Part shown: piece by piece, positions 1 through 64,000 of the stretch | Position numbering within the stretch: the first letter of the stretch is position 1 | Layout of the letters: every line of letters starts with the position of its first letter | From: Platycnemis pennipes | Taxonomy: Eukaryota > Arthropoda > Insecta > Odonata > Platycnemididae | Assembly (NCBI GenBank): GCA_933228895.1 | Contig: OW121847.1 | Location: 84,609,656 to 84,673,655, forward strand | Direction: 5' to 3' | Length of the DNA stretch: 64,000 nucleotides | The notes under the pieces: generated by a model | Told to the model about the DNA's origin: nothing | Databases searched by the model: none | Seen by the model: only the letters and a program-made list of their open reading frames with translations | Program-made: the position numbers and the translations under genes

Positions 1-1241
1 GGAGCTATGTGAAAAGCACAATTGTGCTTGCTACAATTAAATTAGTCTTTGAAATATTTATATGACATGTTAAATTTCTCTTTTTTTACTTGAAAGGAGC
101 TAAAAAAAACTGAATTGCTATCTTTCAATTGCATTTGTATATGCTTAGGGTGTGGTCATTATCTTATCTTCACTCTTACTTCTCAATCCTCCTTTCTTTT
201 TCCTCTTATCCCCTTTCACCAATCTTGCTAATGTTAAGTGTGTTTTCAGTTTCTATTCTATGGGCATTAAAAGGAGTATGACCCATGTACTACTATAAAA
301 TTAACTTTTTTTTAATTGCCAATATTAGTGTATTTTATATGGTAATATACATATTTGACAATTCAAATCAGTTTTTTTTAGGATTGATTAAAAATCAACC
401 AGTTACTTGGTAGCTACCCAGGGATTTCATTTTAAATCATAAATTAATTTTTTGTGCTTAAGTGAATACTGGTAAATTGCAATGCACCACGCATGGCAAG
501 TGATCTGCTTTGTAACATTTCATCTCATTTTTTTCAATTAAGTATCCTTATTGTCATGGTTGACATGATTAATAGAGTCAGATCCTGCCAAATTGTCAAT
601 CTAAAAAGAGTTTAACATTGGTTATATTTGGGTACTAATTACTCTCCTTTCCTTGACTGTGACCAGAAAATCTCAACTGGATTTTCATGAGATTGTGCCA
701 AGAGCCATCATATGGTTTTGAACTTTTTGCTTTGTGATCAATAGCAAAATACTTTCTACCGGCCCCCCCAGAAAGGCTAATATACAAATATGTATTTATT
801 CAAAGCATCTCTGTCACCACCATTGATCCTATCCATTGGTTAATGTTATTTGCTGATTGTAGCTTGGGAGAGCAGGGAGGAATATTTTTTAGCTTATTTT
901 GTGATAGTTATGCAAAGAAACGGTTTGACTCTTTATTTCTAATTATCTGTATCTTCTTGTTTACAATTTTATACTAAAGTTGGTGTATATTATTCAGCTC
1001 CTGGCTCTTACCACAACATTGATTATGCTTTTTCAGATTATGAGCATTACAAAACATCAACCCTTTATTGGTGAAAGTTTTTATGAAACAAAATGCTATC
1101 GTTAATGGACCACAGTTATCATTGTTAGAGATTTTTTACTTTGACCCTCTATCCTTAGAATTTTAGGGTGCTTTGCGCAAATTCAATCGAAATAAGCCAT
1201 TGTGATGCCTAAATCTTCTCCTATCCATTACTAATCCATAG
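1..1241 (+). other. Intron of the arrestin-domain gene, 5' part outside window
   Basis: This AT-rich stretch has no coding-like ORF and ends in an acceptor (AG at 1240-1241) for the first visible arrestin exon. Because that exon starts in phase 0 in the middle of the arrestin fold, the N-terminal exons must lie before the window. I see nothing else in it. Confidence 0.6.
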
Positions 1242-1421
1242 AAACCCATGGTGGGGCATGACAAGAGAACTACTTGTTGCTTATGCTGTGAAAAAGGACC
1301 TGTAGTATTACGTGCCAAATTAGAGCGATCTGCTTATGTATGTGGAGAAAGTATCAAATTAAGGGCTGATGTGGATAATCAGGGTGAAGAGGAAGTACGG
1401 ATCAAAGTTAAACTGTTACAG
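1242..1421 (+). CDS. Arrestin gene exon (start of arrestin C-domain)
   Basis: Sixty codons in phase 0-0. The acceptor is AG at 1240-1241 and the donor is CAG|GTCAGT at 1422. It begins K-P-M-V-G-H-D-K-R-T-T-C-C and includes ERSAYVCGESIKLRADV, the first strands of the C-terminal arrestin domain. The ATG at 1248 is internal, not a start codon. Confidence 0.9.
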
Positions 1422-4400
1422 GTCAGTACCTGAAATCATTTTTTATACATGTATATATAAATATTTTTTTGTTTCCATTTATCACTATTTTGATTTTTTT
1501 AAATTTATTTTGCTTGGAACATTCATTATTACATAAATGATATTAAAATAAAATACCATTTTTGCCCTCTCAGTTTGTTGAATTCTTTGTGGAAAGAGGA
1601 GTCCTGGGAGTTGGTAAAGAGTTGGAAAGACTGTCTCTGGAATATCGAGGTGAACCTGTTGTTCCAGGGACTCGTGCAGTATGGGACTCAGCCCCACATC
1701 TTGTAGTACCTACAATGCCTCCAACTCTTCTTGGAGTTTGCCGCCTTATGCAAATTTATTATGTGTTGAAGGTATATGTATATTCATATTTAATTATGAT
1801 TGGTGGTGCAATATCAGTTAAATTCCCACGTTTTATTTCACTGGAATCTCTTGCAGGTTAACTTAGAATTTGAGAAGTCCGGAGAAGACCTCCACATGCA
1901 TTTTCCTGTAACGATTGCAACAGTTCCATTTCGAATCCCAAATTCAAAACAACAGCCTATTATAACATATGGTGAGTGTATTTATGTATTTTTCCTTGAT
2001 ATGATATTTGTTTCAATTCTTATTACATCATTCCTCGTGTTCCAAGATCGGCCTTGATCAAAAGTCTTTACAGAATTATTTGTTTTAAGTATGACACTTC
2101 AAAATATACTAGTCAAACTGGAGGTAGTAGTCCCTTTTGAGATTATTTTTAGCTATAATAATCAGGTTGTCTGAATATGTGGAAATTAGAGATGTACGAA
2201 TACTACCCACAAATACTCAAATACCTCGAAATGATACCTGGGAATGATAGAAAGTATTTGAAATTTTGAATAATTATGCTAAAAGGAAAAGCTCAAATAC
2301 CTCAAATATCACGCAATACAGCGCTATATTTCGCTTGTTGATGAGTTGCATCATATAAGCCATGAGAGAACAGGGGAGATATGTCTTGGGGACCGGGTTG
2401 GTGTAGTGGTAAGAGTACTGACTTCTCACCAGAAGGGGCCGGGTTTGAATCTCAGCAGTGTAAGATATTTTTCATTGTTGAACCCCTACTTGAGTGTTTT
2501 GTGGAGAGCATTCAAGCACACTACTCCATCCATTAGATGGAATGTTAAGCTGTGACTCTGTGGTATTCTTGGCCCCTTTTCGCAGGCTAATACTAAAGGG
2601 TTTCTCTCCACCCTTCCTCCTTTCCCTTCCATTCCTATCCTTGTGCCTTTCTTCCCAATCTGAAGCACCTGTTAGTGTGAAAACTGACTTGAAAACACAG
2701 ATCATGATGATGGTTTCACGGTGTAGTATGTTATAAAGAAAACAGTTTCAACAATAGAATTCCGGCAAACCTGTTGTCCTTTCACCATTAATTACATGCC
2801 AAAACTTCCCAAGTAGCAAAATCTTATGAAAAAAAAAATATTTTAAAATATATTGTAAGAATATTTTGAAATCATTTAAAAATTATTTTGAAAACATATT
2901 AGCTCTTTCTTTTTAGGCTTTTAAAATTATTTTTTCATTATTTCAAAGTGATTTTAACATAAGTTTCAAATATGTCTAACTCTTGAAGAAGCTACCCAGC
3001 TAGCACAAGGGGATATATATCCCATCCATTTCATAATACTATCCAAGTATTCGAGGGATATCATATCCGGCAAGGGAAAAGATATCCGGATATGAAGGGG
3101 AAAACCAACGGAAAAATATGGGATGAGTTTCCGCCTTTGAAGGGATATGGTTTCCGTAGTATGGTATAAGCGCGGGCAAGGGCCTAGCCACGTTGATACA
3201 CCGGTTCCCATCGGATCACCGAAGTTAAGCAACGTTGGGCCCGGACGGAGGTTGGATGGGTAACCCTCCTCCATACCTCTACCGTGGTGTTCTTGTCCAC
3301 TGTCTGCGAGTGGCGGGCAGGTTAAATGTGGGTTGGCACAATGGATCTAAAGAGGTCTAAGTGCCAGGGGGGCTCCAGAAGGCCTCCGCCCACCCCTCCA
3401 ATTTACATTTTTATGGTATAAGCGCCGCCTAGCGGTGAAAACCAGAACAACAAATGATCGACGAAAACGATATATATCATATATATCGATTATATTCCCG
3501 GAGCAATTGTATCGAACACCTATCGACTGTGATATCGCACTAGTAATATTCGATATACGGCTTCTCCTCGATATATTTGATGCAGACAAAACTCTTAAAT
3601 TCCTACTAAAACCCGCATTACCAAAATATATCAAATAAGTAACAACTCATTTAAGAAATATTACAGCGAAAACAACCACCCACCAAAGGAATACCAATTG
3701 AACTACAATTTTGATGAGCATATCGAGAAGTCCCTGTAATAATATAAAGGTGCACCAAGCCCTGGAAAAAACAGAGTGGATAATAACAAGGAGATATAGG
3801 TGAAAACATTTATTCAAGAACTTGAGAAAGACATTTTTATAGGTAGTAGTTTATTTTCCTGGATTCTCCCCTCAACATCGCCAACCATAACAACTCTCCT
3901 AAACTCCGATTAGCTGTGATGAGGTAAAGCTGGGATGCATTGGTCTTCACTGCACCTTGGTAAATAAAAGAATCTTCAGTTACTTAACTGTTTAAAAATG
4001 AAGGATAGACACGTAATTTTCGAATATTAATTCACCATATTCTATTGAAAACAAACCACCCATTTCTGGAACTCTAAATAAACCACAATTTTCCAAATAA
4101 AAACACTACAAAAATAAATTTAATGCTATGTCTAAGGTGAAAGGAACTTTTAAAAAACGAATCGCCCACTAAATTAATAGGATAACCATAATGCCATTAC
4201 ATTAGCTTATCGTTGCCTTCCAATTACTTATTCTAAATGTTTACGCCCTAATAACTGACTTTTGTGCAATATTTTGATAGTAAAAGTGAAATATTGTCGG
4301 GAAAAATTTTTCACAAAATGAAAAGTCAATGAAACATCAACAGACAACGGTTAAAAATTAACAGCTAATTGATATACACAGCAAAACTGTTATCTTCTTA

Positions 4401-7400
4401 TTTAGGTGAATGAATCCCTTACATGTATAACCACCGTCGTGTGTATGTATTTATCCGATGTCACTCACTACTCATAAGAAATGTATTAGGCACGACCATT
4501 AATGATCACCGATAACGCCATAAATGTTCATTCCCCAAAGCACCAGTTAACAAATCATAACGATTACCCAATTGTATGCCACATATGATAATATTATCCA
4601 GAATACATGGGGCTGAACATGAGTTGCCAAACAGAAAACTGTGTCAATAATATCATTTCGCACCTAAGTTAATTCAAGCCACGTCGTAATATTAAAGATT
4701 ATTGCCTTTAAATTAACAATTGTTTTCCATTTTGTAATAATATGGTCAAAAAGATAGGTACTAGTACAAAATAGCGATACACCGGCAGATACAAAAATTA
4801 AATGACAATTACTAAAAATTTTAAAAAAGCAAAATGAATGTTACCTTACCTTATTGTCTCGTACAAGAAGCTGGTTGCGATGTATATTCGTTGAACTAGG
4901 TTGTTGGATTCTTCTCGGCATCTGAATATTTACCATTGCAGCAGGAATAATGAAATGAGCAAAGCAAGGAAGCGAGCGCAGATTTATTACCAAAGTAAGA
5001 CGGGCTCCAAAGATGGCGATTTTCACATGGCGAAAGAGTTTCATTTTTTCGCATGTTTTTCCGGAATTGGCCGAGAGAGCGAGCTAAATTTCGCCAAATG
5101 TCTGCTACCGTGTAGCTCAAGCCCGCATTAGATGTAATACACCAGAAAGAATTTAGTCCTTCCTGAGAGTAATCTCTCGCTAAATAATTAACAGTGTAAT
5201 TTAATCAATTGATTAAATTACAATATTAATATTTAACTACTTCTATTCTTCCGAGTGGATCCATTATTATGATCACGGATAAGTCGCTGACATGTTTTCT
5301 CCGTGATATCCGTCCCTGAAATCCGAAGAGCACCTTTTCCGTTATATATCCCCTTCATATCTGGGAAACGATATCCCCTGTGCTAGCTGGGTATGAATTA
5401 TTATTTTAAAATTGTTTTAAAATATGTTGCAAATATTTCTGCCTCCTGTTAAAATGATAAATCATTATGTTAAATTTATTTAGACATGTTTCGACTAACG
5501 ATGCATTAGTAAACATTACTAAATGGGTGTCACACTTGGAATTCAATATGAATATCATCTCATAATAACAAAGAGCATATCAAAATGCCTGAAAGTGAGC
5601 ATTTAACAGGCTTTAAGTACACGAGAAACTAAAAACTGCCATTACTTGCATTTTAAAGTCTTTATAAGTTAAAAATTGTGCTTGAGCGGCATGAGTGATA
5701 CAATTGATCACTAAGGCATATTTGAGACTTTCAGAGGAATAATTCAGAGAATTGAAACATTCATATAAAATATTTAAGACTAAAATCTGTTGATTGTATT
5801 TATGGGTAAACCAGACTAAAATAATTCAATCTACAAGAAATTTTTTTGACAAAAATTATTTTTAATTCAGCTTGCTCTGAGTGTGGGCAAACCAGACAGA
5901 AATACATATTTCTATTTTTCTGTGGATATTAGGAACCATTCCCCTCCACCTCTTCTTAACTGCACCTGGAAGGAACCCGAACAGGCCATGAACAAATAAA
6001 TTACTACATTTCAAACACATTTGTGAGTAAATGGAGTAATTCAGTCTGAAAAATCCATGAATGTGGATCTAAAAATAATTTTGCAGAGTATCTTTTAGCA
6101 GAAAGTAGTTATTTTTTACTTACTCATCACTGCTGAGCAGATGGCCAAATCATAAACGCCCAGTTTTGTAGTGGTATAATCCTTCTGCCTTTGTCCCTTC
6201 CATGGTCATGAGTCTTGCTCCTCCTCATCACGTTTCAAAATATGTAACTATCCACATGGTTCCTGAAGAACCTAGAAGAAGTTAAGACTGACAGTTTAAA
6301 TTGTGCACATATAGGTTATGCATAGAAGTATTGAGAACAAACTAGAGAAAACCATTCAGATTATTTTGCAGGGTAGGTATATATTTCAGTGTGCTGAAAG
6401 GGCATGATTTGTTTTTACATTCGTATCCATCATGTGTTCCCTTTCAGGGTAGGCACAGTCAAAACAGCTCAATTTACAGCCTTGTACCTAGAGAACTGGC
6501 TTTGATTACTATTTCTTCCACACTGCCCTATCCTTACAAACTTCTTTTGCATCTGCCATTCATGAATTGCTTCATACACACTCTCCTATCACAAATACTC
6601 CTAATATTGCTAATCATAAGCGCCTCTTCAACCATATTCACTTATGATTTTCTATGTCCTCCCCTTCCTCTTATGCCATTCACCTCACTATCATAAATCT
6701 GTGTAGTTATTTGATTCGCATCCATTCCCTCATTATGGACAAATCTATGAATCCTGCTCTTTTTATACATGTACACCCATTACTGAAACATCCACTTTAC
6801 ATTATTTCATTACAGACTCATTCCTAACTCTATCCAACCTATGCAAACACTTCTCAGATAACTCATACCCACGACATGATTTTTGCTTCCTTAGACAAAC
6901 ACACATCCTACTCCAGTGGTAGGTAGCGTGATCCTTTGGTGCTATCTATCCTTCCACCTTTTGTAAAAATATTGCCCATGTACACAAAATCCTCAACTCA
7001 ACTGAACAGCCACTGTGACATAACGCAGCCTTGCTTTACACCCTGTTTTACTTCAAACCAGTCCCTTGAGATCCAATTAACTCTCACGCTTGCCTTGCTA
7101 TTGAAATACATTGCCTTTCTATATTCAATAACAAATCTCATCATACACCACAAAATCAATCACACCCTTATCAAGGTAAACTTATGAATTCTCTTTTGCT
7201 TAAACCATGTACCTATTCCCAAACAACCTATCTTTTTTCCTAGCGCACAGCCATCAACTTTTCTCCAATAACATTGACGCAAGGGTCACCAAATGGCACA
7301 ACCACTCTCTCAGATGCCTCCTGCCTCACACCAACCCAGCCATTCATGTCACCTAGTACAATAATTCTCTCACCAGGGTTTTATCCACCATCACTATATT

Positions 7401-10400
7401 TATTTCCCGGTTACAAACTTGCATGCATGCACCGGTTACACACATGCAATGTAACCACTCGGGTTGACACTCGAACACATTCACCGGATTAGAACAGGTG
7501 TTAGTTTATTGCATCGCATCTATGCGTTTGCACAACTTAGGGTAGTCACAAGATAATAATAATGACTTTATTCTCCAAACACCAACACGTATTTCCAATT
7601 TGGTATAGGATTCGTCAATACAAGTAGGTATTATAGGTGCACTAAGGATTTTGTTAATCATTGTTAAGACATAATACACTTAATTTGCTACCAGAAAGGA
7701 GCTCACTTACTGAATAGACCATGGAATGTAATTTTAATGGTGAATGTTTTCACGCATCTACACAAGTGGGTACATTCGTCGGGTAAAACAGCCTTATACA
7801 TCCCCTATGCCTGCCTGCCAAATTATTAAAATTGAACAATGAAAGAAATTGTACTAACACTTCCTAGTGCCTATATACTATCACATTCCCTGAGCACAAT
7901 CATACCATTCTCTGGGTGATGTTTCACCTCTCCACTTAAAATGCCATCCAACATTAAGCACACTCCCATTAATGCATTAATTATTAACATTTTCATCCAT
8001 TCACAACCTTATTCATCTATAGTAGGTACATACCTGTTCACAATCAAGACGACCAAAAATTAGGTGTATATCTGTTTCTCTCATTCTTCTTGCCACAACC
8101 ACTTGTGGGCACACAACAACATAGAAGGCGCGAGCAAGGTTACTCATTTGTTTTATTCCATAACGAGGCGTGTTGTTTAAGGCCAGGGAAGTTTCATAAA
8201 ACACCTCCTGTGGCGACCTTTTATAGGCAGTACCTGTTGATAGAAGGTATTTCAATGTATTATATCATTTTTAGGATTAAATTTTTAATTAAACATTAAT
8301 TATTGTGTTCATTATGCATTCAATAACTACTTACCATTACAATTACCTACATTTTGCCAGTCGAAAGGCGAATATCTTGATCAAGGTCAATGATTTACCC
8401 TGTGGAATTTTTCACACTTATCTGCACTTTCGGGTGACTCCGTACAGGTCATGACATCGCTAGTTCCGGTATTATAAAAATACGCAAAATATAATTTACT
8501 GGGAATCCAATTCTTATTCAACGGTTGTTTTATGCATAATTGCAGCTGTCGTTCACCGCTCTCTCACCTCGTACCTTACGAGATAGGTACGAGAACTCTT
8601 ATACTGGTTTATTTTAACACTTTGATATGACCAAAATAATATACCTATGCAAATTTATATGAGAGTTTTAAAATGATTTCAAAATATTTTCAAAATAATT
8701 TTGGAATTGTTTTGAAATAATATTCACATATTATTTTTCTATGATATTAAAAAAAAAACTTTTCATGCAAAAAAATATCTTAGTACTTCCTACGTATGCG
8801 TGTATATGTTATCAACAAAATGAAATGACATGATACTGAACTTTAAAAGAGCAATACCTCATACATTATTTTAAAATTATTTCAAAATCTTGAAAAAGAC
8901 ATGAATTTAGCCATCTTATGACATTTTGATTTTTTAATTGAAATCATTTTAAAATTATTTTTCAATAATCTTTTGCTACTTGGGTTGTCACCACTATTCA
9001 AGATTCAAAATCGAAGAAAGCTCAATATCATCGATGGTTGCCTCTTCACTTTTACTCTGTTACATTCTAATCATTAATTTACAAAAGGTCACACAATGTC
9101 TCTTCTTCCAAATCGTACCTTTGCAAATAAGTAATGAATTTTATTTAAGAGTTACTGAGAACTCTTGCTACTACTGTGCTGTCTTACTATGAGATATTTT
9201 TCATCGAGAATATGTTGAGCCTCCTGAGTTTGATAAGCTATATCTTCAAAAAGGGGTAACCAATTTTATTGCAGTTAAATTTGTCTTATAGAATGTTAAT
9301 TTCTACATTTATTTATGTAAATAAAAATTAATCTGTCACCTTAGATAAACTGTTACTAATACAATAATGAATTGACTTTTACAAACCACATGTACTTAGG
9401 CTGATTGTACTCAGATAGGAAGTTAAATAGGGCTGCCCAATGCCATCGGAGCTGCTTTTGTTGACTGATAGATATGTTCATCTGCCTACAGATTTGACAT
9501 TGATCTAACACATTTTTCAAGTATGTAGATTGGGGTGCTAAATGGAAGTCAGCCAGGTAAAAGTGCTCAGCTCTCAATAGTTTTTGAAGAAAAAAATTTC
9601 AAAAACTAGAAAAACATACCAATTTCCCCCAGAAGCAGGCAACCCAATGGGTAGCATGTGTACCCACTCAATCTTTAAGAAAATTGGAGCTCTTAATGTT
9701 GATGGACAGTTACATGTATTCTAATGTTTTCATTTATTTCATATCTCCTGATTTTATTCTACTGTTCATCTACTGTTTTCCTTTTGGTTCATCAGTCATG
9801 TCTTGAAGAGACACCTAAGGTTCTTGTTCGTACTCACTTCTTTCATTTCACCTGGGATTTCAATATAAAAATTGATCTTTAAACAGTTATGGATCAACCT
9901 TCCTCCCATGGCTTACATCATCCATTGATGCAAAATGTTTCACTTATTTTTGATGTTTCATTGATGCTACAATGTTTTTCTGCTTGCAATCCTTTTTTAA
10001 TATTCAGCATTATTATCAAAGCACTGGGTGTAAATACAAAATCAGTTTACATTCGCCAAACTGTGCATTTTAATCAAATTATTGTACATTTCTGAAAACC
10101 TGTCTTTAGTTTATGATGCCCATGACACTAAACTGATGTATGGTAAAAATGAGATTAAAACATTATATAATCTAGTGTGCAGTTGATTGCCCAATTCCTT
10201 GGGACATCTTGGTTTGTAAAGCCAGATAGCCTAAAAACCTGATTTTCAAACTTTTTTAAATGTTCAAATATATCAAGAGATGTGGGCTCTTGCATTGTTG
10301 ATTTTCATCACTCACTTTACTTGATTCATCATGCAACCAAAGAGCCAGATTGGTGATACCTCTGTCATTGACTCCCCTTGTGAGTGTAACAATGTGGAAC

Positions 10401-11277
10401 TTGAGGATTTCCGAGTCTGTGGGCCTGTGTTGCTGGATGATAAACATTGTATCACATGTTCATGTGTGCACTTGACGAAAGCAAGAAACTTTTTTAATAT
10501 GCGGTGAATTAGATACCAATTGGATTTTCTTTGAATGTCCTCAGTTAATTTTTTGTGGTTAAGAGGTTGGTCATAAGTTGCATAGGTCATAAGGTCAATG
10601 ACCAGGTGTACTAACTAACTACTTTTGTTTTGATATGCTAGGTAGTCTTTCCATTCTTTGTACTGCTGAATTGCCTCAAAATGCTATTTTTAGCTCAAAT
10701 TATGACTGCTTCATTTTCATTATCATGATTTAAACATTGACTTATTCTATTTGCAGTGCTTTATTCATGCATGTTATGATTATAATTGTTGCTTAATTTA
10801 CCAAGATATTAATTTACAGAAACTGCTTCAGAGCATGTCGAGGGAGGATCTTATATAGGACCAGAATTTCTTCTTGGCCAAGTCTACGATGGAGGGCAAC
10901 ATGATGGTTCAAGAGACACTGTGGTGCTGTACAGACCAGTTTATGCATGCGTGGTTCGACCTCAGACACCTCCAAGTCAGAAGGAGCACCAAATGAACCC
11001 TGCTGTTAAACATAAATCACCTCATTCATCCCGTGGAACAAAAGTTACTTTGCCAGATGGAGAGACCGCGAAGGGAGATTCAAATAACAGTGGCAAAGGC
11101 ATAGAAAAAGGTTCCAAGCATGGTATGTCAACTGCTTCTAGTTACAACACCACCATTAAAGGAGATGACAATGCTCCCATGGATGACGAGGATAGGGAGG
11201 TGGGTGAAATCAGTGCAAGACTAATTGACTGTTCAGTTGATGGAGAAAAACAAAGCCTGAAGAAGGTTGCCCTTTAA
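1242..11277 (+). CDS. Alpha-arrestin (arrestin domain-containing protein), 3' part of gene, 4 exons
   Basis: Four exons join in frame (1242-1421, 1574-1771, 1857-1971, 10820-11277) to give about 316 residues ending in TAA. The protein resembles the ARRDC2/3/4 family. It has the inter-domain stretch with a CCLCCEKGPV-type start of the arrestin C-domain, then the ERSAYVCGESI strand, a VPPxxPT-like VVPTMPPTLLGVCR segment, a YYVLKVNLEF strand, a HFPVTIATVPFRIPN strand, and a terminal GPEFLLGQVYDG / VVLYRPVY segment. Family members act as cytoplasmic or endosomal adaptors that link membrane cargo to ubiquitin ligases. The tail after RPVYACVV is Ser/Lys/Asp-rich, about 100 residues long and low in complexity. 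I see no PPxY (Nedd4-binding) motif in the visible part. Introns are 152, 85 and 8848 bp, and the last is packed with transposons. The N-domain exons are missing upstream. The family call is strong; the exact orthologue is not determinable. Confidence 0.9.
1574..1771 (+). CDS. Arrestin gene exon (middle of C-domain)
   Basis: Sixty-six codons in phase 0-0. The acceptor is CTCTCAG at 1567-1573 and the donor is AAG|GTATAT at 1772. It encodes FVEFFVERGVLG through CRLMQIYYVLK, matching the arrestin C-domain segment in which a Trp-containing strand is followed by the conserved VPPxxPT turn. Confidence 0.9.
1857..1971 (+). CDS. Arrestin gene exon (C-domain strands)
   Basis: The exon is 115 nt (38 codons plus one base). 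The acceptor is TTGCAG at 1851-1856 and the donor is TATG|GTGAGT at 1972. It encodes VNLEFEKSGEDLHMHFPVTI and then TVPFRIPN, typical ARRDC beta-strands. It ends in phase 1, which matches the exon at 10,820. Confidence 0.9.
2389..2650 (+). repeat. Old tRNA-derived SINE (family SINE-1)
   Basis: The tRNA-like head has a box A (GGTTGGTGTAGTGGTAAGAG) and a box B (GGGTTTGAATC), followed by a body homologous to the well-preserved copies at 51,746 and 43,265. Shared body segments include ACTTGAGTG, GGATG, GACGTTAAG-like and the GGGTTTCTCTCCACCCTTCCTCC run. It is clearly diverged, so it is an old insertion within the arrestin intron. Confidence 0.75.
3174..3412 (+). mobile_element. 5S rRNA-derived SINE with 13-bp target-site duplication
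   Basis: The 5' half, about 3180-3275, is an obvious 5S rRNA sequence. It contains ACACCGGTTCCCATCGGATC, ACCGAAGTTAAGCAACGT, GGGCCCGG and GGATGGGTAACC, i.e. the A box, intermediate element and C box of the 5S internal promoter. A non-5S body of about 135 bp follows and ends in a T-rich tail (TTTACATTTTT). Identical 13-bp direct repeats ATGGTATAAGCGC flank the unit (3161-3173 and 3413-3425), so it moved by retrotransposition as one unit. It is therefore a SINE3-type element rather than a 5S gene. Confidence 0.85.
4850..5044 (-). other. Exon-like ORF with splice donor inside transposon B
   Basis: On the - strand an ATG at 5044 opens 65 codons (MKLFRHVKIAIFGARLTLVI... LLVRDNK) that end exactly in phase 0 at a strong donor, AAG|GTAAGG (GT at 4848-4849). 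The upstream sequence is relatively CpG-rich. I do not recognise the protein. It could be the first exon of a host gene captured by the transposon, or of a lost transposase. The alternative is a chance ORF. Confidence 0.3.
6400..7390 (-). pseudogene. Dead LINE: endonuclease and reverse transcriptase remnants
   Basis: On the - strand two non-LTR motifs survive in order. Near 7370-7260 is an endonuclease (EEP-fold) remnant reading GERIIVLGDMNGWVGVR. Near 7110-7010 is a reverse transcriptase remnant reading KASVRVNWISRDWFEVK followed by QGVKQGCVMSQWLFS, the conserved GxxQGxxxSPxLF region. Further along is a VHMGNIFTKGG-like C-terminal strip. Frames are interrupted by stops and shifts, so it is non-functional. 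The motif style is that of RTE/craniofacial-protein-2-like arthropod LINEs and differs from the CR1/L2-like family that dominates 32-63 kb. Confidence 0.65.
8034..8233 (-). other. Exon-like ORF bounded by splice sites inside element A
   Basis: On the - strand an open stretch of 200 nt is bounded by an acceptor (CTATCAACAG) and a donor (GAACAG|GTATGT). It encodes TAYKRSPQEVFYETSLALNN and then TPRYGIKQMSNLARAFYVVV followed by CPQVVVARRMRETDIHLIF, ending in phase 0. Residue composition looks like genuine protein, but I cannot assign a family. It may be an exon captured by the element, an exon of an intron-containing transposase, or a small gene nested in the arrestin intron. Confidence 0.35.
8985..10819 (+). 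other. Remainder of the arrestin last intron
   Basis: AT-rich intron sequence between element A and the last exon. On - at about 10,256-10,447 there is a fairly protein-like 63-codon ORF (containing DSEILKFHIVTLTRGVNDRG), but it has no splice or start support, so I do not call it a gene. Nothing else is recognisable. Confidence 0.4.
10820..11277 (+). CDS. Arrestin gene last exon with stop codon
   Basis: The acceptor is TTTACAG at 10813-10819. Completing the split codon (G|AA, Glu) gives ETASEHVEGGSYIGPEFLLG, then QVYDGG and a VVLYRPVY strand, then a long polar tail ending KKVAL-stop (TAA 11275-11277). The tail is probably disordered. An AATAAA overlaps the stop (11276-11281) but is too close to be a useful poly(A) signal. 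Confidence 0.9.
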
Positions 11278-14200
11278 TAAAATATTTCACCTTTGAAAGG
11301 CTTTGAAAGCACAATTCCAATAATGTTATATGCATGAGTGAAGAAATACTGTTGCCAATTGAGACGTGAGCTTTTTTTGTAAATTTCATGCACATGTGTA
11401 TGCACAGTGTTGAGGCAGAAAATTTTGTAATTACCTAAATGGAAGTTATTGTGAACTGCTACCAAGTTTTGTGATGTCTTTTAAACGTGACTACCTCTGT
11501 TATTTATGTTTGTGGACTACTAGTTAATGTTTTATACTACCTTTTATGTATAAACTAATTTTGTTTAGAAACAATGGAAAAGTCCTCTTAACATTTGTAT
11601 GAAATAGGTTAACCATAGCTGAACCCTAAGTGGTGATAAATGGAGTGCACTAATTATTAATACGATAAACAGCTATATTTTAATCCCAATGGTAAGTTTT
11701 CAGTCAAAATATCGATGAATCCTGATGAGAAAGTAAAAGACTGCTTATAAACTTAACCATAGTCACATCCAAGTTACCATCTTTGATATGTCTACATGAA
11801 CATTCCATATTCCTCATGATTTTTGCCGTATTGAAAGTTTTAATACATTTTTGAGTCAAAAACTCTTAAAAGAATTTTATCATTGATAATGCCTCATAAA
11901 TATTACTCCATAGATTCATTTTGACTTTTTTAAATCGTTAGTAAGCCTTATCTTTCATGTGAAAGGAAAAAGAATTAAAGTCAAAAATTGTAATTGGGAT
12001 AAAATGCTGCATGTGTGATAACATATAGGGGCATATCTAAAGGAATAATGAAAATAATACTTGAAGAATATCTGCTACGTATAGGTCATTGAGCCGGTAC
12101 TACTGTCTTTTTCTTGAGATTCTACTCATGCATTAGGCCAGAACTACTCTCTTTCGTAAGATATCTTAATTTATGGGATCTTGAAGACTTCACTATCTCT
12201 TCTCACTGTTATTTTTAAGAAAATCACAGGAGGACATGGTACAGATTTTTATTGCTACGATAATAAATCGGGAGCTATAATAATAATAGTGTTATTATTA
12301 TTATAGTTTCCTCACACTTTGCCACTCCAATCATGTTTCAGAGGCATCTGGCATTCAATTTCACTATTAGTTATTCAATGATAGAAAGTTTGGAACTTCT
12401 GATTGAGTTCAGAAGAGTTACACTGCATCTGATGATTATTTTGATACCAGTTTGGTAAAAAATTGATTTTTCATAACACCTATGAATGTTTACATTTTAA
12501 GTTAATTAAGCAATTCCTTACTCAGCATAGTGACAAAATGGATATGCCCTAAAGAATGTTCATTATGAAATTTTTGGATAATATTAATATAGCAGGAATG
12601 TGACATGGCTTGAATGACTTTTTGTACACTATTAGCATTAATAATGAGTTTGAATTCAAGAAAATGCCTCGCTATCTAAGGTGTCAAAGCATTTCAATAT
12701 CATTATCAATTTCTGTGCTGGCTTGCCTCAGAGAGAGCTGCTGTTGACATGATGCCTGTTTTGCATTTTGTTGTAATCATGATGGTGATGTGAATGAGAT
12801 GTGTCTTTGCCTAATGCTGGACCGATGATTCATTTTATTTCATTTTTATCATTAAATTCTTACTGATGATAGTGCAACATGACCATACTCAGTGATTTGA
12901 GTTGCCTGGTTTATCTCTCTCAGCAGCACTCCGGTACTCAATAAACCTCTAATTATATGGAATTTTATTAGAACCACTGTTATAATTTAATACAGCCAGT
13001 TATAAAAAGTCTTATGATGACCATCCATTTATTCATAGGTCACAATCTTTATCACCCACTGTCATATAAATTTTTTGCTGCAACACTTTTTATTCCCACA
13101 ATTTAGAAAAGGACAAATGTTTCAAGAACTATAATTTTCCATTCATCTTCTCCTACTCCATCAAAATTTAAGGCTACTGCTTAAAAATGAACCCAAACAG
13201 AAAATTACAACGGATACATTTCATATTTCCTGTCTAATGACTGAGAAGTATTTTCCTTGATCATTTTTTATAAAGGCTATTTTTTACTTTCTCCTAGTCA
13301 CATCTTAGAAATATTGCAGCCCATGTTATCATGTACCTAATATATGCTGTTATATAATTTTGTAGTTTTTTTTCTCATAGCTTCCTGCATTTCATTTTCC
13401 TAAGCCTCAGCTTTGCATTTTTAGAACCTGATACTTTTAATTATTTTACTACATTAGTTTTTGTTAATTTTTCTACAAAAATAATAGTTTGACTCTCTTA
13501 TTAGAGAGTTATCAGGTGTGCAAGAAGGCAGTTCTATTTATGATTTTTACATTGCTTGAACACCTGGTAAAATTTCCATCTAAAAATTGAACACTTCCAG
13601 CTGGAATAGCAGGATCCTACTAGATGAAACAGGAACCAGCAAGACCTAGAATGTTGTTACCATCTATATGAGAAATATGAATTTATAAAACTATTTCATA
13701 GTGAGCAAAGATGCATAAGTAGAATGGCTGGTAGTACACACGTCCAGCCATCTCTCTGCCTGATTAAAAATATTTAAATCATCAGCAGGTAGACTGGAGT
13801 ACAAGATACATCAGTTTCTGATTAGTGTGTATTCTAACATGCTTTTTCTATTTCTTCTGTTCCATTTCAGCTTCTAATGTGCAATACAACAATTAGTGGA
13901 AACATGGTTCCTCTATAGTGCAGTATGATTGTGTACAGCTGTATAATGCTGTATACACAATGAATTAATGATTTACAAATTAGAAATTAAACTTAACTTG
14001 CAAAACAATCCTAGTAGGAATCAAGGCCTATCTGTCAGACCATAGCCACCTATGTCCTTAATTTTGCCTCTGATTAATTTATTTTGTCTTGCAGCATTTT
14101 TATTAAAAATTTATTTAAATCCACTTAATGTAATTCAGGATTTTTAAATCTATTTTGCATAATTCACTTTTTACAGGTAGAAATGAAAGTACAGGTTTCT

Positions 14201-14659
14201 CCCCATGAGAATGTCCTAAAATGTTACTCAAAAAACTTTGTGCAACTTGGTACTAAGAAAGCATAGCAAAAGTTTTACATGGTACAATTTATTTTACAAA
14301 CAAATGTATGAAACTGAACAAAATTGTACGTTTGTCTGAATGGAATTAGAACAGGATCCATTTTCCATTCATTCATTAAGACATTTGCACAGGTGTTCAC
14401 ACAATTTGTCGCTTTACACAGTACAATTTTCCTAATACAAGCATTCGTGCAAGAAATTGTACATAGAATGTACCGTGTTAAACGGCCTTAATACCTACTA
14501 CATAATATTACATCTTTAGATCAATAGGTCAGTGGAACCAGGAGTACCTACAATAGTTCTCTCACCCCTGGGGGTGTGAGAAATTGTGATAAAAATATAT
14601 TATCTATCAGATAATTACAGCAATCAATAGGTATAGAGTTCAAATGAATATTTTTGTGG
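11278..14659 (+). other. 3' UTR / AT-rich non-coding region
   Basis: No protein-coding signal. The proximal part is presumably arrestin 3' UTR of undetermined length. A diverged repeat with recurrent GTACAATTT words and an end-like CCGTGTTAAACGGCC occurs at about 14,240-14,490 and may be a decayed MITE. Confidence 0.4.
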
Positions 14660-14890
14660 AGCTGTTCTCATGAAAAAATTGTTTTCACAGGATTTGTTCC
14701 GTGATTGTTCATTTTTGTATGACAATATTTTCCCAGCATTCCAGTCTGCTTCCTCAGGTTGGGTGAAATACACTCAGTGGTCACTTCAGCCAACCAGAGA
14801 AAGCAAACTGAAATGCTGGTAAAATATTGTTATTGACATGGACAATCATGAAACAACCAGTAAAAACAATTTTTTCTCAATTCAACAGCT
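14660..14890. repeat. Long hairpin / foldback MITE
   Basis: Two arms of about 100 bp are inverted copies: 14,660-14,760 reads AGCTGTTCTCATGAAAAAAT onward, and the complement of 14,790-14,890 reads AGCTGTTGAATTGAGAAAAA onward. They share ATTGTT, TGATTGTNCAT, ACAATATTTT and CCAGCATT blocks and are separated by a loop of about 30 bp. Arm identity is imperfect (roughly 80%), so the insertion is not recent. No ORF or duplication was identified. Confidence 0.75.
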
Positions 14891-17800
14891 ATTTGTTTTG
14901 TAAGTTTTGGAGTTTATTTCAGTACATTGATCAAGTAGCAAAATCTTATTATTGAGTAAATTATATATTAACTGTAAACCTGTGCGAAACTTTCATACAT
15001 TCAACCTCTCCTTCCTCCTAAAACATATGATATAGTATTTTGTTGGGTTGTTGAAATGAATAGTCTGGAGAGTGTATATACAGAATATCAAAGACAATTG
15101 TATTCACAACTAACAATACCTTATCAGTTATTTATTTACATGATTAGAACCAACGTGCATGTTTCCTTCTAGCTTCAATTCTTTATTCTAGATAGCTTAT
15201 TTACGATGTCTCCATGGGGCATTTTTGTTTTTTTATGCCAAAAGATTTGTCTTTCAACTTATATTATAAACAAGCAATGTGTTTGAACGTAAACTTAGGG
15301 ATGTTAGAAGTCTGTAAAAAAAAATCCTATCTGCCGATTCCTTATTCATCACTATTGGCTATGTATTAGTTTAGACAAAGGATATTGACAACAACACTAA
15401 TATTTAGGATAATTTTACAGTGCAGATAGCCTATTTTTCCTTTTCCTAAGTGAATGAAAATTGGATATGTTTGCATAGGAGTGCAAGTACACATTTAATT
15501 GGAAATTCAAAGTATGTCAGCAGCTTAAAAGATTAATCACTGCTTAAACAGGTAGTTTCTCCTTGGGAGGGTATTTTCCAGCACATCTGGAAGTTTTCTT
15601 CATTCCCATGTCACATCACTCTCATGATCAACTTATGATACAGATACTGTGAACTTTCTCTTGCACTCTGAAGGTAAAATTAAATTCTGGACTTTTATAC
15701 TTTAATTGAATGCATGGAATGTTTAAGTATCGATTCCTCCAGCACATTTTTATGGTATTAAATTTATTTGTCATGGAATTTTGGAAGGAAGAATTTTATT
15801 GTTGGATTCAAATTTATGGATATTATAAGTTGGTGAAGTATATCTGCAAACCCCTGGAAATTAGTAGTATAACCTATTGTTGCTACAAGATACAATGAAT
15901 ATTTTACTGTGAATTTCAAATACGTACAACTCCATATTTGGGTATTGGAAATATAAATAGGCATAAAATATGATATGACAGAATCTTTCAACAGAGAATT
16001 AATTTACTTTGACAGTAAAGTTTAGCATTTCCATGTGTCCATTTAGATCATACTAATCTCCTTGGGTATTGAAAAAAACGTGATTAATGATCAGTGGGTA
16101 GTAATTCGGCTGTCCCAATGGAACATAATTCATATTAATAATCTTATATTATCCTTCCAAATGTAGCTTAAAAATTAAGGATTCTGCCTTGTAGAAAAAT
16201 TTTTATTTCTTGCACATTAATAAGTACCTTATTTAAAAAATTTAATTTTTTTGCACATTTCCAAAATTCAGCAGTGATCTTTATTGCCATTTTTTTTCAT
16301 CACATTGCAGCACTGTTAAGATAGGTAAACCAGCTTACAACTACCCTGTTGTTCATTACAGAAATGTAATTAATGGCATACCGTATAATTTGTGTTGAAG
16401 GATGTGATGGTCTTCAATATGGTCTCATTTTTACCATCTTGTCAAAATGATCAACTAACAATTTATTATTTACCATAAAAAAATAAATAAAAGAACACCT
16501 GTATTGCTTGAATTTTATGCAGTTGTGAGCAATATTTCTATATTAGATGGTATAATGTAAATCTTAGCCTAAAAAAGGTAGCTTTGGATATGCCCTTCAA
16601 TTCTTACAAATATGTACTTTTTCTCAGTGTACCTTCTCTGTGTCGTTCACCTATGAACTCATTCTTGTCTGTAATTTGCCATAATGTGCCTTAGAAAATA
16701 GCCTTTTACCCCAAGCTCAATAGCAAGGACCCGTGACATTTTTATATTTCATCATAAAAACAGTTGAAATTAGCTCTATAATAGAGTAAGTACTATACTT
16801 ACTCTATGGTTCTATCCTTTTATGTCAGTTAATTTGATTTAATTATAGGATATAGTTTAGCAATAGGTATGTTACAATTTTGATGGAGGAATCATTAACT
16901 AATAAATGCTATAGATTCTGTTGGCATCTTTTCACTCCTTTCATAGATTCATTGTAACTTGTCAGGAGTTAACCATTCCTCTGTCAGACTAATGGAACTA
17001 AATTGCCTACATTTCATTATGAATCTAAGTTGCAAAATTACTAAATATTTTAGGGAAATTATTCATGTATAATTATCAACTCTCATCATATAATTAATTT
17101 CTATGTCATTCAGAATAATTTTTTTTGTCCTAAATATGATTCATTATGAGTGAAAATAGGAATTAGGCCTAGCCTCTTAATCCCAACCATATGTGGCTTA
17201 TTCAGTTAATTTTGAGTTATAATTCAGAATAATTTATCCAAACACTCCGTATAAGCTGAAATTAGTTTGTGTTATTTATATTTTGTGTATTATGATTAAA
17301 TATTTACTATCAATAGTTTTTTTATTCCTTTGACCCTTGTATATAATTACAACCAATATGACAAATAAATAGTTGTGCAACTGTTAGTGCTGTTGGACCT
17401 AATTCCAGAATGTAATTATCAAATTCAATGTGTCATGGATTGACATTAGTCACTATCTTGAAAGACAAATTTTACGTTTGAAGTTGTAAACCTTTATTTT
17501 AAAACATTATCAATTCTTTTCAAATAGATGAAATAAATTATATCAGGTGACCTAATGGTTGTGAGCTGGAGTAGAGCCAAAGGAATCGTTCTAATATCAT
17601 AGATTGTTGCTTTTCATAAAGTAAAGTCATGTAAAAAGGTGACTCCTACTATTTGAGTACCTGAAGCTTTATTTTTGCATCGAAACGTATGTAATTTCTT
17701 CCTTCACAAAATAAGTTTCATTCTTTTCAGGAAGAGATTTGTGGCAGAGTATTGATCCTCTTATTCACATTTTTTAACCTTTTGAGTTATTATAATTTAA

Positions 17801-18040
17801 ATTATATCACCTGGCAACCTCAATCATTTGTATTCTTACATATTTATCAAACCATATTGTAGGCAGCATAATATTTTATATTCAATTTCAATGTTAAATG
17901 CTGATACAGTTCATTTTCAAAATCATGATAGTATTTACTATCTTAAATAATAGCATCTTTATTTATATTTGGTATTCATTCTGAGTTTGATCATGTTGTT
18001 ATTTGTAAGTTGAAATCGAGACCTCTTTATTATTAATATA
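14891..18040. other. AT-rich intergenic DNA
   Basis: No coding-like sequence. There is a perfect 11-bp-arm palindrome at 16,782-16,806 (TAGAGTAAGTA and its complement around CTA). An 18-bp match to the left end of element A (CAAGTAGCAAAATCTTAT) occurs at 14,932-14,949, possibly an orphan end fragment. Confidence 0.4.
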
Positions 18041-18110
18041 GGGATGGTTTTTCGTGGGTTTGAATAGTTTTCATTTAAACAAAAGACCTAAACTCACGAA
18101 AAACCATCCC
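18041..18110. repeat. 70-bp TA-flanked hairpin (mini-MITE)
   Basis: The arms GGGATGGTTTTTCGTGGGTT and the complementary AAACTCACGAAAAACCATCCC enclose a loop of about 30 bp, with TA on both sides (18039-18040, 18111-18112). A 14-bp direct repeat ATGTTGTTATTTGT lies outside (17,993-18,006 and 18,114-18,127). The TA flanks suggest a mariner-like non-autonomous element; the outer repeat is unexplained. Confidence 0.65.
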
Positions 18111-18183
18111 TAAATGTTGTTATTTGTCTCTTCATCTGCATCTGGTACCTAACCATGCACACTGCTTTGGTTAGGAAAAAAGT

Positions 18184-18221
18184 AATTCTTAATATGTATG
18201 CATAGGTACATATTAAGAATT
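18184..18221. repeat. Perfect 15-bp inverted repeat
   Basis: AATTCTTAATATGTA (18,184-18,198) pairs with TACATATTAAGAATT (18,207-18,221) across an 8-nt loop. Its function is unknown; it is AT-rich and lies 74 bp after the TA-flanked hairpin. Confidence 0.6.
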
Positions 18222-18912
18222 CTTGCTCTTCACATACAATTTTTCCATGTACATGAATTTATCCTCAAATTACATTTTGTATTGATCTTCACTTAAGTAT
18301 TTATGGTCTATTTCCAAAAAGTGCATAATTCATTGATGTCATGCTATGCATTTATGCTTTTGATGTGTATATTTTTTTCAAATTCTTAAGACACTGCACA
18401 AAATATATTTTGATATAGAGTAGTATGAAACCGGAGTGTTCCAGAATTACCTAGGATGATTATGGGTTATTAATTTCTGAATTCAGGATCTTGATTCTCT
18501 TTAAAGTTAATCATTCCATTAGCTAAGTGATTGTTAATCCCTTAAGCTCACATTGCAGCCCCCTTCAATGATCTATTTACCATGATCACCATTTGGGAAG
18601 TTTGACTATAAGTTGAGTTTACAATGGCTTCATGGAGAAATCCGCATTATTTTTTCCATGAAAACAGATATAACTATATTTAATATATTTCCTTTTTTGT
18701 TAAAGTAATTGCTTGATAGGACCTTGTCCTTTGAAATCCCTGTAAAAGTTTTGTTAGTGCATAAAACTCTCCGAGTACTAAGTCCTGTGCCAAACAAAAT
18801 CCTCAAATGCAAATTGACTGGGCCAATTACCATCCCTTACCCTGCTGAGGTTTCATTACAAGTTCTGGTCAAAAAATCACCTTGTTGTGGTTTAGTCTGA
18901 GGTGTCCAGAAA

Positions 18913-19187
18913 CAGGGGCATCGGAACTATTTTCGCTGGGAGGGGCCAACCTTGAAAAGGGCCCGGCTCTTATGAAAAGTTTGTTTGCAGAAAGGAGGGG
19001 GTAGAGACTAGAATTCCGCTAAAAGTGCATATTAAGGTGGTAGAATATGTGTCAGAAGGGAATAGGCAAGCTGGATACAAGTGAAATTTAATTTTTATTA
19101 ATGAAGACTCATTTCTCTAGGGCCTGGGGCAAATTCTGGGAGGGGGGGGCAAATGCCACCACCTGCCCCCCACTTCCGACGCCGCTG
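18913..19187. mobile_element. hAT-type MITE, 275 bp
   Basis: Ends CAGGGGCATCGGAA and (complement) CAGCGGCGTCGGAA form a 14-bp TIR with 2 mismatches. The flanks TCCAGAAA (18,905-18,912) and TCCAAAAA (19,188-19,195) form an 8-bp target duplication with one mismatch. An 8-bp duplication with a CAG-starting TIR is the hAT signature. The interior has no ORF. Confidence 0.75.
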
Positions 19188-22100
19188 TCCAAAAACATCA
19201 CCTGTATACTTTGGATGCTAAATCTAAAAACCCATATTCATTTGAATAGACTGTACTATTTCCTGTGCATGTGACCTGAATGTTTGGTATGAACATATTT
19301 ATGCATGCTTATTGATAAGTGTGGTTTAATGAGTCTCTCACTCAGCTTGAGAGCAATTTTTTTTCTTTTACATATACCATTTAAAATATCTAAGCTGTGG
19401 TTGTAATACTTAGCAATCACATAAATGTGCTTCAGGGTACCTACTTCAAAATATGACTACTTCAAATGTGTTGGTTCATACATTCATAGCAGAGTGCTTC
19501 TTTTTATCAAAATGTCACCACAAATTTCGATGAGCAAATATGATGATTATGTTGATTTTAGCATGGGAAAATATAGGATTGGTATTTCGTAAAAATTAAT
19601 TTTTTTATGGACTGGTTTATACAACTGTTAACTGAGTAATTGAAAAGAGTTACTAATGTAATAACTTGCTGAATTTTTGATAACCAAGGACAGGTTTACT
19701 TTAGATTATCTTTTCCATTGTGGTCATGATTGAAATCATCATCAGGTATTCATTTTGATACAATATTGTGAAGTCATCATCATGAAGTGAAATGTCATAT
19801 TTGTACATTTTAGTTAACATCATCAAAGTTTCAATTGAATTTTAAACTCTATATTCAGAAAAGGTACCAAAATTACTTTCCTTTGCCATTAAATAGGCTT
19901 TTCACAATATATGGAGCTGGATTACAGTTTTGTTTTTTCAATTTGATGATTACATGGAGAAATTTTGTTTTAGATTTTTTGTTGAGAAGGCTTATATTGG
20001 AATTCCTTTTACCTCTTTTGTGTTGGATGTCTTTGTGTTGTAGCAATGTGTGTTTATATTTTATTCTGTAGCAAATAATATGTCAATTATGGATTATTTC
20101 TTCATTGACCTAAAGCCTGTGAAATATCGATCATATCTTTTTAAATCTAGATTATTTGCTGGCAATGGTATTATTCACAAGGAAACTTAAACTCCCCAAT
20201 CCCTGTACTCACACAAATTTCCCCATAATTAAGTGATTGTATAGTTTTTTAATGAAAATTTTAATTATTACACATTCACTTTATGTAAATCTTGCATCTT
20301 TACTTAAATTTTTTCTGCCTCTAATGCCCACCACAAGTGTCTAGGTCAGTTGATCTGGTTAGTAAACATTAAATACTCTAATTGCATACACAGTATTTTA
20401 AGCATTGCAATTTTTGCCATGAACACGTAAATGTGAATGAAATCATGTTTCTAAATTTATTCATGGGAAGACTGGTTTCTCCAAGATTCACCTCATATTT
20501 TTCATTATGGACCATTTCAGCACCACTAAATGGTAAAATTTATTCTAAACTTTTGGTCTCTTATGTGTTCACATAGCAAATAATTTTCACATTCATTGCA
20601 AGATGGAGCTGCTAAGCTGAGGCAAATCCAAGAATTTATTCATGATTGTGTAGTGCTAGTTAACAATCACAAATCATAAAAAGTTCTTTATTTACTCAAT
20701 TTTTGTTACAATATAACATGGTTGTGTATTTTATCTTAAACCTACATCTGTGAAATGCTTTTATACAAAATTTGACAATGGTTGGTGGTATTAGTCACCA
20801 ATACATTTTATTTACATTAATTCTGGGCACTGGCACTGATGGAAGGCATATCCATGCTCAGAGGGAGTAACTGATTTTTCTAAACTTTATTAAGGTTGTC
20901 ATTAAAGAGCCTTGTTTCCAACATCTTGGTATTTTTTTCAGTTTTGAGGTGTTATTGATCCAGAAGACTTTTTTGAAGTCTTTCTGTGGTAATTTGTGAC
21001 TTTTTTATTCATACAACATGTGATGTTTTTATTAGCAAGTGCATGTGATTATTGCCTTTCATCCTATATATTAAATGATATTACATGAATGAAATATGTG
21101 AATTATTGCAGTAATAAAAGAGAAACCACTTTAATATGCTTGAACTTATCTTCATTTTTGAAATTGTGCCTTGTTTATTGATCAAATGCTATGTGTATTA
21201 TGTGGGGTAGACTTTCCAGTAGTATTTTTCCCTATCTTAATACTTTATAAAAATTTGCATGAGTTCATTGTTAGAGTATTAGTTTTTGTTATTGCTTAAG
21301 CTGAACAGATTTATCCATTATATAGCCTTCAATTTATCTGCTAGTGTATTACATTGCTTTATCAATTTGTTTTGATGATGCAATGAAGTAAATCCTTAAT
21401 TTTACAAATATAAAATATTTGCTTATTTTAATAATAATAATAGTACTTGCTCCTCCCTAAGCTCCATTTGTTTTCAAGTGGGCAGTGCTACATATCTGTT
21501 AACGACTCAAGCTTGTCTTTCTCTGTTAATTCAATTGAAATGTCATGCTTGTAATGCGAAATCCAGTAGTTGTTTCCTACAAAATTAAATTGGCAATCAT
21601 TTTACCTCCAGTGTACATATATCTTTTACTTCCATTCATTTATCCATTTTTTCTTGACCCCATTTCTGTCATTTAGGAATATTTTTTATGTACGTAGTGG
21701 CAGAACTAAATCATGTGCCATCCTTACTTTAAGTCAGGGGTGGGAGTATAGATCCCCAGCATTTGCAATGTCATTATCTTGACACAAAGTCCTCTAGATT
21801 AACAATATACTTGATAAATATCCTAATGACTCATTCTGCCAAATGCCAGTTATGATTTTGTTTTTGCTCTCTGAGGCATTATTAACAAATAGCAATAGTG
21901 CAAATGTGCTTGTTACCAAAGTGTTTGATGTGAGCTACAATATCACATCTTTAATGCATTAATGGTGGTGTGCTTTACAGGGGTTGAAAAGGTCTTTAAC
22001 ATTATTAGAGCAAATTCTTCACTTAACCATTCTCTCACTCCTAAGGTCTTTAACTTATCATCAACATTGGTGACATAATTATGACAGTGAAATTTTTTCC

Positions 22101-22700
22101 CTGGACAAATACAAATTTTGAGAGTCTTATATTTAGGATCAAACTTACCTGTAGGCCTGTGTATTATTAAAGATGTACCCTTGATAAAATAATGCCCTAA
22201 AGTCAAGCAAACGAATTGGTTTTCATAATGTCGTCATTAACCTGGCTTGGGGTGAGATTGATTGAGATTTTTCCTCTGCTATTTTTAAAGATAAAAGCAA
22301 TTTGTATGAGATATTGATCAGTTTTAAACATTGGCTTCTACAAATCATTTGATCATGGTAAAAATACAGCTCTCCCTTTCCATTGCTGACAGAGTAAAGG
22401 CATCATTTTGAAGACTCGGTGGTTGAAAGAGATCCAACTTTGTCATGGGAACTTTTTACTATCTCCTTGAAAAACATTTGTTTCCCTTACCATTAGCAAA
22501 TTCAATATTGTAATTTTAATATCACCAAAACCAGCATCTGCTATGCCTGTAATCTGCCCTTCTAATATTCACTCCTCTTCATACCATGTTATTTTCAGAA
22601 AATATGAACTTTTGCTAAGCACTGACATAATACAATTGGTTTGCCAATGTATCACAGCAAATGATGTACTTAAAATTGAAATTATTCTTTCCCCTGATGT
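19188..22700. other. AT-rich intergenic DNA
   Basis: I see no gene, RNA or clear mobile element. Several ATTATT-type microsatellite runs occur (about 21,430). ORFs here are short and compositionally random. Confidence 0.4.
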
Positions 22701-22879
22701 GGTCCAAATAGAATTCATTTATGTATAATGGTATAAAACTTACTCCTTGATTGTATTTTCCTAAAATTTTCAGCTGCATTAGTCGTGGCTGTCATTGCAG
22801 TGAGATTTATCAAGACATTTTTTAATTGAAGAATCCCTATCAAAGAAAGCGAAACTATGTCACCAACCTTGTATGCTTG

Positions 22880-23068
22880 CATAAATGGGATGCATGTATG
22901 TATGGTTCCTTTGTAACATACCTCTTCGCTTTGGCTCTGCTGTTGTTTGATGGTAGGGTATCTCGTTTTGCCACCTTTTTCTCGTAAGGAAATGTTATAC
23001 CGGCAAAAGTGAGAATCTTCATCATTGTATTCGAAAAAGTATTGTTCCCAGACTGAATTTTGAGGCAA
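22880..23068 (-). pseudogene. BED zinc-finger remnant (hAT transposase-like N-terminus)
   Basis: The - strand reads PQNSVWEQYFFEYNDEDSHF and then CRYNISLREKGGKTRYPTIK followed by a Q/S-rich spacer. This matches the start of BED fingers (S-V-W-x-x-F, acidic patch, first Cys, I-S-x-x-x-x-G-G). The second Cys of CxxC is lost, and the segment that should hold the His pair is missing between KGGKT and RYPTIK. A donor-like AGAG|GTATGT follows at about 22,918. There is no ATG at the 5' end. It is probably a decayed hAT element; a ZBED-like host gene exon is less likely. Confidence 0.45.
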
Positions 23069-24805
23069 GTGAATCTTTAGGAAAGCATTGATGTTTCTAT
23101 TACTGTACCACTAGATCTAAAGACGTAATCAAGCAGTGATCTCATAGATAAATTTTCACTTCCTAACAAAACTGTGCCAGAATGGCCCGTCATCGTCCAG
23201 CCCTGATGCTTGTTTGCAGTGGAACGTAGAGTGAAGCTGGTGTATCAAGCAGCATCCCGGGTATGCGGCAGTAACACTAGGGATGGTACCATAGGGTCAA
23301 CTCTACTTTATAAACAAGCTCTGCCTGAATTTCAAACAAAATACCAATTTGCAACAATTTTCCCGTCAGTGACGTATCAGATTAGTAAAACCGGTCTTAT
23401 AGTTTTGCATATAGTTGGTTAGTTGAATAGGGCTGGCGGAGAAGCTCTAGCTGCAGTCACCTTCTCGGGATGGTTTTGGGGTCGCTTGGCGATCATCGCT
23501 GGCCAGGAACTTAACTACCGCTTAATTGTACTTAATTTGCAACCTGTTCGTACGCCAGAGGAGGCATCCCTGGCCTCCATATGGCATATGGAGGGGAATA
23601 TGACCGGCATGCCGCGGCAGGCTTGAACGTCAGTTTTCATCGTAAGTGATATCTCTTTCCCCTAAAATATGGTCAATTTAACCAAGATAAATTAATGGCA
23701 GTTTTGTTTTTTTAGTCTAAATTTCGGAACTTTTAAGCAAAAACTCTCACAAGATATTATCCGATTTGGGAAAACATGTATCTTTAATGTCTATGTATAT
23801 GGGCCACTTTTGCCAGGTATTATATTTCGCTCTGTGAAAAAAGTGCTAATACGAGGCACCCTAGTGCCCACTGATGTTATTCCCTATTTTACATCAAGAT
23901 ACTTTTTTCCTATGCGAAATATTAGCAGGAATTACTGTACAATGGTGCAATCACGGCTCTTAATAACACGGACACTCGCATTATCGTTATTTTTTAGCTG
24001 CTCTTAGGAGAGCGAAAATGTTTTGGCCATCCTTTAAAGGGTACCTGAAGCTTCAAGGAACCTACAGAATTCAAAGGAGCTATTGAGGCGAAGGCTGTGA
24101 GAAGTTCGCTTCCAGAGAATTTAACGTAATTAAAAACGATAGCGACGACGTCAAAGAGGGATTCATGTTCCCGCCCCACCCTCTTTATTCATATGCTTGT
24201 TTACATTCAGGATTTGGCCGAAACATTACAATAAAAAAATGACGGTGACTGTTAATGTGTATTATTATGAAAACTTTTGATTTCGTAAAAGGGCTCCGGC
24301 TGTTTCGATGGATCAAAACAGGGTTCCCTGGTGAGGGGGCCCTAGCCAATCGCTACCCACAAATGGAAGCGGCGACCTTTCGTCGAGGTGGATGTTCGAG
24401 ATCCCAAGGCAGCGCAAAAAATATGCACGGAATCCGACCTTTTTAGGCCATGCTGACGCAACTCAAAAATCGAGTCCAAACTCAGATTGTGCTCTATTTT
24501 TCGTGCGTTGCAGGTAAAACATTTAATTACCAGTCGTATCATCTGATCATTAAGGGTTGGATTCAGTGGCATATATTAAAAGACGAAGGTTGTGGAGTTC
24601 TAGAATGTTTTTCAAGCGTTGTATACAACCTGCCATGTTTTACTGCAGGCGTGTTCGGTATCCAACTATGCAAGGAGGAGGAGCTCCTCCTCCTTCCATG
24701 ATCCAACCTCTTACGTCCGCTCGTCTTTACTATTTAGATTCAATAATACCTCGCGAGATGTAGTGGTACTGCATCTTTGAAAAAAGAAATAAGTTAACTT
24801 TGTAC
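23069..24805. other. Mixed, mid-GC non-coding region
   Basis: The 23,160-23,640 and 24,010-24,700 stretches have higher GC than their surroundings and several short ORFs (60-80 codons) without domains, start context or splice partners. I see no supported gene. Confidence 0.35.
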
Positions 24806-24935
24806 TGCCCACAGATTCGTATTTATTTTCGACGCGTTTCAATGCCTCGGCGTATTTCCTCAGGATAAAACTTTTATCCTGAGGATGACGCCGAGGCATT
24901 GAAATACGTCGAAAACAAATTTGAATCTGTGGGCA
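24806..24935. repeat. Near-perfect inverted repeat with hammerhead-like cores in both arms
   Basis: Arms of about 64 bp meet at a 1-nt centre (24,871) and differ by only a few changes. Each arm read outward contains hammerhead core boxes. On + these are CTGAGGA (24,879-24,885), a CGAG-capped stem-like segment, GAAA (24,901-24,904) and GTC (24,908-24,910). On - they are CTGAGGA (24,863-24,857) and GAAACGCGTC (24,840-24,831), where ACGCGT would be the very short palindromic stem III and GTC the cleavage triplet. Such minimal type-I hammerheads are known from Penelope-like elements and retrozymes. Stem II is mismatched in both arms, so activity is doubtful. Confidence 0.6.
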
Positions 24936-25908
24936 CTAATTTTACCAATTTCATCTTTTTTTTACTATATAATTTGATACTAGCTTATTTAACAATATTT
25001 TGGTTGATATTCTTGGTGAATAGAACACACTAATACTTCAAAGTCTCCTGAAATCAGTGATGTAAGGGAAAGATTTTACTATATACAAATTTCTACTGCA
25101 GTGCGATGTTTTTCGCGTGACTGAATAGAAAGTCTGCAATAGGCCTAGAAGCCATGGGCTTTCAGAGAGCGCCGCGGAATACGATGATTAGCCCTCATAT
25201 CCGCCTTATTTTTGCTATCCTTTCCTGCCACATATTTACTATTTAACGAAGTAGGGTCTCTTTTTTCTCAGAAAACTCTGGATTCACTAAGATAGCCTTA
25301 GAGTTGGAAAGGTTCTTTTTCTAGATAAATTAAGTTAACTGTTGGATAAAATTGTTTGCTTTTGTAGCAACTACCTTGCTTTTAGTGTTTATCGGTGAAT
25401 TTAATCTCCTTTTGGTATTGAAAATGCCCACATTAATCATGGATTTTTTAATATAATTGATCTATAGATGTGTATCTTAAAATTACGCTTATTGCCCCTA
25501 TAACATGGGAGGGGAGCCATGGTAACGATAATAATTCCATAAAATTAATTATTATCGTATTAATGCTGTATAAGCTTAAAATGATTTTGTGGGTGGAAAA
25601 TAATTTATTTGTTGTACCTTGTATAATCGGTTCTGTATGCACTTTCACTTTGTGTGGAATTAGTACCTATACATTTCATCGTTACGTGAGAGCTCCGAGA
25701 ATATGCATAAAGTTTAACATCCTCTTTGTGATGAGCTTCATCGGAGCTGGAAGTGTGTGGAAGGCTTATTCGTAGTCCAACATTTAGGCACCTTAATATG
25801 TATTCGTAAATTAGTTTATAGTTTTATTCTGGCTTGAGAGGGAATGCCTACAATACAGTGACATGAATCCGGTTTCATTTTACCTTGTGTAATATTTATT
25901 ACAATCTG

Positions 25909-26125
25909 CATCTACATAATACCCTGCAAGCCCCCATAACAGTGTGCGGCAGGGGGTGAATTCACACCAAACATGCATTACACATCAAACATAAAAAGGA
26001 TTAGTTATTATATTCCAGTCCTAACGTCACAATTTAAAAAAAAAATAAGGGCAATTTGAATCTGTCAGTGCGGCAATTAATTTCTCTAATTTTATGATCA
26101 TGGTCCATAGTAAGTTGTTCACGTC
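25909..26125 (-). pseudogene. LINE 3' fragment (CR1/L2-like), 5'-truncated
   Basis: It begins on the + text with CATCTACATAATACCCTGCA, the complement of the shared LINE 3' terminus. Then come the 3' UTR and a short remnant of the ORF end (complement of the NFEICQ / REIDCRTDRFK-type region) before similarity stops near 26,125. It is a dead-on-arrival copy. Confidence 0.8.
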
Positions 26126-26199
26126 TGGCGCTTTGCGCTTACTTGACGATGGTAAGCGTACGGAGAAATTCACGCGTATCGTCCGATAAGCGTTGTGTA

Positions 26200-26850
26200 T
26201 TCGTTTTGTCACCTAAGCTGCGTGCTGGAACCTCATTGCCATATATGGCGCCAGTGCCGATTTCTTCTACAGATCGCGCGCTCGCGGCTCATCTGGGAAC
26301 TAAGAGGTCTTCGTGACAAGATGAGGGGAGTGGAAGGAGGGATGGGAGGGATTCGCGCGGAATTCCCCATGAAATCTTTCGCAGGTATTGATCGGTCGCC
26401 GCCGGCTTCCACCCCCGCGTCGTTCCCCAATTCCAGGAACTCGCTCGTGAACTGCGGCGGTGGTGGGAGGTTCGGAACGATTACGTAGGAGGAATGCGAC
26501 GAGACGTAACGCTCACCCGTCCTTCCGTAGTACGTCTTCCCACCGAGTATGAGAAGGGTTATTGCTTTTCCATTTCAGTGCAATCAGTGACATTCGAACA
26601 GCATTTTTATCTGCTGTGTTCCAAGGCTTCTGTTCCTAACTAATGAAGATCCATTAGAAACCTACCCCGATATTATATAATGTTTTCCTTTGATAAGAGG
26701 TCCAAGTTCGCTTTTCTTACCATCCACAGCTCGTTTCTTGGAAAGGGATGGAAATGCGCATTGGAGGCGCAGTTGGAGGACGCCGGTTAGGAGCCAAATA
26801 TAAAGGGCGCCAAACGTAACGCATCAACTTTCATTCATGAATGTGTTCGC
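26200..26850. promoter_or_regulatory. GC/CpG-rich segment with a TATA/Inr-like site
   Basis: GC-rich with many CG dinucleotides from about 26,220 to 26,520. A TATAAA (26,799-26,804) lies 25-27 nt before an Inr-like TCAACT (26,824). Both could be coincidental. No convincing exon follows. Treat as a candidate regulatory region. Confidence 0.25.
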
Positions 26851-26859
26851 ACCGGTGAA

Positions 26860-27890
26860 TTGGTGAACTCTTTTCGGTCCCGCGTTTAAAATAGTTTCCT
26901 GGGAGTTTAGGCTCTGGTTCGTTTGCTTACTGTACATACATTAAATTTAACTTAGCAGACAACTTCTCACTTTGTTTTCAACAATTACCTCATAATTGAC
27001 AGTCTTGTTCGATAGACTCTTAGAGTAGTAAAATGCAGGCCATAAATATTCCTAATACAGTTAAATTATTTAAAATAAAAAAACTCAGTTTTCGAAACGA
27101 AATGTTTAGTAACTAATTTCACCATAAACCTATTTTTAATTAAATTCCTTGTATCAATTTAATATTGAATTGCAAGAGAATTGCAAATATGAAACTTTAT
27201 TTATTGTCTATTTTAATTCCATTTTTATTCTTAGGACCTGAATAGAATTATATTTTACATTTTCTCCTCATTTGAAAGTTTTATTTTTTCTCTTCTCATA
27301 AAATGTTTTCTTCTTAATTTAACTGCAACTTACTATTGACGGAAGGTTTTCAACTCTTTCTACACATGCCCGTTAAAAAATACGAGCGCAATCTAGTAGG
27401 AAATTCAATCTGTTAGGAAAAATTTGGTTGTTGAAAATGATTATTACCTACGTCTTTTTCATTCCACTTTATCCGCGAGAAGACATAACTCATGGACTTC
27501 AATATTTGGGTACAGCCTACTACTTCTGCAAACCTGTAGCATCCATGAGTTAATAATTTTATAAAATTTATATTGTTTAATAATGTACATACATACTTAT
27601 TTGTCAATGATGCAAAAATCGCCGGGTTTTCTCAATATGTGCTCCCACCTGAGGTCTCTGGGAAAAATGGCATTGCGGGTTGGTGAAGAAGGGAAGATGT
27701 ACCTAATATATTTTGGCAGGGAGAAGATAATATCATATTTGCAGATTTGTACAGAAGTGTCCTTGCGAGGAAGTTCTCCACTACCAAAATGCCGTCTACA
27801 ACCACTTACCTACCGCCCAAGCACCGGTTTGCACCCCACTCCTCCAGTCCCCTAGTATTTGTTTCCTCTCAAGCCCCCCGTTCCATCGGC
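26860..27890. other. AT-rich non-coding DNA
   Basis: No gene, RNA or repeat recognised. The sequence becomes pyrimidine-rich and GC-rich after 27,780. Confidence 0.4.
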
Positions 27891-29258
27891 GTTCCCTTTC
27901 TTCCCCCTACCGCCTCACCTTCGATCCCATGGGCGGCCCCCTCCCCTCCGAAGCTCACTCCCCCCCCCCCCCACCAGCTCTCGCGCCAGCGGCGATGAGT
28001 CATCGCTCTCACCTCCATTCTCCCACACAGAGGGCCAGGTCGAATAGTGACCGCCTCAGCGCGGGCCGGGAATTCAAGCACTTCCTTGGACGGGCAGGTG
28101 TTTCACGCCCTGATCCGCCTGCCTGAGCAGTTTTGGCTCGGATTCATCGCCATCCTCACACTTATCTAAAGGTGTTCTCCAGGTGAATCCTGCGATCACG
28201 GAATCGCGCGTGGGTGGAGACTGCGCGAGGACGCGGAGTGCGCGAACAACACCCAGCGTACGGCGAAGGGGCGACGCTCTCTCCCCCAGCCTTTTCCCTC
28301 CAACGTGGTTGGGTCAGGTGCATCGACGGGCAGTCTCGCTCCTCCTCCCCATGCCTTTCACACTGCCTGGCGGCAGGTAGGAACAAGTGCGGAAGGACCC
28401 TTGTGAGTGAGAGGGGGGTCAGTTTTTTTGTGCCTTTCTCCCTTTCCTTCCAGGGGCACTATTGTTGTGGAAGGGACCGAACACTAGGATCTACCTGAGA
28501 GCAAGGTGGACTAAGGGGGAGGAGGGCTCGATGAGGGAGGGAGTCCAGAACCTGTTTTGAAGATGAGTAGCTGTGAGGAGGGGCGGTGTGGAGACTCCGG
28601 TGAGCTGAGGTTAAAAGAAAACACGGCTCGAGGAGTCAAAGAATAGACAGACCCCTCTCAGCCTTTTATTAACCACCGGCCGCTCGAGGAGACAATTTTT
28701 TTCTTATTAATTCCTGACCTTACTTCGCATTTCATCCCACCAGTCGTTCCTGTGTTATGCTCCGCGTGTTGGCGTTCTGCCTCCCGATTTCGAATACTCA
28801 AACCCTCTCTGGCGGCTCTCTTTGAGGGTCTATCCGAGCGAAGGAGCGAATTTCCCGCCCTATGTCTTCTGCGTTGCCCCCGGCCGCCGTTCGGCGCCGC
28901 TAGTGGTCCCTCTTCCAGTACGGCCCACCCCCCTTGCCCTCTAGAACCGAGTACTCCCCCATTTCAGTCCACCAACCCCTCCGCTGCAGCCGAAAAATCG
29001 TCGAGAAGAGGGTGGCAGCGGCGGCGGCAGTCGCCCTCCCGAGTGGACGTGCTTCAGTTCGCAGTGAATGTGTGCCCGCGGACAGTGACTGTGTGTGTGT
29101 GCGTGAGTGAGTGTGATCCTGCATCCTGAGGAGGCGCCGCGGGCCGCTGCCTCCTCCCGGCTCCTCAAGGGTGGCGTCTCTCCCGAGGGAGGGACATGAC
29201 TCGGGTGACACGGAGGGGATCATCCCGAGGAGAGGCGAATCCTCAAAGGCCACCCCCG
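27890..29258 (+). promoter_or_regulatory. CpG-rich promoter / first exon candidate
   Basis: About 1.4 kb of high GC with frequent CG and many open frames on both strands, as expected from base composition alone. It ends at a good donor CCCCCG|GTAAGA (GT at 29,259). An ATG at 29,196 gives 21 codons (MTRVTRRGSSRGEANPQRPP...) up to that donor, in phase 0. The + strand donor suggests transcription towards the exons at 34,664 and 39,599. Whether the ATG is used is unproven. Confidence 0.4.
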
Positions 29259-30145
29259 GTAAGACGTGCTCTGCTCACCCGGAGACCATTCTGGTGCTGG
29301 TGATTTCTCTCGACGGGACAAGCAATGCCCTCCAGTCGAGGGTCTGATCCCTATCCATTTACTAAAATATGTATTCTCTTAAATATGGATACCCTTCGCT
29401 CAGTGTTCTTACCTCCTGGCATGGAACTGAATTACAAGGTGCCTTAAATGGCCTTATTTTTTGTTACGTATCATCATCGCATGCTGTTGGCTAACTTAGA
29501 TAATTAATCATTGTCAATGTATCCGTTGTTTACATAATAATTCCGAGGAAAGGGAAACGCGTAAAACCTTGCCGTGGTGGTCCACGCTAAAAACAGTTTC
29601 CCGTTCTCCTTTCCAGCGACTTTCCCATGCACCACCAGCTAAAATGGTAGTCAATGTGTGGAAGGCATTTAAATTCTCCCCCAGACCAGTGGGGCATGAA
29701 AGGGGGTGTGTGCGTGTTTGTTGGTGCCTTGTGTCAGAATTATCGATTCTTTCCTGCGCTGGATCCTTTTGAACCCCTGCCTTCTGTCCTAGGCGTCGCA
29801 TTGCTAGACGAGTTGGCGTGAATGAATGAGAATGCTCTCAGAGTGGACATTTTTCTTTATTGACTGCCGAAAATCACTGACGCAATTTAGCCGTCCCCTC
29901 TCATCCGGGGTGCACTACCAATCTGAAAGCTTGCCGGACGAGTACATGACATCTTGGTGATGGGGTCCCCCCCGTTGTAGAATCCATTAAAAATAACTTT
30001 TGCACTCCGTGTCCGTGAGTCCTCGCATCGCCCTCCATCACGATCCGGCGGTAACAGCCTTAGGATACCTATCACGCGCGATCTCGCGGTTTCCCATCTT
30101 TCGTACAGTACTCCCCCCATCGCTCCTCTCCCCTTCGCTCTGGGA

Positions 30146-30155
30146 GTCACGTGAC
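30146..30155. promoter_or_regulatory. Palindromic E-box GTCACGTGAC
   Basis: A perfect GTCACGTGAC (extended CACGTG) sits in a C-rich stretch 0.9 kb into the putative first intron. It is the consensus for bHLH-Zip factors such as USF or MITF/TFE. A single site could occur by chance. Confidence 0.3.
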
Positions 30156-30359
30156 CCCTGCCGTACCTGCCCCTCTCATGGTGAGAGCCCCGCGCTGATC
30201 AATACTAAATACGCCCAACAGAGTGCGCCAACGTCAACTTCTCTCTCTTTTTCCCATCCCCTTCCAGTTTTAATTTTCACTTCGCCCCCTTCTCTCTCCC
30301 CGACCGTCGCCAGTTGCACTACGTTTTCTGTTTTTATTCGCAGCAACTGAAAGGATGGC

Positions 30360-32370
30360 AATGAAAACGTATGTGGGAGTGATGGTGTAGGACGGGAACG
30401 ATTGTTGCATCTGTGAATGAATTTCGTGAGGTGGCGTGGCTTGTGATATTTGACGTGTTGCAGTTGCAGCGAAGAATTCTCTCCCCTTGCGAGAAGCGCC
30501 ATGCGCCCTCTGGAATTACACTTGTTTTCATCGTGTTTTTAGTGTGCTAAACTGTGGCAGGATTGTACCCACATCCAAAACTGGATTTTAATGGTTCAGA
30601 GCGGATCCTTCCGCATGGTGACGGCTATTGTTCCTGACACCGAACTGACTAACCCGATTACAAGTATGTATATGTTGAAACATTGCTAACCGTACTGTCA
30701 ATCTCTGAGGAGCGCATTTAATTTCTTGGAATAAATCTTGTCGGCACCGCAGTAGGACAATAATTAAGACTTGGGAACATTACGCCTCACATAGAGCACT
30801 TTGTCGTGAGCATAGAAAAACTCTACTCGTTCATTTATGACGAAAGAATATGGTTATATTAACTCCATCAATAAACGCAATACTTCGCGGAAAAGTTTGC
30901 GAAACGGTATCGACAATGCGAATCTTTGTTTTGCAGCATATGTTCGTTATATCCAGGTCAGTAGCATTGTTATGGCCTTCCTAAATTCGCTTTCACTCGC
31001 TCAATCAATCACATATATCCACGGACACGTCGCTGCGATGAAACAAAAACGTGTGTCTAGCATAAGCCTTTTGGTATCTTGTTTATTGTGTGCATTTGTG
31101 TGAGTGAAGATATAACGGTACACAATTGAACCGCGTAGTGGAAAGAAAACACATCACGTTGTCACTGAACCTCCAGGTGGGGTCACGAGGCCCCGTTTTT
31201 CGCTTTTTCTCTTATTAGGAGATAGGAGCATTCTTATGTAAACCGTTCGTATGCTCTTATCAGTGATATGTAGCATTTAGTATTCATACCTTTTCCTTCG
31301 TCACAATACATGCTCGACGACAATTTTATTTTGACATTTTTATATTATCTGTATGAGAGGAGGAATTTTTTTCGCAAGTAACAAATAAAATTTGCACTAA
31401 CACTTTTTGTTTCTCGTGACGGGTTCCATTTTTATTTTGCTTTGACTTCATTCATTTCGGCCTTGTTAGGAAATTCTGAAAAGTTCTGAATTGATACTCT
31501 TGTATTGTTAACGTCAGTTTACATTCTATTCTAAATGATGTTTTGGTAAAACATACGTTAGAAGAAAATAAAGGTGGTGCGATGTTCATAGATTGTTTAT
31601 TTTTATCCAAATTTAAAGAAACAAGGCCATGGTGGTAAGTGATAAGACCTACTCCGTATCAGGTATCAATTTTGAAATTGCATCTATCATTTTTATTGTG
31701 ATGGCCCTTTGGTGCTCTTCCGAATTGGCTATTGAGTTTACTTTCTCATTGTCTAGGAGAGTTTAAGATATAAATTGAGTGTTTATCCTTTTTCAGTGCT
31801 TTCAAATCCTTCTTCCAGCCGAAAGGTATTCATTATTGTAACATTGACGTCGTTAATGCATGAACCATCTTGACTTCTACTACTCTCCTGCTCCTCGAGT
31901 TCAACCATATATTCCGACATTAACAATTGTATCCTAAAAAATACCAGGAATCTATCCCGTAGTCTTTAATAAAAGTGGAACGTGTAATTGTCATATAAAC
32001 TGAGGTTTCCTCATAATATAGTCCCCTTGCTGGAAATGATCGCTCTGCCAAAACCTCGGCCGTTGAAATTCCCTGGCTCTTAGACAGTTTTCATTTCATA
32101 TTCCTGATTTTTTCATTCAAATTTGCCCTTTCAATGTAGTGTAATTGTGCCAAAACAAAGAATGTCTCATCCCGCTACATGAAGGAGAGGTATTGTCAAA
32201 ACTTAGGTCTTCTCATTGTCAAATAGTTATATGGAAGGGCCTTGGCCGATTATGCTTTAAAATACTATTCTGGAATAATCATCCTTATGGGCCATCAACC
32301 CTAAGATTCGACACAGCTCTGCATTCTATGCTCCCATTAGCTAACCTTTTTATATCTACATAATTCTTCT
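30360..32370. other. Non-coding intronic or intergenic DNA
   Basis: No supported gene or repeat. Short ORFs are compositionally random. Confidence 0.4.
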
Positions 32371-32379
32371 CTTTCACGT

Positions 32380-32730
32380 CCTAATCGCTTTGTTCTATAC
32401 ATCTCACGCGTTTCTTCCTTTTCCATTCTTCCCATTCACTTGTCCCTCGACGATTGTCTTCATCAGGCCAACATTCAAGCCATTAGGACAATGTCTCAAT
32501 ATATGGCCGATTAAGTTATTCCGCCTGCTTTTTAAGATTTTCAACTGACTTCTGTTTTCTCCCACGCTTCTTAGGACTTCTTGGTCAGTCACCTGGTCCA
32601 TATTTGTCATTCTTCTGTAACACCACATTTCGAATGCTTCCAGCCTTGACTATTATGATGCTGTTATCATCCATGCCTCACTTCCATTAGCAAGAGTGCT
32701 CCAGATGTATGCCCTAGTGATTAGGTGATA
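32380..32730 (-). pseudogene. LINE reverse-transcriptase C-terminal remnant (RTE-like)
   Basis: The - strand reads NGSEAWMI, then LEAFEMWCYRRMTNMDQVTD, QEVLRSVGENRSQLK, GHILRHCPNG and an IVEGQVNGKNGKGR tail. This is the well-known end of arthropod RTE/endonuclease-RT proteins (YGSETW, EMWCWRRM, GHIxRH, EGKVEGKRGRGR). Internal stops and a truncated front make it a pseudogene. It belongs to the same LINE style as the relic at 6,400-7,390. Confidence 0.8.
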
Positions 32731-32870
32731 TTGAAAGAATTAATCTAATCGTAGTTTTTTTTCCACGTATGGAACTTTGAAGTTTTGATAGTAGTTCGAT
32801 TTTTCGTTGTTTTTAGCATAACTACATTGTGAGTTGCAACTTTGTAGTTTGCTCTGTTGAGGTTTCACTT

Positions 32871-33320
32871 CTACATCTACATAATACCCTGCAAGCCACC
32901 ATAAAGGTAGGGGATGAATTCACACCAGCCACATATTACATACCATGCATAAAAAGAATTAATAATTAAATACTATGATAAGTTTCAATTTTTATAACAG
33001 GTAAAAATAGAAAATCAAGCATGCAAAAATATGCTGTTAGTTGGGTTAGCTTGAAGTCCTTATATCAACATGCAACTACCTATGCTATCCATTGATACAC
33101 TCGTATTTATGCTATTGGATATATTTATAGCTATTCATATCCCTAATTGCACGAGGAAAAAGGACATTTTTAATATGTCAGTCGGCAATCAATTTCTGTA
33201 ATTTGCGATTATGATACAGCCTACCATAGTAAGTTGGAGTTTGCAAAATATTTTTAACGTCATCAGTGAAAATTTGTATCTTGGAATTTACTAAGAGATT
33301 AAGTCTAACAATGCATCAAC
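32871..33320 (-). pseudogene. LINE 3' fragment (CR1/L2-like)
   Basis: The 3' terminus (CTACATCTACATAATACCCT on the + text) is followed by a 3' UTR and then the complement of the ORF end (a YYGRL-like region at about 33,230 and an upstream NILR/FQ-type stretch). It aligns with the copy at 58,520-59,167 at moderate identity and is cut off near 33,320. No intact frame. Confidence 0.8.
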
Positions 33321-33329
33321 TAATGCATG

Positions 33330-34235
33330 AACTTCCATCGTACGCTGTGAAAGTCAGGGGCTTATTATGAATTAATAACTGTTATTTCTAAAAACAAAAT
33401 TTAGCGTAATTTTGGGGGGCTAAACTTTCCCATAGACCTTTTTCCTACAATTCTGTGGTCATCAGTATTAATTTCAAGCATTATACTTGTAGCTCTGCCT
33501 CTGAGTGGAAATATCAATGGTAGCTAAATTTTAAGGCACACACAACATTACCTGGTGCCCAATGTAGAACACCCACTTGGGCGGAAAGGATAGGAGAAAT
33601 ATGCGCGGCGGCCTTTCACTTATCCTTTAATGAGCAATGGAATGGAAGGAAATTGCAAAGAGAGGGCCGAAAGAAAAATAGCAATTGGATTTTTGTGCTT
33701 CAGATGGTTCAAACACAAATGAGAGAAAAGTATATGTTTTTGTGATAATAGTGACTATCTCGTCCGCGAATCGTTTACTTCATGTTGCTTTATCCTTTCA
33801 AGCCAAGTTGTCACTGTGTATCACTGGCGGAGCCTGAGTATTTTTACGTTCTTTTTAAGATGAGTTACCATGGTGATAACTCATAATGCCAAAATAAAAG
33901 GCGATACATTTAATTTTGGAAGTTACATTTCTTTATGATCTTATGTTTCATTTCGAGCTTAGTGGCTAAATATGCTCCATTAAGACTCAGTATGCTTTAC
34001 TAGTAGCATGCAAGTTATTTGGCAGCTAGAAACGCAAGAGGTTCGAAGTGATATTTAATCACTTTGACCGTCTTCGAGCCCGAATTCATCTATGCACTCC
34101 TGATTGCCTATGCAACTACAACGCGTCCTCGCGAGGCGGAGAGTCCGAGCTAGAATCCCGATAAATATCCGTTATTTTTCGGTTGTGTAGGACATGTACT
34201 CATGTCATCGCAAGAGTCATATGAAATCATTCATT
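33330..34235. other. Non-coding DNA
   Basis: No coding or repeat signal identified. Confidence 0.35.
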
Positions 34236-34240
34236 TTCCT

Positions 34241-34396
34241 CACCTTCCATCACAAATGAGAAACACTTCGTAAAATTCCAATAATTTTTTTGCTATTGAT
34301 CATGCTTTCGGCATGACACCATCGTGTCGGAACCATAGTCACTTACAAATAAATCTGAAAAATTCACGAAGTGTTTCTCTCCTATGATGAAAGGTG
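34241..34396. repeat. Inverted-repeat MITE, about 156 bp
   Basis: CACCTTCCATCACAAATGAG at 34,241 and the complement of 34,377-34,396 (CACCTTTCATCATAGGAGAG) start arms of about 55 bp, both continuing with AAACACTTCGT. The centre has a second small inverted pair (TTCGGCATGACAC / GTGTCGGAA). No ORF. Confidence 0.65.
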
Positions 34397-34663
34397 ATGT
34401 AAAAATTTTCCACCAAGTCAAAGCCAGTACTCTTACTTATATACGCATTTCCCTACAAGTACGTAAGTAGAAAACCGCATAGCGTTCTTCTTCTTTGTTG
34501 ATTTGTCTGCCACATCGATAATCTTGAAATTATTATGTTCATTTACCATGTTAATGAAAGGACTTCAATTTTGTTATGTTAGTTTTTTTATGATTTATCT
34601 TTAGGTTTTGAGTTCCCATGATGTTTGTGGCACAGTTGAACCTGTATTGTTCTTCATCTTCAG

Positions 34664-34805
34664 GTCACCCCGCTGCAGAGTTGCCTTCCACCTCAGCCAG
34701 TCCGGAGACAACTCCTCCAGTTCGCCCTGCTCGGAAAAATCGAAGCCTGAGGATATCAGAAAGTTCACTCCAGGGCCGGTGTCTTGAAGAGCGGGAAAAA
34801 GAAAG
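34664..34805 (+). CDS. Internal exon of an unrecognised gene
   Basis: It is bounded by a strong acceptor (TGTTCTTCATCTTCAG, 34,648-34,663) and a donor AAAG|GTGAGG (34,806). Read in phase 1 it encodes GHPAAELPSTSASPETTPP, VRPARKNRSLRISESS and LQGRCLEEREKER. This is a Pro/Ser/Thr-rich linker followed by a basic RSLRIS phospho-site-like patch and a charged end. It ends with two bases of an Arg codon, completed by the first base of the exon at 39,599. I do not recognise the family. An alternative acceptor at 34,634-34,635 would add LNLYCSSSS and start in phase 0, matching the donor at 29,259. Confidence 0.55.
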
Positions 34806-34859
34806 GTGAGGGAACACCATTTGCATGGACCTGAGCCGTCCCTGTGACTATTCAAATAT

Positions 34860-36000
34860 GAATCTCGTAAAACATTCGATGTTGTCTATGTTTTTCCACA
34901 CTCTTATATCGTTTTTTGTTGTTGACCACCACCCTCGTAGATAAATTGGAAATGGAAAAGAGATTTCAGTACAATAATATTTTTATTGGGGAACTTGTGT
35001 TGTCATGGCCTGTTTGTAGATTAAGACCATAAATATATCCCGTTTTCTAATTGTTTCCGGAGTTCGATTTACGTGTTATAAGAAAATTACAAGTTAAGGG
35101 TATGTTTCACACCCTAATGTTACAGTCATCAGTTAGCATCAGCTTTGATTTAGTAATGTGCTCTTATGGAATAAAAATACAGTAAAGCTCACCTCCAGTT
35201 ATAATCCAGTCTTATATTTTAAAGTGAATATTGAATCACCTATATCCTGTGTATTCCAAATCCACACCGATCATCACAAAGAAATCCCATGTTACCGGAA
35301 TATCCCATTAAGAATGTTAGTATAATTTTCGGAATAATTGGATTCGATTGTTAAAAACTGTTGTTTATATTTCCCTTCAGCCCATCCGCATCAATAAATG
35401 TTCAAATTATTTTCTTTTCCGGTGTAACGGTTGTGTCTACTTCATTTTTATCTCCGTATTACATTTCCTAAGGCATCCTAGCTTTATTACGCATAATGCA
35501 TAGGCTGCATTTATTTTTTGTTCATTCCAAGAATTGATTGTGGAAGTTGGTGTTGAATAGGTAGACAATTTTTTACTGCATAAGGTGCCTGAGTAGGTAT
35601 ATTGCATAAACAATATAAAGTTTTCATGCGGGTACTTAGTCCCATTACTCATTTTAAAAGTTTCTGCCGTATTATTTTAAGAATGGAATGAAGGCATGTG
35701 ACAAAAACATTACGACACAATCATCTAACTAATAATATGAATAGTCGCAAGTGTACTTTTTGTATTGCAGATTTAACAGTATTTTCGTATGCCTGCATGA
35801 TAGTATTCGTAAATTAAATTTTCTTTTGTATGATTGACAAAATATGCATTTTTTATGTACATGCGATGTCCTACTCTGACGATGATGGATTTCACTACAG
35901 TATTGCACGCGAAATACTTCTTTTATCAGAAGTCTTTCATTTAATCCAGATAATTTGTAATAATAATAAACCCGTACCGCTCTTGATTTAAACGCGTACC
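34860..36000. other. Intron-like non-coding DNA
   Basis: AT-rich with no supported feature. It lies between the two phase-compatible exons. Confidence 0.4.
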
Positions 36001-36011
36001 TTGTGATTGTT

Positions 36012-36060
36012 TCCCCTGCCCCACCCCCTTGCGGTGGATTGCAGAGTATTATGTACATGT
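36012..36060 (+). repeat. LINE 3' terminal fragment
   Basis: CCCCTGCCCCACCCCCTTGC and GGTGGATTGCAGAGTATTATGTACATG correspond to the shared LINE 3' stem-loop and end, here on + and severely 5'-truncated. Confidence 0.75.
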
Positions 36061-36079
36061 CCGATTAACTCGTTATAGC

Positions 36080-37470
36080 ATATCATATCACCTAGCTGTT
36101 ACTGTGAAATAAATTTTTGGCATTATATTTTGTGATTGTTATCTCTTCACTTGAAGAATCTTACCTTGGAAAGGTCAGCTATCAGGTTTTCCAGTTGTAT
36201 TTTCGTACATAATTGGCAACTTTCGTATATTTATCTGTATTTATTTAGGCTCGTATTTGTTTTTAACGAACTAACATATAATATATGTGTACATTAATTT
36301 CGATTCATACATCGCTGTGAAGTGCGTAACGCGCATGTGAGTTGAGTAATGATAGTCCAGAGTTTGACTAAATTTAAAAGCTCTCTGAGCCATTCGTTAA
36401 TCCTCGGCCCTCTTAAATTAAGGATTCATGCAATAAGCTTAAAAGACGAAGGTCATTCTCTAGAAGTTGTCGAGTAAGAAAACACTTGCATCATTAAAAA
36501 CATATATTTTTTAATTTTATACATTTCTCTGCCACAGGATTTTAGTCCTGATAGCTTAATACTGCATACTAACTCATTGACAATGAAAGGGTGAGTTCCA
36601 AGTGATTGTGGCATTATTTATCTGCCTTGTTATTTCCATTTTATAAATACGCAGTGATGATACTGAGAAAAAGGGATGAGATAATAACTTCTCCCTGCTA
36701 GTCCTCTTCCTCCCTTGCCAGTTAACACAATTCATTTTTATCGGCAATATTTACAGGATTGCTCGTACAGTGGTCATCAGCAACCCCTTTAAGCTACCGG
36801 CCTCCCTTCCTGTCAAAAATTCGAGGTCATGGATCAGAGTTCTACCCGGGAATGATTTCCCTTTTATGGGCATGGATGTTTGTAGAGTTCATAATCGTTT
36901 ATTTTATGAGTGGACTTCATTGTCCTGAATTCGTCGAACTAATAAAGACATGTTTAATTTAACTTTTGAACTGACTGCTCGGAAAGAAACGGAAAATAAG
37001 TTACGTGCGTAAGTTACGATCCTCCTTCGATCATTTTCGAGACGTTACTAAAACATTGTCTTGTTACTTGAGTCACTAAAGGTGCTAGTTTGTGCACAGT
37101 GACATAAACGATCAAATTTTACGCATCCAGTTAAGTTTTGATGGGATCGATCCTTTTTCGCACGCATCTTCACGTGTTATGACAGGATATTTTACTAAAA
37201 GTGTTTTTTAACTTACCTATAATTTCCTAGCTCCTTGGAAACTATTGCTTTCCCCTTTCCAAGGGATTCTCCCTTCCCAAGATTATTTTTCCTCGGCTAA
37301 CATTATGAGTGGTCGACAATATGTCCCTAAAGGGTTTTATCAGTAGTTTAATATATATATAGCAATTTCAGGAAAGCACGTGACTTGTAACATATGTATA
37401 ATAGTCACTAGTTGCGACGACATAAAAAATATAGAAAACACAAAAAAAAGGACACTCACAAACGAATAAA
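36080..37470. other. Non-coding DNA
   Basis: AT-rich with nothing supportable. Confidence 0.35.
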
Positions 37471-37522
37471 AACATCAGCTTTCGAACAGCGTTGCTGTCT
37501 TTCTCAACCAGAAGGGAATCAC

Positions 37523-38094
37523 CAGGTTGTCCAAAACCACCCGTCCACCCCCTAAAAGTTGCCAGGAAAGATTATTTTTCAGAAACTGTTGGCTCATTCA
37601 TAAGTAAATGGGGTATGCTCTATTGAATGGCCATAAAATCAACTTCCGATTTACACTGGAAGTGGGCTATTTAGACCGAAAGTTCATTTTTTCAAACAGA
37701 ACATGCAAATATTTTTCACAGATTCGGATCCTACGCTGAAAAATACGTAACTTCTGCTCGAAACATTTTTTTGATAAAATGTGATTTTTTACCTCTAATT
37801 GACCTCCTACTTTGCCGAAACCGGTACTTGGTACTGAAACTAGGAATTTGCACGTCGTAACCTACTTAGAAATCGATTCTGCGTTGTAAATCGCGTGTTT
37901 TACTTTAATTGTGCAGCAGCAGAGAAGGAGCTAGCTTCAAACAAAATGCCTCTTGATTTGAATACACCATCACCCTTCTAACAAAGAGTCGCTTTATGTT
38001 TCTGGATATGTTTAAAGAGTAAACAACGGCAACAATTAAAGTAAACTTTTTAATTAAAATTTTAGGGGGTGGACGGGTGGTTTTGGACACCCTG
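37523..38094. mobile_element. Tc1/mariner-type MITE, 572 bp
   Basis: The left end CAGGTTGTCCAAAACCACCC and the complement of the right end CAGGGTGTCCAAAACCACCC both continue as GTCCACCCCCTAAAA. That is a 35-bp TIR with a single mismatch. CAGGGTGTCC-type ends and the TA following the right end (38,095) suggest a Tc1/mariner family; the left flank lacks TA. The interior has no transposase. High TIR identity implies a comparatively recent element. Confidence 0.75.
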
Positions 38095-38099
38095 TATAT

Positions 38100-38467
38100 A
38101 CCTACTATGTAATATATTTACAACTATTCTATACCCTAATTATGTGAGCAAGGGAGGAAATTTTAAATCTGACGGTATGGCAATCAATTTCTCAAATTTT
38201 ATGTTCATGGTCCAGCCTACCATATTAAGTCGGAGTTCAAAAAAATGTTTTTTACGTCATTAACGATAATATTGTCTTAGAATTTAGTTAATTTAGATTT
38301 CTTAGGTCTTTCTTAGGCTAAGTCTATATTTTAACCTACGGTCTGATATCGATTCCCATTTTAGTAAATCGAATAGACTGGTTAAGGTGATATAATTATC
38401 ATACTGTCCCTTTATAAATCTTGCCGATATCCGCTGCAGAAGCTCCAATTCGTTGTATAAGTCTATT
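38100..38467 (-). pseudogene. LINE relic (ORF end region), no 3' tail
   Basis: On the + text, GGCAATCAATTTCTCAAATT and the region of GTCCAGCCTACCATATTAAG are the complement of the CRTDRFK...YYGRLDH portion of the CR1/L2-like ORF. ATCTTGCCGATATCCGCTGC corresponds to the RRSARF region. Frames are destroyed, and the right side ends in a palindrome (38,468). Confidence 0.7.
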
Positions 38468-38508
38468 TCACTAGTAACCATATACTGGCAGTATATGGTT
38501 ACTAGTGA
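38468..38508. repeat. Perfect 19-bp-arm palindrome at the end of a LINE relic
   Basis: TCACTAGTAACCATATACT (38,468-38,486) is perfectly complementary to 38,490-38,508 around a GGC loop. It sits exactly where the LINE sequence encoding the EYAASVWDP region would continue, so it probably formed by a template switch on LINE sequence. Confidence 0.8.
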
Positions 38509-38519
38509 GACATAACTAG

Positions 38520-39598
38520 GAAAGAGTAACTATTTTCTCGTACACAACAAGTTGCATGTGGAGCTAAAAAGAATATAATATGACAGATGTATCCTGGTGT
38601 TAGGAAAAGTAAGTATTCTATGTACATGCATATAAACATACCCTAATCGGTTTAAAACAAAGTGATAATAATATAAATCGAATAACCACAGAACTGTATG
38701 TAAGCATAGCTTACGGTTATGTTTTGCCATGATTCTTTTCCAAAATACGACGACGTCAAGCTTACGGTCGTCTCAGGATACCTTCACCTGATAAAATGAC
38801 GCTAAGATAAAATAAATCGCTATTTCGTGACCGAGCTCCATGAATAATAAGAACTTGGGAATTATTTAAGCCGCGGCGAATTTAATGCGTGACGTAATTC
38901 TGCCAAGTTATGAGTGAGGAGGTGCACGAAAATAGATGCCGCAGTCAGGAAGTTGGTGTTACGCGCATACGTAGATGATTGAGATCTTATGTCTGAGTTT
39001 CCATAAAACTTGCGTCTTTAGACGTAGAGGCAAATGATATCTACAAACTGTCGACCATACCAATTTTAATGAAAATATGTAAAATTGTCTCCCCTTAAAA
39101 TAATTATTCCCACGTCCTACTTTCCAGAGACAGACATATATAATCAGACGAGTGAATTTTTAGTTCTTCAGAATGTTCTTCAGAACTACCAAATATTTGA
39201 AAAAGGATTTTGATTTAAGCTGGCGGAAATGCGTATTAAAATCTACCATTAAATAAACTCAACTTTCAAGTGTTTTTTTTCCTTTTTTAATTCTAAAATT
39301 GCGTTAAATATTTACCGACTAATAAAGATGTGAAATAGAGGTCTATACTGTCTTAAATTTGGATGGTCACTTTCTGCTCTGTTCTTAAGGTGCATTGTGC
39401 ATGAATTTCCAATAAAATTTGGGATTTTTCCGCTGCCTGGTAAATTAGTGATTCCTTTATCTTTATTTTTCGTCATTTTTGTCTTTTCCTTAAGCTTTTT
39501 TCAGCCGAAAGGGGATGTTTTTCTTTTCAAGCTCAAGAAAACCTCGCAAAAATATGTCTGAAACCGAGGCTGAGGCTTGTGTTGTCCATCCCTTTGCA
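38520..39598. other. Intron-like AT-rich DNA
   Basis: No supported feature. It ends at the acceptor for the exon at 39,599. Confidence 0.35.
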
Positions 39599-39750
39599 GG
39601 GGCGTCCGCGAGAACCGCGGCGCCATGCACACCCCCGTGGGGTCCACCGAAGGCGAGGACGGAGGGGACGCCGGGCCGGATGGCGATGCCGAGAGATTCT
39701 CCACCACCGTCCTCTCGAGCCGGGACGACCGCGAAAACTTCGCGAACAGG
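39599..39750 (+). CDS. Next internal exon of the same unrecognised gene
   Basis: The acceptor is CATCCCTTTGCAG (39,586-39,598) and the donor AACAG|GTAAAA (39,751). After completing the split Arg codon it reads GVRENRGAMHTPVGSTEGED, then GGDAGPDGDAERFSTTVLSS and RDDRENFANR. It is acidic and Gly/Asp-rich and fits a disordered signalling or scaffold protein. Phase (2|1) agrees exactly with the exon at 34,664-34,805. Two other + frames are also open here because the segment is GC-rich, so frame choice rests on the splice phase and residue composition. No domain is identified. Confidence 0.55.
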
Positions 39751-39759
39751 TAAAAAGGG

Positions 39760-41550
39760 ACGGAGGCAACGCCCTCGCCTTCTCCAACACCTCCTTCCCC
39801 CCCCAGTCCCTCGTCGCTCCACATCCCACGCAGCCCTCGCATCCCTTTTGCGTGCTTCCGAACGGCATGCCCTCCCCCACTATGCCGCGCAAGGTCAAGT
39901 TCCTCCCGAGCTCTTTCCCCACTTCGTTAGTGCGGGAGCTAATTTGCGACGCGTTTGTCGACGACTTCGCATTCGGAAATCCCGTGGTCAAAAATGCTTA
40001 GCACACGTTAAGTGTTTGAATATAGACTTCGAAGTTGTCTCATAGATCCGCGTGTCGGCATGTGATATTGAAGTTTGTGGTTCCATTCCCGGTCCAGGGT
40101 AACTACTAATCATGTTCGATTTTTCGAAACTGGTTGTGCGCTCCTTCGCACTGTTATCAAAGCGCGGTATGTCCCTGTGGATGTTCTGATTCCAAGGAAG
40201 GAAGTCTGCAAGGATGAAGCGAGTGAAGTCTGATATCACTGCTAAGATGCCTTGCATTACTTGTCCTCGGATCGGTCACGATTCGGTTTGATTTGTTTAG
40301 CATGCCCAGCGTGAGAGGACATCCGCTTTCTGATGCGCGAATAACGAGTTTAGAGTTTGCAGCGGATTTGCAATATCTCCTGCAATAGTTTACCCAGATA
40401 ATTCTACAAACTATTTAGCTGAAGAATAGGGAGTTAAGAAGCTTAAAACTGCTTCCGTTAATGATATATTCGCTTTTCGTTGTGGCTTTCGCGTGGCATA
40501 TACTCATACCCAAGTATTACATACAAAATATGTCGATGTAGACCCGCAAACTTCACTCGAACTTCAACTATCATTTATACCTGCCTTCATTCGGAATGAA
40601 CTTTTGCAACCAACCTCAATTTGCTCCTGCATTTTGTGCTCATATGAGATTATCTTTGATTGATGGTTTTTTTTACGATGCGGGCAAAATTACGCATTAA
40701 CCGTTATGCCTGGACTGATTCTCGCATCGCTCCGGTGATTTTTGTTGCAGAATTGGGGGGAAATAAGAAACAGAAACTTGGTCAGTTGCGATCGGGAAAT
40801 AACTGAGCATTCAATCTATAAAATGATTTCGATTCCAAAAGTTTCAATAAATTCCATCGGCACTTGAAGCAGTTCATAGAGACTCAATTTCATGTTTTAT
40901 GTTGTGCTGCAACTGCAAGAACGAGCTTTTCCTGTGGCGACTCGAAACTTCCTTCACTTACCGTGTTGCCTTCACCGGTGTCGTAGATCCTCGACCGTGA
41001 GTCCATTTGGTAAAGCTCGCGAAATATGAATATTCATATGTTCTCCAGAAAATCTTCGGGGCTGATGAAAAATTAGGTCAACAGCACGTATAAATCAAGT
41101 CCTCCATAATGGTAGTCAAAGCTTAAGAAAGAAGTACGCGATTTCATCCAATTAATGTGGGAGAAACATCGACGTACGTTACGTGAGAAAAAAGGACCAC
41201 AAGACGAAATTTTTCTTATTGAAAAGAAGTGAGGGAATATTTTTTCAATTTACTACTCAATCTACTACTCCGATGCTAGCAAAGATAGATTATTTTCTCT
41301 CTACTTTTGAAGAAAGAATCACAACAATCTCAAAAGGTGTTCATAAAATTTAGGATTTGCGAATAAAAAGTTAGGAACAAGTCGGGACAAAGGTTATTTC
41401 AGCGTTATTCCCGTTTACACTTTAGAAAAACTGGTAATTAAATACGACGATTAATGTGTTTTGTTCGGGTAATGGTCAGTGCATGTTTATCAGCCATTTT
41501 CCCAAATAATTTTCTGGCTTGAAGGTGAAGTGATATGTAATCCCATGTAT
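39760..41550. other. Downstream intron; GC-rich start then AT-rich
   Basis: 39,760-40,000 remains GC-rich and is open in three + frames, including a C-rich tract ending in an acceptor-like CCCCCCCAG at 39,808. I could not decide whether any of it is exonic. From 40,020 on nothing is recognisable. Confidence 0.3.
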
Positions 41551-41559
41551 CAGTGGAGT

Positions 41560-41612
41560 GCCCCCCGGCCACACACCCTCGTGGTGGCTCGCAGGGTTTC
41601 GCGTAGATGTGG
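41560..41612 (+). repeat. LINE 3' terminal fragment
   Basis: CCCCCCGGCCACACACCCTC, then GTGGTGGCTCGCAGGGTTTC and GCGTAGATGTGG: the shared LINE 3' end on +, truncated. Confidence 0.75.
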
Positions 41613-41720
41613 AGTGTAGGCCGTGGTAATGTGCTACGTTGGGAACCCATAGGTCGCGGGTTTGAATCCGGCTCCGGGTATGGTTGTTGTATTCTCCTCC
41701 GAAGTATTTTTTTATGATAT
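41613..41720 (+). repeat. tRNA-like SINE head directly after a LINE end
   Basis: GGCCGTGGTAATGTGCTACG resembles a degenerate box A, and GGTCGCGGGTTTGAATCC is a good box B with the expected spacing. It does not match SINE-1 in its body. Probably a different tRNA-derived SINE fragment; a tRNA gene is excluded because no cloverleaf closes. Confidence 0.45.
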
Positions 41721-42978
41721 ACGCTGCGGTATAACCTTTGCCATTGGAACATGTAAAAGATAAGTGTACTATTTTTGTTTCTTGAAGGTTTATGATTCAA
41801 ATGTCAAGTTATCTCAAGTGCAAAAGTTAATGTATTTCGATTGATAAACAAGATATTTTTCTTTTGTTTTTTTCTGCCGCGATCAGTCTCCGAAATTATA
41901 TTGTTTTACTCTATAAATGACTCAGTATGTTTGCATGTACTTCAATCCCGAGGGAATAATCAACATGCAATGGTTTCCTTATATTTTTTTGTATTAGTTT
42001 GAAAGCCTTTTGTGTGATGTGGAAAGTTTGTTCTTTGAATGTTTTTACCACCCACATTCGCCCTCAGTTTGTCACCCCCAGTGATCGCTTGGCAAGGGAA
42101 AGGGCTGTCCAACGGCCGTTAAATGTAAAGCGCCAGTGATAAGCTCTGTGGTTGATTTGGAAATTGCTTGTTGGAAGCGGAATTCGAGGAATTCCATTGA
42201 GTCCGCACGAAACAGATATATCAAGCCTTTGCGCTCACTTCTTAAATCAATACCAGGCACAAAAGGACGTCAGTGCCTCACTTCCCCGTCCATCTCCGGA
42301 CTACTCACTCCACTTTGCCCCGCCCCCTGCTCCGTCCCCGTTCATCTGTCCTCTAGATCGGAGACCGCATTCCAACGATAGTCCACAATAAGTATACCGG
42401 CGCATTCTTGCCACTCCGGTGCGGTTTACGCGCTCCCGAAGAAAGTTACGATTATCCCCAAATGTCATCTTAGAAGGTTTCTGGTCTGGAGTACCGCAGT
42501 ATGATGTGGCACATGTCACATGCACACACACACAGGTGGCCGCTTAGTATTTCTTCGTGAGTTCATACATTGTGAGAAGACATGAGTGAAATTTGCCCAA
42601 GAGTGATTTGCGTAATCCATTGATTTCTCTATAATAGTTACAGGCTGCATCCTTGGTCGGCTAATTCTCACGGGGAAAATATGTTTCGTAAATCAATTTC
42701 TTTAGGGTGGATCAAAAAAAGGGGAAATTAAAGTCCAAGAATTGAGGTATGTCGACAGACAAGCCTACGTATGTACCTCTCTACGAGTGAAGCCTACAGC
42801 TTCGTTTTACGGATGGAGTTGAGCAAAACCGTCGCAGGTGTATTCGTATTTCTGATAATTTGGTGTGAAGTGAAACGATTAAGAGCTAGGGCATGGTCTG
42901 AGGGATTTAACTATGCTATTTATTTAGCTATTATACGGGTTCTGCTTTATTTGGATTAGATGGTTGTAACCCTAACCC

Positions 42979-43070
42979 CGGTTACCTTAATTACCTTCCG
43001 TCCGGTTAGCTCAGCTCTCCTTACCGGCTACCTTATTCACCTTCCGTCCGGCTAGCTCAACTCTCCTTAT
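42979..43070. repeat. Tandem duplication, two 46-bp units
   Basis: Unit 1 (42,979-43,024) and unit 2 (43,025-43,070) differ at only a handful of positions. Each contains CTTCCGTCCGG followed by TTAGCTCAGCTCTCC or CTAGCTCAACTCTCC. The tRNA box-A-like GGTTAGCTCAG in unit 1 is not part of a tRNA. Confidence 0.8.
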
Positions 43071-43264
43071 CTCCCACACTCACTCTACAATACATGCACA
43101 TAAAATACAGACAAGATTTTCAGTTGATTAAATAATACCACTTATATTATTCATGCACAATTGATACTTTTAATTCTTTTGAAATAAAGAATTGGGCACA
43201 ATTTACATAATTGATACAAAACACATTTACATTAACCAATTAGCAATCTCTTAATAGTATTATT

Positions 43265-43612
43265 GGTTGGTTGGTTATTCAGGGGAGGCGACCGACAGCT
43301 GAGGTCATTTGCGCCATTTTAGGATAGGTGAGTAAATGGCTAATGGTATGAGTTTTCAGGGAACGGAGGAAGGGTGGAGAGAAACCAGGCGTCGGCGTTA
43401 GCCTACTATTAACGAAAGGCGCCAAGGGGACCACGGCTTAACGTCCCATCCGGAGTACTGAACGGACCTAGGAGTACTGAACTTGAAATGCCCTCCACTA
43501 GGCACTCAAGTGGGGACCGGTTTTCCACTGAAAAATCTTCCACTGTCGGGAATCGAACCCGGGCCCTCGGGATGGGAGGCCAGTACTCTAGCCACCACAC
43601 CAATCCGATCCC
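43265..43612 (-). mobile_element. SINE-1, full-length, on - with 13-bp duplication
   Basis: Read on -, it starts GGGATCGGATTGGTGTGGTG with a box A (TGGTGTGGTGGCTAGAG) and a box B (GGGTTCGATTCCCG). A body of about 260 bp follows and ends in an AACC-rich tail. Flanking direct repeats TAATAGTATTATT (43,252-43,264) and TAATAGTCTTATT (43,613-43,625) are a 13-bp target duplication with one mismatch. It closely matches the copy at 51,746. Confidence 0.9.
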
Positions 43613-43639
43613 TAATAGTCTTATTAAATGGGCCCTTTT

Positions 43640-44153
43640 AATAAAATATTAATTGTTCCGGTCTCTTTTCACTTATCTTGATCGGTGTGTCTGGACCTCC
43701 CTCCGTGAGACCGGGCCTGTGTGCGCCTTGCCGTATCAGACTCCCGCCGACGCCTCCTCGCTTTCACTCGTAATACTGCGCCTGCACCTCTCCGTCGTCT
43801 CCCGGCGATCTCCTTTCTTCGCCTCTGCCCGATGTGTCCTAATCTCGGGGTGTCCGTCTTAATCCCGGTCTTATTCCGCCTACGCGTTCTTTCTTTCTCG
43901 TGGATTCTCGGGCCTACTTTCCCCGACGCGTCTGTCTCGCTCGCATGCTTACTCTTAACTCCCTCTCCGCGTCCTCGTAACTACCGACGCTCTCCTCTCC
44001 CGCATTCTTGTTCATTATTACGGTCGTGTGCATAGCTTATTATTTGGCCGAGTGTAATGCCAACCCGTAATGTTCAATATGTAATACCTATTGTTGGCCG
44101 CTCGCAATGCCAACCCGTGGTGTTTGCCCTTTGGTGTTCGCCTGTAGGTTTAC
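43640..44153. other. GC-rich, C/T-rich stretch of unknown nature
   Basis: High GC on + with many TCTC and CG words. It includes two diverged copies of a TTGGCCG...AATGCCAACCCGT unit (about 44,045-44,070 and 44,093-44,118). Several frames are open by composition. It may be LINE 5' or inter-ORF sequence, or host DNA. No function assigned. Confidence 0.25.
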
Positions 44154-44500
44154 ATGGTATTCATGAAGCAGAAGAAGCAGGAAGCCTTTTATCCTCTAAG
44201 GTGGGTTTTACTGAAGAGAGTTGAGTTCACCGAGCTCTCAGCCAAGCAGAGCTCGAAGTTCACAGATGACATATACAGCACCTTCCACCTGAACCATGTT
44301 AGACGAATGGCTTCAACCAACATTCATAGACTTCATTTACCTTCGCACAGAACCGCAATTCTTCATAGGCCCTCCGTCGTCAATGCATCGATTATATGGA
44401 ACCCATTACCTTGCGAATTAAGAACCCATGACAATTTGAGTCAATTTAAAAGTAAATATCGTAATTATCTGTTTCACGAATAATTAATGGCAATATAAAT
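44154..44500 (+). pseudogene. LINE ORF2 C-terminus of a different family
   Basis: Reads NHVRRMASTNIHRLHLPSHR, then TAILHRPSVVNASIIWNPLP and CELRTHDNLSQFKSKYRNYL-FHE-stop. This matches the extreme C-terminus of many non-LTR RT proteins (PxHRTxxxxxSFxxxAxxLWNxLPxxIR...FKxxLxxxL). It lacks the RT core and is 5'-truncated. It is not the CR1/L2-like subfamily found elsewhere in the window, which ends FFPRTIRD-. Confidence 0.75.
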
Positions 44501-44509
44501 GTTATTTAT

Positions 44510-46060
44510 GTTAAAATGCTGTATTATTGTAATAATTTGCAACTACTCCAAAGTTGTCGTTTAAAAGTAAAATTCTGAAGTACGTCACGATGGGCCGTAC
44601 TCAAAGCATTGAAATGAACTTATTCTATTCTGGTTATCCTAGGTTTGTCTGATAGTTATGGTAACGATAAAGTCGCACTTTGTAAATGCTAGGCCTCAAT
44701 TAGCTTTGAATTCTCACTTCTTCCGGTTATTGAGCCATATATTTTAATTGCTGAGATATCTCTGTCTAGAAAGAAATGAAAAAAAGCGTCCTAAAACGTG
44801 TCAGGTATTTGGAAGGTCACGGATAATATCATTACGGATTATCACGGATAAAATCAGTGATTTCTATATTTGATTCCAAATCTTCATTTTACCTTTTCTC
44901 TGCGTTATGCAGTCATATAGAGGTAAAATAATGTTTAATAATGGAGAGAAATTTTCTACTGTTCTCGCCTTGTGAGTTGCACCAGTGAGGCGTTGTCTTA
45001 AACGGCAACTTGGTCACCACACATAATCATTATTTTTTCTTCAAAATTGACCCTTGATACTGCCATTGTTCTATCTTCAGCGATATAAGGAAATTAAGGA
45101 ATTAAACATTGAGATTATCAAATCTTGTTTTGTTTTGGAGATTTTGCTCATTTATTAGCATAATCCTAGTAAGCCTGAGCAAAACATGGGCAACGGAGCT
45201 CTAAGCCTATACTGACCAAAATCTCCAGAACAAAAGAAGATTTATTTATTAAATAAGTGGCCGAGAAAAAAACAAAGTGCGTATTGAGATTATTTATAGT
45301 GTGCTTACTGCAACTTTCGTGAAATGAAATTAGTCAGGACTCATGAATAAAACCTCTAAAGAGCTAATTAATTTAATGGCCATTATCCACAAAGCATAAG
45401 AATACATATCAGCGTTGCAGCGTATTCTTGTTCTTACTCGCTAGCCACGATTTAGATTAATTTCTTGTGCCCAGAATTTTCATTGTTTGCAGTGGAGTGC
45501 GTTATTTATTGTTTATAAGAGACGACTGAATGCATGTCTGAATTGTTCTACCCTCAATCAAGAGAGAACTTATGGCAAATGTATTAATTTCGGTAAATGG
45601 AACTATTCACGAATTTTGTATCATCGTGCATTTATGTAGGTGTTTTGCAATAGCTTATCTCACACACGTGATATGAAATTTCTAATTTTTTTCCACATTT
45701 AATGGGAACATTCACAATTATTCTGTTACTTATTTCAATTGGAGTCGTTGTAAAGATTGCACAAGTAACGTTGTGCCATATTGCCGACTATATATCAGGT
45801 CGTGGTTCTTTGATCGCATAAAAGATTTTATGTATTTTAGGGTTATGGAGCAAGGGATTTTTTTATCAGTCTGAATAAATGTTTGATCATTCTGTGCTGA
45901 CTACCTTATACTGTCATGGCGGCCCCATCCCAGCTATCCTTTCATATTTACCTTTAGTAAACATCCATTCGAATGTTATTTACACTGTTATCAACCTTTC
46001 CAATGCATTGATTGATTAAACCCTATCATTACCTCCACTTAAGTACTTATTTCATGCTCA
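44510..46060. other. AT-rich non-coding DNA
   Basis: No supported feature. Confidence 0.35.
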
Positions 46061-46066
46061 GCGAAC

Positions 46067-46140
46067 GTCTACTTCCGCATAATACCCTGCAAGCTACCTC
46101 TAAGGTGTGTGGAAGGGGGTGAACCATCACTGCGTACCAT
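46067..46140 (-). repeat. LINE 3' terminal fragment
   Basis: CATAATACCCTGCAAGCTAC and AAGGTGTGTGGAAGGGGGTGAA on the + text are the complement of the LINE 3' stem-loop. Short, 5'-truncated copy. Confidence 0.75.
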
Positions 46141-46870
46141 GAGGTCAAACATACTTTAGTTCCTACAACTCGAGGTTTTTTCATTTGCCCAAAATATCTA
46201 GAAGTAGGTGAACATCCAGTGAGAAATAAGTTATTTTGACATGTAATACTGCGATGAAAACCATAACCGTCTAGGACGAACCTCGTCTTTGGTGAACCAC
46301 CCTGAATACTACATTTTTTCCCAGCATTACATAGGTACTTCTAAATTTTCTTTCCTTAACTTTCTTCAGCTTTTAACTTGAATCTACTGTCTCTCATGCA
46401 TCCGATAGCTAAATCATCTTAAAGGAGGCTATGACGTAGATGCGCAGTATGCAAGGAAAAAAAGTGACTGCGTCAATGTATTATCAATTTCCTTGAACAC
46501 ACTTCCCTTTACTAAACTGCTCCTATCGTAATCTCCTCTCCTTTTTGTGTTTTCATATCTTATCTTCTCTCACCTCCTCGCTGATGCACTTCTTTTTGCG
46601 CCTATCTCACATCGTTTTACGAACTCACGATACCCGGCTATCACCCGATTTAACGCGTGAGGGAACAGCAGTAGGCGTTATCGCTTGTTGACGCCACTCA
46701 TTGTCGAGGCGTGGATTTCCGTAAATTCCTCCGCATCCGATATCTTCCTCCGCGACCTTCGGGGCACGTCCCCCCCCCCCGTGTTTGCCCCCAGATAGCT
46801 CTCTTCTAACCCCTCCTCTCCCCAGTCAATTGCTGTGAGTTCAAGTACGACGTTAACCACCTCCGCTTCA

Positions 46871-47496
46871 ACAAATTTATTTGGGGTAGGCAACAGACAG
46901 CTAAAGTCATTTACACCGTTTGGATAGGTTGGTAATTGGGTTGATGTGGAGGCTAGAACATTGGACTTACACCCCGCGGCCCCAGCGTCGAATTCCGTCT
47001 GAGGCGTATTTTTCATTGGTGTATCAGACTTGAGTGCTGCGTGAAAAGCACTTCGAAATCAGCACTCCTTCTGTCGAATGAGACGTTAAACCATGGACTC
47101 CTTGGCGCCTTTAGTTAAGAGTAAGTTAATGTGGACGTTGGGTTTCTCACCTCCCTTACTTCGTTCATTGGAAAAATCCCTTTCTCTATCAATTTACCAT
47201 TCTATTTTAAATGACGAAAATGACCTTAGCTGCCGATCGGCTTCCCCAAATAACCATTACTACAGGAAGAGTGGAGTGAAATCTGGCATCGGCATTAGCC
47301 CAGCTCCTAACGAAAAGCGCCAGTGGCTCTTCAACGTCCTATCCGACGGACGGAGTGCTGAACTTCAAGTGCTCCGGGTACAGAACTCAATTGTGGTGCG
47401 GTGAACGACTGAGAAATCTCTCCCACCGCCGGGATTAGATCCAGGACCCACGGAATGGGAGGGCGGTACTCCAGCTACCGCACCAACCAGATTCCC
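46871..47496 (-). mobile_element. SINE-1 on -, split by another SINE-1
   Basis: The tail end of a - SINE-1 runs 46,871-46,940 (GGCAACAGACAGCTAAAGTC) and its body and head resume at about 47,265-47,496 (AGGAAGAGTGGAGTG... to the box-A region CAGCTACCGCACCAACC). About 27 bp of the consensus between the two pieces is missing at the insertion point. The copy is diverged. Confidence 0.8.
46938..47262 (+). mobile_element. SINE-1 on +, nested in the - copy
   Basis: Starts GGGTTGATGTGGAGGCTAGA (box-A region), continues through a decayed box B and the shared body (GAGACGTTAAACCATGG, TTGGCGCCTTTAGTTAAGAG) and ends CCCCAAATAACCA at about 47,257. It lies between the two halves of a reverse-oriented SINE-1. 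No clean target duplication is visible. Confidence 0.8.
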
Positions 47497-47499
47497 TCT

Positions 47500-47780
47500 T
47501 CCGCATGGCATGGGGTGAATGTTGTTCGGGGGCGTCTATGAGGCAAGGGTGAGTGCGGGGGAGGGCTCGTCGGAGGCGAGGTGCTCATCCCCTCCGCTCG
47601 TCACGGATCGCGTCCCTCACGACGGGCAGTTGGCCATTGGGCTTCGGAAGTTCTGCAGCCGGCCTCTTCCCCCTACCTCCCATTCCCCCCTGTCGAGCTT
47701 CCCGTCGCGTAATCCAGTCCCCCCCCCCCCCGTTTCCGTTCGGACGCCCGCGAAACTAGAGGCCCACTAATTAGCGAACG
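47500..47780. promoter_or_regulatory. Short GC/CpG-rich segment
   Basis: GC-rich with frequent CG and a 14-C run (47,719-47,732). Frames on + are open by composition only. Possibly a small CpG island; no exon signals chosen. Confidence 0.2.
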
Positions 47781-47799
47781 AAGTGCCCCCACGCGAAGG

Positions 47800-49720
47800 T
47801 GTTTCCCACGCAGTGACGAGGAATAACTAAATAAAAGTAACTTAGTTACCGGTAATGTTTCCTTTTTTGCTACTTTTTACTTGCAAGCGTTACATTCAGA
47901 AAAGTGTAACTATTACTCGTAATCTACTCGTGTGCTACTGAAAGTTACCATTAATTTCTTGTTTTAATTCTCTTATGAAAGGGTGCTGCTCTTGGAGGTA
48001 AATGGCTCCGGCGTTCTCGATAGTGAAGCCGGAAGTTGTTCTAATATTTTGTAAATTGCAACATTGTTTGCAATCAATGAGGCCAGAATGTACTGGGGGA
48101 GGTATTAGCAAGCTAGCCTAAATGTGACAATGAAGCCAGAATAGAGGTGCTTGGGAACGATTAGTCACTTCCGTGCAAAACATTGCGAACATTACATTTT
48201 ATACGGCCTCTTATTGAGACAGCAGCATGTACATTTGAACATAACTAACAATGAAATCGAACCCAAAGTTAATTTCAGCGACGTCTTTCATCTTCCTAAG
48301 GTAGGCAGAAATTCGCGAGCTTTCGCTAATTTCTTAAGTTTATTTTAATGGTAAAGTATTAATATCTACATTTGAGTCCCCTGTAAGTTAATGTTATTAC
48401 TAAAACTGGTACGATTTTAACCTGCTTTAACTATATATTTGGCACTTTTTTGAGTCTTTCCTCTGTTTCTTTGACGAACTTTAAAAATGAAGTCCATTAT
48501 TCATATTACATTTCTATAAAGTTTTACCGCGAGCAAAAATAACTTCATTTGTACGAGAATCGCGAGTAGCACGACCTTATGTACTACATACGTACCTACC
48601 AAAAATGGCCTCTGGCTTCTCTTATTAGCAACTATACCTCCTCCAGTACATTCTTACCTCCTTGTTTGCAATCGTTCCTCGCCATACTTCCATCTTGACG
48701 AATCCTTACCATCAGCAACTTGTCACGGCCGAGATTGAAAGAGATTGGTATTTATAACCCTATTTTCAATTAACTGAAGACACGAGAGCCGAATAAATGA
48801 CTGTGAGGTGCAAACTATTGGAACTGAGGCTCTTAAGTATTGTGCGGTTACTTTTACATTAGCAGAATCAGTGCTTGTAGCTTTATATATCAGTAAAAAT
48901 GTTAGGATGTCAATGTATGTACAGCACGAGTCCCATTAAATCCAGTACTATAGTACAACCTTGTAATTAACTGGGTTCAGTGTTTAAGTTATTGCTTAAA
49001 CTATTTAGATATGAAAATTTGTCTGTGAAAGATGTGGCATATGAATACATTGGAGGGATCATAGAAGTACTTGCTCCATTGATACTAATGCTCAAGCAGG
49101 CAATAATCGATAATATGCGTTTAAATATTTGTATTAAATACAATGCATTAAAATAATAATTAAAAACAGCTTGCAAAAAATCCTCTCGCAACTACCTTCA
49201 TAGACTCAATTCTAAACTTTTGTGAAATCTACTTGTAACTGTAAATAGTTACTTTTTAAAAATATAATCAGAACTTGTTACTGATTACAAATTTTGAAAA
49301 GAAACTGTTACTGATCCCAGTTAACTTTTTTTAGAACTTTCCCCATCCATGTTTCCGTGCTTTCTGCGCGCCATTTTACTTGAGTTTCTTAGTTAGTTGT
49401 GTGGTTTAGTTGGGGTATAACGAAGTATTTTATGAGGCATAATGAGGCATTGAGGCGACGTAACGCGCAGTAGTAGATCCACTCCTGTATAATTAATTGC
49501 CTTCCAATTGCACGTGTCATAGTAGTGTTGTAATAAAATAGGGTAGCAGCCATAAGAGTGAATATATTTATTAACTTGTTTCTTGTACTTAAGCGGTTTC
49601 TATTTGGCTCCTTAATTTGCGTGAAAAAATTTTTATGATTTGCTGATAGATATTTCGACGATAATGATGTAAGCATAGACCTGGGTTGTTCTCTCCTTTC
49701 ATACCGTCCATACGCTCCAC
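47800..49720. other. AT-rich non-coding DNA
   Basis: No supported feature. TAACTATTACTCGTAATCTA-type low-complexity words with GTTACT repeats occur around 47,840-47,960 and 49,230-49,330. Confidence 0.35.
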
Positions 49721-49727
49721 CGGGTTT

Positions 49728-50370
49728 CATCTACATCTACATGATACCCTGCAAGCCACCGCGAGGGTGTGTGGCAGGGGGTGAAGATCACCAAGCATGC
49801 ACTACTAACATGCAAACAAACAACTATATTGTCTCATGCAACTTGATTGTTAGTATCTATAGTGTTTAAGGGGTTAATACATGCATCATGCACTACAGAA
49901 TACTCTAAAATATTTCCCCTACCTATCCGTTTGCTATGATGCCTATTCTGTTCTCTTATAGTACGGGGGAAAAATGCCATTTTGAATCTATCGGTACGAC
50001 AGTCTATCTCTCTAATCTTATTTGGCTGGTCAAAACTAGCATAATACGCTGGTTTTTTTAATATGTGCCGAACATCTTCAGTAAATCTATCCAATAGAAA
50101 TTTCTCTAATAGATTTAATCTGTAGTTTAACCTACGCTCTGATAATGATTCCCACCCTAATTCTTTTATTAATTCTGAAACGCTACTCAACCTATCGTAA
50201 CACCTTTTAACGAACCTAGCTGCTCTACGCTGCACACTGTCCAGTTCTCTGATCAACCCTAATTCATTAGGATCCCATACACTGGCTGCATACTCAAGGT
50301 GGAGCCTAACTAGTGAAAAATAGCATCGCTCTTTTGTCTTCTCATCATTTTCCAAGTACTCTTTTTAGTA
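49728..50370 (-). mobile_element. 5'-truncated CR1/L2-like LINE, subfamily I
   Basis: From the 3' end at 49,728 (complement of ...GTAGATGTAGATG), through a 3' UTR, to an open reading frame at 49,834-50,355. It encodes the C-terminal region of the RT protein: LEYAASVWDPNELGLIREL, QRRAARFVKRCYD, LGWESLSERRLNYRLNLLEK, REIDCRTDRFKMAFFPRTIR. The frame is intact for 173 codons, but the endonuclease and RT catalytic parts are absent. It ends at about 50,370 next to a (GTAATTTA)n-like run. Better preserved than most copies here. Confidence 0.85.
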
Positions 50371-50379
50371 ATTTAAGTA

Positions 50380-51730
50380 ATTTAATAGTAATTTAATGGA
50401 ATCTATTCCTGATGACCAACCTTGGAAATCTAGTTATGCTATTCGATTGTGCATAGTTACGAAAGAATGTATATGGATCCAAATATTCTATATATAAATA
50501 TAGTACTTCTATATTCTAAATATAGTACTACTAATAAAATTTAGATTCTATCGCCATACGTTGCGCTACTTTGGAGTTGCATCGAGGGATTTTGATAATC
50601 CAACTTTATGACTTGAATTGAGTTTTATTTTACCTGGGCGGGCATAATAGGTACATGTATGTTTCGTATTACATTATTAGGTCAAGCACAAAGTAAAAAT
50701 TTAGAGTTATCACATTGTAAAATCTAAAAAAGATATAGTATAAAACATTTTATCTTATATCAATCAAAGATATTACAGGCGAGACTCATTGAATTACACA
50801 TGCGAAAAAAATATTATAAAAAAGTTACGTTTGTGAAAAAGCGTATTTACCCTTGATTAAAAAATTGATTCTATTTCAATATTACGAGTATATAGCCCTA
50901 TAAAGTGAGTACAAAAATAACAAATACTTTTTAAAACTGAATGAAAATAAAACAGCGTATCAAGGATGACAACCAGTGGAGAAAAAACTAGATGTGATTA
51001 TACGATAAATAAAACCTGAATTTATCAAAAATAAATAAAATAAAACTTATAAATGAAAAAAAAATAACATTAGTAGAATAAATAAATAAATATATATATA
51101 ACATAAAAAATATTAAAAAATAATAATTATGTTCGTCATTTATGCTCTACACCGCTACGTTATGAGAAAACTCGGTGAAGATTGCATTAACCAGGTACTA
51201 ATATCATATTTATGTGTTGATAATGCAAATAATTTGATGAAATATTCTCATGAATACCATTTGGTTTTAAATCTAATGTCTTCCCGCCACAGCATATTTT
51301 TCAGTATCTATCAGGTATTATCAGGTTCTTCAGCGCCCAATGGATTCTAGTTATCATCCCCAACTTGCAGTGTTGTTTAGCAATTTTTCTTATCAAGCCA
51401 CTTCTCTTATCTACTCCAATTTGATGCATTATTTAGATAAAAATGCCTCTCCATCTTAAATATTTCCCCTGAGAAAAGATTCTTCCACAAAGAATTCCTC
51501 GCATGGCTTAAAACAATCAGGACGTTATTTAATCAAAATCGCCTCTGACTTTTTCCCCACTCATTATTCATTCATTGAGTGACTTTCCGTCTTTCAGCTG
51601 TATATCAGTCATGTTCAGAGTGGATGAGCGCCTTAAATATATTTGGCATTTTCCAATAATGTCGGATTTTTGACGCCCCGGCCGTTAAAGTCGGCTTTTT
51701 TTCAAACCTCGGTCGTGGTGAAACACCGTG
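50380..51730. other. AT-rich non-coding DNA
   Basis: Very AT-rich, with TAAATAAATATATATATA runs near 51,080. No gene or repeat family identified. Confidence 0.4.
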
Positions 51731-51745
51731 TGACTCCCGTTTGCC

Positions 51746-52078
51746 GGGGATCGGGTTGGTGTGGTGGCTAGAGTACTGGCCTCCCATCCCGAGGGCCCGG
51801 GTTCCATTCCCGGCAGTGGCGGATTTTTCAGTGGAAAACCGGTCCCCACTTGAGTGCCTAGTGGAGGGCATTTCAAGTACAGTACTCCGTCCGTCGGATG
51901 GGACGTTAAGCCGTGGTCCCCTTGGCGCCTTTCGTTAAGAGTAGGCTAATGCCGACGCCGGGTTTCTCTCCACCCTTCCTCCGTTCCCTAAAAACTCCTA
52001 CCATTACCCAATTACCCACCTGTCCTATATGGCGCAAATGACCTCAGCTGTCGGTCGCCTCCCCCAAATAACCAACAA
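51746..52078 (+). mobile_element. SINE-1, full-length, with perfect 13-bp duplication
   Basis: A perfect direct repeat ACTCCCGTTTGCC flanks it (51,733-51,745 and 52,079-52,091). The head is GGGATCGGGTTGGTGTGGTG with a box A, and a box B-like GGGTTCCATTCCCGG follows about 45 bp later. The body shares long near-identical blocks with 43,265-43,612, and the tail is CCCAAATAACCAACAA. It is the best reference copy of the family and looks recently inserted. Confidence 0.92.
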
Positions 52079-52324
52079 ACTCCCGTTTGCCATTTCCAAA
52101 GAAGATAGCAATAATATCCGGGGAAATTCCGTATTTATTTTTTTACCGGAATCAGCAAATGTAAATTACTGTTTCTAAAATGGTATTGTTTTAAGTGATT
52201 TGATTGCTACAGGCGTAAATCATTGCAAATAGGTGGGTGGAGTGTGTCCGGAGTTCCAAGAAATTTCCAGCTGGGGGAAACTGGATAAAAGAATCTCTGG
52301 GGAGAAAGTAAAAATTCTGTTTGC

Positions 52325-52935
52325 TCTCATTTGCTTCCCTTGAAACTTCAGCTCAGCCTCTCGGAAGCACCGAAACCCGATTCGCTCCACCCAGACTCTC
52401 GACGGCTCGAATTCCCACACGTTACATGGTCTGTCGCGGGCCGCGTTTGTCTCTCGTTACCTGCGCTGGCACCTCTCCCCTTGCCATCGCGTCCACTTTT
52501 CGCCGCCACCCCATCTCGTCCATCCCCGGTTCTCGAATTCTTTCGAGTCTCCACCCTCTCGGTTCGAATCCTTCGGATTCCTCTTGTGTTACGTGGCCTC
52601 CTCGCACCGCATTCCATGGTCCCTCAGCCACGCGCTCTCGCGTTATGCCTGGGAACAGAATGCCGGTCCCGCCAACGCGTTGGAACGGTGGAGCGAGAGC
52701 GGAGAGATCTCCGGCGATTTGTTTTTATTTTTGCGTCGGGACCTCGCTTACTCACCACCTCGTGGTCCGCGAGCGGGAAAAAATTCCGCGGAAGGAAGGA
52801 AGCGCTTTGCGGCTGGGCCAGGCGGGAGGAGGCAGAAGGGTGTCCACGGAGTGTTCCCCACCTGCGTGGGTCTGGCAGTGAATGCGTCTCTCGTCAAGGA
52901 CTCCTCCAGCAGGCAGGGGGCACTGCGAATAGATG
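52325..52935. promoter_or_regulatory. GC/CpG-rich island with several open frames
   Basis: About 600 bp of high GC with many CG dinucleotides, open in all three + frames for 130-210 codons and partly open on -. That pattern reflects stop-poor composition rather than a gene. An acceptor-like CTTGAAACTTCAG precedes it (52,341-52,353) and would keep one frame open in the phase left by the exon at 39,599, but no clear donor follows. CpG island or exon: undecided. Confidence 0.3.
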
Positions 52936-52989
52936 CACAGCATGGCTTTGCGATCTATTTTTTTTGTGATTTGTGAACGCAAAATCCTC

Positions 52990-55010
52990 TAAAATATATT
53001 AAGCAGCTATAACACAGATAACTGGTGTTCTTATTTTATAAAATCTTTCCTCCGAGATCGGATAACCCATCCCAAACATCTAACAGGTTATGTTACAGAT
53101 AATTATATGTATCATAACCTGTCGGCGGCTGCATAGGGTGGCACTTGCTCTCCGGACGCATAATTTCGAGCACCTTTTGGTCATCAAAGAACTTGGTGGG
53201 GGAATTCGGGAGTATGTAATCTACCATCAAGATTTTATCATTTCTCTGCAGAATGCGAGCAGAATGATAGCAAGTTGGGAAAGTATCAGCGTAAGATAGA
53301 CTCTCCGGAAATTTCCTTGGAAGCACATCATCATAGAAGGAATGGTAAATGCCTCAAAGTATGGGTTCGAATCTCTCCAAGTTTGAGCGGTATGCAGTCA
53401 GCATCTCTTCAGCGCCTCTGGACCGCAGTTTTGACCTAATTCCCACGATGTCTAATTGTTGTACTTTAGACGCAGCAGGGCGTTCCTTTCCATTTGCCGC
53501 CCGGGAGAGCGTAGTAAGATCTAGTGCCCGGAAAATAACTCATCACTAATTTAGCTTCACCGAGGAATGAACCTGTGAAACGTATCATTAAAATTATATA
53601 AAGTTAAAATAATTCGGTGGACAGAGCAAAGCTGGAAAATTGGAAAGATAACCGTATAATTTATTCATGGAAGATAGAGATTTGGAAAAAATAAATTAAT
53701 TAGGTATTTCCTTTTATCAGAATCCGTGAATAGAGGTTTTGCATCTCATTAGTAATATTGCATGGAAGGTAAAGTACTTTAGCATTATGAACAATTTACA
53801 TTGAGTTAGACACGCTGGCTCTTCCTGGATTTTCGTTTGAGAGTATCAGATAATACGGGAACTATAATATGGCTGTATGGATTTTAATATTTGTGCATCG
53901 AGCATGCTATAAGCAAGAGAATGTTTAGTTGTTAATATTTATTATCTCCTCTTCCATAATAAAATCAACCAAAGGTTTCTTTGGTAGATAATTGGGTGTG
54001 AAAGCACTCTTTATCACGTTGAAAAGATGACCCGTCACTCCTTTGGTGAATGCTATTCATTGCATATAATTATTCATTTTATTTTGTATTTTCTCTGCGG
54101 TCATGTTAACCGATTTTAGTGTTGGTAGATGTTGCCAACCTTTTCCACCATTATCATTCTTCGTTTAATGCTTCTTGCCTGGTGTTACCTCTACTAGTAC
54201 CACGGTTATATCAGTACGTGACCTATCGGTTGGCGAGATCTCACGAAAAGCTGTTGCAGCTTTCCCTTCTACCGGTAATGGTTTGATGAGCGATTGTGAA
54301 GGAAAAGCTACTGAGCGGTAGTCAGTTAAATCGGCTCAACGATTATTTCTTCTTGCCGTATTTTTCTCGTGTAACGACATTATTTCATAGCCTTTTGTAT
54401 GAAATGTCGGCATTTTTTATGTTTTTCCGTCGTCATACTGCAATTTTATGTATTCAAACTCACTCCGCTGAATTTTTCAGCTCATATTTTAATCCGTGAT
54501 ATCACGTACTCAATGTATGCACATTTTTACGCTTAACTCGTTCTAAAGAAACGATGAATGTTATACTCGACTACGAATCGTTTAATGGAATGTTTTACCG
54601 CATGAATTCTCTTAAAAATGTTAAACTCTGGGCGTCTTCCTCATCATTTCAAGTTTGAGAGACTTTCTTCCACTTTCTTAGCCAACCTATCTCTCCTTGT
54701 CACTTTAACTTACGCTGGCTGGTATTTATGTAAATGGGTTCCCTAACGCAGATATTGGGAGTACCCTAGGTTTTATTCAAGAAAGAAATTGTGGATGATT
54801 GTGCTGTACATCTACATTTATTTTTCTATATCTATTCTCTATTTTATATGCTCGTGTGATATCGTAAATTCCACTAATAGTTATCATTTAGGAAACCTAT
54901 ACATACTGGGGCCCGGATTACTGGTAGAACTGCAGGTCCCTGCGTCCTCGATCCTCACGATTCAATCATAAATCTTATAACCCATATTCTTAGGACATTA
55001 ATTTTTTAAA
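52990..55010. other. AT-rich non-coding DNA
   Basis: No supported feature. An isolated box-B-like GGGTTCGAATCTC occurs at 53,363 without a matching box A. Confidence 0.35.
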
Positions 55011-55011
55011 G

Positions 55012-55040
55012 AATATCGGGGTGGTGCAGTGGCTAGTATC
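55012..55040 (+). repeat. Truncated tRNA-type SINE head
   Basis: ATATCGGGGTGGTGCAGTGG then CTAGTATC looks like a tRNA box A head. The rest is missing because a LINE 3' end begins at about 55,049. Confidence 0.4.
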
Positions 55041-55048
55041 TACCTCAA

Positions 55049-55740
55049 CATCTACACTATACCCTGCAAGCCACCGCGTGGGTGTGTGGTAGGAGGTGAA
55101 GATCACCAAGCATGCACTATTGACATGTAAACAAGCAACTAGGGTCTCATGCAACTCGTAGATTGTTAGTATCTATAGTATTTAAGGGATTAATATATGC
55201 ATCATGCACTACAGACTACTCTAAAATATTTCCCTTACCTATCCCTTTGCTATGCTAACTATTCTGTTCTCTTACAGTACGGGGGAAAAATGCCATTTTG
55301 AATCTATCAGTACCACAATCTATCTCTCTAATTGTATTTATCTGGTCGAATGTAGTATAATACGCTTGTGTTTTTAATATGTGCCTAACATCTTCAGAAA
55401 AGCTATCCGATTGAAATTTCTGTAATAGATTTAATCTGTACTTTAGCCTACGCTCTGATAACGATTCCCACCCTAATTATCGTATTAATTCTGAAACACT
55501 AAACCTATCGTAACACCTTTTAACGAACCGAGCTACTCTACGCTGCACACTGTGTACTCTTTTTATAAATCATAGCTTTCTCTTCGCTAGGCCGCATATT
55601 TCCCGGATGTGTCTTCTCCACGATAAATCTTTAGTGATTGTTACACCTAAATACCTTATGATTTCAACGCTCTCGATCTTCGTGTTATTAATTTTATAGG
55701 ACCGTTCTATCGAAGAGCCATGTCAACATTCAACGCTTCT
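55049..55740 (-). pseudogene. LINE, subfamily I, decayed
   Basis: The 3' terminus at 55,049 and the following 400 bp align closely with the copy at 49,728 (for example CATGCACTATTGACATG against CATGCACTACTAACATG). Within the ORF the end region is broken by small deletions (at the SVSELIKELG segment), and a larger piece is lost near 55,553, where sequence jumps to the upstream RT thumb-like region. Not functional. Confidence 0.8.
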
Positions 55741-55980
55741 CAACCATCGTCATTCTCATTGGAAATGGGTTTTGACAAATGCAATCACTTAAATAAAACA
55801 TGTATGGTATGAACAAAATGGAATAGACAGCAATAAGACGGTTTTTGAAGTTAAACTATGGCAGCATGACAGATAAGAAATCAGATTAAGGAGTAGGACA
55901 TTTTAAATTCAACGCTAAACGCAGCTGTTATTTTGGCTCTTAGTGGCATGTAAGTAGTGCGCGTTTGGCGATCTTCAGAC

Positions 55981-56030
55981 CTTGCCACACACCCTCACGG
56001 TGGCTTGCAGGGTATTATGTAGACTTAGAC
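55981..56030 (+). repeat. LINE 3' terminal fragment
   Basis: GCCACACACCCTCACGGTGG and CTTGCAGGGTATTATGTAGA: shared LINE 3' end on +. Confidence 0.8.
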
Positions 56031-56219
56031 GACAACTTGGCCAAATGATCGAGCAAATATCTATCATTATTTCGAATATCGCGAATACTCATAATGCCAG
56101 GATGCTATCATTCTATCAGATGTACGATTTGTTCAAAAAATGCGTGGAAATATGATAAGAAGACAAAGGATCGCTGTTTCTTTTTTGAAGCGTGTTTCTT
56201 AACTGGGATTTGCTGCTAA

Positions 56220-56410
56220 TAGATGGAATTCTGAACGAGTAAGGTTTGATCACGAAATTGGATGGTGTACTGCGAAGAGCAGTTAGATTTCTTGAAATGT
56301 GTTTCCGTAAGTGAACAGCGTAGCCAAACTATTGGAAGATGTTGGGTGGGAACAAGGAGGTTATCCTTCTAACCTCCTTGGGTGGGAATCACTATCGATC
56401 GTTTTTGACG
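56220..56410 (+). pseudogene. LINE ORF relic with internal palindrome
   Basis: The + strand retains LITKLDGVLRRAVRFLE (compare ELERVQRRSARFVK), and then GATGTTGGGTGGGAATCACTATCG (LGWESLS-like). The latter is interrupted at 56,351-56,382 by CAAGGAGGTT-ATCCTTCT-AACCTCCTTG, flanked by a repeat of GGGTGGGAA. Confidence 0.6.
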
Positions 56411-56609
56411 TAAAAACTGAATATTCAGCAGAAATAGATGACACTTCACGTAGTAAAATTGAGACATGGTAGTTTAAAAAAAAGTTGCGCTTTCCCCACA
56501 AAGGCACGATAAGATGCCTAATTGTGGCTTTTTGCAAACTGAAACAAGTGTCTTGACATTTCAATACATTTTATGCGGAAAAGTGCTACTGTTTTATTTG
56601 ACTAACATG

Positions 56610-56756
56610 TTCAGGTCGTTATTCACTCCTACCACACACCCTCGAAATAGATTTTAAGGTACTCAGTAAACGTGCCTATTAGAATACTAGTCTGAGATGC
56701 TTGATGGTCGCCTGCCCGAAGGAGACAAACTGTACTGCATGACCGCGAAGGGGGTG
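56610..56756. repeat. Direct repeat, left copy
   Basis: Begins TTCAGGTCGTTATTCACTCC, contains CCACACACCCTCG and ends near GAAGGAGACAAACTG...CGAAGGGGGTGAGGTCGGG. It matches 57,289-57,439 with scattered differences. The CCACACACCCTCG core resembles the LINE 3' end, but the continuation differs. Confidence 0.75.
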
Positions 56757-57140
56757 AGGTCGGGTTGGAGCTGATCAAAATATTGACGTCGGTCGTAACA
56801 GAATTCGTCCCCTCCTTGCGGCGACGACGGAGCCCCCTCGACGCCGGCCAACCTGGCGTCGGATAGTCCCGTGGGCGCGCCGAGGCGGCACGCGGATAAT
56901 CGCACTCGCACGCAAGGCTTTAGCGTCGCGCGATAAGACGAAAAAATGTCCAGATCGACGAGCATCGTTGACCCGGCTGCCCACCTGCGCCTCCGGAAGA
57001 CGCCACCTGGGCGGCTCGCCTCGAGAGAAAACAAGGGCTCAGCCATCAACTCCCACCACCTCCGATTTCTATCGTAAGATTCACTCCGCCGCGATTTAAG
57101 TAATTGTAACAGAGGGGGATTTCTAAAGCAGGCAAGCAAT
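56757..57140. other. GC-rich island between the direct repeats
   Basis: CpG-rich, unlike its AT-rich neighbours. On + an acceptor-like CGTAACAG (about 56,800) and a donor-like TATC|GTAAGA (about 57,073) bracket a frame open throughout. On - a 150-codon frame (56,687-57,139) is open. Residues are Arg/Pro-rich in both, as composition predicts, so I do not call a gene. Confidence 0.25.
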
Positions 57141-57288
57141 GGATTAAAGTTGGAACCATTTGGTTCGAACGAGATAATAAGAGGTTCTCATACACACTTC
57201 AAATTAATTATGCTGTAGAACGAACTTCTTTTTCCGCAGTTAAGATTTTTAATAGGTGAAAACATTAGATGTTCCTTTTACTAGAAGG

Positions 57289-57439
57289 TTCAGGCCGTTA
57301 TTCACCACTGCCACACACCCTCGAAGTATTTTTTAAGGTACCCAGGAGACGTATTAGTCAGAGTGTTCTCTCAGCCTACTGAATGGGCGCCTGCTCGAAG
57401 GAGACAAACTGCGTAACCGCGGACGGAGGGGAGGTCGGG
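57289..57439. repeat. Direct repeat, right copy, cut by a LINE
   Basis: Second copy of the 56,610-56,756 repeat (TTCAGGCCGTTATTCACCAC...). Similarity stops at GAGGTCGGGA, where the LINE 3' end starts (about 57,443), so the LINE inserted into or beside this repeat. Confidence 0.75.
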
Positions 57440-57442
57440 ATA

Positions 57443-59370
57443 TATATCTATATCTACGACATACCCTGCAAGCCACCTCGAGGGTGTGTGGCAGGGGGTG
57501 CATCCACACCAAGAATAATGACACAACAAACAAAAATGAACAACACAAAACAAGCACCTCACCTTTAAAAGTAATTAGGGGAAAAAAACTACCAAATCCC
57601 AATCATGCAGGGCACACCCAGGAATACCATGCATGACTTGAAACCCTGCACCAATTTCATAGATACTCATGCATGCAAAAAAAGCAATGCATGCGAGTCA
57701 CACCTCGATTTGAACATTTAGGAAATAAAAAAATACTATCGACGTACTCTGAATATGACCTTATAATTATTACCGTTTTGCGCGATGTCTAACGTTCTTA
57801 TCTCGAATCGTACGTGGAAAAAATGATATTTTAAACCTGTCCGTTCTGCAATCTATCTCCTTAATTTTATTAGAATTATCGAGCCTACCATAATACGTCG
57901 GAGCCAGCAATATATGGTTAACGTCATTAATGAACTGTCCCTCACTAAATTTTCCCAAAATGTTAAGTCTATAATTCAGCCCACGTTGTAACAGCGATTC
58001 CCATCCCAAATCGGCTAACATACCAGACACACTTATTTCCCCATCGTAACACCCTTTTACATATCTCGCTGCTCTTCTTTGTACTCGATCTAATTCGTAA
58101 ATTAAGCCTGCTTCATAAGGGTCCCATATACTCGCAGCATATTCTAAGTGTAGTCTAGCAATTGAAAAATAGCAACGTTCCTTCACCTCTCCTCACTTTT
58201 CCCTAATATTCTTTTAATAAACCCCAACTTTCTATTTGCTTGACTGCATATTTCCCTGATATGTTTCCCCCATGATAGATCCTGAGTAAGTGTTACTCCT
58301 AAGTACTTAACTGATTCTACGTTTACTAATTCCGTACCTTGAATCATATGGATTCTTTCTAACGAGTTTTTCCTTTTCCAAAAATTTACTGTCACGCACT
58401 TTTTTATGTTCAGTTCTAGTTTCCATGTATCATACCACGCCTGAATTGCTACGAGATCCTTTTCTAACGATGCCTTGTCTCCCGGACTACTAATTTCTCT
58501 ATACACTACTGCATTATCTATCTACATCTACATAATACCCTGCAAGCCACCACAAGGGTGCGTGGCAGGGGGTGATTGCTCACCAAACATGCACTACATA
58601 TCATGCATAAAAAAGGAATAGTATTAATATAGTAGTCAGAACTACACTATTTAAAAAAGATAGAAATTGCAAATAAAACATGCAAAAACATTCTGTTAGT
58701 AGGGTTAGCTTTAAGTACTCATACCAACATGCAGCTACCAATGCTATTCATTGCTACTCTCCGATAGGACATATTTACCGTTATTCGTATCTCTTATTGT
58801 GCGTGGGAAAAAGGACATTTTGAATCGGTCAGTTCGGCAATCAATTTCTCTAACTTTATGATTATGGTCCAGTCTGCCATAGTAAGTTGGGGTTCGTAAA
58901 ATATTTTTAACATCATCACTGAAAATATTGCCTTGGAATTTGTGTAAGAGATTAAGTCTAAATTTCAACCTGCGATCTGACAATGATTCCCATTTCAATT
59001 CATTTAATAGACTGGTTACGCTAATATAATTATCGTATCGTCCCTTTACAAATCTTGCCGATCTTCGCTGCACACGTTCAAGTTCATTACTTAGACCGAT
59101 TTCGTAGGGATCCCATACACTGGCAGCATATTCCAAATGAGGTCTAACAAGGGAAAAGTAGCTGAGAATTATCTGCGAAAAGCCGAATTCTACTGTTTAC
59201 TACAACACTGCCGAGGTCATTGATATATAAAAGAAATAAAAGTGGGCCTATCACACTGCCCTGGGGAACACCTGATGTGACACTAACTATATTGGCCATG
59301 GTACCGTCTATAGTAACTCTCTGTTCGCGGCCAACTAAGAATTGACTAATCCAGCATACTACATGTTTAT
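57443..59370 (-). pseudogene. CR1/L2-like LINE, subfamily II, split by a younger LINE
   Basis: On - the order is an RT core at 59,370-59,175, then, after a nested insertion (58,520-59,167), the C-terminal part at 58,519-57,770 and a 3' UTR ending at about 57,443. The RT core reads QFLVGREQRVTIDG, VTSGVPQGSVIGPLLFLLYI, NDL and RLFADN. The catalytic FADD motif is FADN. The next part starts AVVYREISSPGDKASLEKDL and WKLELNIKKC, KYLGVTLTQDLSW, then (one frame later) LEYAASIWDPYEAGLIYEL to FFPRTIRD. The frame changes near 58,185. Upstream RT palm and endonuclease are missing. Confidence 0.85.
58520..59167 (-). mobile_element. CR1/L2-like LINE, subfamily III, nested, with 7-bp duplication
   Basis: A 5'-truncated copy inserted into the subfamily II LINE. 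ATTATCT is repeated at 58,513-58,519 and 59,168-59,174. The 3' terminus starts at 58,520 (CTACATCTACATAATACCC). The reading frame, 59,158-58,744, covers YFSLVRPHLEYAASVWDPYE, QRRSARFVKGRYDNYISVTS, RLKFRLNLLHKFQGN, YYGRLDHNHKVREIDCRTDR and FFPRTIRDTN, and is intact to its stop. Fresh duplication and an open frame mark it as the youngest LINE here. Confidence 0.9.
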
Positions 59371-59419
59371 ATATACCTGTTTATATATATTTACGGTAAT
59401 TAGGTGCTTCCTGAAATTG

Positions 59420-59444
59420 CTATATATATATATATATATATATG
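59420..59444. repeat. (AT)n microsatellite
   Basis: About 12 TA dinucleotides followed by GTGTGT, between two LINE fragments. Confidence 0.9.
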
Positions 59445-59454
59445 TGTGTACAAC

Positions 59455-59771
59455 TGAATACATTTACAACTATTCACATCCCTATTTGCGCGAGGAAAGG
59501 ACATTTTAAATATGTCGTTTTGGCAATTAATTTCTTTAATTTTATGTTCATGATCAAGTGTACTACAGTAAGTCGTAGTTCGCGAGATGTTGTTAACGTC
59601 ATCAGTAAAAATATTGTCATGGAATGTAACGTAAATGAATTCACTTTGTAAAATTCATAGAATTCATGAATGGATACTGTTCCATACTATTCATGGAATG
59701 TAGTTAGAAGATTAACTTCAACCTGCGGCTAACAATTGTTATACCAACAGTATAACAACCTATTGTTAGTA
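59455..59771 (-). pseudogene. LINE relic, subfamily III, ending in a quasi-palindrome
   Basis: Complement of the DRFK...YYGRL...NIL region (TTTTGGCAATTAATTTCTTT, GTGTACTACAGTAAGTCGTA). It reaches the ACTTCAACCTGCGG segment (RRLKF), where it turns into an inverted repeat at 59,733-59,771: CTAACAAT-TGTTATAC, loop CAACA, GTATAACA-acct-ATTGTTAG. No 3' tail. Confidence 0.65.
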
Positions 59772-59851
59772 GCCACGCTATATATAGCAAAGTAGAAATA
59801 TTTCCCGACAACCCCTTGGAATGTGTTTGGTGTTCATTAACATGCTCTGAA

Positions 59852-61572
59852 TCCAAATCAAATCAATATCTGTCTGCACATTCTATAGGCCCCCAAACAC
59901 TGATGTTGACTCAATATTGAAACTGGGAAAGCAGACAAATGCCATCACGTCCCGTAACAGCGAGCGTAATATAATAACAGGTGGAGAGGATATAACATTC
60001 TTGATTTACTGGCAACCAACATACCACAACAAGTGACTAATTGTAAGATTGACACCATTGAAGGAATCAATGACCACAGAGATCTAACTGCAAAATTTTC
60101 TCTAACTTAACATAAGAGGTTTAAACAAAAAAGAAAAATTTACATTTTTTAAAAAGCAGACTTTGCTAACTTTAAATTTTATTTAAGAGATTCCTTATCG
60201 GATTTTAAAAAGTCTTCCATAAACGTATGTACGGAGGGTTCATGGAAGTCGTTCATTAATATGATGCGCTCTGGGATCAATAGATATATCCCCAGTAAAT
60301 TTTAAAAAGAGAGTACTGATTCTAGGTGGTATAATGCCTAAGTGACAAAATCCCTGAGATGGCAGCGAATATGTAATGCAAAAATGAAAAGAATTAGTAA
60401 ATATATGCCCACTGATGAGCGTAATGTAACAATTGAAAATTATAAATTTTCAAAATCCACTGCAAAGACGGCTGTTAGGCATTTGCAGAATTCAAAAGAA
60501 AAACACTTGGGGAACAATTGAAGGAAAATCCAAAAATCTTCTAGTCGTACGTAAGGGAGGTGCAAGGTCAAAAGTCTGCCGTCCTTTCACTTAAAAATTA
60601 TAAGGGGAAAATGGCCACAAACACTCTTGACAAAGTTTACGTACTGAATTCCTTCTTCCAAACAGTTTTTAACCCACCTTCCGGAGATTCAACTTTCGTC
60701 TTACCTGACCTCTTTCAGCGGCTGATGAAACAATTGAAATTTCCTGTAATGATATTGGAAAGTTACTTAAAGATACAAGCCCCAACACATCTCCTGGCCC
60801 TGATCAAATTCCCTCCCTCGTATATAGAGAGTTAGCTTCCGAAATTTACTCCTACCTACCTACCAACTAATCATAAACTGGGATTCATCAAAAGAGTACT
60901 GGGTAAATGTGACGATCATTTACGAGGAATTACCAACTTTTCCTTTGCTAGACCTCATTTGGAATATGCTGCCAGTGTATGAGATCCCTACGAAATCGGT
61001 CTAAATAATGAACTTGAACGTGTGCATCGAAGATCGGCAAGATTTGTAAAGGGACGGTACGATAACTATATTAGCGTAACCAGTCTATTAAATGAATTAC
61101 AATGGGAATCTTTGTCAGTTCGCAGGTTGAAATTTAGACTGAATCTCTTAAATAAATGCCGAGATAATATTTTCAGTGATGGCGTTCAAAATATTTTGCG
61201 AACCCCAACTTACTATGGTAGACTGGACCATAATCACAAAATTAGATAAATTGATTGCCGAACTGACAGATTCAAAATGTCCTTTTTTCCTCGTACAATT
61301 AGGGATAAAAATACCGGTAAATTTATCAATTACGAGTCTATCAATGTATAGCATAATGTATGGCATAAGGACTTGAGGGTTACCCAAATAACAGCATGTT
61401 TTTGCATGCTTGCTTTGCTAATTTGATCTTTTTTAAATAGTGAAGTTTAGACTAGTATATTATTACTAATCCTTTTTTATGCATGATATGTAGTGCATGT
61501 TTGGTGAGAATTCACCCCCTGCCACACACCTTTATGGTGGCTTGCAGGGTATTATGTACATGCATATCATCG
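59852..61572 (+). pseudogene. Longest LINE copy in window: endonuclease end, linker, RT start, C-terminus, 3' end
   Basis: On + the end of the endonuclease domain is visible at 59,870 (SVCTFYRPPNTDVDSILKLG), then a DLLATNIPQQVTNCKI-like segment (about 60,005) and a NDHRDL motif (about 60,070). The inter-domain linker follows, and at about 60,780-60,860 the RT N-terminal SPGPDQIP and VYRELASE motif. At about 60,867 the sequence jumps to HKLGFIKRVLGKCDDHLRG, so the RT catalytic core is deleted. The C-terminal YAASV-stop-DPYEIGL, RRSARFVKGRYDNYISVTSL and YYGRLDHNHK segments follow with stops and shifts. It ends with the shared stem-loop (61,522-61,560) and ATTATGTACATG. Confidence 0.8.
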
Positions 61573-61631
61573 GGGGTTTGGGTCCTGTTGGTGATCTGTT
61601 TCCAAGTAATGTTAGTGGGCTGAACCTTCAT

Positions 61632-61735
61632 TTACATCTACGTGATACCCTGGAAGCCACCGCGAGGGTGTGTGGCAGAGGGTGAAGAATACCAAACATT
61701 CACTTATGACATGCAACTATAATAGGCTACTGTAT
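61632..61735 (-). repeat. LINE 3' terminal fragment
   Basis: ACATCTACGTGATACCCTGG and AAGCCACCGCGAGGGTGTGTGG on the + text, plus about 50 bp of 3' UTR. Confidence 0.8.
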
Positions 61736-61750
61736 GGAAACATATTAGAT

Positions 61751-61830
61751 ACGTCTACGTAATGCCCTGCGAGCCACCACGAGGGTGTGGGGTGGGGCAG
61801 ATACATCTACATAAAACCCTGCAACCTTGA
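61751..61830 (-). repeat. Two further very short LINE 3' ends in tandem
   Basis: ACGTCTACGTAATGCCCTGC at 61,751 with CACCACGAGGGTGTGG, followed at 61,801 by ATACATCTACATAAAACCCTGC. Each is under 60 bp, so three LINE ends lie within 200 bp. Confidence 0.7.
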
Positions 61831-61839
61831 TGAGTTTAA

Positions 61840-62550
61840 TAACGTCGAAGGAATTTTTAGGCGTTCGTACTATAAGAGTCTCATTGCTAGTATAAATATT
61901 CCGAAACAATTTTTAACGTGAAAATGGGGAGCGTAGCGGAAGTATTCAGGTTTGGGCTAGAAATGAGGCACGTCGAAGATAATGTCGTCACCTCTGAGGC
62001 CATTATGATGACGAAAGACAGTGCGACAAAGCGACTCTCACAAACTTGGCACTTCTCTTCTCTTGTGCTTTTGGGCATTCCGTTACCCTACGCCAATGGG
62101 ATGCAACACATTTCATCGTGCCATCTCTTCGCTTGAGTAACTTGTGCAAGCTCGGTGCCGTTAATTTCTTCTGACCGTGCTCAGCATGTCTAGGGCACTT
62201 ATCAGAACACATTTGGGTTGGGCTGGGAGAAATTTGAAGCTCAAAACTGTGTCCGAGTTTATTTTAAAATTAGCATTTAGCCATCTTCGCAAAGATCAAA
62301 GGTCACAGAAATCTTCGGTGGCTAAAAATAGAGGTTATTTTGTTCAATTATTGTTACTTTCAATAGGCTTCTGCCTGCAGACATTGACGGTAATTAAACC
62401 ATTCTTCTACCATTCCCCTCCCGCCTCTACCCCTGCTTACCCAGCATTCTTCCCTCCGTCACTATACGTCGATCAATTCGGTTTATTTCAGAATTTTCAT
62501 TTAACAATAGAACTTTTAACGTTTACTAACATAATTTTTGATCTCTTGAC
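61840..62550. other. Unassigned region
   Basis: On - at about 62,003-62,212 a 69-codon ORF with Cys/His content (CSDKCPRHAEHGQKK...) is mildly protein-like, but there is no supporting start, splice or family. Otherwise nothing. Confidence 0.25.
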
Positions 62551-62560
62551 GTGCATGGTG

Positions 62561-62622
62561 TTCGGTAGCCCCCTGGCTTACCCATGTGGTGGCCGGCTGG
62601 GTATTGTATACATGTAGATGCA
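62561..62622 (+). repeat. Diverged LINE 3' end
   Basis: GCCCCCTGGCTTACCCATGT, then GGTGGCCGGCTGGGTATTGT and ATACATGTAGATGC: an old copy of the shared 3' stem-loop and terminal GTAGAT word. Confidence 0.65.
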
Positions 62623-62629
62623 TATTTAA

Positions 62630-63640
62630 GGTTGCATTATTTCAATTAAACTAATTTCTATTTTAAATTTCTGGCGATATTTTTAAAAGGTTAAACCGAT
62701 GAAATACTCTGACCTAATCTTAACAAAAAGAAGGAAGAAAAATGGTAACGATGTTTAACTCCAATTTTAACATGTCGCGGAAGGACTTTTTCTTAGTTTT
62801 ACAGTCTTTCTTAGTTTTCTTAGTCGTAGAAGTAATTTTTTCTTTCTTCATTGACAACTGCAACAGATTTCTTAAATTTGACGGCAAAATTAATGTCTAG
62901 CGTATATGAACACGTGAGCACCCCTCGATGTGGCATCCTTCCTTCGAAGAAAGCATTGAATTACATATTTAGCCGGAAAATCCGGAAACGGACTACATCA
63001 TAGCTATGTTTTGTGATAAGTAGCAATGGAAAAGTAAAGGAAAAGTGCTACTTATATAACGGGCTTCACAACGAATACGCCTATTGCATTCAGGGGAAAA
63101 TTGGAAAGAACATGTTTCATTAGGTAGGCCAAATTCAGAAAAGGCAGCCCATTTTTATATAATATGCTCGGAGTGAACTGAAAGCTTTATATCATCATTT
63201 GGAACTTTGGAAATGTAATTCCACTCTATTTTTACAGACGACGGTAAATTTCTTCTGACGACACTGAATGTACAACCCTGGTCTAATGAAGCATTATCAG
63301 TTCATAAAACAACGAAATAAGTAGAGGGATTATCGGACAAATTGGTTCAATAATTCCGTCTTTCTCTTACATCGTTATTTGTCACAACACATGTTTATTC
63401 AAGAGTGGCATGACCCAAACTTGTCTTCCTTTAAATCTGTATAGTTTATCGTCTCCATTTTGCAAGCTACTGTTAACTACCGCTTTTGAGTACAATCGTC
63501 GTAATAATGCGTGATAATTTTTGAAAAATATTCGAAATATTTTTTAAGGGGAATGTAGAGTTTCCAACACCTTCAGTCAGTAATTATTTTAATTTAAAGA
63601 TAACTGAATAATTTGGACACCTTCTAAGTAAGTATATATT
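62630..63640. other. AT-rich non-coding DNA
   Basis: No supported feature. Confidence 0.35.
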
Positions 63641-63649
63641 TGTTTTCAT

Positions 63650-63829
63650 AGACCCGAAAACAGTACACATGGCCTTTTGCATCGGGCACCATAACCAATA
63701 ACAAATACACAGCACTCACAGGCATGCCCTAAGGGTTGAAAATCCGACCCTGGCGGGACTCGAACCTGCGACCCCGGAAAGAGCAGGCGAGGACTTTACC
63801 TCGTCGCCACCAAGGCAGGCGATCGCCAT
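63650..63829 (-). repeat. tRNA-derived SINE, second family
   Basis: On -, GCCTTGGTGGCGACGAGGTA carries a box-A-like start and GGTCGCAGGTTCGAGTCCCG a strong box B, followed by a short body (GGGCATGCCTGTGAGTGCTG) and a GTTATTGGTTATGGTGCCCG end. The spacing of A and B boxes is tRNA-like, but a cloverleaf does not close, so it is a SINE rather than a tRNA gene. Body unrelated to SINE-1. Confidence 0.6.
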
Positions 63830-64000
63830 TTGCGACTCCGTTGTGAGTCGAATCCAATATCTCAAGGAACACTGCAGTGTTCGAAGAGGAGTAGGATGCA
63901 TTTTTTGCGATATTGGAGGAACTAATTATTTATAATTGTGCCACCATACAACCAAAGAGTAAGCTTACTCTATGATAAAACGTACCAGCCACCCTACGGT

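Follow-up and report, generated by a model that had tools for sequence, protein, structure and literature searches.

The stretch of DNA analysed here (64,000 nucleotides of chromosome 1 of the damselfly Platycnemis pennipes, hereafter the window) carries on its plus strand, at positions 3174-3411, an intact 238-bp SINE that is composed of a 5S rRNA-derived head, a body predicted to form hairpins and a T-rich tail, and is bracketed by a target-site duplication (Table 1). A sequence-only reading of the same DNA had placed a 13-bp duplication from position 3161; the duplication is real, and the exact repeat is 14 bp long, its first T having been missed. The same reading had described a 5S segment joined to about 135 bp of unrelated body. 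Both parts are present, but the head is a complete 5S unit and, since the 5S match spans 3175-3298, the foreign body measures ~113 bp. As had also been proposed, the SINE is inserted into a DNA transposon, termed B: it lies between the terminal inverted repeats of B, which agree at 18 of 19 nt, and this position supports a SINE insertion later than the transposon. The ends of transposon B (window 2993-5393) are TACCCAGCTAGCACA, and B would be of the TA-inserting type provided that the outer TA represents the duplicated target.

Table 1. Features of the SINE copy and of its host transposon (window positions).
Feature	Position	Strand	Details
Left terminal inverted repeat, host DNA transposon B	2993..3011	+	19 nt
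Left target-site duplication TATGGTATAAGCGC	3160..3173	+	14 bp, exact direct repeat
5S rRNA-derived head, complete 5S-like unit	3174..3298	+	element nt 1-125; Rfam RF00001, predicted fold
Helix I 5' arm GGGCAAGGGC	3174..3183	+	10/10 pairs with 3289-3298, G-U included
GAAGTTAAGCAACGT, A-box-like	3221..3235	+	14/15 identical to own 5S genes L046-L048
GGGCCCGG, intermediate element	3237..3244	+	identical in own 5S genes L046-L048
GTTGGATGGGTAACC, C-box-like	3251..3265	+	core TTGGATGGGT identical in own 5S genes L046-L048
Helix I 3' arm GTTCTTGTCC	3289..3298	+	pairs with 3174-3183
Body hairpin 1	3299..3321	+	element nt 126-148; fold of consensus
Forked 3' hairpin of body	3328..3393	+	element nt 155-220; 3331-3376 similar to LINE 3' untranslated region
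Tail TTTACATTTT, presumed Pol III terminator	3402..3411	+	TTTT absent inside 231-nt consensus
Right target-site duplication TATGGTATAAGCGC	3412..3425	+	14 bp
Right terminal inverted repeat, host DNA transposon B	5375..5393	-	19 nt

No second copy of the SINE was found within the window; a possible fragment at 57981-58005 was set aside as not significant (E 0.04). A different repeat is present at 2388-2627 and 51746-51989 (71% alike), with related stretches near 43266, 46935 and 52080. Its start resembles by eye a tRNA-derived SINE; ARAGORN called no tRNA in the window.

The head matches RF00001 over the entire model (positions 1-120 of 120) with 59.2 bits, the gathering score being 38, and an E-value of 7e-10, and nothing else in the window reaches an Rfam gathering score. 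Three of its stretches are shared with the genome's own 5S genes (Table 1), and we take them to be the A-box-like part of the 5S internal promoter (GAAGTTAAGCAACGT), the intermediate element (GGGCCCGG) and a C-box-like stretch (GTTGGATGGGTAACC). An alignment of the head with three of these genes, a comparison that the sequence-only reading had recommended, gave 83-86% identity over 83-94 nt. The exact head stretch CCATACCTCTACCGTGGTGTT had 0 matches in viral and prokaryote contig collections, which is little informative for an insect SINE, and an exact scan of viral contigs for the 3' hairpin pattern also gave 0 matches.

Downstream of the head, the first base of body hairpin 1 is A in the window copy and C in the consensus. 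The tail ends in ACATTTT and differs in length among copies, variants having extra T after ACATTTT or repeats such as ACATTTTACATTTT. The 231-nt consensus before the tail contains no TTTT, whereas the own 5S genes L046 and L048 do have one, and the SINE does not show the arrangement of a 5S rRNA gene, in which a complete 5S is followed by a T-run terminator. As no TTTT occurs upstream of the tail, an RNA polymerase III transcript is expected to extend to it.

A whole-genome search (1,793,331,434 bases in 88 contigs) returned 3603 first-look candidates, which are not to be equated with copies, and 40 were scored. All 40, including the window copy, are near full-length, 96-100% identical and spread over 10 contigs; one additional match was partial (83%). 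The exact 19-nt junction of head and body occurs 426 times in the genome (222 + 204) and the reversed control pattern 0 times; the window copy is outside this count because it carries one mismatch in the pattern. The suggestion that the element belongs to a mobile 5S SINE family, rather than being a single-copy curiosity, is thus supported by the identical junctions, the many copies and their differing flanking duplications.

Copies were compared with the consensus in two sets. The first, selected for likeness to the query, comprises the window copy and 37 of the 39 other near copies (n=38; the remaining two lie on C1 at 162.51 Mb), which differ from the consensus at 0-10 of ~231 sites and are identical to it in six cases. 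The second, less biased set consists of 38 further junction sites on chromosome 1 (a 39th was already represented by L030), with 79-99.6% identity to the consensus and a median of 96.7%. Here, 28 copies begin within the first 3 nt of the head and ten are 5'-truncated, starting at nt 6, 7, 7, 26, 38, 50, 54, 91, 97 and 113, while the 3' end of the body is reached in 38 of 38. Seven of the truncated copies start at nt 26 or later, and four of these seven have duplications. Since this set was chosen by the junction, the frequency of head or body alone is not deducible from it. We conclude that the family is young and recently active.

Some copies appear in regular arrangements. Those at C1:162506835, 162512772 and 162518709 are spaced by exactly 5937 bp, and the two members of a further pair (L107 and L108, at C1:162644887 and 162680498), 35.6 kb apart, have the same duplication; we regard the 5937-bp-spaced copies and this pair as tandem arrays or segmental duplications carrying the SINE. 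Older copies are also present. One of them, L061, was found among the 5S matches and is 91% identical; another, partial one (L043:527-630, 83%) ends in ACATTTTTTTTT, apparently has no LINE-like fork and lies ~130 bp from a young copy in the opposite orientation.

Duplications of at least 10 bp that differ between sites flank 35 of the 38 near copies (29 exact, six with one mismatch). They range from 11 to 19 bp, lengths of 13 or 14 bp account for 26 of the 35, and the mode is 14; the three exceptions are L015 and L035, with none, and the SINE copy at L018, with 7 bp only. For the chromosome 1 set, duplications of at least 10 bp were seen at 32 of 38 sites, 21 of them exact and 11 with a single mismatch, over a range of 11-17 bp, and none at the other six. 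Two of the 32, at L107 and L108, are identical and resemble one duplicated segment. Of 36 scored duplications, 28 have T and eight have A as their first base, and 34 have A or T as their second; 15 start with TA and 12 with TT. Complete 3' ends, 5' truncations and duplications are the marks of insertion of the LINE type; 5' truncation combined with fixed 3' ends and A/T-rich entry points is the pattern left by target-primed reverse transcription by a LINE.

These data bear on two other identities for the element. Genuine fusions of 5S to other mobile DNA do occur in this genome, and the SINE could be imagined as a dispersed 5S pseudogene lying by chance beside an unrelated repeat; this is contradicted by a junction fixed in 426 occurrences, by the fixed 3' end and by duplications that bracket head and body together, and we consider it extremely improbable. 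A TRIM or LTR element with a 5S promoter deserves equally little credence, even though Ajax likewise has such a promoter within a short repetitive element (PMC10886601): the SINE duplications are mostly 13-14 bp (11-19 bp overall) and not 5 bp, 5'-truncated copies exist, and a single head per 9.8-kb stretch was detected in 20 of 20 long loci (L009-L028, E 1e-4), so that no LTR pair was seen. Ajax and Cassandra share the 5S internal promoter with the damselfly SINE but are LTR elements (PMC10886601, PMC10853983). The RNA of Cassandra is said to be similar in structure to 5S (PMC10853983); Ajax is described as having 5-bp duplications, the promoter part only, and an LTR that does not fold like 5S (PMC10886601).

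The element is instead a SINE3, that is, a 5S rRNA-derived SINE, of a known kind and a new family. It is short (238 bp), non-coding, interspersed and multi-copy (40 scored copies on 10 contigs; 426 junctions), and it combines a 5S-derived head containing the internal promoter with LINE-type duplications, 5' truncation and a 3' end shared with a LINE (37 of 46 nt and a like fork, the last ~20 nt and the tails being different). 5S SINEs have been described in fishes, some mammals, Lepidoptera and Tribolium (PMC3272025, PMC8010984) and in Aspergillus (PMC5063351). A literature search of titles and the starts of abstracts, which covered few subscription journals and did not include Repbase, found none in Odonata, and the host order is apparently new for 5S SINEs.

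Among the relatives, the SINEs named for zebrafish, fruit bats and springhare (PMC8010984) are 5S-headed like that of the damselfly; they belong to other hosts and are likened here by class alone. HaSE3 of Helicoverpa armigera resembles the damselfly SINE in having a 5S head with A, IE and C boxes and a 3' end that matches a resident LINE (PMC3272025). In contrast, the body and tail of HaSE3 also occur in the tRNA SINE HaSE1, whereas the damselfly SINE matched no other repeat in the window, and HaRTE1, the RTE-type partner of HaSE3, ends in TGA repeats, as opposed to the ACATTTT or T-rich tail of the damselfly SINE (PMC3272025). Duplications of 19 and 8 bp are given for two relatives, and none for HaSE3.1 in the part of the article consulted (PMC3272025). 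PxSE4 and PxSE5 of Plutella xylostella also have a 5S head, and PxSE5 has a LINE-related 3' end of 43 bp (84% identical), its partner LINE showing a 13-bp duplication (PMC8010984). They differ in length (389 versus 238 bp), in their (TGA)n or (ATGT)n tails, and in promoter regions ~63% identical to Bombyx 5S, compared with 83-86% to its own 5S over 83-94 nt for the damselfly head (PMC8010984). In the accessible text of both reports, the characterisation of HaSE3 and PxSE4/5 relies on promoter similarity and not on a 5S RNA fold (PMC3272025, PMC8010984).

A candidate for the helper LINE was identified at L018. The sequence-only reading had advised comparing the tail with LINE 3' ends, and the 3' part of the SINE indeed matches one: within nt 158-203, 37 of 46 positions agree with the 3' untranslated region of this LINE (E 1e-6 for the LINE by itself; 7e-6 in the pool of fetched sequences), and a fork made of an outer stem with two hairpins is predicted for both 3' ends. 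The LINE is ~5.8 kb long (read into the adjoining L111), is flanked by the 13-bp duplication TATGGTCAAACGA, which starts with TA, and gives Pfam matches to endonuclease, reverse transcriptase, RNase H and a zinc-binding reverse transcriptase domain, the last only at the cut-off score. This domain set presumably places it in the I/R1/LOA group. It was read end to end in this one copy, in which the frames are broken and the domains lie in separate frames. Two further 5'-truncated copies of its 3' end occur in L011 and L016; the former has the 12-nt sequence CTAATGACAAGG on either side, as judged by eye, and no clear duplication was seen for the latter.

The shared 3' hairpin region and the like duplications make the L018 LINE the probable helper of the SINE, as judged from sequence similarity. 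We think it unlikely, though worth keeping in view, that the SINE is moved by another LINE family. Such a reading would accommodate the different tails (CAACAATAATTC... in the LINE, CAATTTACATTTT in the SINE), the shortness of the common stretch, only 46 nt, and the further LINE-like frames in the window at 49.8, 57.8 and 58.7 kb; it is opposed by the significance of the common 3' fork and by the TA start of the LINE duplication, which is echoed by the 27 of 36 SINE duplications that start with T followed by A or T. Since the LINE copy at L018 has decayed and ends in a tail unlike that of the SINE, a sister family may be the true helper.

Energy minimisation folds the consensus head into the three-way junction of 5S, with a 10-bp helix I closing it. 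Compared with dinucleotide shuffles, the energy of this structure is lower by 2.2 standard deviations, and at least nine helix I pairs were formed by two of 500 shuffles. When the heads of the 38 near copies were sorted by the author, 20 folds were identical, 11 were close variants and seven departed more strongly; in the older copy L061, the fold differs on the 3' side of the head. The 10/10 pairing of the chromosome 1 copies is not independent evidence, because the 3' arm of helix I was fixed by the search pattern.

Whether this fold has been selected or merely inherited was approached in two ways. A hand alignment of helix I with the own 5S gene L046 contains six substitutions, yet 9 of 9 pairs are kept, G-U included, and two of the nine are changed on both sides; simulations that fixed the changes per arm reached such pairing in 0.03-0.6% of trials, the exact share varying with the transition bias. 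In a comparison of 77 copies, variants found in at least five copies were taken as changes of source copies: ten of the 15 fall at unpaired sites and one breaks a pair, versus 69 of 148 private single-copy changes (Fisher P 0.002). The contrast weakens at looser thresholds, with two of 20 pair-breaking for at least four copies and 13 of 44 for at least three. An account without selection, in which the fold is simply that of 5S genes and its paired helix I derives from a variant 5S gene, fits the presence of variant 5S copies in the genome, the 13 of 44 result and the seven near copies with a different predicted layout. We give it somewhat less than an even chance, given the retained helix I pairs, the 1 of 15 pair-breaking variants and the absence of the SINE's helix I from all 19 further 5S-type loci for which the 5' end was read (part of 47 scored matches). 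Selection maintaining the 5S fold of the head is therefore no more than likely, since variants common to several copies are partly dependent on one another and the pairs were taken from the consensus fold.

Selection of this kind may be linked to the partners of 5S rRNA, which include TFIIIA and ribosomal protein L5. The SINE RNA could act as a 5S mimic whose selected architecture, including the closing helix, would bind these partners, bring the RNA to ribosomes or the nucleolus and let it meet new LINE reverse transcriptase; we put this forward as a rather doubtful model. Mimicry of 5S would parallel the proposed exploitation of the SRP9/14 proteins by Alu.

The search of the genome for 5S sequences gave 47 scored matches among 56725 first-look candidates, and 21 were read (L046-L066). 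In four of the 21, examined in the longer reads L067, L068, L069 and L070 from chromosomes 8, 12, X and 1, sense 5S of varying 5' completeness is joined directly to frames of the LINE reverse-transcriptase type, through seven T in three cases and three T in one; the LINE part is of a sort also present in the window. The longest direct repeats around these fusions are 6-8 nt, and no duplication is therefore claimed for them. Other 5S matches have different surroundings. In L052 and L062, 5S is followed directly by a tRNA-like SINE containing CCGGCCCCGGTGGCGG, and L056, L057 and L058 contain 5S only to about nt 88, with the same cut point GGATGGGT near a TATA-like box. The truncated 5S is antisense in L056 and L057, which are 78% alike on one side, and sense in L058; the reverse strand of L057 resembles what we take, from a motif, to be a Penelope-type C-terminus. 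The three loci may represent further elements bearing 5S fragments. Fusion of 5S to a LINE is a plausible birth route for SINEs of the present kind. Template switching has been proposed for the origin of HaSE3 (PMC3272025), and 5S/LINE-1 chimeras have been described as typically antisense and truncated (PMC13174262), unlike the four damselfly fusions, which are in sense orientation.

We are highly confident in the overall account of a recently active SINE3-type 5S SINE of P. pennipes that is moved by LINE machinery. Transcription by RNA polymerase III would probably use the internal 5S promoter of the head and end at the T-run of the tail, which is the first TTTT of the consensus. The forked 3' hairpin of the RNA would then be recognised by the machinery of a resident LINE with endonuclease, reverse transcriptase and RNase H domains, as suggested by the 3' end common to both and by their similar insertion signatures. 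The enzyme would nick the target, and a primer usually ending in A would pair with the U-rich tail, if the presumed order of nicking is correct. Copying of the RNA would leave the duplications of 11-19 bp, mostly 13-14, that are observed along with the 5' truncations. The simplest reason for source copies to keep the complete 5S fold would be that it aids transcription, export, stability or capture of the RNA.

This analysis apparently extends 5S SINEs to damselflies, and it makes available, within a single chromosome-scale genome, a young family of hundreds of copies together with a candidate helper LINE. The 5S/LINE fusions of that genome exemplify a type of joining that could give rise to 5S SINEs. 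The 5S fold predicted for the damselfly SINE is unusual in its completeness and has probably been maintained, and the 5S-like folding of the SINE RNA may contribute to the spread of the element. Should the fold truly be under selection, 5S SINEs would join Alu as a second, independent test case for the proposal that, in SINEs, the structure of a parent RNA is kept in order to reach LINE enzymes on ribosomes.
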